Positions 1 to 64,000 of a DNA stretch of 64,000 bases are shown here, piece after piece. The stretch's first letter is position 1. Each line of letters begins with the position of its first letter. The position numbers were made by a program, and so were the translations under genes. The notes beneath the pieces are model-generated. The model had not been told where the DNA came from and searched no databases. It was given only the letters and a program-made list of their open reading frames with translations. This DNA is from Pontederia crassipes (taxonomy: Eukaryota > Streptophyta > Magnoliopsida > Commelinales > Pontederiaceae): NCBI GenBank assembly GCA_030549335.1, contig CM060195.1, positions 46,816,991 through 46,880,990 on the forward strand, in the 5' to 3' direction.

Positions 1-738
1 CCATGTCTTCATGTCTCCTTCGCTTTCTTTTTTTTGCATATCAGAGCACGATCGCATATTCCTTCTGCATATCAGCGGTTGATGAAGACAATCTAGCGAG
101 GGAAGTGATTGATCAGCAGGTGGCCGCAACAGTGATGGGGACCATTGGGTGATGAAGCGGCGACAATTTATGGGCAAATGAGGCGATGACGATTGGATGA
201 GGCGACGGCCGCATATGAGCAAAAGATTTGCGAGGCGGCGACGGCAGCGATCAGAAGATCCGAAGCGGCGGCAACGACCGAACTCAGGTGGGCAATGAGG
301 CGACGAAAATCAAAATCTAGTGTGCACAGAGACGGTTTTGCTGAAACGGTTTGCGCAGGCTAGGCATTCTTTTTATCAGGTTTTTTTGTAGCCGAACTCG
401 TTTCAGATGATGGGCGTGGACACGTTTCAAATTATGGACACGGGCATTTTTTATCAAGTTTTTATAACCGGTTCACCGGTTCACTCAATAAGACTCATTC
501 ACCGGTTCGGATGAACACAGTGTTTGAGGCGATAAAAGAGGGATCTACTTTTTGATGGTCGGATATGGATCTAATGATAGCCCATATATGTGGATTTTTT
601 TTGCCCCACAGGATCCTTATCCCCTGTCTTGTTTTGATCTCGGTCGAGTTCGAAATCGGGACAAAAGTAAAAAAAATTGTTATACCGATTTGATCATAAA
701 AAAATAATATAATAAATAAAATAGTAAAAAAATTATTA
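1..738. other. Intergenic DNA without a recognised gene
   Basis: The first 330 bases are rich in short imperfect gcgacg-type motifs, and bases 540-738 are A/T-rich. Open frames here are short and resemble nothing I know. It may be worn-out repeat or gene-flank DNA; I assign no function. Confidence 0.4.
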
Positions 739-1020
739 TTAGCCGATCCCAAGCCCAGATAAAGGATGAGGGTTGTGTTAGGCCCCGACAGCCAGCGTAA
801 AACTCTGTCGAATCTCATGAATATGGATCAACGAATATATTATGTTAATACTAGGTCGTTACCCGTAAGTAACGCGTTGTACAGCTCGGGTACAGTGATA
901 AGAGAGCAAGAGCCGTTGCATCCTCACCTGAACGTATTAAATGAGCAAGGGCTACCGCACTCTAATGGACGGAGGCGGTTAAAGAAGCTAGTTCATGAGA
1001 CTAAGGTCAGATTAGGTTCT

Positions 1021-1787
1021 TAGAACATTGGGACGTTGAATGGGAAGCGCCTCGAGGTGGTACAAGTAATGGACCGGCATAAGATTAGTATCTTATGCTT
1101 GCAAGAAACTAGATGGGTAGGAGAGGGAAGTAAAGAGATTAGGTTAAATGGTTCCAAACTTTAGTACACATATAAGGTAAAGGGAAGGAATGATGTTGGT
1201 ATTATCGGGATGCAGAATAGAGGAAGAATGTTGTGAAAGTTAAAAGAATTGAGGATCGAATCATATCCGTGAAAGTAATTATTGGAAATAAGACTATGAA
1301 CATTATTAGTACATATGCACCCAAAGTAGGAGCAGAATCACATCTCAAGGAGAAATTTTGGACAGACATGGAGGGTTTGATTGAAAGTATAATAACAATC
1401 GAGAAAGTTTATATTGGGAGAGACCTTAATGAACATATTGGTAAAGAGACAGGACCACATGCAAGGGTTCATGGTGGTTTTGGTTTTGGATAGTTGAATG
1501 AGAAAGGACAAACTATTATTGATTTTTCTTTAGCATACGACTTTAAGATTATCAACACTTGTTTTAGGAAGAGAGAGAAACATTTAATCACATATAAAAG
1601 TGGAACTCATAGGTCTCAAATCGATTTTTTCTTGACAAGAAATATTGATAAAAGACGCTGTACTAATTGCAAAGTAATTCCTGAACATGGAGTGACTACA
1701 CAATATAGATTATTAGTTCTTGATATGAAAATAAAATGTATAAAACTAAAATCTCGAACAGTTTTTTATCGAAAGATCAAGTGGTGA
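1021..1787 (+). pseudogene. RTE endonuclease domain, broken
   Basis: Pieces of the apurinic-type endonuclease of RTE LINEs, which makes the first nick at the target. Readable segments are NIGTLNGKRLEVVQ and LCLQETRWVGEG (about 1024-1130), the ISTYAPK block near 1306-1326, GRDLNEHIGK near 1417-1446 (family: GDLN with the catalytic Asp), and YKSGTHRSQIDFFL near 1590-1635. Stops at 1021, 1162 and 1785 replace Trp codons expected from the family; one more lies at 1491. The frame shifts near 1220. It cannot make an active protein. Confidence 0.85.
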
Positions 1788-3840
1788 CAGTTAAAGGAGG
1801 AGAAGCGAGAGACTTTTAGAAGTAAGTTATTAGAGGAAAGTGTGTGAGAGTTTGAAGGAGATGCTAGTATCATGTGGAAGAATGTGGTAAAAAATATTGA
1901 AATGGTTGCTAAAGTCATTTTAGGAGAATCAAAAGGTTTTGGACCACGAGATAAAGAGACTTGGTGGTGGAATGAGGAGGTCCAAGAAAATGTGCGTAAT
2001 AAGAAGAATTATTTCAAGGCGATACACTTGGACAATAGTTCTGACAATTGGGAAAAGTATCGTTTGGCGAAAAGGGAGGCTAAGAAGGCAGTTAGTAATG
2101 CTCGTGCTAAAGCATATGAGAGGTTTTATAAGGAATTAGGGATAAAGGCTGGTGAACAAAAGATTTACAATATTGCAAGAAATAAAGAGAAGGAGTCGAG
2201 AGATTTGGATCAAGTAAGATGCATAAAAAATGAAGTTGACAAGGTTTTAGTTACTAAGGGAGATATTAAGAATAGATGGGCAGAGTATTTTTATAAGCTA
2301 TTTAATGATGGATGTGAAGGTTCCCGTTGTGATTTGAAGGACTTGACAGTTAGCGAATGTGAGCTTAATATGTCATTTCATCGTAGAATTAGAGTCTCGA
2401 AGGTTAGCGAAGCTCTTAAGAAAATGGAGAATGATAAAGCCGTTGGACCGGATGGTATATCGATTGAAGTTTGGAAATGTTTAGGAGAAAAATGTGTGTT
2501 GTGGTTATGTAAACTATTTAATGAGATTTTACGATCGAAAAAGATGTCTGATGATTGGAGATTAAATACATTAGTTCCTATTTACAAAAATAAAGGGGAT
2601 ATTCAGAATTGTGCAAATTGTAGAGGGATTAAACTTATGAGTCACACAATGAAATTATGGGAAAAAGTGATTGAGCATAGATTGAGAATGAATACTAGTA
2701 TTTCTGAGAGATAATTTGGGTTCATGCCAGGAAGATCCACTACAGAGACGATTTATTTATTAAGGAGGATGATGGAAAAATATCGAAGTATGAGAAGAGA
2801 CTTACATATGGCTTTCATTGACTTAAAGAATGCGTATGATCGAGTATCAAGGGATATACTTTAGAAAGCCTTGCAAAAGAAGAGGATGAGCGTTGCCTAT
2901 ATTAAGGTAATACAAGATATGTACGATGGGACATTGACTAGGGTTAGGACACTCGGAGGTGAGACAAATGAATTTCCTATAGGAATTGGCCTACATCAAG
3001 GATCAGCTTTAAGCCCGTATCTATTTAACTTAGTTATCGATACTATAACCGAGAGTATCACAGAGGATGTACCTAAGTGCATGCTATTTACGTATGATAT
3101 AATACTTTTAGCGGATTCAAGAGAAAATATTAATACAAAATTAGAAATATGGAAAAATACGTTGGAGTCAAAGAGTTTTCGTTTAAGTAGGAATAAAACA
3201 GAATATATGCATAGCAATTTCACAAATAAACAACTTAGAGACGATTTGAAAGTTAGGCTAGGGGAGTATATAATTCTTCAAGTGACAAAGTTTAAATATT
3301 TAGGATCAATTGTAAGACAAGACGACGAGATTGATGACGATGTTAATAATAGAATTCAAGCTGGTTGGTGTAAGTGGAGGAAAGTCACTGGAGTTTTTTG
3401 TGATAGAAAAGTAGCCAATAAAATTAAAGGGAAATTCTATCGTACTGCTATAGATCGGCAGTGTTATATGGTAGTGAATGTTGGGCTATGAAGGGACAAT
3501 ATGAACGTAAAGTGGGAGTAGCCGAAATGAGGATGTTGAGATGGATGTGTGGTCATACAAGATTAGATAATATTAGGAATGACCATATGCGTGAACGAGT
3601 CGGAATGGCTCCTATTAGTGAGAAAATGGTAGAGAATCGTCTGAGATGATTTGATCATGTTCAGAGAAGACCATTAGATACGCTAGTAAGAAGAGTAAAT
3701 CAAATAATCTGGAGTCCGATTAAAAAAGAGAGAGGGAGGCCAAGACGGACACTTGGCGAACTAATAGAGCAAGATCTGTTGGTGAATAATATACCGAAAT
3801 GTTTGGTTACTAATAGAGCGGAATGACGTCGTATGATCCA
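1788..3840 (+). pseudogene. RTE reverse transcriptase, broken
   Basis: Reverse transcriptase of the RTE LINE. 1872-2714 is open for 280 codons and carries the linker and fingers region (KAVGPDGISIEVWKCLG; LVPIYKNKGDIQNC). After a stop at 2712, where the family has Gln, come FGFMPGRSTTET and the palm block AFIDLKNAYDRV (about 2811-2846). A Trp-to-stop follows at 2862, then GLHQGSALSPYLF. The YADD/FADD catalytic box is FTYD near 3088, so one catalytic Asp is missing. The C-terminal segment (YGSECWAMKGQ; MLRWMCGHTRLD) continues in another frame from 3461 to a Trp-to-stop at 3647. Confidence 0.85.
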
Positions 3841-3887
3841 TGTATCCGATCTCACCTAGTGAGATAAGACTTTGTTGTTGTTGTTGT

Positions 3888-4320
3888 AGTATATAAATAT
3901 GATAACTATCAATTAAATTATATATATATATATGATAATATAATATAATGTATATTTATGATATTTATCAAATAAAATATACTTTTTTATTCAAAATAAA
4001 TAAAAAAATAATATTTTAAATAATTTAATACTAATATGATATATTTAATCGATTCGCGATTGAGTCCAATTATAACAACGCCGACCCGCCCTGACCGGGT
4101 TACCCACATGGTCGGAAATAACTCGAAAAATCTGAGTCGATGCGGGTCTGGGCGATCGGGTTGTCCCGGTCCGTGCTCAGCCCTAGAGTTCTACGCATAA
4201 TTAATTCGAAGTCCAATTAAAGAATTAAACGATATTTACATTTTGTCTTCATAAATGAAATCAAATTTACTGTCTTTTCGAATATTTTTTTCTTCTTTGC
4301 TTTATATAATAAACTCTATC
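3888..4320. other. AT-rich spacer with a hAT-like end
   Basis: 3890-4060 is AT-rich with a short (TA)n run. 4075-4185 is GC-richer. Read on the minus strand it begins tagggctgagcacgg, which resembles a hAT transposon terminus; the following plus-strand 8 bases (gagttcta) could be a target duplication. I could not find a matching left end, so the element call is tentative. No gene seen. Confidence 0.3.
4172..4185 (-). repeat. Possible hAT terminal inverted repeat, one end only
   Basis: The minus strand reads TAGGGCTGAGCACGG, like the TAGGG-type termini of plant hAT/Ac elements. The partner end was not found upstream; the RTE insertion or decay may have removed it. Confidence 0.3.
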
Positions 4321-4800
4321 TAAACTATCACGATTTTTTATATCTAATTCAAACTATGAACTTATTTTTTTGAATATCTAAATTATCATGACTTTTTAAT
4401 TTAATCCTTTCATCTACTTCTATTACCGACGAGCACAAGAAAGGGGGGCCCTTCACCCCGGCAACTTCCACTTCTCCCGCCCAAACGCATGTGTGCCCCC
4501 ACCCACCTCCCCTCCGATGACGCCCAGCGCTCGCCCGCAAGGCGAAGCAGCCTCCTCAGTCGTAGCTCTTGCTAGCGACACAAATCGATCTTTGCTGAAT
4601 TTTTTTTTGTATTTTTTATTTGATGTATTATGTGATGAGGGGTAATTTAGTCTTCTCATAAATGAAAAAAGGCAAATGTAATAGAAAAATATAACAGAAG
4701 TGGACGAAAAAGATTAAAATAGAAAAATCATGATATTTTAGGAATACGAAAAAATAAGTTTGTTGTTTGATATTAGATGCGAATAATCGTGATAGTTTAC
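4321..4800. mobile_element. Fold-back element with a GC-rich core
   Basis: Two arms of about 107-111 bp, 4321-4427 and 4690-4800, are inverted copies of each other: taaactatcacgatt on the left matches the reverse complement of the last bases on the right, and blocks such as cttattttt and atatcatgattttt follow in the same order. Between the AT-rich arms lies a core whose first 140 bases (4428-4570) are strikingly GC-rich, unlike anything around. This is the layout of a long-TIR Mutator-like or fold-back transposon carrying a captured fragment. No transposase is present and I could not define the target duplication. Confidence 0.6.
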
Positions 4801-5225
4801 GGGGAGATATATGGAAATAACCCCATATGATATCATCGAAGAAGCCAATTTTAAAAAATATCCATGATAGTTCACATAAGACAAAAAAAAATTGAAAAAT
4901 AAAATAAGGAGACAAATATTTTTTGAGCGAATTGTGTTTTATGAAGGGGAGAAAATCGAGGAAGAGACGGGACTTGAATAATATTTTATTAGGTGTTTTC
5001 ATTTTCTATAATAATAAATCTTGTGTTTCGGTGAAATATAGGGACCTAAGCCCTATTAAAATTAGATTGCCACTTCTATTTCTTTTCCGAGATCCATAAA
5101 AATTGCTAGACATAGAATAATTTACCCTCAATAGAACAATGACAATAGAAAGGCCATAACTATTACATTGAAGTAACAAAATTACTGAGTCAATTAAGAA
5201 ATATTACACATCTTCTTAAGAATTA
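4801..5225. other. AT-rich spacer, no gene
   Basis: AT-rich DNA. It includes one more partial copy of the fold-back arm motif (ccatgatagttcacat, near 4860). No open frame with recognisable content. Confidence 0.4.
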
Positions 5226-5390
5226 AAATATGAGCAACTCTTTAAATTTTATGCAGGCAAACTGTGCTAATTTTTTTAGAAACTAAGCAACACTTCGAAA
5301 TTTTGTGCAGCAAAAAACAACTTGCATCAAGCCTTACATATCATAAGGGTACTTGATCGATTGTTGTTCGGTAGTTTAGCTGCCTCGATA

Positions 5391-5607
5391 ATAGTTTTGT
5401 TAAATTCAAAAAGAGCTACCAACTCAAATGCACATTAGTCTCCCATCTGAAAATTTTAGTGTGCACGAAGGCAGTCCAACTTGTAGAGAAACAATCTCTT
5501 CTTTTTCTTGATGAAATGTACTGGACTGACCAAATATTGTCATATGAAGTATGAAATTGCATGAACATTTTTTTGCCATAAAACTTATCTATATATAATT
5601 TCTGCAA
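5391..5607 (-). pseudogene. B3 terminal-exon relic, unit A
   Basis: The best-preserved unit. On the minus strand DNIWSVQYISSRKRRDCFST followed by SWTAFVHTKIFRWET aligns with GNVWTVKYIPVEGERGFFSG and GWTAFARGNHLQIGD of the intact B3 gene. That is the core of a B3 domain, with the Gly-Gly before Trp changed to Thr-Ser. Confidence 0.7.
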
Positions 5608-5738
5608 AGTAATACCAACATTTCCCCTCAGCCTCCTAAGTCAATGTCAAGGAAAAAATTTCAACTATTAAATCAAAATATAAAGCAATGAAGAATTGAT
5701 AGAGTAGACAAGAAATATGGCAAATCTTTGTAGAAACT

Positions 5739-5921
5739 CGAAAACTCCGCCTATATTTTATAGCCGGTTCCAAGTTCGGATAAAGGAGGAGGGTTGTGTT
5801 AGGCCTCGACAGCCAGCATAAAATTCTGTCGAATCTTATGAACATGGATCAACGAATAGTCGTATGATCCATGTAGCCGACCCCACCTAGTGGGATAAAG
5901 CTTTGTTGTTATTGTTGTTTG
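5739..5921 (+). mobile_element. Short RTE derivative (5' end fused to 3' end), copy 1
   Basis: From 5760 the sequence follows the 5' end of the RTE LINE for about 105 bp (ggttgtgttaggc; gacagccagc; gatcaacgaata), then passes directly into the RTE 3' end (gtcgtatgatccatgtagcc; cacctagtgggataa) and a TTG-rich tail. Nearly 3 kb of coding sequence is absent. It is flanked by a 13-bp direct repeat, ctttgtagaaact, at 5726-5738 and 5922-5934, so it inserted as a unit. It codes for nothing and would need RTE enzymes in trans. The insertion lies inside the B3 relic array. Confidence 0.85.
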
Positions 5922-6107
5922 CTTTGTAGAAACTGGAACTTAAGCAACTCTTCAAAATTTTGTATCGGCAAAACGCGTTAATCTTTTTTTAAAAAACTAA
6001 AACATGAGCAACTCTTCCCAATTTTATGTAGCCAAAGTGAAGCTTGCATCAAGCCTTTCACACCATAGGGATACTTGATCGGTCTGTTGTTGAATAGTTC
6101 ATCTTCT

Positions 6108-6275
6108 CTAATAATAATTATTTTAAATTTAGCATGAGCTACCGGCTCAAATGCATAGTAGTCTCCATATGAAGATTGGTATCATGCGCGAAGGTGGTTC
6201 AACTTGTAGAGAAAAAAAATCTTCTTATTTCTAAAGAAGTGTACTTAATTGATCAATGCGACGGTGCATGCATAT
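6108..6275 (-). pseudogene. B3 terminal-exon relic, unit B
   Basis: Recognised by order and spacing of blocks shared with unit A and the intact gene (gagctaccggctcaaatgca, tagtctcc, gcgaaggtggttcaacttg, agtgtactta). Stops and small indels remove any frame. Confidence 0.6.
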
Positions 6276-6589
6276 CTTTCTTGCTATAAATCTCATTTAT
6301 GTACAATTTTTGCACAATAATATTAGATATAAACTATAACAACTTAAGTTAATGACAACAAAAAGATATCAACTATTACACCAAAATATGAAGCAATAAA
6401 AAAATATTAGAATAAACAATAAATATTACAAATCTTTATAGAAATTAAAACATGAACAACTCTTCTAAATTTTGTGCAATCAAAATGAGCCAATATTTTT
6501 TACGCCTAAAGCATGAGAAACACTTTGGAGTTTGTATAGCCAAAATGGAGTTTGCATCAAGCCTTTCATACTTTCATATCATAGAGTAC

Positions 6590-6735
6590 TTGGTCGAGCT
6601 CAAATACACACTAGACTCCCATAAGAAAATTGTTACCACGGACCAAGGTAGTCTAACCTGTAGAAAAATCTCTTATTTTTCTAATGGAATGTACTTAACT
6701 AACCAAATATTGTCATCTGAATTGTGAAAGTTCTA
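6590..6735 (-). pseudogene. B3 terminal-exon relic, unit C
   Basis: Blocks gagctcaaatacaca, ctagactccc, ccaaggtagtctaacctg and aatgtacttaactaaccaaa follow the intact B3 exon in order. The piece just before gagctc, present in other units, is deleted here. Confidence 0.6.
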
Positions 6736-7045
6736 TGCATGTATTTCTTGTCATAAACTTATCTATGAACATTTTTTGCACAATAATATCATACATTTAC
6801 CCCCAGCCTCCTATGCCAATGGCAATAAAAAAGATTTTAAATATTACACTAGAATATGCAAATCTTTTTAATAATTGAAATATGAACAACTCTAGATAGT
6901 TTTGTGCAGTCAAAATACTATGATCTTTTCTATAAACTAAAACATGAACAACACTTAAAAAACATTGTATAGTCAAAATGTAGCTTGCATCAAGCATTTC
7001 ACATCAGAGAGTATGTAGTCAACCATTGTTCATTAGTTCATTTAC

Positions 7046-7167
7046 CCTGATAATAGTTAGTCTCCCATCTAAATATTGTTGCCACACGCGAAGGCAGTCC
7101 ATCATGCAAAAGAAAACTTCCTTTTCCTGATGGAATTACTTAATTGACCGAATGAAGGTGTATGTGT
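7046..7167 (-). pseudogene. B3 terminal-exon relic, unit D
   Basis: ataatagttagtctccc joins two blocks that are 40 bases apart in other units, so this unit carries an internal deletion. cgcgaaggcagtccatcatg and tggaattacttaattgacc follow. The unit stops where the LTR relic begins. Confidence 0.6.
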
Positions 7168-7600
7168 CAATGGGGTCATTTTTCTCGCGATTGACCCGTG
7201 CAACGACTACACGTGTCAATAAACTAGACAAGCTCTTTTTGTTGCGCCTTGCGGAAGCTTATTTTGTGGCTTACCAAATGTCATAATTTTTGATATGTTG
7301 GTCTTGAGTGAACGCTTCCGCGGAGGCATTTGTGAACAAACGGATGCTCAGATGGAACGTGCACTTTGAGACACTCTTTTATGAATTGTCACACCACGCT
7401 TGAAACTCGATATTAGAATTACGAAGGTAATTTTTTATTGAGTAAATAAAATGCTTGATTACAAAAGCTTCGGAGTAGGACTAGCGGGTCCCCCTAATAT
7501 ATCACCATTTGGAAAGGTAAATTTGACGTGTGACGTGACAGATAAGTTAGGGGATGAAAAAGTGCATATCACAAGATTATCGTCACATGTCAAGCTAAGT
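7168..7600. mobile_element. Old solo-LTR-like relic
   Basis: Begins tgtcaatggggtcattt and later has tgtcacaccacgcttgaaac, gaattacgaagg and cttgattacaaaagcttcgg. These match, in order, the LTRs at 10483-11578 and 14581-15247 (tgtcacggggtcattc; ccaccccacgctcaagg; gaattaaagg). No second LTR or internal region is near, so it looks like a much older solo LTR of a related family. The right border (7600-7650) is uncertain and no target duplication is visible. Confidence 0.5.
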
Positions 7601-7997
7601 TTAACTTAAAAAAATGAGCTAAAATAAGAAAAAATAAAAGTAAGATAACTTCGACGCACATATTTCTTGCCAAAAAACTTATCTATGTACAATTTTTGCA
7701 CAACAATACTAGACATTTAACTTTAGCCTCCTAGGTCAATGACAACATAAATATCTTAACTATTTACACCAAAAAATGAAGCAACAAACAATACTAGAGC
7801 ATGCAAGGAATATTATATATCTCTATAGGAACTGCAACATGAGTAACTTTTACGAGTTTTGTGCAAACAAAATGCAATCATCTTTTTAGAAACTCAAAAT
7901 GAGCAACACTTCAGAGTTTTGTATAGTCAAAATGCAGTTTGCATCAAACCTTTCATATCACAAGGGTACTTGGTTGATCATTGTTCAGGAATTTATC

Positions 7998-8112
7998 TAC
8001 CTTGATAATAGTTACACTAAATTTAGTAGAAGCTAGTAGTTCAAATGCACAATAGTCTCCCATTTAAGATTGTTATCTTTGAAGATGTGCTCTTAAAAAT
8101 CCAGTAGGTAAC
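7998..8112 (-). pseudogene. B3 terminal-exon relic, unit E
   Basis: Keeps both ends of the exon (ccttgataatagttac; gaagatgtgctcttaaaaat) but lacks about 130 bp between them. The part matching the exon's splice-acceptor side (ccagtaggtaacc) is present here and not in units A-D. Confidence 0.55.
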
Positions 8113-8403
8113 CAATGTAATCATCACAATGTGAATCAGTGACATGAAGTAGTGGTGCCCGGCCCAAGCGATTCTGAAATAATTAAAAAATGACTACATT
8201 TTTTAAGATTCTTATTATTGACAACGGAAAAGAACACTCGAAAAAGGTGTTATGCACTTAGCTGAAATTCTTTGGTTATTTTATAATGTTACTTCAATAA
8301 CATTATTTACTTGGAACACATTCCTTCCTCAAAATCATTATTCGGTGTTCCTTATCTATTTTGCAATGATTTCTTTTTTGTACTTAGTTCAAGTCAATTC
8401 CAC
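8113..8403. other. AT-rich spacer, no gene
   Basis: About 290 bases left of the CACTA insertion. An open frame runs through it into the transposon, but it has no recognisable content and its continuation is transposon repeat. Confidence 0.4.
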
Positions 8404-8406
8404 TTG

Positions 8407-10047
8407 CACTACTAGAAAAAATGCGGATTATCGACGATTCGGACCGTCGATAATCAGCCCGAAAACCGTCGGTAACGAAATTACCGACGGTTTTTCAGTC
8501 AGAATCGATCCGTCGAAAAAACGCTCGTCGCAAATGGATTTGCGACGGTTCAAAAAAATCCATCGCAAATATCGACGGTTCTGGCCGTCGGAAAAGTCCC
8601 CGGTGGTTCGACCCGTCGAAATTTTTCGACGGTTGCAACCGCCGGAAAAGTGCCCGATGGTTCGAACCGTCGATATTTCCGACAGTTGCAACCGCCAGAA
8701 ACGTCCCCGGCGGTTCGAACCGTCGAAATGGCCGACGGTTGCAACCACCGGAAATGGCCGACGGTTCGAGCCGTCGCAAATTTTCGACCGTCGCAACTGT
8801 CGAAACTTTGGACGGACGTCGCAATCGTCGATCTTTAGACAGTCGCAACCATCGCAGATAATTTTTAAATATAAAAAAATTAGCGGTCGGATACGACCAC
8901 ATGGCGTTCGGATCCGGCCGCTGGAGGTCGGATCCGATGCCAGGCGGCCGATCCGACCGCCTGGCGGCGGAACCGGCCGCTGGAGGCCGGATCGGCCGCC
9001 AGACCGGCCGCCAGGCGACCGGAACCGGCCGCTGGAGGCCGGATCCGACCGCCTGGAGGCCGGATCCGGTCGCCTGGAGGCCGAAACCGGTCACTGGAGG
9101 CCGAAACCGGCCGCCTGGCGGTCGAAACCGGCTGCTTGGCGGCCAATCCGGCCGCTGGAGGTCGGATCCGGCCGCTGGAGGCCGGATCCGGCCTCCGGCC
9201 GACCGACAGCAGAGAGAGAGACGTCGGCGCGGAGCAGGAGAGAGAGATACACTGGCGCGGGAGAGGATCGCCGGTGCGGGAGAGGGTCGCCGACGTCCGG
9301 CGTGGGATGGTCGTCGGCGTTCGACGGGCGGGAGGGGGTGCTCGCGGCCGGGAGAGAGAGAGGAGAGGAGGGAGAGAGAGAGGAGTGGAGGGAGGAGGAA
9401 GAGAGAACACGGAGAGAGAGAAGATGGATGAGGAATATATATATAGGGAAAAAGTGGAAAAAAATCGGAAAAAGAAAAAAAAGCGGGATAACGAAATTTT
9501 AATTACCGACGATTGCGGCCGTCGAAAACGTAAATATTAAATATTTTTATAATTATCGACGGTTGTGACCGTCGAAAATATATTTAGTTATATATAATAT
9601 TTATTTTTTATTTTACCGACGATTTTGACCGTCGGTAATTACGACGGATTTTGCGATGGTTGGATATCCGTCGGAAATATCGACGGTTCTAATCGTCGAA
9701 AAATTAAATAATAATATAATAAATTATATAATTAATTTTTTTATTTCCGATGGTCGTGACCGTCGAAAAATCCGTCAAAAACATTTAATAATAATATAAA
9801 AAATACATAATTTAATTTTTTATTTCCGACTATCATAACCGTCGAAAATTGCGACGGATGTATATCCGTCGAAAATATCGACATTTCTAATCGTCGAAAA
9901 ATTAAATAATAATATAAATTATTTCCGACGGTCATAACCGTCGAAAAATCCGTCGAAAACGGAACTGTCGAAAAATCCGTCGCAAATTACGACGGATTTA
10001 GAACCGTCGGAAATTATCCGTCGGAAAACCGCGATTTTCTTGTAGTG
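8407..10047. mobile_element. Non-autonomous CACTA (En/Spm-type) DNA transposon
   Basis: Left end CACTACTAGAAAAAATGCGG and right end (reverse complement) CACTACAAGAAAATCGCGG are CACTA termini. The 3-bp target duplication ttg sits at 8404-8406 and 10048-10050. Both flanks are packed with subterminal repeats of the type CGACGGTT / AACCGTCG (about 8430-8850 and 9500-10025), the kind of site CACTA transposases bind. The core has a GC-rich minisatellite (8890-9200) followed by GA-rich DNA (9210-9430). No transposase is encoded. At 1641 bp it must be mobilised in trans. Long open frames inside are a by-product of the GC-rich repeats. Confidence 0.93.
8890..9200. repeat. GC-rich minisatellite inside the CACTA element
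   Basis: Imperfect head-to-tail units built on ggccgctggaggccggatcc, roughly 20-30 bp, about a dozen copies, with variants such as cgcctggcggcggaacc. It is far more GC-rich than the AT-rich subterminal regions on either side. Confidence 0.8.
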
Positions 10048-10050
10048 TTG

Positions 10051-10477
10051 CTAATAATTATCAAAGGATTTTTATAGGAAAATCTCAACAATTTGTATAA
10101 TGCAATCCAAAGTTTTTGATAATGATAATGTTTATCGATTCTAAGAAGAAGAAAAAAAGCACAAAAGTTTTTAATAACATCCGAAAGCTTTTTCATGAAC
10201 TTTACCCGGCTTAAATTCTATAAGTTTATAACACTTAAATAAGTGGAATCTCATACTATACTATTCATCTTAAAATCACTAAAGATAATTACATTTTGTC
10301 AATAGGAAAATGGAACCATAGCTCAGTACAATTTACTAATTAGTAGAAGGGATTAAGGATTGTTTGGACCCAAAGCACGTCCACAAGATCATAATTGATT
10401 TTGGTAATAATAAATTTATGATAAACTCATTTAAAAAAAGTATTTATCAAGGATTAATTTATGAATCAATGGTAGGT
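10051..10477. other. AT-rich spacer, no gene
   Basis: Lies between the CACTA element and the next LTR element. Short direct repeats only; I see no coding or structural feature. Confidence 0.4.
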
Positions 10478-10482
10478 GATAT

Positions 10483-11578
10483 TGTTACGGGGTCATTCTC
10501 GGACACTAGGCCACGTGCGACGACTAGGCGGATAGGCATCTAGCCAAGTCTGTTTTGAGTTTGCAGCGAAAGTTTTATGGTCGAGACGACTATGCCGAGA
10601 GTCACTCTTATAGGAAAGTCTTCATTCCAATTGATCCCCAAAATTAGCTTATTATATTTCCTAAATTATTAACATCGTCCTTTCACACGACATAAAATAA
10701 AAACAAGGTCGAATTTTAATGACCATTAGTTGCACAACGAAAGTAACACGAACACATGATTTATCACAAAATCATAACAAACTTAATTTAGGTCATGTTT
10801 CACAAAGTTAGCAATTTGATTAAATGATAGTGGTTCTATTAGAAGATAGTGATTTGATTAGAATATATATTATATTTGACAAAGTTAGTAATTTAATTAG
10901 AGAATAACGATTCATAACGATTTGATTAAATAATAGTGTTACCTATATAACAAATAGTGATTTGCTTATAAATTTGATAAAATATGTTTGGTAAATACAA
11001 TGATTGAATTAGCATATACTTATACGATGACAAAAATAGAATATAATTTAATCACGGATATGACTAGAGTGTTGGACTACTCGTCACGAGACCATGGCAT
11101 TAGCGCGTTGCGGCACTAATGTTGGCGCTTGGGCGCTTAAAGTCCGAAGGGGCAACGAAGGGGCCACGGGACGCCACGAAGGGACACCGATGTGGGTTGC
11201 CACCCCACGCTCAAGGCATGACACTAGAATTAAAGGAAAGCTTACTTGTATTAAATATTATAAAACATAACATACAATTGGGCCTCGGAAGGCACTAGTG
11301 AACTCCTCTCAGTGTACCGTAGGTATAGGAGTCTTGTTACATATTGAAGATGCAAAAGACGTACCCTACGGGAACGTCACCTACTTGGCCATTCATAAGG
11401 ACGGCCTTACAAGATAAATGCCCTAAGGGCGGATAACTTGGTACTCCGTAATATTACGCAGTGCGGGACGGCTGCATGTGTTCCATATTTTTGGCGCTAA
11501 GCGGCCGAGGACTATAAGTTGAGCGGCACTGGTGCCGCGAGGCTTCACGCTTCGTGTCACGGGAAATGCCCCGTGACA
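10483..11578 (-). repeat. LTR (3' LTR of the minus-strand element), with an extra segment
   Basis: Matches the 14581-15247 LTR except for about 430 bp at 10614-11045 that the other LTR lacks (the other reads ctcttatagg-cg-ttcaatcacgg across that point). The extra segment is AT-rich with two loosely repeated blocks (acaaagttagcaatttgatt; acaaagttagtaatttaatt). It is either a later insertion here or a deletion in the partner; no clean target duplication was seen. Confidence 0.85.
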
Positions 11579-11595
11579 TTCTCCCCCACCAAAGT
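11579..11595 (-). other. Polypurine tract of the minus-strand LTR element
   Basis: The minus strand reads ctttggtgggggagaa directly against the LTR start TGTCACGG. This is the expected place for plus-strand DNA priming. Confidence 0.75.
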
Positions 11596-12099
11596 CGGCG
11601 ACGCCCCCGACGCCGTTGTCCGGGCTTCCTCGGGGCCTTCGTCTTGAGTCTTGACTTCGCTTGTCTCGATCAATTCTGCCTTCTTTGCCTTGACTTCAAC
11701 TTCACCAGCATCACGCAACGCCAGGAATGCCCGCTCCTTGGGGTCTCGCTGATGACTCCTCCCTCAGGCCTGCTTCGCTCGCTGATTCTTCGTCCAATCC
11801 GGGGTCATCGCTTGTGCAGTGCCAGTGGAGTCCGCCATGTGTGGTCTGACTTCATCAAGCAACTATCCATCCATCAAGTCTCTGTTGGCTTCACTTCTCT
11901 TCGACTTGCCCAGCGTCAACTTGTGTGGTTTGACTTCTTTGGGGGTGAAACAACTCTTGTATGCCTTCAGGAATAGCGCGGAGAAGAGTTGTCTCAGGGT
12001 CATGTAGAACACGATGAAGAGTCTCGCCATTCGACCTGCATGACTTGACTCGATGCCTTCATGTTGCGGGTGGCCGCAGCATAAGGTCTCCCTTCCGTC

Positions 12100-12800
12100 G
12101 AATGCGAAGTACGGGACCATCTCACCCTTGATGATTTTTCTTGAATTTCGATGGCTTGAAACAGCACAAGCCCTCCGATGTCGATGCTTGTAACTTGTCT
12201 ACTTCGAGTGCCTGGGGTCGCTATGATGAGCGACGAGAGTCTTCCCACGGATACTCTGGGACGCTTCAGGTCTCTTTGTAGGCTTGATTCAATGTCTCTA
12301 TGTTGCAAATGATTGCCACATAGAGTCTTCCATACATCTGCCGAACGAAAAGCGCAGGACCACCTCCTCCTTGGTGATCACCTGATGTTTCGGCGGTCTT
12401 GAGGCGGGACAAGGTTCTTTGATATGACAATCCATGCCTTGTCCATCCAAGTCGCCATAGTGGGCAACGAGAGTCTCCTCACGTTTCTTTGTGGTTCAAC
12501 TCGCTATCTTCAAGTTGCAGATGACTGCAATGTTGAGTCCTTCATCCGCCGAGCCTTGAGAACAACTCCACCTTCCCCTTGGTGGACAAAAGATATCTCG
12601 ACGGTTTAAAGTGGAGCAAGGTTCTTTGATATAACATTTCGCACCTTGTCCACTCCCAGTCGCTATAGTGAGCGACGATGGGGGTCTCCCCACATGTGCC
12701 TGTGGTTCGACTCTCTTCTCCTGCTTCGATGGACGATCTTTATCTTCGGCATAAGTAGCTTCCTCCTTGCGACTTGAGCTTCTCTCCCCCACCATTGCCC
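12100..12800 (-). repeat. Degenerate ~230-bp internal repeats of the LTR element
   Basis: Three successive units share, in the same order on the plus strand, a block like gtcgctatagtgagcgacga, a block like tctccccac...gtggttcgactc, and a block like caaggttctttgatat. On the minus strand one frame gives related peptides of about 73 residues per unit (YQRTLLHFK in one, YQRTLSRLK in the next). The function is unknown; they sit 3' of the gag-like part. Confidence 0.55.
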
Positions 12801-13865
12801 TTGCCCAAGGGCTTTGGTAGTATGACACTTGTCCTGATTGACTTGGCAGCATCGACTAGTGAGCGGAAGTTGGACGATCTGGTCATTCCAACTCCTTCCT
12901 AGTCCAAAGCTTCTAACCCCTCTGCTTGAAGAACACCGACACTGGGTCTTCATCCTCCTGGGAACACTGTAGGCGGAGCTCGGTGATTCCTTTCACTTCC
13001 TCCTTCAACATGCCCATCTGGCCGATGTTGAACAATGCGATCTTGACCTCCAGTTCCAACTTGTCAGGGCCAGCATAATTGATGAACTGCCACTTCTTCT
13101 GTCCCATGTCTGGGATGCATGTTTGCCACATTCTACATTGTCGCGATGACAACGTCATCCTGAGTTTGCCTCATCTTGCAGGGTTCTTGGGATGTGTCTT
13201 CTTCCGATCCTGGGACCTCCTTTGAAGCTTTGACAATCCCTTTGGGGTATGGACGGGGTGAGATCATTGTGCTCATTCACGAAGAGGATGCACCTTAGAT
13301 GCTCGTCCGCACCTTGGACAAAGTAATGTCACTGTGCTTGTCATCCTAGATCATGCACCTTTGACATACTCGTCCACCGGGCGGCTCGACCCTTGCGAAA
13401 GAGTAGCCGTTCCGGGCCTTCATTGATCCGTGCGGATGCTTGTGAAGACGCTCCGCTTAGATAAGCGAACTGCGGTTGGTGAACTCGTGGCATGAGCTCC
13501 CAACATTACCTCCATCTCCATTCGAAGGGACGACATCGCTAATGTGTCCTTCAAAACCTTCGCATTGCGATCCTCGGAGGCCGCTTCGATTACTCGAGGC
13601 GATGTCCGAAAGGAAAGGGCACTCCTTCCTTCGGTTGATGGCAGAACTCTTGACAGCAGCATGCCAAGGTTCGCCGATGCTCGACGCTCAGACCATTTGC
13701 CAAATTGGTCGCTGAGTTGAGGCGTCGATTTGCGTTGGCATGTTTCATGTTCGTCCCACTCCTCGATGGATGACATCGCGCCGCTTGCGGGACGACACTT
13801 GACGAGGCAGGCAAGGCTGACAGCTCGTCCGCGAGTGTTTGTAAGTAATCAACGCTTTGCTCCAT
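12663..13865 (-). pseudogene. Gag-like remnant of the minus-strand LTR element
   Basis: No single frame is open. Broken minus-strand frames at 13865-13590, 13158-12913 and 12953-12663 lie where gag is expected, between the primer site and the repeats. One frame near 12800 gives a Lys/Gly-rich run (PKPLGKGNGGGEK) like the linker at the end of plant gag proteins. No zinc knuckle can be read. Calling it gag is an inference from position. Confidence 0.4.
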
Positions 13866-14566
13866 TCCTGAAAGTCATTGTGGCGTGGCAGGCGATGCTG
13901 CGGCACGACAAGATGCTTGTGATTGATACTCCTTGGCCGAAAGAATGATATTCTTTGGCCGAAAGGGGACAATGAACCTTGATATTTGTCTTTAAGCCAA
14001 CTTCTCCCGTGAAGCGGTTGTGCACTTCACGTTGCATGACTGAGCATGCGATGCGACGTCACGAAATATCGAGCAGCGCCAGGTCGCCATGATAGTGCAT
14101 GACCGACAGTCCTTGAATGTGACACGGGTCCTTCGAGTTACACGACGCTCGTGTAAGCGATCTCATGATATGAGCAACGCAAGACCATCATGCGGAGCAT
14201 ATGGCCATTCTTTGATGCAGCGCGACACTTCAGGATTCCCGACTTTATACTTGGGGTGGTTGATCTGCTCGAATGAGCGACGCATGACCGTCCCGGTTAG
14301 GCGGGGCGATCAATCCGCCATCATGATGCATGACGGACGTTCCTTGACACGACACGGGTGTATGGGGAACATGCTGCGGGGCACGACTGGGCGTGCGGCG
14401 AGGAAGCTTGCCATGCATTCCTCGTTGGCGTCCACGATCAAAGACCATTGTACCAGTGCGCCTGGGCGTGATGGAGTATTTGAGCGGAAGCACATTTCCT
14501 ACGCCAGGGCACATTGCGACGACACAAGCGAGTCATCGTCGCTGGGTAATCCGAGCAGAAAGAACT

Positions 14567-14578
14567 GCTCTGATACCA
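14567..14578 (-). other. Primer binding site (tRNA-Met type)
   Basis: The minus strand reads TGGTATCAGAGC two bases inside the right LTR. This is the standard plant initiator-Met primer site and it sets the element's orientation. Confidence 0.85.
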
Positions 14579-14580
14579 TT

Positions 14581-15247
14581 TGTCACGGGGTCATTCTCGG
14601 ACACTAGACCACGTGCGGCGACTAGGCGGATAGGCACCTAGCCAAGCCTGTTTTGAGTTTGCAGTGGAAGTTTTATGGTCGAGACGACTATGCCGAGAGT
14701 TGCTCTTATAGGCGTTCAATCACGGACATAACTAGAGTGTTGGACTACTCGTCACGAGACCGTGGCATTAGCGCGTTGCGGCACTAATGTTGGCGCTTGG
14801 GCGCTTAAAGTCCGAAGGGGCAACGAAGGGACCACGGGACGCCACGAAGGGACACCGATGTGGGTTGCCACCCCACGCTCAAGGCCATGACACTAGAATT
14901 AAAGGAAAGCTTACTTGTATTAAATATGATGAAACATAACATACAATTGGGCCTCAGAAGGCGCTAGTGAACTCCTCCCAGTGTACCGTAGGTATAGGAG
15001 TCTTGTTACATATTGAAGATGCAAAAGACGTACCTTACGGGAACGTCACCTACTTGGCCATTCATAAGGACGACCTTACAAGATAAATGCCCTAAGGGCG
15101 GATAACTTGGTAGTCCGCAATATTACGCAGTGCGGGACGGCTGCATGTGTTCCATGTTTTCGACGCTAAGCGACCGAGGACTATAAATTGAGCGGCACTG
15201 ATGCCGCGAGGCTTCACGCTTCGTATCACGGGAAACGCTCCGTGACA
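14581..15247 (-). repeat. LTR (5' LTR of the minus-strand element)
   Basis: 667 bp, TGTCACGG at one end and CCGTGACA at the other, so the ends themselves are an inverted repeat (TGTCACGG). It aligns along its whole length with 10483-11578 apart from the extra segment there. Confidence 0.9.
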
Positions 15248-15252
15248 ATATC

Positions 15253-15770
15253 AGGATTTTAAAACTTACTTGCTGGTGATAGGCCAAGTATGCTAGCTTG
15301 TTTGTCTTAAAAATTCAATTAAACTTTCATTTTTGTGTAAAATTAAGATTTTAAATCTAACTTGAATTTTTATTTTTACGTAATAGTGATGATCTTTAAT
15401 TTTATTTCTGAAATTTAGTAAGAACTTTCATTTTTTTGTGTAAAACATTATGAACTTTTATTTTATTTTTAAATTTAATAAATTAACTACAAATATAACT
15501 TACTATTATATTTTTATTAAATAATAATGATTTAGTGATCATCGCACAACTGAGTTGCAAAAAATAAACGATTAAAGTTAAAAAAATTTAAACCTCTAAT
15601 AATATATTAATTTAAAATTTACCCTATTTTATAATTAAGTAGAATTAATCAATGTAATAATAGGTTTTTATAATTAAATAAATTTTCATTAGTTTAAGTA
15701 TAACCTATTTTTGTTTTACCTTTTACTTTTTACAAATGATAGTTGAATTATTATTATTTGAGTTAATTTA
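15253..15770. other. AT-rich spacer, no gene
   Basis: Very AT-rich, with repeated aacttt(t)attttt-like phrases. No coding potential seen. Confidence 0.4.
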
Positions 15771-15771
15771 T

Positions 15772-16025
15772 TAAACATCTCCTGAATTATAACAAATTTT
15801 TTTAAGTCATTTTAGTCCATCCATTTAACCTTTTTGTTATTTTTTATTGATTTGTTAAATGACTCACTGTCCCTCCTACCATTTGAAATAAATATTCACG
15901 TGGGGGCAATCTAAGGACACTTTAGTCATTTAATAAATTTTAAAAATAAAAAATAATGGAAAAATTAAATAAAATACGAGAAATGGACTGAAGTGAAAAT
16001 TACGATATATTTTAGGGACACTGTA
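15772..16025. mobile_element. MITE-like palindromic element
   Basis: Two arms of about 110 bp are inverted copies: left blocks ttttagtccat, tttgttattttttatt, gttaaatgactcactgtccct; right blocks aggacactttagtcattta, aaaaataaaaaataatgg, atggactgaagtgaaa. A short GC-richer centre (ttcacgtgggggcaatc) separates them. The layout fits a fold-back MITE. It codes for nothing, and the borders and target duplication are not resolved. Confidence 0.55.
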
Positions 16026-16440
16026 ATAATTTCACATATTAACAAACGTGATTTAAGTACAATTAATTAACCCTTATTTTTAATAAAAATATAATAGACT
16101 ATATTTGTAACCAATTTAAAAGTTTAAAAATAAAAAAAAATTAGGTTAAATTTGAAAATTAAATTAAGATTCATGATTTTTAGGCGAAAATAAAAATCTA
16201 GACGAGATTTAAAAATAAAATCAATGTACATAATTTTTCCGAAAAAAAGATCGAGACTAAATTTGAGGTCTTCGGTCTTTTTTTATATAATTTATCCTTA
16301 AAAATATTAGTAATTGAAAAAGGAAATAATTTGGGATATTCTAATAGCTGCATGCACATTTTTGAAATCCTACAATAATCAAATATGAATTTTGAAATCC
16401 ACCCACACATACTTCTAGTTCTGGTTTCTTTTTTTCCCTT
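16026..16440. other. AT-rich DNA upstream of the Rgp1-like gene
   Basis: AT-rich, with no open frame of note. Promoter elements of the downstream gene probably lie between here and about 16600, but I can point to no convincing TATA box. Confidence 0.35.
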
Positions 16441-16599
16441 TCCCAGCGAAGAGTTCACCACACGCTGCAAAGGATTTTTTTGCCTAATTTGATGAAATAT
16501 GAAGTGTTACATTTTGATAGAAGTCAAGTTTATCCATTGAACTTTTACGGTCTGGATTAAACTTTGTCCCAACAAAATAATAAAAGTCTGACACACTTT

Positions 16600-17196
16600 T
16601 TTTATTTTCTCTCCTCACTTCGTTGTCCCCCGTTTGTTTGTAATTGCTGCTCCTCTCATGCATTTGGGGCAAATCTGAAGGTTTCTCCGTCCCTCCCTCC
16701 CTGCGTTTTCTTTCCTCGGTCGGCGATTACACTCTTCGACGCAGCCGCGGCAGGATCCAATTCTCCACTGCGAACATCGACCTTGCGATCCAGGTGTTGT
16801 CGCTGTCTTCTTCGTCTTCTCTCCGCTCGTTCCAGGGATTCCTCGGAGGTCTGTGGATCGGCCAAGTCGGGGTGAGTGGAAAGCATTTTGTTCATCCTCT
16901 TCCACCATGTCTGGGTTTATGATTCTAAAATTTTTTTTCCTCTCCACCTATAATTAATTAGGGGCTCGCATTAATCATTCCGTCAATGGAATGATCTGAT
17001 GTAATTTTCTCTTTTTTCCTTTTGACATGCTTTACCATCACATTTTGTGTGTGATTAGGCAATGTTAGTGCATGCCAATTGCTCCGATAAAACAAAAGAG
17101 TATCGTGGATAGATCAGTGACGACTAACGTTTGAAGAGGCAGAGGGGTGATCACCCCTCGGATGGGCGTTATTCCTCCACCTCAAGTGAAGGGGAG
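16600..17196 (+). promoter_or_regulatory. Spliced 5' leader of the Rgp1-like gene
   Basis: A pyrimidine-rich leader (ctccgtccctccctccctgc near 16687) leads to a strong donor, gg|gtgagt, at 16872. An acceptor, tgattag|gc, ends at 17058, giving a 187-nt leader intron. The rest of the leader, 17059-17196, contains three upstream AUGs. The transcription start near 16600 is an estimate; the intron is inferred from splice sites and from the lack of any coding frame in it. Confidence 0.55.
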
Positions 17197-17206
17197 ATGT
17201 CACTGA
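17062..17206 (+). promoter_or_regulatory. Three uORFs ahead of the Rgp1-like start
   Basis: uORF1 17062-17112 (16 codons), uORF2 17072-17134 (20 codons, another frame) and uORF3 17162-17206 (14 codons), which overlaps the main ATG at 17197 in a different frame. Ribosomes using uORF3 would pass the main start. Together they predict reduced or regulated translation. Presence in the mRNA depends on the inferred leader splicing. Confidence 0.5.
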
Positions 17207-20200
17207 AAGGGTTCTCCCTCTTTAGAAGCGGAATTGGTTGGTTCGATGTCAAGAAGGAAGATGCCCCTGACAAGAGAGAACTTTCACCTTCTGTAACCCT
17301 TCAACTGGACAAGGAAACATATAGGCCTGGTGAGACGGTCATTGCAACCATTGAAATCTGTGGCCCCAAGATCACAAAGGAAAGCTCTGACCTGGCGCAG
17401 CTGGCTGGCACTTCGTTCTTGGTAGATAACCTCGCGTTTGAAATCAAGGGCGTTGAGAAATTGGATTCGCAATGGTTTGCCACCCCAAAACCTTTGCCAG
17501 GTTCTAGGCAAGCAAGAGGTACTCCTCACCTTCTCTGAATACTCGAAAGTTCTGTAAGCATTTCATTCCATTGCCAATTCTGTTATAGGTTTATAGCATT
17601 TGTAGCTGATATGTTTTATAGCCGGTCCAAGCTCGGATAAAGGAGGAGGGTTGTGTTAGGCCCGACAGCCAGCATAAAACCCTGTCGAATCTCATGAACA
17701 TTGATCAATCCATGTAGCCGACCCCACCTAGTGGGATAAGGCTTTGTTGTTGTTATTGTTGTAGCTGATCAGGACGAGTCCTCGTCTGCATATTACTCCT
17801 TCGCAGTCCTATGTTTTCTTTTTGAAACGGGAAAGGGTAGCCATCCACTTTATTAAACTGATGGAATTTTGCGTGCCACAACCTGAGTGACAGTATTAGA
17901 TCCTCTTCCACTCCCACACGGCCACACCCATCTGCATATACCTTCTCCCCTCTAACTAAGCAACCATTCTGTTGGAGCCAAAGGGACCACAGGAAGCCAT
18001 CTTGAGACATACACCTGCACTCATTGATCACGAGCACCACCAGATCTAAAGGGATCCCAGAAGCCCACTGCTGAGTGAGTGTTAATCCAGCTGCAACTTG
18101 CTATTTTCCATACTTATGTAGCCACCGGACAATCAAAGAAGAGATGATCAATGTCCTCCATTAGAACATCACAAAAGCAGCATGCCACATGAGCATCTCA
18201 TTGTATGTAACTCCTTATGGGTAGATTTCTTAAAGACAAAACTCCCCTTGATGGCAGATGGCTCCCTCTGTGTAACCACACAAATATGTTCACATTCTGA
18301 TGGATGTTCATAGTCCTATTTTGTTATCCTAATAAAATGCCAACTGCCAGGTGCTGTGTCATTTTGCTTTCCTCCCTTGTCCAAGCATGCATTGTTTCTC
18401 CATCACCTAGTTTCTTGCGTGTAGCTGTGTTTATTGCTTTTTAGTCTCTTTGCACCAAGACAAACAACATGATCACTATCTATGTGTTGCATAATTTCAT
18501 AACTCACCTTGTTTCTTTGAGAAGGCATACCTTACCTCTTATGCATCCCCTTGCAGGTGAGAACTTGTTTTTGGATGCAACAGCACCATCTGTAATTTCC
18601 AAGGTTGTTCTTTCATCTGGAAGTACCAAAACATGTGAGTTCTTTCTCTTGGTTTGATATCATAATCGTACAGATCTCTCAAAAGGCATAATCTCATATA
18701 TCTTTAGCTTAGTACTTCGGAGAAAATTTAGGTGACCATAACAAAGGAAATTGATCAATTAGGTAGAAAGCTCCAGTTTTCTTTATCAGATTGTAGGGAT
18801 AAATAACATGAATCTCATTTTGGTATGCCAAATCCATTTTCGTTGCGTACAGATCGTTTGACGTCATTTGTTCAGAATGCTGTCCATTTCTCATGGAGGG
18901 AATTTTGAGTCTGATACTCTTTTTTCTATCTGACCTACTTTCTCCTCAAGCAGAGAAACTGTTGGTTACTGATCCTTGGTCAGATAACATATTCAATAGA
19001 TATGTAATGTCTTGCTATGACTCTATTTCTACTCATTGTCAAACTAATTCGTTCATATATCTTTGTAGTATATATTTTCTTCATCGTGTCCATTGGTAAT
19101 TTTGTTCAGATCATGACCTTGAAATAAGAATTAAAAATTTGGATGTTTAAAAAGTTCACTTTTTACTTGCCAGAAGGATATGCTAATTAGGGACATTTGT
19201 AAGTAAATCCATTCTTGAACTGTGTTCAGAAAATGAACTTTTCCTTATTCAGTACCTGCCATTTCCATTATGAGAGCAATATGTGTGTTTATCCTGAAAC
19301 TTCATCTGGTCCCACACATTCATTTTAACTACTGGGTTGTAGATGATTGATTGTTTGACGTGTAAAAATTGGAAGCTTCTCAGTATTTTTTTTTGAAGTA
19401 AAAGCTTCTCAGTATTTAGACATATGACATGTTCCAACAAGAACTGGTTTATTATCATTCTTGTTTTAGAACATATACCATTCATAATTTGACACTTATG
19501 CGTTAGCTGCTTGTTATTGTACATTGACTACCTACAAATGTTTGCAGATGTAGTAAGAGTTGACCTGCCAAAGATTTTGCCGCCATCTTATCGGGGCATT
19601 AGCATTCGCTACATATATTATGTCAGAACTACAATATCTGGTCGATGGCTTGTTTTGGAGAATCACAATTATAATAGAGGGTCCATCAACAATTCCATCC
19701 AAGTGGTCAGATTCTTTAACTAATAATTTTCTAGCAGATTCTTTTCTGTATTTATATTGTTATTTTCCTATATCCATTCCATGAATAGAATCTCATAAAT
19801 TGGACTCTGGTTGTACATTTTTTGTTTGTTTCCAGTCAACGAGCAGGTAAATGATTAGTAAATCTGTGTATTTTTTGAAAGTAGTAAATCTGTATTATGT
19901 TTTTAGCGCCAAGCATTTACTCTGTAAGGATGGAGGTAACTGCTCAACTAGTGATCTAACTCTACAAGTCTATTTGATCAATTATTGTGGCCAAAGTCCA
20001 AACATCATCGATAAGCTTCTTCAGCATAGATCAGCTTATGAATGTGTTGTTTACTGTTCACTACTTGAATAACTGTTTAGCAGTATCTTGAAATGTTGAA
20101 AAACTAGTTGTTAATAATTTTGTTTCGGCCTAGCAGGAATCTCGGACTCCATTGCAAATCTGGGCATCACAAAAGAGTAACAACTTGCTGAATGAAGAAG

Positions 20201-23200
20201 GTTAGGCAGGTCCTCATTTTTTTTCTCACTTTATACTTGACACATTTGATGGTACGATTTCAAGAAATTTTTCTATGAACACTGATTACGTTGATTTTTT
20301 AGTAAATGAATTTGTTTTTACTGCCAGGTGTTAACAAAATTCCAGCATTCTCTGTTCTCTTGGTTCCTATGTGTTAATTGCATGCATCATGTTTTAATAA
20401 ATAGCTTACATAACATGACATAGTATAGTGCTTTTTATTGTGTGTACATGTGATGGGCCTTGAGAAAGGTATACCATGCAGTCGTAACAGGTCAGAGGAG
20501 GGCTTGTAGTTTCAGTAGACTATAGGGCCGGCATCTTCAAGTTATTTTCTTGATTAGAAGCATCTGTAGTTTCTAATTAACATATAATGTGTAATGATTT
20601 TCTCAAAAAAAGTGTAATTCTATACTCTTTTGTACATAAGGAGGTGCAGGAAAAAAAATCATGAGAAAATTAAAACTGGTTTTGTCAATGATAATATTTC
20701 AGGAGGCTTCCCTTTTACTGCTGACCAATTGGATATATATTGGAAAGAGAAAGATGCAGATTCTGAATGGGTATGTAATTTGAATTTTCTACAAAAAAAT
20801 TATTTTTTGTTTGTAAATTAACAGGTATTATTTACATTTCATTCTACTTTTGTGTTTGCAAACATATTAGTCCTTTGTCTTGTGTTTTAGTTATTTATTC
20901 TGTTTTCACCATCATGATTTATTACGCATAGTCATTCAGAACCCCATGGATTTCACTATGCATATTATCTTGTGGTCATCTTAATATTCTCAAATGTTTG
21001 TTGATCAGCATTGTTGTCATTCTATAAAAAAGTCATTGTTGTTGTACAATATCTTTCAGCTACTTCAAACTCATTTTCTATAATTTGATATCTATGTTAT
21101 TTGTCTGTAGGTTCGGGCTAGTGAGAATTCAGAAGTTTTGGAAGATGGATATGATAGTTCTAAGGATGAAGTGTCTTCAATTTCATCCTATAATCCCACT
21201 AGAGGACAATATGATGTGGCTCTTAGAAATTCTCTGTCCATGCAGTCTATTGCATCTAGACTTTCCACTAACGACTTCCAGAACTCACAGGGAGAGCGAC
21301 CTAATTTTCCGTCATATATGCCAATTACTCAACTTTCAGTAGCTGAGGTCATGGATGATGCTAGTGGAGGTGAGCATAATATCATATATTAGTGAAAACT
21401 GTTGTTTGGTGTTTATTTCCTTCCATCATCACGTTTTATGCCACCTTTCGTGTTTTTGTCTTGTATTCCATTATCTAATTCATGCATTATATAACAAAAT
21501 CATTTGGTCTCAGAATGAGGGCTATAAGAAGTGCTTTTCAGGGATGCCTAAGAGATATGCATTATTTCAGAAGGACTTTAGTGCCATTTTTGCTGTATGT
21601 TGTTTGAAACAATTTTCTGTATTTACTTGTGCATATATACTTTTGATTGTTGGCATATGAGATTCTGTTTGCTGATTGCTAGATTTGCTATGTTTCAGCT
21701 TATGGTTCTTGATTGATTTTTATGTTCCTCAGAAATGGCATTTATTTATTTTGATAGACATGATTTGTTCTTCTGCATAACCCACTTCGTTGCATGATGT
21801 CAGAAAGATATCAATTTGTTTTATGTCGTCACTTAATGAGGGTTTTGCCTACTTATTTATAATGTTCTTTCATCTAAAAAATGATCTCAACAGGATTAAT
21901 GGCACCTCAAAATAACTTGAACTATTCTTTATCTGCTTCCTTTCCGGGACAGCAAAGAGCCAATTCAGATTCAAGCTTTCCCAAAGGTGATGTAGTTGGA
22001 TCACCTTATGGAAGTAAATCCATTGAACCTCCTGCGTGTAAGTTATCATACTTTCATCTTCACCTTTCTTTTCAAAAGCAGTTGGGTTTCATATAATGCA
22101 ACGAATTTGTGAAGATAACATTCCAACTGAAATTTCATGCAGCAGAAGGCTTTGTGCGAGGAAGGTCATACAATATCAGAATAGATGACCAAGTTTTGCT
22201 TCGATTTTCCCCAAAGAACTCAGACTCAACTTATTATTTTGGTGATACGGTAAGTTTGATATGCAATTTGTGATATATTATATGGATGAAAATGGAATCA
22301 TCAATATTTTGATTGTTCTCACCACAGATCGGTGGTACCCTTACCTTTTTCCACAGAGAAGGTATTAGGAGATGCCTTGAGGTACAATTATTTTTTCTGT
22401 CATAATTAATATCTTTTTCGTCAAAAAAGAGAAATAGTTAGTATATTTTGTTTGTTTTTGTTACCAGAATCCATGTCTAAAAAGTTTATGATTCCAGGTT
22501 TCAGTGACTTTGGAGATTTCAGAAACAATAACACCTCATCTTGTTCACCCTTCAAGAAGGGGTTCATCGACTATAACAAAGGTACTCTTCTTTCCTTGAA
22601 ATAGGCAGATCGAAGTCAGTATCTCTGGGTTAACTATTTACCCATACTGTCAAAAGAAGCGTTCACTTGATCATGCTTGACTATGTGAGGTAACAGCAGT
22701 AGTTTCATTATAAACTTGCAGATTCTGAGTGAGCATCATGAGGCAGTTGCTGATTTAGTTCAGACAAGCTTTCTTTTCTCGATTCCGATTGATGGGCCAA
22801 TGTCTTTTTCCACCCCTAAAGTATCCGTGAAATGGTCACTTCGTTTTGAGTTCTTCACTACTCCGAAGGATTTGGACTTGTCCCGGTAACCCTAATTCAT
22901 ATGCCAGAGTTTAAACAATGTGCTTATTTACTAAATCAATATCTTATTTAGGAATTTCTTTCTTCACGAAGTTGGGCCAGAGTTTTGCAACGTGCTTATT
23001 TACATCACTTCAACAACTAAATGCTTTGTTTCTTTCTGAAATTTTGTTTAAGATCTCTTTTAACATTTACAGTTATAATGTCTCTAGCAGGCAATCAAAG
23101 TTGCGTCTAGTTTTGTGTTTCTATACATCTTGCTGTTTGACACTTGTGTGATGTATAAAATAATTCTCTTATTTCAGGTACGAACATCCCCTGCTTGTTG

Positions 23201-23316
23201 AGCAGAGGGAAAAAGGAGATTGGGTTCTTCCTTTAACAGTATATGCTCCGCCTCTTCGAGCTCAAGCTACACAGTCGAGAAATGACAAATCCTTCTCCCT
23301 CGGGGGGTTTATTTAA
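17197..23316 (+). CDS. RGP1: Rgp1-family protein (Ric1-Rgp1 Rab GEF subunit)
   Basis: Twelve exons: 17197-17518, 18557-18634, 19548-19702, 20137-20200, 20703-20770, 21111-21369, 21894-22037, 22143-22249, 22328-22381, 22498-22581, 22722-22885, 23178-23316. All have GT-AG borders and all phases agree, giving 1638 nt and 545 residues. Family marks: an arrestin-like N-terminus (VTLQLDKETYRPGETVIATI), LPPSYRGISIRYIYYV in the middle, and a C-terminal half with YYFGDTIGGTLTFFH, ISETITPHLVHPS, then VKWSLRFEFFTTP. In yeast and animals Rgp1 with Ric1 activates Rab6/Ypt6 at the Golgi for endosome-to-Golgi traffic; the plant role is inferred. The ATG at 17197 is the first in frame with the domain; the frame is open 22 codons upstream without an ATG. 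The name is unrelated to plant reversibly glycosylated proteins. Intron 1 contains two transposon fragments. Confidence 0.87.
17611..17758 (+). mobile_element. Short RTE derivative (5' end fused to 3' end), copy 2
   Basis: In intron 1 of the Rgp1-like gene. RTE 5' sequence (agccggtccaagctcggata; ggttgtgttaggc; tgtcgaatctcatgaac) runs into RTE 3' sequence (tccatgtagccgaccccacc) and a TTG-rich tail, 148 bp in all. The 11-bp direct repeat ttgtagctgat borders it (17600-17610 and 17759-17769), so the short form itself was inserted. It lacks about 15 bases at the fusion point compared with the copy at 5739-5921 and is otherwise very similar. Confidence 0.9.
17815..18285 (-). mobile_element. L1-type LINE 3' fragment in intron 1
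   Basis: On the minus strand CFCDVLMEDIDHLFFDCP is readable near 18135-18190. It matches the zinc-binding domain found after the reverse transcriptase in plant L1 LINEs (C-x2-C...HLFF-x-CP). The frame is otherwise interrupted. A 5'-truncated, antisense relic; borders approximate. Confidence 0.6.
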
Positions 23317-26300
23317 CGGTCGGAGGTAGCCAAACTGGACCGTTCAATTTTTTCTTTTAATTTCCTTGTTTATGCCACCTCCACCTGATTTGATTAAAAA
23401 CATGTTGTAATTTAAGTTTATGTCGCTGCTTTTCTCTCTTTTTTTTTTCGATTTTACTTGGTGGAAAGTGAACGGCAGCGAATTATTTCTCGAGATCACC
23501 ATATTTTTCCGTAGTTGTTTCCAGACACGTCAGACACGAGAAGCCAATTGTTGTCCAGGAATAAAAAAAATCAAGCTTGAGTGCAAATGATTCATTTTAT
23601 CAATTTCACCTGTTTTACAGAATCTATAGCATGAGTCAAAACTGTGTTTTAAACAGGACAATTAAACATTTATGATGGTTTTTACTTGCATTGTTCACCT
23701 ATGCCATTTGTGATCTGACCCAGTAGTAGTTAAGCATCATTGAATGAAAGAAGAGAACAGTAACCAAACTTTTACGAAAGCTCGATTTTATCCTCTAATC
23801 TACTTGTTTGTCTTTATTTCATCTACCCGTTTGTGTTCATTTAATTACGTAAAGCTATGTTCTTAAACAGATAATTTCGGGAATATTAAGCTTCTGTGGA
23901 AGAGCCAGACTGACAAAAGCTGAACAAAGATGCAAATGCCAAATAGATGGAAAACTCATACACGCGTAATTTATGGCAAATAGATCGAAGGCTACAACTC
24001 ATCAACGCAGAAACATATGTTTGGTACAATTAAAGGAGAATCCTAAATGGGATTGAGTTGACGTGATGACTGATGGAACACGAAGGCTCCGTTGTATAGA
24101 GCAATCAGAATAATCCACCTCTCATAGCATATCCAGTAGAAGTGATGAAATGTTATAGAGAAATAATAGTGGACAAATATTGTTAAGCTTATAATCGTAA
24201 TTTAAAAAAAACAGAGATCCCAATTTCAATATCATTTTATTCGAAAATTGCAATTTGTTTATTTAATAAAAAATCTTCTCTATCCTATTTTATTTTACCT
24301 TTTCTTTTCAAAAAATGTTCAATCATTCTTTTATCACTTTGGGTTAAAAAACATTGAAACAATATCAATAACTAAAAAAGACCAAGAAATAGATCAAAGT
24401 ATTCTTTTAATATTTTCAATAATCACTCAAACAAACGAGTTATTTTTTCATTTTTAAAAATGATATTAATAGAAAATGGATCAATAATTGAAACAATTAA
24501 TGTAAAGGATGAGTGATTACTCAGTTTAGCTGGAGGGGCGTTCCGCGGAGGGAGACTGCGAGTGCGACCAGGAGGAAGTGAAAGAGGAGCTTTTGGTCTT
24601 CTTGCCGCCCGTGGGCCGTGTCTTCCTTTAGGCACGCGTATCATGTCGAAACATTACGAAATTGGGCACTTAATTTTCAGAGGAGAAAAAAAAGCTTATT
24701 GCCTTTTCGTTTTCTACACTTTTTAATGATTTTATCTTTTACAATAGTGACCATATTTTTAATGGTAGATTTTTCCTTAATTTATTTTTTATAGTCGAGT
24801 GGATGATTTGATGGAATCGGATTTTGATTTAATTGCTGATGACGAAAATAAAGTAAAACATGTAAATGTAAAACTTTGTTTCGTTCTTAATAATAGGCTA
24901 AAGAATTGCATTTTTTTTAAAACTACCTTTTTGTGCCTTTTTTGTTTATATGTATTTGATTCATTAATATTCAAAAAATTGTCACACATGTTTTGATAAT
25001 TTATTATGTCCAATATGACTATAAAGGAAGACTTGAAAATATCTTAAAATTATCTAAAGAAAGACTTGCTTTTTCTGTGTCTTTATTTTATTATGATGCT
25101 CTTTTACAATTTTATGATAATTTAAATTTATCGTAAAATATCTTGATATGAACATATCTAGTCTTATAGTAAAATACGGAATTTATCACATCAAGTATAA
25201 TTATGTCCAATATGATGATATCAAATAGATATTCATATCATACAAAGTTAAATTATCATGTATATATGAAAAATAAATAATTTATAAATTTATAAGCTAA
25301 TGAAAAGGTTTACAGATAAAAATGGATCTCGTCTCATTCAATTTTTTTGGATGATATCGACATTTGAGAAACTTATTTTATTTTATTACGAAAAGTGAAA
25401 TAAAATATATTCAAAATCATAAATCAATATTTTTCTTGAAAATTTTAAATTTCAACTTATTGTTTTTGTTTGTGTTCTTTTATGCGCCTTGTTTATGTTT
25501 TCAGAACATAATGACCCATAATGTTTGAAATAAAATATTTTTCTCCTTAGAGCAAGTTCATGTATTATTTTCCTGCACAAGTTATCAAAGTAGTATGTGG
25601 CACCTATACATTACTGTTTGGATGAGAACTTTCGGAGTTTTACTAAAAAAACGTAGAGTCAACACACTTCGTTCATGAAAATTCTCGTAAAAAAGTTATT
25701 GCTTTCAGCAACGTTTATTTTACTTTTTTTTCTTTGATTGTTTCCTTTCTTTTCCTTTTTTTAAATATATATATCATTTTTTATTTCTTCATACATTATT
25801 ATTCAGCTTATAAATTAAATTATTTAATTCAATATTTTTATTATAGTTTAATTAGTATTTAGTAAGTCAAACATTATTAATTAATCTTTATTGTTAATAT
25901 TATTTATTAAACTATTTTTACATTATATTAAATAACAATCAATTATAAAATAAATTAAAATTTTATTTTCTATTTTATAAAAATAAATTTATCTCTTTTA
26001 TTTTTTCTTTTTATTCAAGCATCAATCATATTTTTCATCTAAACACCAAAAGCTAAATGATTTTTAAACGATTCTAAACAACTAATAAGAATTTAAATTT
26101 TATCATTGAAACACATCCTTTAAAAACAAAATCACACGTCACACAAAAGGTAAAGGGGAATGAAGCGCATGAAACCAAAATTACATATTTTTTATTTCGC
26201 ATTCTCTCTATCTCTTTCACATATTTTTTGTTTCATAAATTACTTTATATTTGTATTCCTTAAATAACTAAGCTATATAATTATAAAATTTAATTAACTC

Positions 26301-26482
26301 ATTAAATTTATTTAAAAAAATTAAACTCACCCAAATGAGTTAATAAAAATACTTAAATATATTTTATTATGATAACACTTATTTATAATTTAATATTAGT
26401 TATTGTATTGTGATCTTTTTGTAACAAAATATATTTTTAAATAAATATTAACGTAAAATCAATTATCACAATTTTTTATTCT

Positions 26483-26486
<4 letters not shown>
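23317..26486. other. 3' flank of the Rgp1-like gene and AT-rich intergenic DNA
   Basis: The first few hundred bases should hold the 3' UTR. The rest is AT-rich without recognisable genes. 24525-24640 stands out as a GC-rich island (short frames in both directions, none like a known protein) and could be a broken exon or captured fragment. Confidence 0.4.

Positions 26487-26519
<33 letters not shown>
26487..26519. repeat. (TA)n microsatellite
   Basis: About 16 uninterrupted TA units downstream of the B3 gene. Confidence 0.95.
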
Positions 26520-26521
<2 letters not shown>

Positions 26522-26771
26522 CTTTTCTAGTTCTCATATTTCATACAAACACTTAAAAGAAATCATAATTTCACTTGTGGAGAGGAGGAATGGTTACAAA
26601 AGGCATCAGGATATACGATGCAATTGACACTAAAGCAACAAGCACGGATCATTTTTTCTAAAGACCAAAAAATGAGCAACTTCAGTTGTTTCATGCAATC
26701 AAAATGCGGCTTGCACAAGTCTTTCACATGAAAGGGGCAATAGTCACCGTTTCCTATATGATGTAGTCAGT

Positions 26772-29700
26772 TCATCTGCCCATAATAGTTACTTTAAACT
26801 CAGCGGGAGCTACCAATTCAAATGCACAGTAGTCCCCAATCTGAAGATGGTTACCACGTGCAAAAGCAGTCCAACCTCCAGAGAAAAAACCTCTTTCTCC
26901 TTCAACGGGAATGTACTTCACGGTCCAAACATTGCCATCTGAATCGCGAAGGTCCATGCGTGTCTTTGATGAAGAAAGATGTGCCCTTGAAAATTTACTA
27001 GGCAACCTCTGCAACCAGCAAATCATGAGTCAACAACAGGAAGAAGTTCACTCAGCGCAAGCAACCCAGAAACAACTCAGCAATGTTGACATGTATGATA
27101 AGATATCTTTACGCGTCTTAAAGCTTAATTGCATGAAAGTAATATGCCTAGGTCATCTCTTCAGTTGCAAAGTAAAACCACTTAGGCCTACTGTCCATAT
27201 TTTGCTACTCATGGAAGACTTGTCATTGTGCCTTCACTGCTGCTAAGATGCTAACAGAGGAGAAATAGTGCACTAACCAGGGCGCGACGAGGCAATATTT
27301 TAGAACGATTAATCGGTGAGATGAAATATGGAAATGTGGAGAGAAAATGGAAAGAATCTCCATCCTTCTTTGTTTGTTTTCTAGTTCGATGTCGTCTTGG
27401 GATGCAGCCACTGGAATGCTTGACATCTGAATGAAAAACAATGTGATTGACATGAAATTACATCATTAAACATCATCGGTCAGTCAGCCTGCACAATTGA
27501 TTCTTGTGTATATAAATCTGTTTTATAATCCATATTGATGAAACATGCAAATATGTTGGAATAAGACAATAATGCGAGACTACAATTATTATAGAACTAA
27601 TAGTCAAAATATTTCTACTGCATTATTCAGGATTAGACTCCATGATAGGGAAGATGCATGGAAACCCACATCTGATTAAGTTATCGTTCTTTAAAAAGAT
27701 ATAAAAATCAACCACCATTTACATATTATATTATGGTTAGTTGGTTAAACCACCATAGCACCAAAAAAAAATGTTGAAGCAGTTTTCCCAAACCTCAAGA
27801 TAATCTTATACTGTAGATAGATATTTGTAATCTACTATTTACATATGCATGGAATAAAAATGTGAGCTTTTTTTCCAATTTTCATGGTATCAAAGTGCTC
27901 ATTCTGAAACCTTTCTCATCTCTCCATTTCATAGACGGCTGAACAATCAAAGAAGCCTTCCGCCATTTATAGCCTTACCACATCAGATTCGCTTGGAGAA
28001 GTCCTTATTTCACAAACTACTTGGCATGATCAGGGCTATGAGAAATGCTCTCAAGAAGTTGGCCTTGATGAATGGAATCAAGCGACCAGAAGAAGATGAT
28101 CTGGATTCAGAAAAAATGGGATATCTGCAACTTCATGCTTATTACATGAATCTTTAATTTGCTGGAGAAGGACCTACAATTCAGCACCACATATGTTGAA
28201 GATGAAAGTCCTATGGGAGCATATGAAGGAGAGATTCTCCCAAGGCAATGAGACAATGATTTATCAGATAAAATATGTGATTTGTCACTAGAGAAAAAAG
28301 GGATATCAATAACATTATTCTAAAGAAAATCTCTGTGGATGAGCCCGATAATTTCGGTGAGATTCCCATGTATGAAAATTGTGATGCTGCGACTAAGTAC
28401 ACATCATTGAGGGAAAGAGAGACGGTACAACAATTTCTTATGGGCCTCAACTCTGACATCTTTGAAACTGTGGGATCTAATGCCCATAGTTCAGAAGAAA
28501 ATTATTCTCATATTGCTCATGAAGAACAACAGAAGTTGTACATGCTAATTCGCAATCATGCCTGCTGCAATTTTAGCAGAAGGCTATGGAAGAAACAAGT
28601 CTACTAATCTTGTTGGCAAGCGACTCTACTGTGATTATTGCAATAAAGGTGGTCATGTCTGACAATAAAGGTGGTCATGTCTGAGCAACTTGTTCTCATT
28701 TAAATGGATACCCAGCAAATTAGGATCCATCTAAATGTAAAAAAAAAAAAAAACACCAAACTATCAAACTGGTGGATCCAAACCCAACAAGTCTGCCACT
28801 CCCTCAGCCAATGTTGTGCAGAGTTCACAATCTGGAGGAACATCAAATGCCTTTGATGATCTGATAGAATCACAGTTCCATTGATTGCTAAGCATTGTTG
28901 GACCAGGTGAAAATTCTACTTCACCAATATCTGGGAATACATAAACTTCTTTAAATTCTGAAGTAGACGATCGATTCTGTTAAATGTCTCATAAGTAGAT
29001 ATAGCAATTGGAGAAACTGTACAGCTGGTCCTATTATGTTTGAAAAGGAGCTAATCCTTAAAGACCATTGATTCCTAACTTCGCTTGCAACTTGATCTTT
29101 GTTGTCAAGTTATGTAGTGACATGGATTGTTTGTAATATTTTTTGCCACTTTTTATTTGATACAGGAACACTCTAGGAGGACAATTTGGACTAGATGAAC
29201 TTTGGAGAGGAATTTACTACTTGTGTAGAGTGGTAGAAAGTTCTTCTCCAAGAAATGTCTTTGCTTCGGTCGGATGTCATTTTTAGCACCAGCAACATCT
29301 TCATGTGTGCAATTTCATAGTATTGATTCAGTTCAAGATAAAAATTCTAGCTTGCCTTGTGATGCTTGTATTTGAACGAAACAGACGAGAACTCCATTTG
29401 ATCTTAGTAAAAATAAGACAAAGGCATTATTGAATCTTGTTCATTGTGATTTGTGGGGTCCATATAGAACTTCTTGCAATGCTCACTACTTCTTGACTAT
29501 TATTAATGATTTTAGTCAAGGTGAATATGAAACCTTTCATTTGTTTCAGAATTTTTATCTTGTTGAAACTCAATTTGGGAAGAACATTAAGATTGTTTTA
29601 AAGTGACAACGGGATTGAATTTCTTGAGATAAAAAGGTATTGCTCCTCCAGAGATTCATTCAAATGAGTGTCAAAGTTCGATTGATTTTTTCTTGAGGGG

Positions 29701-30759
29701 AGATTAAAAAAAAGATGTTATTCCACCAGAGATTCATTCAACCGAGTGCCAAAATGGGATTGAATTCTTGTCAAATAAAATTCAATTCTTTACCTTGCAT
29801 GGCATAATCCATCAAACTTCATGCACAGACACTCCACAACAAAACGACAGAGTAGAGTGTAGATTGGTTATGAGGACGTATTCCTCAAGCTATTTTTTTA
29901 GTATCAACATCTTCTTATGTTTTGTTGTCTCAGGTATGCCATAACAATGGGCCGATTGATAAAGATTGGTTAGAACCACTTCACTTACTGTGCTGGCTGC
30001 TGAATTTTGTGTATATCGTGTAAATTTAAGTGTTGAAGGTCAAGCAAACATGGTGAAAATTAAAGGAGGAAATAAACCTCTACATCTGCAATTAATCTTA
30101 GAGGTGATTAATTTAATATCTATGAATGTGACAGAAAAAAATAACCATGAACATATATGCAGAAAAAAAAACACATGAAATTACCTCTAGACTTCTTAAG
30201 AGGAGAAACTGCAATCTTCTTCAGGCTTGTCTTAGGAGAACACTTGACATCCTCTTCCTCCTCCATGTCCTTACAAAGACACGATTTCTGACAGAGTTCA
30301 CTTGAAACCATGTCTTTCTCGCACGCCGTGGTGTCAAACGCCATGACCACGGTGAAATGCATGTCCCCGTCGTAGCGGAACACGACGAACTCGTGCTCCC
30401 CCATCGCGTGATCCTCAACGAACTTGGTCCAGCCGCCCGACAGGAACGTGCCATCGGACGTCCTCTCCAGAGCGACGTCCCAGGCGCCTCCGTCGACGTC
30501 GTGAACCACGGTCGCTTTCGACGACCCTCGCAAGTGGTCTTCGACGAAGCGTGGGGGAAGCTTCTGCGCATGGAGGAAACAAAAGTAAACAATGCTGGTC
30601 AGAATACATCGTCACAAACTCTTTCCAGGAGAAAGGAGAAGTTTTTACCAGTCTACGAGCAAAATCTTTGAGGAGAATCTTGCAGAAGTGAGGCCTCTTC
30701 GCAGGACGTGTGGTCCTCGTCGTCGACTGCTGCTGCTTCTTCTTCTTCGTTGCGACCAT
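26772..30759 (-). CDS. B3-domain protein, REM type, two B3 domains
   Basis: Four exons on the minus strand: 30759-30649, 30563-30185, 27426-27278, 27008-26772. All borders are GT-AG and phases agree: 876 nt, 291 residues. A basic N-terminus (residues 5-21, KKKK...RPAKR) precedes B3 domain 1 (about 23-117: PHFCKILLKDFARRLKLP; GGAWDVALERTSDGTFLSGG; HEFVVFRYDGDMHFTV). An acidic and then basic linker (RRHRTRKQTKK) follows, then B3 domain 2 (about 195-291: FPYFISPINRSKILPRRALR; DGNVWTVKYIPVEGERGFFS; QIGDYCAFELV). B3 domains of this plant family bind DNA or act as nuclear regulators, often in reproductive tissue; the target here is unknown. The stop is directly after FKVTIMGR. Intron 2 (2.8 kb) contains a copia relic. 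Its last exon is the source type of the decayed array at 5.2-8.1 kb. Confidence 0.85.
27900..29570 (+). mobile_element. Ty1/copia relic in intron 2 of the B3 gene
   Basis: Antisense to the host gene. A gag piece at 28335-28604 (ETVQQFLMGLNSDIFETVGS) is followed by a zinc-knuckle start (LYCDYCNKGGHV near 28620). Near 29420-29515 is an integrase start (LLNLVHCDLWGPYRTS; FLTIINDFS). Nothing between or after is open, reverse transcriptase is absent and no LTRs were recognised. Outer limits are approximate. Confidence 0.7.
28641..28684. repeat. Tandem 22-bp duplication in the copia relic
   Basis: Two identical 22-bp units (28641-28662, 28663-28684) over the zinc-knuckle codons, beginning caataaaggtggtcatg. 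The second copy pushes the knuckle out of register. Confidence 0.9.
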
Positions 30760-30959
30760 CTCTGATATGATGGAATTTGGAGACTCAAGGAGGTTTTCCA
30801 CTGGAGGAAGACGGAAAAGTACCAGGATCAGAGGAACCTTTTGGTCTTCTCGCCATCTGACTTCTTTTTGGCTAAAAAAATAAGGGGAAATGTGTATACA
30901 GGTAACAGATGTCTCCATAAAAACTATATTTCTTATTGTGTCTAACACCAAATTATAAA

Positions 30960-31513
30960 TTTATAAATTTTATCCTTAAAATCATCCAAATTTGACTTCC
31001 ATCCAAAATTTTGTTAATTTTTAATAATTATAAAATATTATTTTGCACTTACTTTCTTAGAAAAATAAAAAATAAAAAATTAATATGGATAAGAGTATTA
31101 TTCAATACAAATTTTATACTATATTATGTTCATTCCGATTTTTTTATTTTTTACTAAAGGAGTGAAAGTAAAATTGATATCTTGTACAGTAAAATTTTGG
31201 ATGAAATTTAATGAATAAACTTAACTGTAGGAATTAAAATTTGTAAATTTATGATTGAGGGTTATATGTAGAAAAAAAATTATAGTTCAGAAGTCGAGGA
31301 AAGAAAATCTTATTTCCATGATATAAAAATAATTAAATATTACAAAACAATGAGAATGACAAATAAAAATGCAAGTCAAGTTAAAATTGTACATCCAATA
31401 CACATAGTTAAAGGAATAAAAAGGCATGATACATAATAAAAAAATCTTAAGTGTTAATTAAAGCATAGTGCAGTAAGTCATCATATCAATCACACATTTA
31501 AGTCTCATATGAT
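30960..31513. other. AT-rich spacer; its last 100 bp are half of a split repeat
   Basis: No gene. Bases 31410-31513 match 53100-53200 (ggcatgatacataa, taaagcatagtgca, gtcatcatatca) and belong to a tandem duplication interrupted by the nested elements. Confidence 0.6.
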
Positions 31514-31518
31514 AGTAT

Positions 31519-31896
31519 TGTTGGAAGTCACGATGTCGGCGACTTCTACAGTGTGAGGCTGACTGAAGCAGAAACGCCGTCCAGTTCAAAGCCAGTTCAA
31601 AGGAGTTGCAAAGTTATTTGTTTCCATTTTGGTTTGTAATAGTTCATCTCTCTTGTAACAACAGTCGTAGTCTTTACTGATTTAATCTTGTATCGGCTAG
31701 TTGAGCATATAAATAGTTGTCGTTTGTAGACCGATGGACGTAGTTCTTGGATATTGAATAGAAAATATTTTTCTTCTTCTTCCTCCTCCAACAACTTCTC
31801 TATGTTTTCCCTATCTGTAACTGCCTTGCTTCTCTCCTTTCTTTGCTTCAGATCCACTTCCACCGACATTGTTTTGGAGTTCCATACTTCTTGATA
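31519..31896 (+). repeat. 5' LTR of the outer element
   Basis: 378 bp, with a good TATA box (TATAAATA, 31708-31715) and a CT-rich stretch after it (ttcttcttcttcctcctcc). The same arrangement recurs in the 3' LTR near 52635. Confidence 0.9.
31708..31715 (+). promoter_or_regulatory. TATA box in the outer element's LTR
   Basis: TATAAATA in the middle of the LTR, kept in the 3' LTR at 52635-52642. Likely the element's own promoter. Confidence 0.65.
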
Positions 31897-31908
31897 TGGT
31901 ATCAGAGC
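31897..31908 (+). other. Primer binding site (tRNA-Met type)
   Basis: TGGTATCAGAGC immediately follows the 5' LTR. Confidence 0.9.
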
Positions 31909-33010
31909 CTCCACATTGAAGATCTTGCTAAGCTCTGATTCACCGTCTGCCGCTCCGCCGAAGTCGCTGCTGCTGTGCTCTACCGTGCCGACGATTATTT
32001 CTCCCTAAAGGTCTCATGGGGTGAAGCTCCATCAACCTAATGGCTCCAGTAAGCTAGGGTGACACAGATCTGGCCGATCTCAGCGTGATCTAGTCGTCGA
32101 TGTTGCTCCTATCGTCGGCGCCAAGCCAGAAGTCCAAATCGGATGTTGCATCTACTTTGTCGTCTGCTCCCCTATGCAGCTGCCGCGTCTTCAAGCTTGC
32201 CGGCGTAGCATATGATCTTCCCTCGAAACACCCTAGTTTCTCAACCCAGATATGAGATCTTTTTCATCTTCTTGAGATAAGTCTTCGCAGTTCTTCCCCA
32301 TGCTATTGCGATTGTTTCTTTTCTTCTTCAAATTCTCTTTATTTCCTCTCCGATCTACCACCAATGAGTCATCAGATTTCATCTCTTGACATGTTCTGAT
32401 CGTTAGTTTTTTTATTTTACCTTTGTTCCCACAGATTTTTTATCCTTATTTGTTCGTTCTATCCTTAGCTTCAATGGTCATTCTTTAGTCTCTTGTTCGT
32501 TTCTTTTGTGATCCACTACTCTTCTATATGGTCTCCGGCAAGTAGATAATGGATGTTTGAGTTCAGACTTTTGAATCATCATTTCTCCCTGGTGTATGAA
32601 GCTGCAGCGATGGAAGTTTCATAAACGATCCTTAGATCACCTTTTCTCCTGCGATGGAATTGCGTTCAAAGCATTCCTCAAGCCTTATTTGGTGATGGAT
32701 CGTGTACCTCTTCCAAGTAGATGATCGTCGTATGTTTTGATTCTCTTCCTTCTGATTTCTTCTTCGTCCGTTGATCTCTTTAGTCAAGGTTCTTCTCTCT
32801 ATTTCTTCTCTTCCGGTAGCAACTATTTTTTGATCAACTTCAGGCAAGAACTATGAAAGCTCAATACTTGCCTGCATAGTGTTCGGCGTGCTTCTTCCGA
32901 CGTCTGCAAACTTATCATGCAGTTGACAGTTAGTGGTTCTCTTCTTTACTGTGCCTCATCTTTAAGTTGACGTCGTTCGGAGGTCTTCCCGCCATCAACT
33001 TGAGGGGGCA

Positions 33011-33382
33011 ATGTTGGAAGTCATACTACGCCGCCGATTTTCAACTGCATCTCCTGTTGTGTTCTACATCGTCACCATCGTTGGCTTCTCTAACATCATC
33101 GCTATGATGTTCGACAAGTTCGACATCCAGCTGTTCCACTTCTACGTCCATGGTGTCTCTGCATCCATTCCAAGTCGTCTCCAAATGTTATGAGCTGCCG
33201 CGTATTACAAGTGCTCGACGAATTGTTGCGACCTATGTATTCTGCGACCTTCAAGTTGTCATCATACAGTGTCTTCCCGGCATCAACTTTGGGGGCGTGT
33301 TGGAAGTCACGACGTCGCCGACTTCTATAGCAGCAACAACATCGTCTAGTTCAAAGCCAATTCAAAGGAGTTGCAGAGTTGT
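33011..33382 (+). repeat. Doubled purine-tract/LTR-start junction, then 3' LTR part 1
   Basis: At 33011 gagggggcaa|TGTTGGAAGTC looks like a purine tract and LTR start, but the LTR does not continue. At 33298 a second junction, tttgggggcg|TGTTGGAAGTC, starts the true 3' LTR, which runs 85 bp until the gypsy insertion. The sequence before both junctions (ggtcttcccgccatcaact; tgtcttcccggcatcaact) is also repeated, so this end region of the element is tandemly duplicated. Confidence 0.75.
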
Positions 33383-33475
33383 TGTAACGTATCGGCCTTT
33401 AATAAAAAAAGAGTGCGTCGCCTCCCGTGGCCTTTCGACGTTTCACCTCCGGCCGACCAAGGGTCGGCCGGGGTC

Positions 33476-33482
33476 TATATAA
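33476..33482 (+). promoter_or_regulatory. TATA box of the gypsy LTR
   Basis: gtcTATATAAgggggc, preserved in the 3' LTR at 50367-50373. It is the likely core promoter, about 95 bp into the LTR. Confidence 0.75.
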
Positions 33483-33937
33483 GGGGGCACATGGGGAGCC
33501 TTGCGACCCCTTAGAACCCCGACCAACCTCCTCCTCCTCCTTCTCTTCATCCGGCGACCGACGACGATGTGCGCGAGCGGCAGAGGCAGAGGCGACGACG
33601 TACCGCAGCCACCGACGTTCCTCTGACGCCAGCAATCCTTCCCTGATGCGCGAGGGGTCCGAGCGCACCTTTCTACACCGGCCAAAGATGACCGGTGATC
33701 ATCAGCCGACGAATAGCGACCGACGAACCCAAAATCCGACAAGTCAAAGATACCCTTAGCGTTTTAATCCCATAGACGAAGAACTAAGGATCTATTGATT
33801 TGTAAAGTTAGTTCATTATAATCCTGAAGTTATTTCCTACCTTTTTCGTATTGATATCGGCATCAATTGACGGTGGAAGGCCGCCGGAATCAATGGAGAA
33901 ATCCGGCGGCCCTGTTTTACCATAGGGATCAGTCGAT

Positions 33938-34270
33938 CAATTTGATTAAACGATCGACCGGTCTGCGTAGTAATGCATACTTTTTGTTTCTTATCAGTCG
34001 ACCGGCCTCGCCACGGTGGTCGACCGATCCATAGGTTGACGGACAGACTCTGCCTTACAATCGGTCGACCAGTTCCAAAGAACGATCGACCGATCCGATG
34101 CGTAGCGCGCATCAGTACAGCATAACGGACGGTCGACCGTCACCCTGGACGGTCGATCGATTCGCAAGCGTCCCATTAAAGAACTCGGTCGACCGATCCC
34201 AGAGGACCGGTCGACCGGTACCAGTGGATGGTCTATCGGTCCATCAGGAACGGTCGACCGATCCGCCAGA
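33938..34270. repeat. Array of GGTCGACC palindromes in the gypsy LTR
   Basis: About eleven copies of CGGTCGACCG or one-mismatch variants (cgatcgaccg, ggtcgatcg), spaced irregularly by 15-50 bases, mostly followed by atcc or gtcc. The same array stands in the 3' LTR at about 50820-51165. Confidence 0.85.
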
Positions 34271-34884
34271 GACTCATAGATCGAACTAAATCGGATTGAT
34301 CCACTCATAGTCATAATTACAACTCTGACCAGTTCACCTATACTGGATGAGTCTCATTGTACAAAGATCAATTTCCAATAGACCCTACATCATATATGTC
34401 ACCATAACTAAAGATAATTAAAGTAAAGACAAATATGCGGGATTGCTATGTGCCGCCCCCAATGTTAAATTAAAGATAAGAGATTAAAACAATGGGGGAA
34501 TATGTAGTTAGCTGAGGGGACAGCGAAACTACTAGCTTAAATGCCCACTATTTCTGATATTTCAGGTGTTCTCCCACCGATGTCTCGAATTGAATGGTGA
34601 TGCTATGGTCACACCTCTTCCCTTAAAGATTAAAGTATTATGCCAGAGGGACAGGTAGCTAAACTGAGGAGACAGTGAACCTACAGGTCTAGTAACCGAC
34701 CACTATTTCTGTATTGTAAAAATTCTTCCCCTTACCTTTCGAACTGGGTGAGGTAGTAACACCCACCCCTTTTTCCCGTTTACGAGCTTACTGGCATCAG
34801 TGAATCAGAAAGGCACCCCTGGCATCCCAACCTAATAAAGTCGAGCTCGCATAGGACAACCAACTCTAAGGATATCTTAGTAAT

Positions 34885-35100
34885 GTAAAAGACGTAGCAC
34901 AACTCACAACAGAGCAATGCAAAGTAAAACAAAACAGAGTATTGAAAAGCAGAGCAATGTAAAGTAAAGCAATGTACAACATAGTAATGTAAAGCAAAGT
35001 ACTGTAAATTAAAGCAGAGATACAATAAAGTAAAGCAGAGATATTGTAAAGTAAAAGCAGAGTAATATAAAGATAAAGTATTATCACAGTAAAGGATAGA
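34885..35100. repeat. Short degenerate tandem repeats in the gypsy LTR
   Basis: Units of about 10-12 bp built from aatgtaaag, aaagcagag and agtaaagca. Also present in the 3' LTR at about 51775-51990. Confidence 0.75.
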
Positions 35101-35647
35101 GTATTGAACTGACTAGGGATTCATATATACATATTGATTTTTTGATCATCATTGATCTCTATTTCACGTCTATTGCTATTGTACTGGGCAATCTTTGCTC
35201 ATGGATATTTTATTCCCCTGCATTGGGATTTTGCAGGTGAGAACGCCAACTGATGAGGGGATGGATGGCGTAGAGCTTGGAGAACGCTGCACATGACTGA
35301 TATTTCTGCTCCGAGCTTCTTTACTGCATATCTTTTTAATTATCTTTATTGTTCAGAGACATCACATTTCTTCCGCACATTTTCTATATTGAAAGACATC
35401 ATGAACTTTCACATATTTTATATAATATGAGACATTATGAATTTCCGCATTAAAGTCCTTCATCATGATATTTCGACTATTCTTCCGCATTTAAAGTTCA
35501 CTATCATGTTTATTATTATTTTATCAGTGCCACGTAAGCTATTTTGTTGAACGGTCAAGGTCAGTAGAGCAACAGACAATGTAGCGCTTCCAGAGTCAAT
35601 CTGACCGCCTACATGGCAGGAGGTGCGATTTTGGGGGTGTTACGGTT

Positions 35648-35660
35648 TGGTATCAGAGCC
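35648..35660 (+). other. Primer binding site (tRNA-Met type) of the gypsy element
   Basis: TGGTATCAGAGCC a few bases after the 5' LTR. Confidence 0.85.
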
Positions 35661-35845
35661 TAAGTTCTTGGCTCCTTCATTGATCATAGTAGAGTATAGG
35701 TTCATGCATGACATTCATTGCTCGTATTGCTACACAGTTCAAAGTAAAGTCATGTGCAAGCTTCTGCGGCTCCATTCCTCAAGTAAGTGATAAGTACATT
35801 CCAATGTGAATTCTATATATATTATTAAGTTAACTTATTTTATAG

Positions 35846-36307
35846 ATGCCTCCACGTCGTATGGTCACCAGAGTCGTACGAAGGGGTAGGGGTCATATAG
35901 TTGGAATACGTATACGCCCACTAGATCTCTCAACCCCGCCACAGCCTGCTCCAGAGGTACCGGAGCTTTCAGACCTGGAGAGCGTGGGGAGTCATGATCC
36001 AGAGTTACCTTCCCCACATCACTTCTTTCCCATGGAGACACGTGAAGAAATAAATCGGAGATGGCACCTGCAGACGATAGTGGGACGCCTCGACAACCCT
36101 ATCTGCCTATCTTCCGATGGGGAAGAAGAAGAAGTCCCTGAACCTGAAGGAGAAGTTTAGAGTCAGGAGATCAGCCCGATAAGCCAGTTTGATCCAGAGC
36201 CATATTGTAGTCTCTGCGATCAAGATGGACATTTTGAAGAGGAGTGTCCTAACTCCCCGAAGAATCCCGAGAATGAATCAGAGGGATCCTCTCGACGTAG
36301 TGACTAG
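35846..36307 (+). CDS. Extra ORF with a zinc knuckle, upstream of gag
   Basis: Starts MPPRRMVTRVVRRGRGH and runs 104 codons to a TAG at 36158. The same frame then continues 48 codons to 36307 and contains CSLCDQDGHFEEEC, a perfect C-x2-C-x4-H-x4-C knuckle. The first part has a basic N-terminus and an acidic run (DGEEEEVPEPEGE). The gag at 36511 has its own separate knuckle, so this is an additional nucleic-acid-binding protein or a duplicated gag piece. Full length would be 153 residues. I know of no counterpart at this position in chromoviruses, though some Tat/Ogre elements carry an ORF before gag. Confidence 0.6.
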
Positions 36308-36510
36308 TACCGTGCTGTTTTCTTTTCTTTGTGGAAGGTTTTAGTGTGCCTCAAGACATATGTTTACCTTTTGCAAATCACAATGAAATGAATGTTTTAC
36401 CTTAGTAAATGTTGAGCAGCATGGTCTCCATTTTAATCTAAGATTTTTTATCCTTATTAAAGATCCTTGATTATACACCCTTCTCAAACATTGCCATGAT
36501 CTCTTTATAG

Positions 36511-37534
36511 ATGGCCGACCAGAGAAGAGGATCAGCGTCAAGTGAATATGAGATGTATAACGAAGAAGAGACACATTTTATTCCTCCACCTCCATTGGAT
36601 CCTCCTCCGCCTTCCCCACCTATGCCCAGTTCGCCACCGCAGCAGGGACGTCGGGCCCCCATTCCTTGTACACTGCAAGAGTTTTGGAGGTCGAAGCCTC
36701 CGACATTTAATGGGGAAGGAGGAATTGACGTTGCTGAGCAGTGGATCGTGACTTTGGAAGAAAAGTTCGACATCCTCGACGTCCCGGAGCACAAGAATGT
36801 CCTATTAGCTGAAAATACTCTTCAGAGAGATGCCAAGGAATGATGGAAGGCAAAGAAGGCCACCAATTTTCTGGGAGTCAGAACCGTGGAATGGGGAGAC
36901 TTCCGCAGGGCATTTGAGACGCGCTACCTCCCGTCCTTCCAGAAAGACTTGAAACAGAAAGAATTCCTGCATCTAGAGCAAGGGGCTATGACCGTAGACC
37001 AATACGTGACCAAATTCGTCTGGTTGAAGAAGTACTCGAATATGGCGTTGGACGATTTGGCCCTGACGAAACATTTTATGGACGGACTGAGGCCCTCACT
37101 GAGATCCCAGACCAGGTCAGGGAATTGCAAAACCCTGGATGAAGCGGTCAGCCTGACAACCCTGACCGAGAGAGATCATCAAGACCTCATGAAGGAAAAG
37201 ATGACTCAGCAGACTGTAGGGCAGAGTTCCCACTAGCAACAGCAGTTTCGTGGGAACAATCTGCAACACCAACGTCGGGATAATCGGTATCATCCATATT
37301 CTGCGCCTCAACAGAACTAGCGTCCTCCACAACAACAACAACCCTACCGTCCCCCATAACAAGCTCCTCCCCCACAACAATAGTAACCATAACAACAGCA
37401 GCAACCCCCTCAGCAGGGGCAAAGATGCCCAGCGCAACAGCAGAGGCAACATCATCCTAGAGCTCCTCAAGCACCACCCTCACAAGGTGAGCGGGTTTTA
37501 TGCAACACCTGTGACAGGACCCATGCTGGGAAAA
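36511..37534 (+). pseudogene. Gag of the gypsy element, broken
   Basis: Retrotransposon gag: a proline-rich start (PPPPLDPPPPSPP), PPTFNGEGGIDVAEQWI, then VEWGDFRRAFETRYLPS and QKEFLHLEQGAMTVDQYV, typical of plant Ty3/gypsy capsids. A stop at 36841 sits where the family has Trp, and more stops lie in the Gln-rich linker (37234, 37318 and after). A one-base shift in an A-run near 37531 moves the knuckle [14 protein letters not shown] (C-x2-C-x4-H-x4-C) into the pol frame. Confidence 0.85.
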
Positions 37535-39508
37535 TGCCGAATGAAGTCTGAAACTTGCTATTACTGCGATGGAATGGGACACATGACAGCAAGTTGTCCG
37601 AGACGCGGACAACAACAGTTCGTGCAGGGAAGGCTCTTCAATCTGGAAGAGGATGCTCCCCAGAATGACGCTGATGTCATTCAAGGTACGATGTTCGTAG
37701 TTGATTTACCTACAAAAGTATTATTCGATTTCGGTGCCTCACATTTCTTTATATCAGAAGAGTGTGCCAAAATATTAGGATTAAAAGCAGTGAACTTAGA
37801 GCAAAAGATGAATATATTGACCTCACAAAGCACCCTCATTACCATAAAGTATCTTCCCAATGCACCTATAGAGATAGAGAAAAGGAACCATCCTGTCAAT
37901 CTCATCATCATCTCTATGAGAGATTATGATATAATATTTGGCATGTATTGGCTAACCTTCCATGATGCTTCCATCTTGTGCAAACAAAAGAAAGTAATCA
38001 TAGGCACACAAAGTAAAGATAAAGTTATAATCAGAGGAATTGCACAAAAGGAACCAAAGATCATAGTATTTGCCATGAAGACACAGAAGAAACTGCAAAA
38101 GGGATGTAGAGATTACCTAGCTAGTATAATCAAAATAGAGGAACCAAAGAAGACTCCTCAAGACATAGAAGTGATGAGGGAAATTTTTGATGTATTCCCT
38201 GAGGATGTTAGCGGTCTACCACCTAGAAGAGAGATAGACTTTCGTATCGAGGTGGCACCCAAAACGGCACCAATCTTCAAAGCCTCGTACCGCATAGCTC
38301 CAGCAGAGATGAATGAATTGAAGAATCAGATTCAAGAGCTACTGGACAAAGGTTTCATCAGGCCTAGCGTTTCACCGTGGGGTGCACCAGTCCTTTTTGT
38401 CAAAAAGAAGGACGGATCATTAAGACTTTGTATCGACTACAGAATGTTGAACAAAGTCACAATAAAGAACATGTACCTGCTACCTCGTATTGATGATCTA
38501 TTTGATCAATTATCTAAAGCAAATGTGTTCTCCAAAATTGATCTGAGGAGCAGATACCATCAGCTAAGGGTGGCAGAAGAAGACATTCCGAAGACAGCAT
38601 TCCGATCAAGATATGGACATTATGAGTTCATGGTGATGCCGTTTGGGTTGACGAATGCCCCAGCTGCATTGATTGATCTCATGAATCGAACTTTCCACGA
38701 GCACCTGGACAAGTTCGTAATTATCTTCGTGGATGACATTCTCATTTACTCGTCAAGTATGGAGCAGCAGAAAGAACATTTGAGGATAGTACTAGAGACC
38801 TTGCGAGAGAAGCAGTTGTACACAAAATTCTCTAAGTGTGAATTTTGGCTAGAACAGATAATATTCTTCGGACACATCATCTCTAAAGATGAAGTTGCAG
38901 TGGATCCCGCAAAAGTAGAGGGAGTGTCCAACTGGACCCAACCAAAGAATATCTCCGAGATTAGGAGTTTCCTTGGTTTAGCCAGCTACTACAGACGGTT
39001 CATCAAGGATTTCTCCAGAATAGCATTGCCGCTGACCAAGCTCACAAGAAAGGGAGAAAAGTTCATTTGGTCACCCAAGTGCGAGGAAAGCTTTCAAGAA
39101 TTAAAGGAACGACTAACTTCAGCGCCAATCCTGACGTTACCATCGGGCAACGGTGGTTACGTGATGTACCGTGATGCCAACGGCACGGGATTGGGATGCG
39201 TGCTAATGCAACATGGTAAAGTAGTGACATACGCATCCAGACAGCTGAAGAAGCATGAGGTCAATTATCCAATGCATGACCTCGAGTTGGCAGCAGTAGT
39301 GTTTGCCCTCAAGCTTTGGCGCCACTACTTATACGGAGAAGAATTTATGGTTTATACAGACCACAAAAGCTTGAAGTATGTATTTACACAGAAGGAGCTG
39401 AATATACGTCAAAGACGTTGGATGAAATTCCTAAAGGATTACGAGTTTGCCATCAATTATCAACCTGGTAAGGCAAACTCAGTAGCCGACGCGTTCAGCC
39501 GAAAATGA
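37535..39508 (+). pseudogene. Gypsy pol: protease, reverse transcriptase, RNase H
   Basis: One open stretch. After the zinc knuckle comes the protease, whose active site reads DFGA near 37729 instead of D-T/S-G-A, so it is probably inactive. The reverse transcriptase spans about 38160-38900: [55 protein letters not shown], and the catalytic FVDD at 38726-38737 intact. RNase H spans about 39165-39500: [44 protein letters not shown], ending ADAFSRK. The stop at 39506 cuts the polyprotein before integrase. Confidence 0.9.
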
Positions 39509-39517
39509 GAAGGATCA

Positions 39518-40671
39518 TTGGCTTTTATGCGCCTACGACGGTTCGAACTTATGGAAGAACTGTTCAAATGGATGCCAAAAATGAAACACGATGGATCGCT
39601 AATGATGATGCAGAGGATAGTGCCTGATATGGTAGGAAGGATTATAGAAGCACAAGTTGAAGATTCGGAATATCAGACAATGATGATAACAACCAGCCTA
39701 GAGACTACCAATTTCAAAGTCTCCACGGATGGTGACATAAGGTACCGTGATCGTTTGTGGGTACCAAATAATCCTGAACTCCGTAGAGAAGTGTTAGATG
39801 AATGTCACAAATCCGAATTTGCAATTCATCCGGGGAGTACAAAAATGTACAAAGATGTCCAGAGAAATTTCTGGTGGTCAGACATGAAGAAGGAGATAGC
39901 CGAATATGTTCCAAATGCATAGTGTGCCAACAGGTCAAGGTGGAACATCAGAAATTACAAGGAACCTTGAAGAGTCTGGTATCCCACAGTAGAAGTGGGA
40001 AGAGATCTCGATGGACTTTTATCACAGGCCTACCTCGGACTTTGAAAGGACATGATGTCATTTGAGTTATAGTGGACCGACTCACTAAATTGGCTAACTT
40101 CCTACCCATTAAAGTAAAATAATCTCTTGAAAGCCTCATGGATTTATATGTGCAGGAGATTGTCAGGCTTCACGAGATCCTATCAGCGTGTCTGATAGAG
40201 ATCCCAGGTTCACATCAAGGTTCTGGAAGAGTCTCCAGAATGCTTTTGGAACAAGACTTCGGTACAGTACTGCCTTTCATCCTTAGACAGATGGCCAATC
40301 AGAGAGAACGATCTAGACATTGGACGATATGCTAAGAGCATGTGCTCTGGATTGGTACGGTAGTTAGGACAAGCACCTTTCTCTCATAGAGTTCTCCTAC
40401 AACAACAGCTTCCATGCCAGCATAGAGATGTCTCCTTTTGAAGCGTTGTATAGTCGCCCATGTCATTCTCCGGCATGTTGGGACGAGGTGGGAGAAAGAA
40501 AGATCTTGAGCGCGGAATTACAGAAGCAAACACAAGAGTATACAGACATAGTCGAACTAATAAAGAAAAGAATGAAGTCTGCTCAAGGTCGTCAAAAGGC
40601 CTACGCAGATAAGAAGCGCCGAGAACATAAGTTCAAGGCAGGAGATCAAGTCCTGCTCAAGGTCTCCCCCA
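39518..40671 (+). pseudogene. Gypsy integrase, first part, broken
   Basis: The HHCC zinc domain is split: CHKSEFAIHPGSTKMYKDVQ with RNFWWSDMKKEIAEYV (about 39800-39910), then KCIVCQQVKVEHQK in the next frame. The catalytic core starts FITGLPRTLKGHDVI (about 40018) with a frameshift at its first Asp codon, and is followed by stops and shifts to about 40420. MSPFEALYSRPCHSPACWDE (40428-) and REHKFKAGDQVLLKVSP lead up to the Athila insertion at 40671. Integration activity is lost. Confidence 0.85.
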
Positions 40672-43293
40672 TGATCACTAGCTGATTAATATAGTTTTTT
40701 ATTTCATTTTAAATGCATTTCACCCATATCGAATCCCTAAATTATTAGACTTTTGGTCAATTATGTTTGAAATGCATGGATTGTGATAACTAGTTGATAT
40801 TCCTCATTCTATACTTAATTCATGTGCATAGATGTTCTGAAATGCTAAAATCTATAAATATTTTAATTCTATGCCAAGTTATCATTTTTAGGATAAGTTA
40901 TCACTCCAATATGTTAAGTTATCATTATTTTGAGTGAACTAATTTTCAATGATTTTCTTGCCCTAAATCCATTACTATCATGAATGAATCATATTTGGAT
41001 GGTCATATCTCAACTTGTGCAAAATTTTAAGTCTATTTGAACGAGTTATCATTTTTCCAATGCCAAATTATCGTTAAAGGGCAAAACTATCATTTTGACA
41101 TGCAAAGCTGTCAATTCTGCACAAAGGCCTTAGGAAACCATTATATTATTGTCCTAACTAATTGCTGTTCAAATTTGATCATATTTGGATAATCACAACA
41201 AAAGTTATGATAAGTTATCATTTTTAAGACAATCAAGTTATCGTTTTGGCGCCCAAGTTATCATTTCTATGAAATCTTATTCATATTTGATTTCTGACTT
41301 CACTCACTTGCCACCCTAATCCATTTGATGCCTCTAATGCTTTGAACCACTTGTATTTGGATAATTTCCATGATTAGTGCAAAGTTATCATTTTTGGGTT
41401 CCAAAACCATTAGTTTTTCATATCGATTTCCATTCTTGTACAACACCAAACTCCTTTTGATTATTGAGCTGAGTTTACTTACTGTCATAATCCTTATTTA
41501 TTTATTTCTTATTAAAAAACTTTGATGTTTGCTGTTGTGGATCTTCTAGCAGGTATAACAAGGCTGCACAAAGGAGAAAAATAAGGAGGGGACCACTTGC
41601 TTTTGCTATCCAAAAGCTGCAGTAGCAGCTGCAATTCCTGGACCATTGGACAGATGGCTCACATCAAAGGCTATGGAATAATTTGATGCTGATCTAAGGG
41701 TGGAAGAAAGTCATATATAAGATGAAGAAATCCTGGAATCAGGGGGAGCCTCCATTTGGAGGGCTGCTAAAGTGGAGATGGAGTGGAGAAGAAACTGATT
41801 TCTGCATAACAACCCTCAAAATTAGGATGATTAGCCTCTGTTCTTCACTATTTTGTATCTAACTTTGTAATTATGAGGAGCTAAACTCCATGTTTCCTAG
41901 GATAGGGTAGTAGTCTAAATTAGTTGTGGATGGATTAGGGACAAATCTGATTTCCTGCACTGATTTCTGAATTCCTAAAGTTCTGATTTCTAGTTTTTGT
42001 TTCTGAAATCTGCTTTGATTGATCCCAATCTTGACATTGTGAGGTCCTATTTATATTTACAACTGAGAGGTTGTCCTTTGATCTACCCCTTGTTCAGAAA
42101 TGAATCAAGGGCCAATGGCAAGTTTCTAGGTTCAATCCCCAATTAGAAATCTGATTCATTCATTTCTGAAATCTGTTTTCCATTTCTGATTTCTGATTTT
42201 ATTAAATCTTATTCTTATCATTGTGGAGCCCTAATTGAATTAACAACTGAGAGGTTGCTTTATGGTTTCATTCTTGTTCAGAAATGAATCAAGAGACAAT
42301 GGTATTTTTAAGGTTTTAATTCTTGAATTGTTGCTGATTTCTGAATTTCCATTGCCGATTTCTTGAAATTTGTGGAATCTGCCTTGTGATTGTTAAGCCC
42401 CTGATTTCACTTAATCACTGAGAGGTGTACTTAAGGTTTTCTTACTATTTAGAGATGAACCAAGAGGCAATTGCATGTGCTGAGTTCCATATGTAATTGA
42501 GTGCTGATTTCTATCCAATCCATTAATGAAAATGTGGATTTCATTTGAATTTGCAACTGAAAGGCTGATTTTAAATCCTCTTATAGTTTAGAGATAAACT
42601 AAGAAGTATTTGCATTAATATTGGATTGATTTCATCCTTATTTAGCTGATTGAAGCATGCCCTTCATTTTCAAAGTGCAATTTAGAAGTTATCATTTTAG
42701 ATTTTATTGAATTGCCAAAAAATCAGCAAAGTGACTTGGATTGAACATAATGATAACTTGATTTTCAGTGAGGATCCTCTTCTAATTCAACTTGGTTAAC
42801 AAATATATGACAATATATTATTTAGTTCTGGTCTAATTGAGCTGTGAAAATAGCCATGTTGAAGGTTGAATCAGATTTGACTAAAAAGTGATAACTTGTC
42901 CATTTCCATCCATAATTAAATTAGATGAACATCAATTCCTAGGAGAACCTTCCTCATTGATAGTTAATCCCCTTGAGCCTCTAGTTTAGCATTTATAATT
43001 CAGTTTCGATAACCTTTCAAAAATTTAAAAATAATTATCATTTTATCCCTTGTTAGAAATCAGTTTGAACTTTCTTTTAATTTCTTGGAATTTTAACTTT
43101 AGTTAAGGTTAATCTAGATTGTTTAGGGAGTCTTAGGCTTCAAATCACTGTGAATGTAATATTTGGGTAAACTACATTTGACTTATATACTTGCAGTAGA
43201 AAGTGAATTAGGGAGTTAAATCAAAAATGGAAAAATATGAAATTTGACCTCAAAATCAGCAAGTTATCACTACACTCCTCAATTTCACTATCA
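40672..43293 (+). repeat. 5' LTR of the Athila element
   Basis: 2.62 kb. Begins TGATCACTAGCTGAT and ends TTTCACTATCA. It is crowded with aagttatcatt-like motifs (about 12) and with later tracts of tttctgatttctga and aactgagaggttg. No coding potential. Confidence 0.95.
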
Positions 43294-43299
43294 AGTTTT

Positions 43300-43315
43300 T
43301 GGCGTCGTTGCCGGA
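43300..43315 (+). other. Primer binding site (tRNA-Asp type)
   Basis: tggcgtcgttgccgga, one mismatch from the tRNA-Asp primer site of Athila elements in its first 15 bases. It lies seven bases after the LTR. Confidence 0.8.
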
Positions 43316-43529
43316 TATTTGGGGCCAATTAGATTAACTTGGATAGTTTAGATTAGTTTTAGACTAGTTTTCAGTCCATTTATTATTTCAGTTTTTGCAA
43401 GTTATCATTCTGATTTTTTTTCCTTTTGTCTAGTTTTCTTTTCTTTATTGAATTTGATACTTCTAAATTTATTTATGCAGGACTAGACATTCAAGGAGAC
43501 CTCTACCTATCTGATCCTGAACTGAAAGA

Positions 43530-45618
43530 AGATTCAATAGGGGAAGAAATTTACAAATAGAAGAGGCTAGGAGAAGAACTTTTGAGGAAGGGGCTGTTAA
43601 TCAAAATATGATTGCACTATGGACACTCAAGGATTGCTATTCACCTAGCAATGTCAGAAATCAACAAGGGAATGGAGTCCTAACACGTACTGCCAACTTT
43701 GAAGTGAATCCAGCACTAATCACAATGATAGGGCAATATCAATTTGCTGGATTGGGGAATGAGGATCCAGTTTCACACCTTGACAACTTCAAGGAGAATT
43801 GCAGCATTGTCCACTTTAATAATACACCTATGGATGCTGTCTACATGAGACTATTCCCCTTCTCACTCAAGGATAAGAAAATATTTGGTACAAGACCCTC
43901 AAATCAGAAGAGATTGCCACTTGAGAGTCCATAGTTCAATTATTTCTAGCTGAATTCTTTCCACCTAGCAAAACTGATAACTATATGGATCATATTGTCA
44001 TGTTTTACCAATTGGATCAGGAGAACATATGTGATGCATGGCAAAGACTCCAAAGCTTGTTAAGGGTATGTCCACATCATGGATTTGAGAAATGACAGTT
44101 GGTCTACTATTTTCACAAGGGTCTGAATTTTTCATCTAAAGTGGCATTGGACACTACTGCAGGAGGGAGTTTTGCCTCCAAAAACATTGATGAGGCCTAC
44201 AATTAATTAAGAACATGGCCAAGAATCACCATTTCCTTACACATGACAGGACAAGGAGGCTATCCAATGAAAATGAAGTTAACAATATTGCTGTCCAGAT
44301 TGAACAAGGATTGTACATTGGAGAAGTTGAATTTGTCACATAATGTCAACAGGACTTCCAATTCTAAATCAAGGTGTGATGTGTGTGAAAATCAAGGTCA
44401 TGTCACTGAGAGTTGTAACCTGATAATGCAGCAACATGAGCAAGCCATAGACCAAGTGAATGCTGTGGGGAATTATGGAGTGTAGCCCCCTGCTGAGTTT
44501 TATACTCCAAAAAATAAAATCATCCCTACCTCTCCTATAAGGCCAACCATTACCAAGAGCCACCCATGCAGAATTCTAGTTGGCAACCCAAGATCTTGCC
44601 AAGGAACCAGCCCCCTCCACATATGATTCAGTCCTCAACCATTCCTATGCAAAGATCCCCTTATGAGCAGCCACTACAACCTCAACCCACTTAATTCTCA
44701 AAGATGGAAGAGTTGCTGCAACAAATTTTGAAGAAACAAGAGAAGTAAGAGGAGGAAATGCAGAAGTTAACAAATAGATATGAAGCCTTGAGTGCCAACC
44801 AAAAATTGCTTGAAAGCCAAATTGCCCAACAAGCAAGCACATTCAATAGGCCACCCATGTTCTTCCCTGGACAATTAAAAGTGAACCCAAAGGAACAAGC
44901 CAAAGCAATCCAACTCAAGAGTGGAAGGACTGTGGAGGAGCCAATGAAGAAGGTTGAAGACAATTCAGCTCAACCAAATCCAAATTCTAAGGCTGCAGAA
45001 GAATCAAATGAAGGGGCTGTGTTGGAAAATCAGAATCAACATCCTCAAAGTGAAGCCAAGACAAGAATTTTTTATAAGGTGCCATTTCCACAAAGATTGG
45101 TCAAGGTCCAATTGTCACAAGTTATCAGTAGGCCAAATTTTCAAGAAAATGATTTTGAAGAGGGGCAGCTGGATCAGATTGTACAGCAAGTTTCTGTTAT
45201 AATTCCCATTGGAGATCCATTGCAAAGGTGCCTAATGTTTGATCATTTGAATGAATTAGAGGATCCAGAATTCAAAGCATACAAATCAACTATGAATGCA
45301 CTCCAATCAATAGGTAATTCAGAATTTCAAAATGGGATGTTGGAGGTTTTCACTATTGAACCCCACACCAATTCAACTCAGGACATTTCCTCCCATTTAG
45401 AGCTAAAATCTCTTCCTAGTCCAAGGGATTCATATATCATACATGAGGATTTTAGAGATGAGAAGTTAGTACACTTCTGGTACAATGAAGGAGGGGTACA
45501 TCCAAGTGAAAAACAAAGATCAATCATTAACAAAGAAAGAGATCCATACTTGATTAGTGAAGCTGTCCACAGATTGAGATCTCTACTTGATCATATCATA
45601 CTATTTAAACCTCCTTAA
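43530..45618 (+). pseudogene. Athila gag, broken
   Basis: First part (43608-43934): ANFEVNPALITMIGQYQFAG, NEDPVSHLDNFKENC, MRLFPFSLKDKK, as in Athila capsids. It then breaks by frameshifts near 43890, with later pieces such as LLRVCPHHGFEK near 44060. The knuckle CDVCENQGHVTESC (about 44380) is a perfect C-x2-C-x4-H-x4-C. A long C-terminal open piece, 44758-45618 (286 codons), has EQAKAIQLKSGRTVEEP, the conserved Athila gag end block, and then an unusual tail. Nothing like protease or polymerase follows. Confidence 0.85.
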
Positions 45619-47158
45619 CATGAAAAAATTGTAACAATGTCTAGCCTAAGACATTAAAGTAGGACACTTCTTGGGAGGTAACCCAAATCATTTTACACTT
45701 AATTTTTTTGTTTTGCAGGAATAAAGAAGGAAGGAATCAGGTCAATCCACAAATATTCATTTAGGGAGTACCCCTACTCTCATTTTTTATATTCTCACTG
45801 AAACTCCAATGATAACTGATATTATCTTTTCCTTCATGCTACAATTATTATATTGATATCTGAATTATCGTTCATATCAGTTATCCAAATTCATCATTAC
45901 TGAATTTCAGTGAATTTCAATACATTTCATTGAATTATGCACCCTAAAAATCTGATATTGCAGATTTCATTGATATCCTTTATTTCTCTGCAGGATTAGT
46001 TGCAATTCATGAAGAATGGACCACCCAAAGCCTCTGGTTGAGATGCAAAAGGATTCAAGTGCCCAATTCCATGAATTTGATACCCTCCCTGCCCTCTCTC
46101 TTGCCTTAATTTTCATCACTGTGGACAGTGCTGAGAATAAGCTTGTGGGAGGAAACCTGATGCTTTTCTAAACTTTACACCATGTTTTCAATCTATTTTA
46201 ATGACCTTATCATCATTTACCATCAGGTTATCACTATTTGAACAAGTTATCATTGATTTCACTCGGTTATCACTAGTTTTGACAAGTTATCATTTTTTGG
46301 GTTCAATTCAATCCCTGCCTTCATTTTAACTCTAAAATGGGTGAAATATTTTATTATGACAGTTAGTACACTCCAATACCAAGTGGCCAACTTGGCCATT
46401 AGTCTTGTTGCTTTAATTGACTATTCAATTCAGATGCATTTGAATAAATTTTCAGCTGAAAATTTTTCCTTTTTGTGGGTCACACTAGCTGATACTTATG
46501 GATTGAATTAGTAAATCAGATGTCTAAAAGGGAGTCAAGGCTCTTGCTGCCATGTTAAATAGGAAAACTTGATTTTTTAGATAAAGGGATCCAAATTATA
46601 CTTGAGTTTGAACTATTGCTCGCTTCATGAACAGGATAAAAAAATGAGAAAAAGAAAAAGTAAAAAGTTGCATGCATGCATAGAAAAAAGGAAGAGAGCA
46701 AAACTTTCAAAGGAATCTCTCTTCAATCCAAAAAGAAAAAAAATTTAGGAGAGCAAAACTTCCAAAGGAATCTTTCCTAAAGAAAGCATGAATAAAAATC
46801 AGGCATTGACTTGTTTGCTTGCATTCCATGAATAAAAGTCAGGTGTTAAACCTGTTTAAGCAATGGAAATATGTTCATGAAGGGATTTTTAGTTCAACCT
46901 TGTAGTAAAGTTGACAATTCCTGCAATTCAAACATGTTATTGCTAGTACTTCTTCCATGGCTTAAATTTGCTTTAGCCTCTGTGATTTCCTAGCTAGAAA
47001 TTGAGTCTTTGAAAAGAATGAAGTGTTGGCAAAGTGGGAAACTCATTGGATTCAATTCAGTTGACTTTTACTTCATTTGTGGACTTTAATTTCAAGTTTG
47101 TCCTTAATTTCTGAATATTTTGCTTGAGGACAAGAAAAATGCTAAGCTTGGGGGAGTT
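45619..47158. other. Non-coding 3' interior of the Athila element
   Basis: Where pol should be there are 1.5 kb without a coding frame. The region carries further ttatcatt motifs (46219-46290), two near-identical stretches of about 35 bp around 46690-46780 (agagcaaaacttccaaaggaa) and the purine tract before 47159. Confidence 0.7.
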
Positions 47159-49803
47159 TGATCACTAGCTGATCAATATAGTTTTTTTATCCCATTTTAG
47201 ATGCATTTCACCCCTATCGAATCCCTAAATTGTCCAACTTTTGGCCAATTATGTTTGAAATGCATGGATTGTGATAACTAGTTGATATTCCTTATTCTAT
47301 ACTTAATTCACGTGCATAAAGGTTCTGAAGTGCTAAAATCCATAAATATTTCAATTCTATGTCAAGTTATCATTTTTAGGACAAGTTATCACTCCAATAT
47401 GCTAAATTATCATTATTTTGAGTGAACTAATTTTCAATGATTTTCTTGTCATAAATCCATTACTATCATGAATGAATCATATTTGGATGGTCATATATCA
47501 ACTTGTGCAAAATTTTAAGTCCATTTGAACAAGTTATCATTTTTCCAATGCCAAGTTATCGTTAAAGGGCAAAACTATCATTTCGACATGCAAAGCTGTC
47601 AATTCTGTACAAAGGCCTTAGGAAACCATTATATTATTGTCCTAATTAATTGCTGTTCAAATTTGATCACATTTGGATAATCACAACAAAAGTTATGATA
47701 AGTTATCATTTTTAAGACAATCAAGTTATCGTTTTGGCGCCCAAGTTATCATTTCTATGAAATCTTATTCATATTTGATTTCTGACTTCACTCACTTGCC
47801 ACCCTAATCCATTTGATGCCTCTAATGCCTTGAACCACTTGTATTTGGATAATTTCCATGATTAGTGCAAAGTTATCATTTCCTGGTTCCAAAATCATTA
47901 GTTTTTCATATCGATTTCCATTCTTGTACAACACCAAACTCCTTTTGATTATTGAGCTGAGTTTACTTGCTGTCCTAATCCTTATTTATTTATTTCTTAT
48001 TAGAGGACTTTGATGTTTACTGTTGTGAATCTTTTAGCAGGTATAACAAGGCTGCACAAAGGAAAAAAGTAAGGAGGGGACCACTTGCTTTTGTTGTCCA
48101 AAAGCTACAGCAACAGTTGGAATTCCTGGACCATTGGACAGATGGCTCACATCAGGGGCTATGGAACAATTTGATGCTGATCTAAGGGTGGAAGGAAGTC
48201 ATATATAAGATGAAGAAATCCTGGAATCAGGGGGAGCCTCCATTTGGAGGGCTGCTGGACATGAAGCTGAAGTGGAGATGGAGTGGAGAAGAAGCTGATT
48301 TTTGCAGAATAGCCCTCAAAATCAGGATGATTAGCCTCTGTTCTTCACTCTATTTTGTATCTACCTTTATAATTATGAGGAGCTAAACTCCATGTCTCCT
48401 AGAATAGGGTAGTAGTCTAGATTAGTTGTGAATGAATTAGGGACAAATATGATTTCTGCACGGATTTCTGAATTCCTGAAGTTTTGATTTCTGATTTTTG
48501 TTTTTGAAATGTGTTTTGATTGATCCTAATCTTGATATTGTGAGGTCTTATTTATATTTACAACTGAGAGGTTGTCCTTTGATCTACCCCTTGTTCAGAA
48601 TGAATCAAAGGTCAATGACAAGTTTCTAGGTTCAATCCCCAATTAGAAATCTGATTCATTCATTTCTGAAATCTGTTTTCCATTTCTGATTTCTGATTTT
48701 ATTAAATCTGATTTTTATCATTGTGGAGCCCTAATTGAATTAACAACTGAGAGGTTGCTTTATGGTTTCATTCTTGTTCAGAAATGAATCAAGAGACAAT
48801 GATATTTCTAAGGTTTTAATCCTTAAATTGTTGCTGATTTCAATATTGATTTCTGAATTTCCATTGCTGATTTCTTGAAATTTGTGGAATTTGCTTTGTG
48901 ATTGTTAAGCCCCTGATTTCACTTAATCATTGAGAGGTGTACTTAAGATTTTCTTACTGTTCAGAGATGAACCAAGAGGCAATTGTATGTGCTGAGTTCC
49001 ATATGTAATTGAGTGCTGATTTCTATCCAATCCATTAATGAAAATGTGGATTTCATTTGAATTTGCAGTTGAGAGGCTGATTTTAAATTCTCTTGTAGTT
49101 TAGAGATAAACCAAGGAGCATTTGCATTAATATTGAATTGATTTCATCCTTTTTTTAGCTGATTGAAGCATGCCTTTCATTTTCAAAGTGCAATTTAGAA
49201 GTTATCATTTTAGATTTTATTGAATTGCCAAAAAATCAACAAAGTGACTTGGATTGAACATAATGATAACTTAATTTTCAGCGGGGATCCTCTTCTAATT
49301 CAACTTGGCTAACAAATATATGACAATATATTATTTAGTTCTGGTCTAATTGAGCTGTGAAAACAGCCATATTGAAGGTTGAATCAGATTTGATTAAAAA
49401 GTGATAACTTGTCCATTTCCATCCATAATTAAATTAGATACCCAATTCCTAAGAGAACCTTCCTTATTGATAGTTAAACCCCTTGAGCCTCTAGTTTAAC
49501 ATTTATAATTCAGTTTTGATAATCTTTCAAAAATCTAAAAATAGTTATCATTTTAGCCATTTTTAGAAATCGGTTTGAACTTTCTTTCAATTTTTTGGAA
49601 TTTTAACTTTAGTTAAGGCTAATCTAGATTGTTTAGGGAGTCTTAGGCTTCAAATAACTGTGGATACGGCATTTGGGTAGACTACAATTGACCTATATAC
49701 TTATAGTAGAAAGTGAATTAGGGAGTTAAATCAAAAATGAAAAAATCTGAAATTTGACCCCAAAATCAGTAAGTTATCACTACACCTCTCAATTTCACTA
49801 TCA
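47159..49803 (+). repeat. 3' LTR of the Athila element
   Basis: 2.65 kb, aligning end to end with 40672-43293 with scattered substitutions and a few small indels. Confidence 0.95.
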
Positions 49804-50200
49804 CCCCACAAAAGGAGTAATGCGGTTTAGCAAACGGGGGAAATTGAGCCCAAGGTACGTAGGCCCATTCGAAATAATAGATATGGTTAAAGACTCAGCA
49901 TGCAGATTGGTCCTGCCTCCAGCCTACTCAAGAGTATACAACATCTTCCACGTCTCCCTACTCCGGATGTACAATCACGACTATGCCAACGTGATCCAAA
50001 TTGAGGAACCAAATCTCAAGAAGGATCTGACGTATGAAGAATAACCCACAGAGATATTGGAATACCAATAACATCAATAATGGAGGAAGAGAATAGCACT
50101 GGTCAAAGTGGCATGGAAGCATCACCAAGGAAAAGAGGCAACATGGGAAGTGGAATCAGAAATGCGAGATAAGTTTACTGAACTTTTCGGTAAGCCTTAA
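49804..50200 (+). pseudogene. Gypsy integrase C-terminus with chromodomain-like tail
   Basis: Resumes pol after Athila: [32 protein letters not shown], then a stop at 50042 (Gln expected) and two more close by. The tail VKVAWKHHQGKEATWEVESE ends in FTELFGKP and a stop at 50198. Tails of this kind direct chromovirus insertion to particular chromatin; here it can no longer be translated with the rest. Confidence 0.85.
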
Positions 50201-50246
50201 CTCTTATCCAAATTCGAGGATGAATTTTCTTTTTAGAGGGTAATAA

Positions 50247-52538
50247 TGTAACATATCGGCCTTTAATAAAAAAAAAGATGAAACGAGCGGTCGGCGGGGG
50301 AGGCATCGCCTCCCCTGGCCTTCCGATGTTTCACCTCCGGCCGACCAAGGGTGATCGGCCGGGGTCTATATAAGGGGGCACATGGGGAGCCTTGCGACCC
50401 CTTAGAATCCCGACCAACCTCCTCCCCCTCCTTCTTCTCTTCGTCCGGCGACCGACGACGATGTGCGCGAGCGGCAGAGGCAGAGGCGACGTCGTACCGC
50501 AGCCACCGACGATCCTTTGATGCCAACAACCCTTCCCTGACATGCGAGGGGTTCGAGCGCACCTTTCTACATCGGCCAAAGACGACCTGTGATCATCGGC
50601 CGACGAATAGCGACTGACGAACCCAAAATCTGACAAGTCAAAGGTACCCTTAGCGTTTTAATCACATAGACAAAGAACTAAGGATCTATTGATGTGTAAA
50701 GTTAGTTCATTATAATCCTGAAGTTATTTCCTACTTTTTTCGTATTGATGTCGGCATCAATTGACGGCCGAAAGGCCGCGGAATCAATGGAGAAATCCGA
50801 CGGCCGTGTTTTACCGTAGGGACCGGTCGATCGATTTTATTAAACGGTTGATCGGTCTGCGTAATAATGCATACTTTTTCTTCCTTATCGGTCGACCGGC
50901 CTCGCCACGACGGTCGACCGATCCATAGGTTGACGGACAGACTTTGCCTTACAATCAGTCGACCAGTTTCAGAGAACGGTCAACCGATCCGATGCGTAGC
51001 GCGCATCGGTACAACCTAATGGACGGTCGACCGACACCCTGGACGGTCGATCGATTCGCAAGCGTCCCATCAGAGAACTCGGTCGACCGATCCCAGAGGA
51101 CCGGTCGATCGGTACCAGTGGGCGGTCGACCGGTCCATCAGGAACGGTCGACCGGTCCGCCAGAGACTTATAGATCGAACTAAATCGGATTGATCCACTC
51201 ATAGTCTTAATTACGACTCTAACCAGTTCACCTATACTGGTTGAGTCTCATTGTACAAAGATCAATTTCCAGTGGACCCTACATCATAGATGTTACTATA
51301 ACTAAAGATAATTAAAGTAAAGACAAAGATGCAGGATTGCTATGTGCCGCCTCCAATGTTAAAGTAAATATCAGAGATTAAAGCAATGGGGGGATAGGTA
51401 GTTAGCTGAGGGGACAGCGAAGCTACTGGCTTAAATGACCACTATTCCTGAGATTTCAGGTGTTCTCCCACCGATATCTCGAATTGAAGGGTGATGCTAT
51501 GGTCACACCTCTTCCCTTAAAGATTAAAATATTATACCAAAGGGACAGGTAGCTAAGCTGAGAAGACAGTGGACCTACATGTCTAGTAACCGACCACTGT
51601 TCCTGGATTGTAGGGATTCTTCTCCCTACCTTTCGAACTGGGTGAGGTAGTAACACCCACCCCTTTTTCCCTTTTACGGGCTTACTGGCATCAGTAAATC
51701 AGAGAGGCACCCATGGCATCCCAATCTAATAAAGTCGAGCTCGCATATGACAACCAACTCTAAGGATATCTTAGTAATGTAAAAGATGTAGCACAACTCA
51801 CAGCAGAGCAATGCAAAGTAAAGCAAAGCAGAGTATTGAAAAGCAGAGCAATGTAAAGTAAAGCAATGTACAACAGAGTAATGTAAAGCAAAGTACTATA
51901 AATTAAAGCAGAGATACGATAAAGTAAAGTAGAGATATTGTAAAGTAAAAGCAGAGTAATGTAAATATAAAGTATTATCACAGTAAAGGATAGAGTATTG
52001 AAATGACTAGAGATTCATATATACATATTGATTTCCTGATCATCCTTGATCCCTATTTCACGTCTATTGCTATTGTACTGGGCAATCTTTGCTCATGGAT
52101 ATTCTATTCCCCTGCATTGGGATTTTGCAGGTGAGAACGCCAACTGATGAGAGGATGGAGGGCGCAGAGCTTGAAGAACGCTGCACATGACTGATATTTC
52201 TGCTCCGAGCTTCCTTACTGCATATCTTTTTAATTATCTTTATTGTTCAAAGACATCACATTTCTTTCGCACATTTTCTATATTGAAAGACATCATGAAC
52301 TTTCGCATATTTTATATAATATGAGACATTATGAATTTCTACATTAAAATCCTTCATCGTGACATTTCGACTATTCTTCCGCATTTAAAGTTCTCTATCA
52401 TGTTTATTATTATTTTATCAGTGCCACGTAAGCTATTTTATTGAACGGTCAAGGTCAGTAGAGCAACAGACAGTGTAGCGCCTCCAGAGTCAATTTGATC
52501 GCCTACGTGGCGGGAGGTGCGATTTTGGGGGTGTTATA
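50247..52538 (+). repeat. 3' LTR of the gypsy element
   Basis: 2.29 kb, matching 33383-35644 throughout. It includes the TATA box at 50367-50373, the GGTCGACC array at about 50820-51165 and the short repeats at about 51775-51990. Confidence 0.93.
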
Positions 52539-52543
52539 GTTGT

Positions 52544-52825
52544 TCGTTTCCATTTTGGTTTGTAATAGTTAATCTCTCTTGTAACAACAGTCGTAGTCTT
52601 TACTGATTTAATCTTATATCGGTTAGTTGAGCAGTATAAATAGTAGTCGTTTGTAGCCCGATGTACGTACTTCTTGGATATTGAATAGAAAATACTTTTT
52701 TCTTCTTCTTCCTCCTCCAACAACTTCTCTCTGTTTTCCTTATCTGCAACTACCTTGCTTCTCTCCTTTCTCTGCTGCAGATCCACTTCCAGCGACATTA
52801 TTTTGGAGCTCCATACTTCTTGACA
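52544..52825 (+). repeat. 3' LTR part 2 of the outer element
   Basis: Continues the LTR broken at 33382 (tcgtttccattttggtttg), with its TATA box at 52635-52642, and ends CTTCTTGACA before the target duplication agtat. Confidence 0.9.
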
Positions 52826-52830
52826 AGTAT

Positions 52831-53460
52831 TAAATTAAATATCCATTTTAAATGTTTTGATAATAACAAACATGATTAAAATAGTATTACCAATAAATTT
52901 ATTTAAGTGATCTATGAGATATATTACAAACCAACCAAACAAGTTCCAAAAAGTCAAGACTCAAGAGATCAAAAGGTTCCTATATCTCTTATTTCAGAAA
53001 ATTCAAAGCAAACATGATGAAATCAAAGTTTGAATGTTTGTTATGAAATTTTGAATATAAAACACTAACTCAAAAGTAGGAAGGAGATGATACCTAATAG
53101 AAAAAGGCATGATACATAAAAAAAATCTTGAAGTTTTAATTAAAGCATAGTGCATCAAGTCATCATATCATTCACACACTTAAATCTCATATTTTAGTAT
53201 GAAATTAGATATCCCTTTTAAATGTTTTGATGATAACATACATGATTAAAAATAGTATTGTTGATAAATTTATTTCAGAAATTTATAAAATATATTGCAA
53301 ATTTAAAAAAGTCAAGACTCAAGAGATCAGAAGATTCCTATATATCTTTTTTCATAAAATTCAGAGTAAATATAAAATATTATGAAATCCAAGTTTGAAT
53401 TGTTATGAAATTTTGAATATGAAAGAATAACTCAAAATTAGGAAGGACGTGCACTTAAAA
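52831..53460. repeat. Tandem duplication of ~370 bp, first copy split by the nest
   Basis: 53100-53460 repeats 31410-31518 joined to 52831-53095. Shared blocks in order: ggcatgatacata, taaagcatagtgca, ttaaatgttttgat, acatgattaaaa, agtcaagactcaagagatca, ttatgaaattttgaatat. It was present before the outer element inserted. Confidence 0.75.
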
Positions 53461-56100
53461 GTTTCGGACATTTGGTTCAAAAAGTCAAAAAATAGTTTTG
53501 AAAAAAAATAAGTTCTAATGTTCAATAAAAATTCTTTCCAATTAAGTTTAACAAAATACTTTTCTCTTTCGATTCTCATTACTTAGTATGCAAGAGAAAA
53601 TTATTTTGTATAACATTTCAAATATCCAAATAACATAATAAAATATAAGTTTGCACTCAAAGTTTTTTAATAAAAAAAGATTGAGGAACCAAAAGTCGAT
53701 GGATAAATAATTTATTATTTTTTGTCAAGTACATACTTTTTAAATATAATTAAATTTTAAATAAAAGAATTATGATGTTAATTGTTGAGTCATAAGACAC
53801 TAAGATAAGAACAATTGGTGTTGACTAAATGATTAAACTAATTTCACAAAGTAAACACAAGGTATAAAGTTGATTCCTAAAATTTAAAACATACACAAAA
53901 AAAGGAAATAAAATATGTGAGAATGAAAACATAAAAGTAAGATAATATATTGATGAAATTAGGTCATATCTTGACCTACTTTTTATTTTGGTTTTTTAGT
54001 TTTAAAATGTTATAGATGCACTAAATCATTATTTTTTTTCCAAATAAGGTAAAGAAAAAAAAATCTTTTACACTAAATCAGTTTCTTCTCGCATTATGAT
54101 GTTACAATGCAACATTTCCTCTTGATCAGAAGATTTCATCTAAATATTTTTTTTCTGCTCAAGATGTAAGGCCTAACTTTTTTTTACAAATGAACACCTT
54201 TTAATGTTCATGTCTTTAGAGGTAAGATTGAATCTAAAAAGACTTAAGCCTTACATTACAAGTACTTTACACATGAATATCTCTTTTATAATACAAAACT
54301 CACACAATAAAATAAGATAATAGAATAAGAGAAAGGAAATAATGAATTTCAAATTTGAGATCAAAATGACTTCTTACAAATATGTTTTTTTTTTCTTTGA
54401 AGTCATATGACCTTTTCAATATCCGCCATTCAAATGGTTATTGCACATTAAAATTAGCCATCAATAGACTTTCAAATGTTTGAACTAATTAATTGTTAAG
54501 AGTCATTGTGCATGTCAAAACATGTTCGAGCATTGGAAAGTTAGAATTAGACGTTCGAACTTTATTTTCTAAAATCACCTTTAGGGTTTTTTTTAGAGAA
54601 GATGACTGTTTGTTTTTAAAATAACTTGTTTCTATTTGCATTTCAAGAAAGTTTGAACACTTTGCAAATTATTCTAATAAGCATAAATTTTTTTTGCAAC
54701 TATTATGTCTTCGCTCATTTCACAATGTTCGAATGTTTGAACATCTGTTTATGACTTTCTTTATTTTTTACTTTATTTTGAGCTTTTCAAATATTGATGT
54801 GTATGGTATAAATTTTTTTACTAGAATAATATTATATTATATATATATATATATATATATACATATATCAAGTCATATTATCCTAAAAGTAAGATAGTCA
54901 ATAATATAAATGCCAAGTTCATGTTTAAAGTTATCAATTTCAATTTAATTTCTTTAACATGTCAAATTTATGATCTTAAATACTTAAAATTTTATATTAT
55001 TGAAATTTAATTACTTAATGAATAAAGTTTATATTCAATACCATTTTCTTGTGTCGATTTTATTATTACTGAGCTAAAATCCTCGTTCATAAATTGATTA
55101 GTGTTCAAAAGTTAGAAATTAAAGAATAGATAGTAAACCAAAGTGCAAAAAAAAAAATTACTCCAAACTCAAGGAGTAAGCATGAAATGTAGTGAAAAAC
55201 AGTCTCACTCAAATTTTCACATATCAAATTAACAAAATAACACTTTACAATGTTTATTTTCCAGAAGTGTCATCTACTTTCCCCCCAAAAGCATATGGTT
55301 AAGTCAATAAAATAAAAACTTTACAATATCTTACATGTACTTTTTTCCATTAACCTATTAGTGGACATTGCTATTAAAACTAAAAAACCAGACATATCTT
55401 TACACATTGAATTATCTTCAAGATCTTATAAACTAAAGCAATCAATTTATGTATAGTGATTTTCAATTAAATATAATTTATTTTGGTATTTTATAACAAC
55501 ATCATATTGGTATCATTAATGAATATCTTTATTTTTTATTTCATTTAATTGTTTTTTATTCGATTTGATGGTTAGTTTATAACAAAACCTTATATTGTTA
55601 TAACATACTAATACTTGTTTTTTATTTTTAGTGTTTTGGCGCCCCTTAAGTTCTTTGTTTCGGTCCTTATTATATATATATATATAATATTTATATATGT
55701 ATATACTTTCTTAAGTTTGACATTAGTACATTTTCTCAAATATATCTTTACTTTTTTGTAGTTTACAAAATCAAAAGGACAATATTTTTCTTTTTACCAT
55801 ATAATTAAATTTCATAATCAATTAGTTTACGCAATCAATGAATAAAATTTGAATTCTATATGTGACATTATTTATGAGAAAAATTAGTTAGGACATAGTT
55901 AATCGTCCAAAGGGAAAAAATGAATAGGATGTATAATTTAGGTACAATATTATTGAGAAATATGAAAATGAATAAAACAAGTACCGAAAAATAACTTAAC
56001 AGCATTAATAATTATTACATCAATTGAGAATTAAGGTATGTCGTAAGCAACGATATATATCGTAGATTAAGGTATTTATATATATTACACCAATTGAGAG
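53461..56100. other. AT-rich intergenic DNA, no gene
   Basis: 2.6 kb of AT-rich sequence with (TA)n runs at about 54838-54862 and 55671-55687. No open frame with recognisable content. The right end should include distal promoter DNA of the MYB gene. Confidence 0.45.
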
Positions 56101-56337
56101 TTTGATCTTTATTGGTGAGAATTTATATATATTGTTTAATATACATTTTTCTTATAATGCACTATTTTTCCTTCATGCTAAAAAGAATACATTAACGATT
56201 AAAAATAGTCGACCTCATGCCTCAATTCAAAGACTTTGCGAGTCCAAACGGCGTTCCATGCGGAAGTTATTGGCACCTCCATGCGAATCCAACGCCGTCA
56301 AGATATCTCCAACCCTTCCCAGTCGGCCTGTCACTGT

Positions 56338-56351
56338 CCATCACGTGATGG
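56338..56351. promoter_or_regulatory. G-box in a 14-bp palindrome upstream of the MYB gene
   Basis: CCATCACGTGATGG is a perfect palindrome centred on CACGTG, the core bound by bHLH and bZIP factors, 223 bases before the ATG. Its use is inferred; the transcription start is not known. Confidence 0.5.
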
Positions 56352-56540
56352 AAGGTCCCATCTCCCTTCCTACGATACGTGTACAGCCGCGATCACCCCG
56401 TATATGTCCCCGATTATGCACGCGAGTCGTACCAACTACTCATTTTCATGCGTGTGCCCACCATTTGTCGGCTCGCCTTCCACACAAAGCAACCTCCACG
56501 ACGCAAGCCAAAAGACAACGAGCCCTTCGAGCAGTACTGC

Positions 56541-56549
56541 AAACCCTAA
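56541..56549 (+). promoter_or_regulatory. Telo-box in the MYB 5' region
   Basis: aaaccctaa, 25 bases before the ATG, matches the plant telo-box found in many 5' leaders and promoters. Confidence 0.4.
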
Positions 56550-56573
56550 CAAAGACAAAGCTGCAAGAGAGCG

Positions 56574-57725
56574 ATGAGGCATCTGCCTGGGACGACGAGG
56601 GCGGCGAAGACGACCCCGCCGTCGGCGTCGACGACTGATGGACGAAGGAGAGGCGGGGGAGGAAGAGGAGCGGAAGGAGGTGGGCCGACGCCGTGCTGCG
56701 TCAAGGTGGGGCTGAAGCGGGGGCCGTGGACGCCGGAGGAGGATGAGCTGCTGGCGAGCTACGTGCGGAGGGAGGGAGAGGGGCGGTGGAGGACGCTCCC
56801 GAAGCGCGCGGGTTTGCTCCGCTGTGGGAAGAGCTGCCGCCTGCGGTGGATGAACTACCTGCGCCCTTCCATCAAGCGCGGTCCCATCGCGGCCGACGAA
56901 GAGGACCTCATCCTCCGCCTGCACCGCCTGCTCGGTAACCGGTAAGCTCGACCACTGCTCGATCATTTATATTCGTGCAACCAATTCCGCATAAACCTCA
57001 TGCATCTAGGATTAGATTTTGTCGTAAATTCAATTCGAACTTGCACTGTTAACAGGTGGTCTCTCATAGCTGGAAGGATCCCCGGGCGCACCGACAACGA
57101 GATCAAGAACCACTGGAACACGCACCTTAGCAAGAAGCTCATCAACCAAGGCATAGATCCGCGCACCCACAAGCCCTTCGCCTCCTCGTCCGTCACTGAC
57201 GTCGCTCCCGAAGGCCGCAAGTTCCAATTGCCACTTCAGCCGGCCGCAGTGCCGAGGCATGTCACGACGTCGCAGAAGATCACAAACACTAAGGCCATGC
57301 CTCCTGTTCTTGTTCCAGAACAAGGTGTCAGCAGCGTTGCTACTAGCGGCACCGTTAGCATAGCTCGAAACGATCCCTCACTCTGCTCAGATGATGCTGG
57401 AGAGAAAGCCTTTATGATCACAGGAGATCGAGGAGGCAACCATATCAATAACAGCAACGAAGATTGGGGTCTGGGAATTGATTGTTGTGCAGATGACACC
57501 TTCTCGTCCTTCCTCGACTCCTTAATGAATGATGACAGTTTCCTGCAGCAGAATTCGGATGCAAGTTACGGTAGAAACATCAGCAACAACAATAGCCATC
57601 TTGCATATCCTTCAGGTGATCTTTCCATGACAGGTATATGGGAAGGTATGCTTCCTTCCTCAGATGCCTTGGATGATAGATTTTATGGACAGTTTGCTGG
57701 TGATAATGCAAGCAAGCAATTCTAA
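56574..57725 (+). CDS. MYB5: R2R3-MYB transcription factor, MYB5-like
   Basis: Exons 56574-56941 and 57056-57725; the 114-nt intron has GT-AG borders. 1038 nt, 345 residues. The N-terminal extension ends [13 protein letters not shown]2 (about residues 48-100) has the regularly spaced Trp of MYB repeats and [14 protein letters not shown]3 (about 101-151) starts with Ile in place of the first Trp, as is usual, and carries [20 protein letters not shown], which fits the bHLH-binding signature [DE]Lx2[RK]x3Lx6Lx3[19 protein letters not shown] follows. The C-terminal block [17 protein letters not shown] matches the motif of MYB5 proteins. Such factors work with bHLH and WD40 partners on flavonoid and proanthocyanidin genes and epidermal or seed-coat traits; the role here is inferred. 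The usual first intron in R2 is absent. Exon 1 is very GC-rich, exon 2 much less so. Confidence 0.9.
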
Positions 57726-59683
57726 TTAATTAATTGTGTATATTAAAGATGGTAGTTATTATATATACTGTTGCTTAATTTGTTTAAAGAGATTGCAATT
57801 CGCTATGAATATATGTATTTCCAACACCATGTGATCGACGTGGTTGCTCATATTAATTCACGTATGATGTATAACTTATTACTGATGAATATTTTCAAGT
57901 TGCAGTTAAGGGCATAAGTTTCATTTGTATGTATGTTAAATGCAGAAACATCAGTAAATTCGCAATGAGAAACATTATCTTATGTAACAATGACGTTGGA
58001 ATTGCAGTGTTTTATTTTTTTCAGTTCTTAACTGTGACTTCTACGTAATTGCCTTTAGGAATATTAACCGGAATTTTAGGCAATCACATATTATTATAAT
58101 GTTAATAAGGGAGATTGCATTTTGATAAGCTTTATTAATTCATTTGTGCATGCAACTTGTACTCTCGTATTGTTGCGGGACTTAAAATATCATGCTTTTT
58201 TAAACCATACTTTTAGAGGAACTAAGTTCTCTATCCTAATTATACTTGCAAAATACTGAAACTTAACATTTGATTTCTACATTGCATCCAAGCTAGACGT
58301 TGTCACAACAATAAAACAACTCATCAAATATTTCTCACTTCTGCTTATTTACTAAATTGAAACAGTATTTGGTTTTAGCACAGAAATCAACTGAAAACCA
58401 GCACATAGCCTGAACAGTTATTTAAACAAGCATTCCTCTTTGCAAACTTAATTTATAGGGTAATTGTGGTATAATCTCATGGCATGAACTTAGAGACAGA
58501 TGATAAATCCCTCTGCGGCAGTCCTAAATGTACAGTATGTTTTTCAAGTATGAAATAATTCACGATGGCACGACCTAGTATTACCAGTGTGACATAATAT
58601 GCCTTATATATGATATGTTTTCAGATCTATCCTGTAGGCCAATGTAGACCTTATTACAAGGACTACCAATGCCCTATTTTTCCCTCTATTATACTTCATC
58701 AGAAATCTCTCATGTAACAGCAAAAATATGTATCTCAACAGCTTTATTAGGACTACAATTAATTATATTTTTTTTCTTGGGTAAGTCACTGTAGATGATA
58801 ACTATTCTATGTTTAATAACACATCACGAAGTAACAAAAGCACATTGTTATAAGATGGAATTTGTTGAACTTACTAAATGATTTAGTTGAATATATAGCG
58901 TGTGAAATATGTCGAATACCTATCCTTTAACGAATATACTAAAATATTATCTAGGAATATTTATTAGTTAATTAAGATATACGGAAAAGATGTTCTGTTT
59001 CCTGGATGCAATTGACCAACATAATCTTGATTCCAGCAGCGTTAATTAGTAACAACACATATAACTAGTAGACTTATAAACGCCAACAACTTTAATTTGT
59101 CGAGGACTAAATATTGATCCGAGGTAATCACTTTTTTTTTTTTGTGGACTCAGCTTGAGTAAGCGATCTCTTCCAAGATGAAGTTAAAATGAAGATATCT
59201 TTGGCACTAGCTAAGATGCATGGATGCAGAACTCAGACTAGATGGCCAACTTTTGTTGCCTCTATCTGTCGATATCTTCTGAACATGGCTCAAATAAATA
59301 TATACATAGTATATAAGAGGCAGCATTTGATCAGCAAAACGTTTATCCTATGCCAATCTGCATGCGGATCTTCAAAACTCGGGAAAGCTAGCTAAAGAAT
59401 GACCAGATGGATGGAAAGCATTTCCAACAAACAAGTTCGTATCGGGAAGGAAAAAAAAATGAAAAGAAAGAGATCGATCGATTACATGAGAAAAAAATAT
59501 CAGTTTTAGGTCAAATGACTCAAGCTTTAATGCCCTTGAGGTTCTTGGGCATATAAAATACAATAGAGTGGGTTGTCAAGTTTTTTGGTTGACATAACTG
59601 ATTAATTCCACTTGAGTTAATAGTGTTGATTTTAATTTCATAAATTAATTATCAGTTTTATCGGGATATATCTTTGAATGTTA
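57726..59683. other. Intergenic DNA, no gene
   Basis: 3' flank of the MYB gene, then 1.9 kb of AT-rich DNA. Short open frames (for example near 59190-59390) have no recognisable content. I see no repeats of note. Confidence 0.45.
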
Positions 59684-59688
59684 GATGA

Positions 59689-60359
59689 TATTAGGATTTC
59701 TGCACGAGAGAAATTATACACCACGAGAAAACTTGAGAAATTTTAGACGACGTAGAACTGTATTAGATGGAAAAAACATAAGAGGATTACAAGATCAGAT
59801 GATTCAGGATTGTCCAGGATGGTCTTACAAGCCTTGATTACAAGTTCTTTTATAGGGCCTTGGAGAAATAACTCCTACTCTAACTTAAGAACCTAATCCT
59901 ATTAGGCATGCAAGCCCCTTCTCTAGAAAAACCTTCTTGGACTAGGAGTAGAAATCTGACTTCCTGAAGACCCTTGAAGATCTCGGCCAACTTGAATTCT
60001 TCCCTGAAATCAAATTAGACCGGGCGCCCACCTGGCTCCCGCCACGCACGGGCGTGCCCTGGCTGTCCAATCCGAGTCCCACTCGGACAGGGACTCCTCC
60101 AGGCGTCTCTGCTGTCTTCAAGTTTTCCTCCACGTTCAGACTCCATCTCTAAGTGCTCCTCAGTCCAGAAGGGAGCTCGGCCCTCCAAGAATCCGCCATG
60201 TTCTTCTCGACATCGGAAATCGGCCGACTCCTATTCCTACTAGGAGTAGGAATCCTTTCGACCCTGCACTTCTCGTCCAAGCATCTCTTGAAGTCTCTAT
60301 TACTTCTTTGGATCCAAATAGATTTCCAGTTAAAGTAGGATTCAAGGCATTATTTAACA
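59689..60359 (-). repeat. 3' LTR of the copia element
   Basis: 671 bp; on the minus strand TGTTAAATAATGCC to CCTAATA. Includes a small hairpin (attcctac / gtaggaat, 60233-60253) also present in the other LTR. A short piece near 59865-59880 is absent from the 5' LTR. Confidence 0.93.
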
Positions 60360-60426
60360 AATCACCACCTTGAATTGAATCCTACAATTAGATATCTAAC
60401 ACTCTCTGCCGCCGTCAATCCCTGTT

Positions 60427-61419
60427 CTAATTTTGCACATGCGATAGCATCCTTATAGCTTGATCTGGCGATTCCACCTCTTCAACTACTTGGAATGCAT
60501 ATGCAACCATGTCCTCAAAGTCATAACGCTTAGGAGGACCTACTTGCCTGCGAGCACGTCCTACAGCTAGACTTGTCGTTGCTTCCTCTGCTTGTTCCTC
60601 AGACTCTGGTTGTTCAACCTGATGAGATTCTTCTGGCCCATTCTGAATTGGAGTTAATCCAAACTCCACCTGTTTATTGACACACTCCTCTGTTTAGTCA
60701 ACATCTGATTTTTGCTTGAGCATGGACATCTCATCAAAGGATATATTTCTACTGTGAATAACCTTCTGCTTCGAGGGAGACCAGATTCTGAAGCCTTTTA
60801 CACCTGCACCATATCCCACAAAGACTCCTTCTTTGGCCTTTGGTTCCAGCTTTCCATCGCTGACGTGATAATATGCTGGACAGCCAAACACTTTCAGATT
60901 AGTATAATCAGTGGGATTTCCTGACCATACCTCAATGGGAGTCTTCAGATCGATCGCGATTGTAGGACTCTGATTGACAAGGTAGCATGCTATGCTAACA
61001 GCCTCAGTCCAGAATGACTTGTTCAGTTTAGAATTAGAGAGCATGCACCGTGCCCTCTCCAGAAGAATTCTGTTCATGCGTTCTGCTACACAATTCGGCT
61101 GTGGTGTATCTCTGACGGTGTGATGTCTGGTAACACCTTCATCCTTGCAGAATCGATCAAAGTCAGACGAACAGAACTCCAAGCCGTTATCGGTACGAAG
61201 ATGTTTCACTTTTCTCGATGTATGATTCTCCACCAGAGTCTTCCATTGCTTGAAAGCTTCAAATGTCTCGCTCTTGTGCTTCATCATGAATACCCATGTC
61301 ATCCTTGAGTAATCATCTATCACAGATAGAAAATATCTAGAATCTCCTAGAGATGAAACATGAGAGGAGCCCCAACAGTCAGCGTGGATATAATCGAGTG
61401 TTGCCTTCGTCTTGTGCAC
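60427..61419 (-). pseudogene. Copia integrase with truncated downstream region
   Basis: The main frame, 61419-60694, is open for 241 codons. The three catalytic acids are present in context: HADCWG (Asp), RTDNGLEF (Asp) and CVAERMNR (Glu). LKVFGCPAYYHVSDGKLEP and GVFVGYGAGVKGFRIW follow, as usual after the core. After a stop at 60694, 60669-60427 continues in another frame (RRQVGPPKRYDFEDMVAYAF), which in complete elements leads into the reverse transcriptase. Here it ends IRMLSHVQN and a stop. The deletion is therefore near 60430. Confidence 0.85.
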
Positions 61420-61835
61420 GACTTTGCTGAATTGATGTCATTTTTGCTTGCAAAAAATGTAGTGTTTGCAAAATTCGATTTTATATATCTTCTGACCATA
61501 TGTCCAAGTCGTATGTGCCATAACTTAGATGCTTCTGATTCTGATTTGGATGAACTACCTACTGCAGTTACGTCAGAAATTACTGTGCCTTGTGATATGT
61601 ACAAGGACTTTTGTCTGACTTCTCTCATGACTTCAACATCACCCTTGGTGACCGTGAGAACATCTTTTGTGGCATCCATTCGACATCCCTTGGAGTCCAG
61701 AACTCCTAATGATATCAGATTTTTCTTCAGTTGCGGAACATGATGGACCTCTGTCAATGTCCTCACCCGATTGTCATGAGTTCTGATCTGAATTGAGCTG
61801 ATTCTAACTATTTTACAGGCTGCACCATTGTCCAT
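61347..61835 (-). pseudogene. Copia protease remnant and pre-integrase domain
   Basis: HHVPQLKKNLISLGVLDSKG and LWHIRLGHM are the hallmarks of the region between protease and integrase in Ty1/copia. The piece upstream that should hold the protease active site is interrupted (stops near 61840-61990). The frame is lost after residue 118, where the zinc-finger part of the integrase begins. Confidence 0.8.
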
Positions 61836-62012
61836 GATGACGTTTTCGTCATCAATATTCTGATAAGTTGAGAATCACTCTTTGTGCGGAATCATATGAT
61901 AAGAACATCTCTGATCAAACACCATAAGAGTCAAATCATCATCAGATTCGCTATTCTGGTGAGGTACTGCAGCAATCGTGTCATTCTTCTTTTTCTTGGG
62001 ACAATCCTTCTT

Positions 62013-62760
62013 TCAGTGACCCGATTCTTTGCAGTAATTATAGATGTCCTTCGGATTGATGTTCTTCTTCAACTTACCCTTCTTAGGATTTGTCTTCTCA
62101 GCGGTTGTTACCAACCCTGCGGCCTGAGTCTCCACAGCCTTTCCAGATGTCCTATGACGAAGTTCACGAGTATGTAGACTCGATCTTACTTCTTCCAGAG
62201 TAATTGTGTCTCTTCCGATGATAGCACATTGTACAAAATTTTCGTACGACAGAGGAAGAGACTCCAACAGAAGTAGGACTGCATCTTCATCTTCAATCTT
62301 CACATCTATATTTCATAATTCCATCAATAGAGTATTCATCTGATCAAGATGATCTTTCAGAGGAGTACCTTCTTGCATGTGGAGGGCGAACAAACGTTGC
62401 TTCAACATCAACTTGTTGGTCAGAGACTTGGTCATGTAGAGACTCTCAAGTTTCGACCACAGATCGGCCGTCGTATCTTGATCAACGACTTCGATAATCG
62501 CCTCATCTGCCAGACACAACAAGATCATGGAGTGCGTATTCTCTTCCTGTGCCGCCAAACTTGCGAAGTCGGACTCCTTTTCTTTGCCCTTCGAGTCTCC
62601 CTCCTTTGGTTTGTTCTTTGACATGTTCGCGAGCGGCGCCTAGATTCCTTGTTGTTTCAGAAGTGCCCGCATCTTGATCTGTCAAAGACTGAAACTGTTT
62701 CGTCCTGTAAATTTCTCGATGTTGACGTTGTGCGATGCCATCTCTATGCCTGACGAAAGA
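62013..62760 (-). pseudogene. Copia gag, broken
   Basis: Two open pieces, 62624-62313 and 62303-62013, separated by a stop. Readable are DTTADLWSKLESLYMTKSLT and LFALHMQEGTPLKDHLDQMN, then LLLLESLPLSYENFVQCAI, the typical capsid of Tork/Retrofit-like copia elements. IYNYCKESGH is the first half of the zinc knuckle; the frame ends at that point (its first Cys reads Tyr). Confidence 0.85.
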
Positions 62761-62776
62761 TCGACGATGAAACCTC

Positions 62777-62788
62777 GCTCTGATACCA
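62777..62788 (-). other. Primer binding site (tRNA-Met type) of the copia element
   Basis: The minus strand reads TGGTATCAGAGC three bases after the 5' LTR. Confidence 0.9.
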
Positions 62789-62791
62789 GTT

Positions 62792-63444
62792 TATTAGGAT
62801 TTCTACACGAGAGAAATTATGCACCGCGAGAAAACTCGAAAAATTTTAGAGACACAGAACTGTATTAGATGGAAGAAACATAAGAAGATTACAAGATCAT
62901 ATGATCCAGGATTGTCCAGGATGGTCTTACAAGCCTTGATTACAAGTTCTTTTATAGGACCTTGGAGAAACAAGGACCTAATCCTATTAGGCATGCAAGC
63001 CATTTCTCTAGAAAACCTCATTGGACTAGAAGTAGAAATCTGACTTCCTGAAGACCCTTGAAGATCTCGGCCAACTTGAATTTCTCCCTGAAATCAAATT
63101 GGCCGGACGCCCACCTGGCGCCCGCCACGCCCGAGCGCGCCCTGGCTGTCCAGTCCGAGTCCCACTCGGGCTGGGACTCCTCCAGACGTCCCTGCTGTTT
63201 TCAAGTCTTCCTTCACGTCCAGACTCTATCTTCAAGTGCTCTTCAGTCCAGAAGGGAGCTCGGCCCTTCAAGAATCCGCCATGTTCTTCTCGACATCGGA
63301 AATCGGTCGACTCATATTCCTACTAGGAGTAGGAATCCTTCCGACCCTGCACTTCTCGTTCAAGCATCTCTCGAAGTCTCTCTATTACTTCTTTGGATCC
63401 AAATAGATTTTCAGTTAAAGTAGGATTCAAGGCATTATTTAACA
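62792..63444 (-). repeat. 5' LTR of the copia element
   Basis: 653 bp, aligned along its length with 59689-60359, with scattered substitutions and one short gap. Confidence 0.93.
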
Positions 63445-63449
63445 GATGA

Positions 63450-64000
63450 CATATACGTCTAAATCGGAAAATAAAAAGTTTTAATTACATTTATTGTCTT
63501 CTCAATAACGAGTAATTGCAGTGTAGAATGCTTGATGTCACGAACTTTTCCTTACCCTTCTACGCGGTTTTGACTTCATAATATTATATGGAAAAAAGAA
63601 GTTCTAGGCTTCGAGACTGGTTGACTGTTTGGTTTAAAAGCACATTCTGACTGGAAGTTGTGTCCATTCTGGAATGGGAAGTTTGCCAATAGATGTATAT
63701 AATATAGTTGTTCAGTTCTTTCTTTTTTTTTTCCTTCTTTCAATAAGGTTGTTCAGTTCTTTGAATGGACGTAGAAATCAAACTACAAAAGTGCACATCA
63801 GAATTCTAGGACAGTGAAGGGTGCAACTAATTGATATGTTAACGTCTAGTTTTCCAATTTGAAAGCCACGTACAGTTGGCTGGCGATGCCATCTAACATA
63901 TTAATTAATTGTATTGCCCATTACTTTAATTTAAATTGAAAGTGTTAATTGATACTACATATATAGGAGAAAAATGCATGTGCAAATTCAGTACTTGCAC
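63450..64000. other. Intergenic DNA, no gene
   Basis: AT-rich. A short direct repeat, gttgttcagttcttt, occurs twice near 63708 and 63749. No gene or element seen before the window ends. Confidence 0.45.

Follow-up and report, generated by a model that had tools for sequence, protein, structure and literature searches.

A Short Element with a Twister-like Head as a Probable Internally Deleted Derivative of a Plant RTE-Type LINE

Introduction

The locus described here raises the question of how a short mobile element can come to consist of the two ends of a LINE, and of which known class of elements it most resembles. Two such elements, termed eA and eB, lie in the window, that is, the whole stretch of 64,000 nucleotides of Pontederia crassipes DNA that was analyzed, together with a decayed copy of the LINE to which both of their ends correspond. 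The original prediction saw in them a mobile unit that acts like a SINE. Au-like SINEs and AngioSINEs carry an RTE 3′ end and a TTG tail, and their head is tRNA-derived with Pol III boxes. Here, we argue that, with a probability of roughly 0.7, the element instead belongs to the short internally deleted elements (SIDEs) and stems from a plant RTE-type LINE, being capped by a ribozyme, inserted in trans, and formed repeatedly. As in a SIDE, both ends are collinear with one LINE and the middle is absent, and the unit has been retrotransposed, with target-site duplications (TSDs) of its own and many copies.

The Window Copies and Their Partner LINE

The elements and their parts are as follows.

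740–3887, plus strand: window copy of the partner LINE, with broken frames and a truncated 5′ end; RVT_1 lies in 2865–3491
5726–5738, plus strand: left TSD of eB, CTTTGTAGAAACT, exact over 13 bp
5739–5921, plus strand: short element eB, 5′ end complete, with 4 extra nt (CGAA)
5858–5859, plus strand: eB junction of the LINE 5′ part (837) with the LINE 3′ part (3828), placed by BLASTN
5882–5894, plus strand: 3′ stem-loop of eB, CCCAC-CTA-GTGGG, upstream of the TTG tail
5922–5934, plus strand: right TSD of eB, CTTTGTAGAAACT, exact over 13 bp
17600–17610, plus strand: left TSD of eA, TTGTAGCTGAT, exact over 11 bp
17611–17758, plus strand: short element eA, a 5′-truncated copy without the first 10 nt, AACTCCGCCT
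17707–17708, plus strand: eA junction of the LINE 5′ and 3′ parts, of the GATCA/ATCC class, placed by BLAST within about 1 base
17723–17735, plus strand: 3′ stem-loop of eA, CCCAC-CTA-GTGGG, upstream of the TTG tail
17759–17769, plus strand: right TSD of eA, TTGTAGCTGAT, exact over 11 bp

The interval 17600–17769, with which the original prediction was concerned, is eA including its TSDs. Within the window, BLASTN aligns eA 9–98 with LINE 740–831 (89%) and eA 98–148 with LINE 3836–3886 (88%), and likewise eB 23–120 with LINE 740–837 (89%) and eB 121–180 with LINE 3828–3887 (88%). The TSDs directly adjoin the ends of both elements. In a chance control that is loose, as the repeat need not abut the element, an exact repeat of at least 11 bp occurred in 1.9% of 2,000 random zone pairs with the geometry of eA, and one of at least 13 bp in 1.2% of 2,000 pairs with that of eB. 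The predicted composition, fused LINE ends each with a perfect TSD of its own, is thus confirmed, as is the reported 15-bp difference between eA and eB at the junction. The 5′ end had been set at LINE position 740; measured by the equivalent position, the family start, AACTCCGCC (5743 in eB), is about 18 bp farther upstream.

The 3′ stem-loop reads CTCAC/GTGAG in the window LINE (3851–3863) and CCCAC/GTGGG in the short copies (5882–5894 and 17723–17735), a difference of one pair changed on both sides. Elsewhere in the window, the minus strand at 43979–44085 matches the plant C/D snoRNA R71 (RF00097) with 39.2 bits, the gathering score being 40.

Copies in the Source Genome

The junction was counted in the 1.13 Gb source genome with an exact gapped pattern, CATGGATCA followed by 0–30 letters of any kind and ATCCATGTAGCCGA. 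There are at least 9,903 matches (4,954 + 4,949); the figure covers joins whose anchors are intact and no more than 30 nt apart, and it does not amount to a census or verify copy ends. The reversed pattern, used as a control, gave 0. Head-plus-tail pattern scans of a collection of viral contigs and one of genome contigs gave no match.

A genome search with eA returned 1,927 first-look candidates, of which the best 40 were scored, and all of these span query positions 1–144 or more. The corresponding search with LINE 750–1500 returned 2,647 first-look candidates, and again the best 40 were scored. The short-copy set comprises the 40 loci, among them L001 (eA), plus eB and minus the duplicated insertions L015, L016, and L029, which leaves 38 copies, every one except eB selected by similarity to eA. 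Their divergence from the majority sequence averages 2.2%. The first 100 junctions listed, all on contig C1, form a second sample whose selection is independent of similarity to eA. Near-identical upstream flanks are found in L014, L015, and L029, which also have the same TSD, and in L011 and L016; these look like duplicated insertions. The flanks of L022, L030, and L045 hold second matches to LINE ends or to the short element, perhaps a sign of clustering.

The Twister-like Head

Two further features of eB concern its 5′ end.

5738–5797, plus strand: match to the type-P1 twister ribozyme (RF03160), 53.4 bits over model positions 1–68, the gathering score being 67.2
5742–5743, plus strand: predicted twister cleavage point, 5743 being the family start AACTCCGCC

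In a whole-window cmscan by E-value, the eB match has an E of 3.9e-9; at the gathering thresholds of Rfam the window contains no match. A partial match only is seen in eA (22.8 bits, 191-base search) and a weak one in the decayed window LINE (26.4 bits, 261-base search), both absent from the whole-window listing at E 0.1. The head of eB has 28 of the 35 upper-case letters of the twister consensus, its P2 and P4 pairs can form, and so can the T1/T2 pseudoknot pairs at what we take to be their positions, two of them as G-U. Plain folding without pseudoknots found the heads no more stable than shuffles (z −0.79, −0.08, and −0.21).

In the fetched loci, a twister is matched in 19 of 20 short-element loci with E at most 1.4e-4, the exception, L010, being 5′-truncated; a second Rfam scan found it in 12 of 12 short copies, and all 8 scanned LINEs with full 5′ ends have it as well. 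E ranges from 1.4e-4 to 3e-13 in 39 of the 40 scanned sources, which include 32 of the 40 short loci (L013, L015, L016, L021, L029, L032, L036, and L001, which is eA, were left out) and exclude the truncated LINEs L042, L043, and L052. The HDV family is not among the Rfam matches of the scanned elements, whereas twister is. The aligned copies agree in the letters of the twister core, and a single one of the 41 twister matches in the fetched loci reaches the gathering score of 67.2, namely L011 with 67.7 bits.

The 5′ strand of P1 is supplied by the target DNA, and the base before the element start is variable (T 16, G 11, A 10, C 6; n = 43). Scores below the gathering threshold are to be expected if each new copy takes this strand from its target. 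Cleavage does not require P1, and the twister cuts at a U-A dinucleotide, according to the relevant passages of PMC6154101. We took the dinucleotide from there and inferred its position on the Rfam alignment; in eB the base ahead of the predicted cut is A, not U. A cut at CCGCCT|ATA, by which eA would be the cleaved product, was considered and rejected, as the Rfam alignment puts the cut before AACTCCGCC and eA is merely 5′-truncated.

Element Ends and Insertion Signature

TSDs of at least 11 bp flank 26 of the 38 non-redundant short copies and measure 16–20 bp in 21 of these 26. The copy starts at ACTCC or one base ahead of it in 17 of the 26; another 6 carry 1–10 extra nt ahead of AACTCC, and the remaining 3 are shorter. 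Among these last, L036 has a TSD call of 23 bp in which AACTCC is included and which may be wrongly placed. Among 11 LINEs outside the window, 8 have TSDs of 14–20 bp, and all 8 share the start of the short copies to within one base; the 3 others are 5′-truncated. In LINEs and short copies alike, the shared start is the base after the predicted twister U-A cleavage dinucleotide. The function of plant twisters is given as unknown in the passage on them in a 2023 plant review (PMC10226581). Since LINEs and short copies begin at the predicted cut, setting the 5′ end of a retrotransposon RNA is a candidate job for them.

The insertion sites of the short copies, for which alone this signature was computed, are rich in T at fixed places: the first base of the TSD is T in 21 of 26, and T stands at −8 in 21 and at −9 in 18, against a flank background of 32%. 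This is the insertion pattern of plant RTE elements, a T stretch about 10 nt ahead of a TSD that begins with T, as the portion of PMC13295347 dealing with it describes. Together with the TTG tail, discussed in a passage of PMC3747384, the signature suggests that the partner LINE belongs to the RTE clade. The shared 3′ end, the 5′ end, and the T-run signature of the short copies would further indicate that they were mobilized by the proteins of the parent LINE.

One LINE, L050, shows near position 1468 a 5′ end whose first ~26 nt are tandemly doubled within a single TSD. The doubling perhaps arose by a jump back to the 5′ end as reverse transcription closed.

Variability of the Junction

The junction is by far the most variable stretch of the 40-locus alignment. 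Of 38 junctions, 17 join LINE 5′ and 3′ parts bluntly, 12 share 1–2 nt, and 9 contain letters beyond what a single join accounts for; those accounted for end 0–7 nt past GGATCA and begin 0–11 nt before ATCC. The first 100 listed junctions fall into 47 join classes, with 67 distinct sequences if point changes are counted. A single LINE join fits 57 of them perfectly, 30 with one mismatch, and 13 with 2–5 mismatches, and the 3′ extents reach 22 nt. Junction lengths in this sample peak at 17 and fall to 2 of 100 at lengths of 29 and of 30. The closeness of the junctions is partly built in by the limit of 30 nt between anchors. Microhomology of at least 2 nt is modestly raised (30% of 57 versus 19%).

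Copies with the same join are no more alike elsewhere than other copies (−0.011, a value reached by 4,903 of 5,000 permutations; 38 copies). Two copies, L002 and L020, have the odd join GGATTAAACC in common and differ in head haplotype and flanks.

The genome search upholds the view of a mobile unit with both ends LINE-derived, its own TSDs, and joins by the thousand. Its differences at the fusion point had been read as a sign of sub-families, a reading that finds no support in the 47 join classes among the first 100 listed junctions or in the 38 copies, where joins are unrelated to kinship. The join point is no subfamily mark: joins vary near the stem described below and do not track relatedness. 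A continuum of deletions with no shared fusion had been named as a pattern that would speak against a family; the joins are in part such a continuum, but the termini are shared in the copies examined.

Complementary Arms at the Junction

The joins are located where the ends of the LINE are mutually complementary, which involves three features.

823–834, plus strand: LINE 5′ arm, ATGGATCAACGA, complementary to the 3′ arm (21 of 2,000 shuffles as good)
3829–3841, plus strand: LINE 3′ arm, TCGTATGATCCAT, complementary to the 5′ arm
5842–5874, plus strand: 14-bp hairpin of eB spanning the junction, its arms being the LINE 5′ and 3′ parts

The fold across the eB junction stands out from shuffles of 5833–5905 (z −4.74; 0 of 200), and the local complement of eB is equaled in 3 of 2,000 shuffles. 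The duplex energy of the LINE ends is not significant, being matched by 41 of 500 shuffles and 13 of 142 other LINE segments, and the entire eA does not exceed its shuffles in stability (z −0.43). A stable end-to-end panhandle of the LINE was dropped as weak by duplex energy, though the local arms stand out somewhat. An AT-AC splice origin, an idea from sequence alone, was also abandoned.

Proposed Mechanism

From these observations, the following life cycle may be proposed. A read-through transcript would fold the twister at the first base of the element and cut itself, so that the RNA would begin at AACTCCGCC. The 3′ stem-loop and (TTG)n tail, common to the short element and the LINE, would then recruit the LINE endonuclease/reverse transcriptase in trans. 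Target-primed reverse transcription would lead to insertion at T-rich sites with TSDs; the TSDs are seen, and the mechanism is deduced from them. The internal deletion itself would arise where the 5′ arm ATGGATCAACGA of the LINE RNA pairs with the 3′ arm TCGTATGATCCAT. The reverse transcriptase may bypass the middle of about 3 kb and join the arms at slightly varying points in each event. Because the join point varies between events, many copies were probably made afresh from LINE RNA and are not the copies of one founder.

Alternative Explanations

The main competitor of this account, which we consider possible though unlikely, holds that the copies descend from a single SIDE whose hairpin tip was long, forming a lineage of their own in which reverse transcription erodes the tip to a variable extent. 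Head and tail are indeed alike around a variable tip, and some joins recur, such as ACGAGTCGTATG in 4 of 38 copies. At head site 62, 10 of the 38 short copies lack 1 nt, and 6 more have the haplotype GCACC. Neither variant occurs in 12 sampled LINE heads, as expected of a separate short-element lineage, though these LINEs are the best matches to one copy. Against a founder, joins are independent of relatedness, and one join can occur with several head haplotypes; nor did the 38 copies or the first 100 listed junctions (joins of at most 30 nt) include a founder that combines all of the 5′ and 3′ extents. Sampled LINEs also match haplotypes of the short copies: ACATT, carried by 8 short copies, is found in 8 of the 12 LINE heads (site 13 falls ahead of the truncated start of L052), and GCGCC agrees with the window LINE at the four sites that this truncated copy covers. 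Repeated formation from LINE RNA is favored, by a modest margin, over one eroding founder lineage.

A different objection concerns the head. The common 5′ end could be a transcription start set by an internal Pol II promoter, with the similarity to twister left over and playing no part in the life cycle; every twister match but one lies below the Rfam cut-off and the −1 base is unconstrained. We regard it as improbable, since LINEs as well as short copies start at the base that follows the twister U-A and the core is similar from one aligned copy to the next; moreover, truncated yet competent twisters are conserved at RTE 5′ ends in the words of one sentence of PMC7761336, and P1 is not needed for cleavage in the pertinent section of PMC6154101. 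Far less credible is an ordinary plant SINE, Au-like or an AngioSINE, that has a Pol III promoter and has taken its tail from an RTE. Size, TSDs, copy number, and LINE tail would all suit it, but the head is the 5′ end of a LINE and not of tRNA origin. The Pol III boxes whose presence the original prediction proposed to check fit at chance level (A and B boxes with 5 mismatches; 161 of 300 random pieces as good), and a search of the window for tRNA genes found none. The statement that the unit acts like a SINE calls for qualification: with a ribozyme-like head, Pol III boxes at chance, and no tRNA gene in the window, a SIDE is the better comparison. Least credible of all is that DNA deletion removed the middle from complete LINEs after their insertion. 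The ends would be those of the LINE, as observed, but independent deletions would hardly yield 9,903 joins that fall within 30 nt and whose lengths, in the first 100, have their maximum at 17 and thin out toward 30, and the copies diverge little from the majority (mean 2.2% in 38 copies, all but eB selected by similarity to eA). A twister-capped SIDE formed repeatedly from LINE RNA remains our preferred reading. Somewhat short of an even chance is the broader suggestion that the ~10^4 short copies are the recurrent product of a structured LINE RNA with complementary ends, to which the abundance of twisters in plants would in part be due.

Comparison with Known Systems

The original prediction knew of no described family with both ends from an RTE. 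Such a design is known from mammals, where MAR4, RTESINE1, Bov-A2, and RTE1-N1_LA combine an RTE 5′ head with an RTE 3′ tail; these are animal elements, and a ribozyme is unmentioned in the passage on Table 1 of PMC3747384. For plants the statement stands as far as our literature search goes, which turned up no plant SIDE and none with a twister; searched for head and tail letters, the literature yielded one paper, with a Curcuma SSR primer containing CACCTAGTGGGA. The tobacco pair TS/RTE-1_Stu, in a passage of PMC3747384, shares the RTE 3′ end and TTG tail with the present element, but its head is of tRNA origin and contains Pol III boxes. One sentence of PMC7761336, marked 'in preparation', places truncated twisters at the 5′ ends of RTE elements and proposes that they process this end; it concerns the RTE LINEs themselves and names no short derivative and no host.

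Non-LTR SIDEs are called rare in a passage of PMC6740152 that names flies, a mosquito, and a trypanosome. Persaeus, the CR1 SIDE of Lepidoptera treated there, is like the present element abundant, thought to have formed several times, and variable in its breakpoint; it derives from CR1, and the word ribozyme is absent from the text of PMC6740152. The Hebe LINE of a bdelloid rotifer likewise shows many internal deletions at microhomologies with intact ends. Its deletions, however, are of 12–200 bp and attributed to end joining, and no miniature family is mentioned in the passages concerned (PMC2861651). NARTc/L1Tc and RIME/ingi of trypanosomatids are closer in design, as the short partner has both LINE ends and a 5′ ribozyme, but the latter is HDV-like, lies in Pr77, which is also a promoter, and the clade is another (PMC4035085, in the part describing them).

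The nearest parallel is offered by the R2 SIDEs of Drosophila, deletion derivatives moved by LINE machinery that combine, as here, a 5′ self-cleaving ribozyme with the 3′ end of the LINE; for these and for R2/R1 hybrid SIDEs the authors also consider template jumps, in the sections of PMC3414825 devoted to them. According to the same sections, R2 SIDEs have an HDV-like ribozyme, occupy an rDNA site, and are rare, whereas the element described here has a head resembling a twister, is scattered over T-rich sites, and is represented by ~10^4 joins. If it is such a SIDE, its thousands of joins are a natural record from which the rules of reverse-transcriptase jumping, or of RNA joining across a stem, might be read. 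What is new is the twister-like ribozyme match at the head of a short element, the both-ends-of-RTE design being known from the mammalian entries in the table of PMC3747384 noted above; the element would show that the SIDE design, a 5′ ribozyme with a 3′ recognition end, works with another class of ribozyme.
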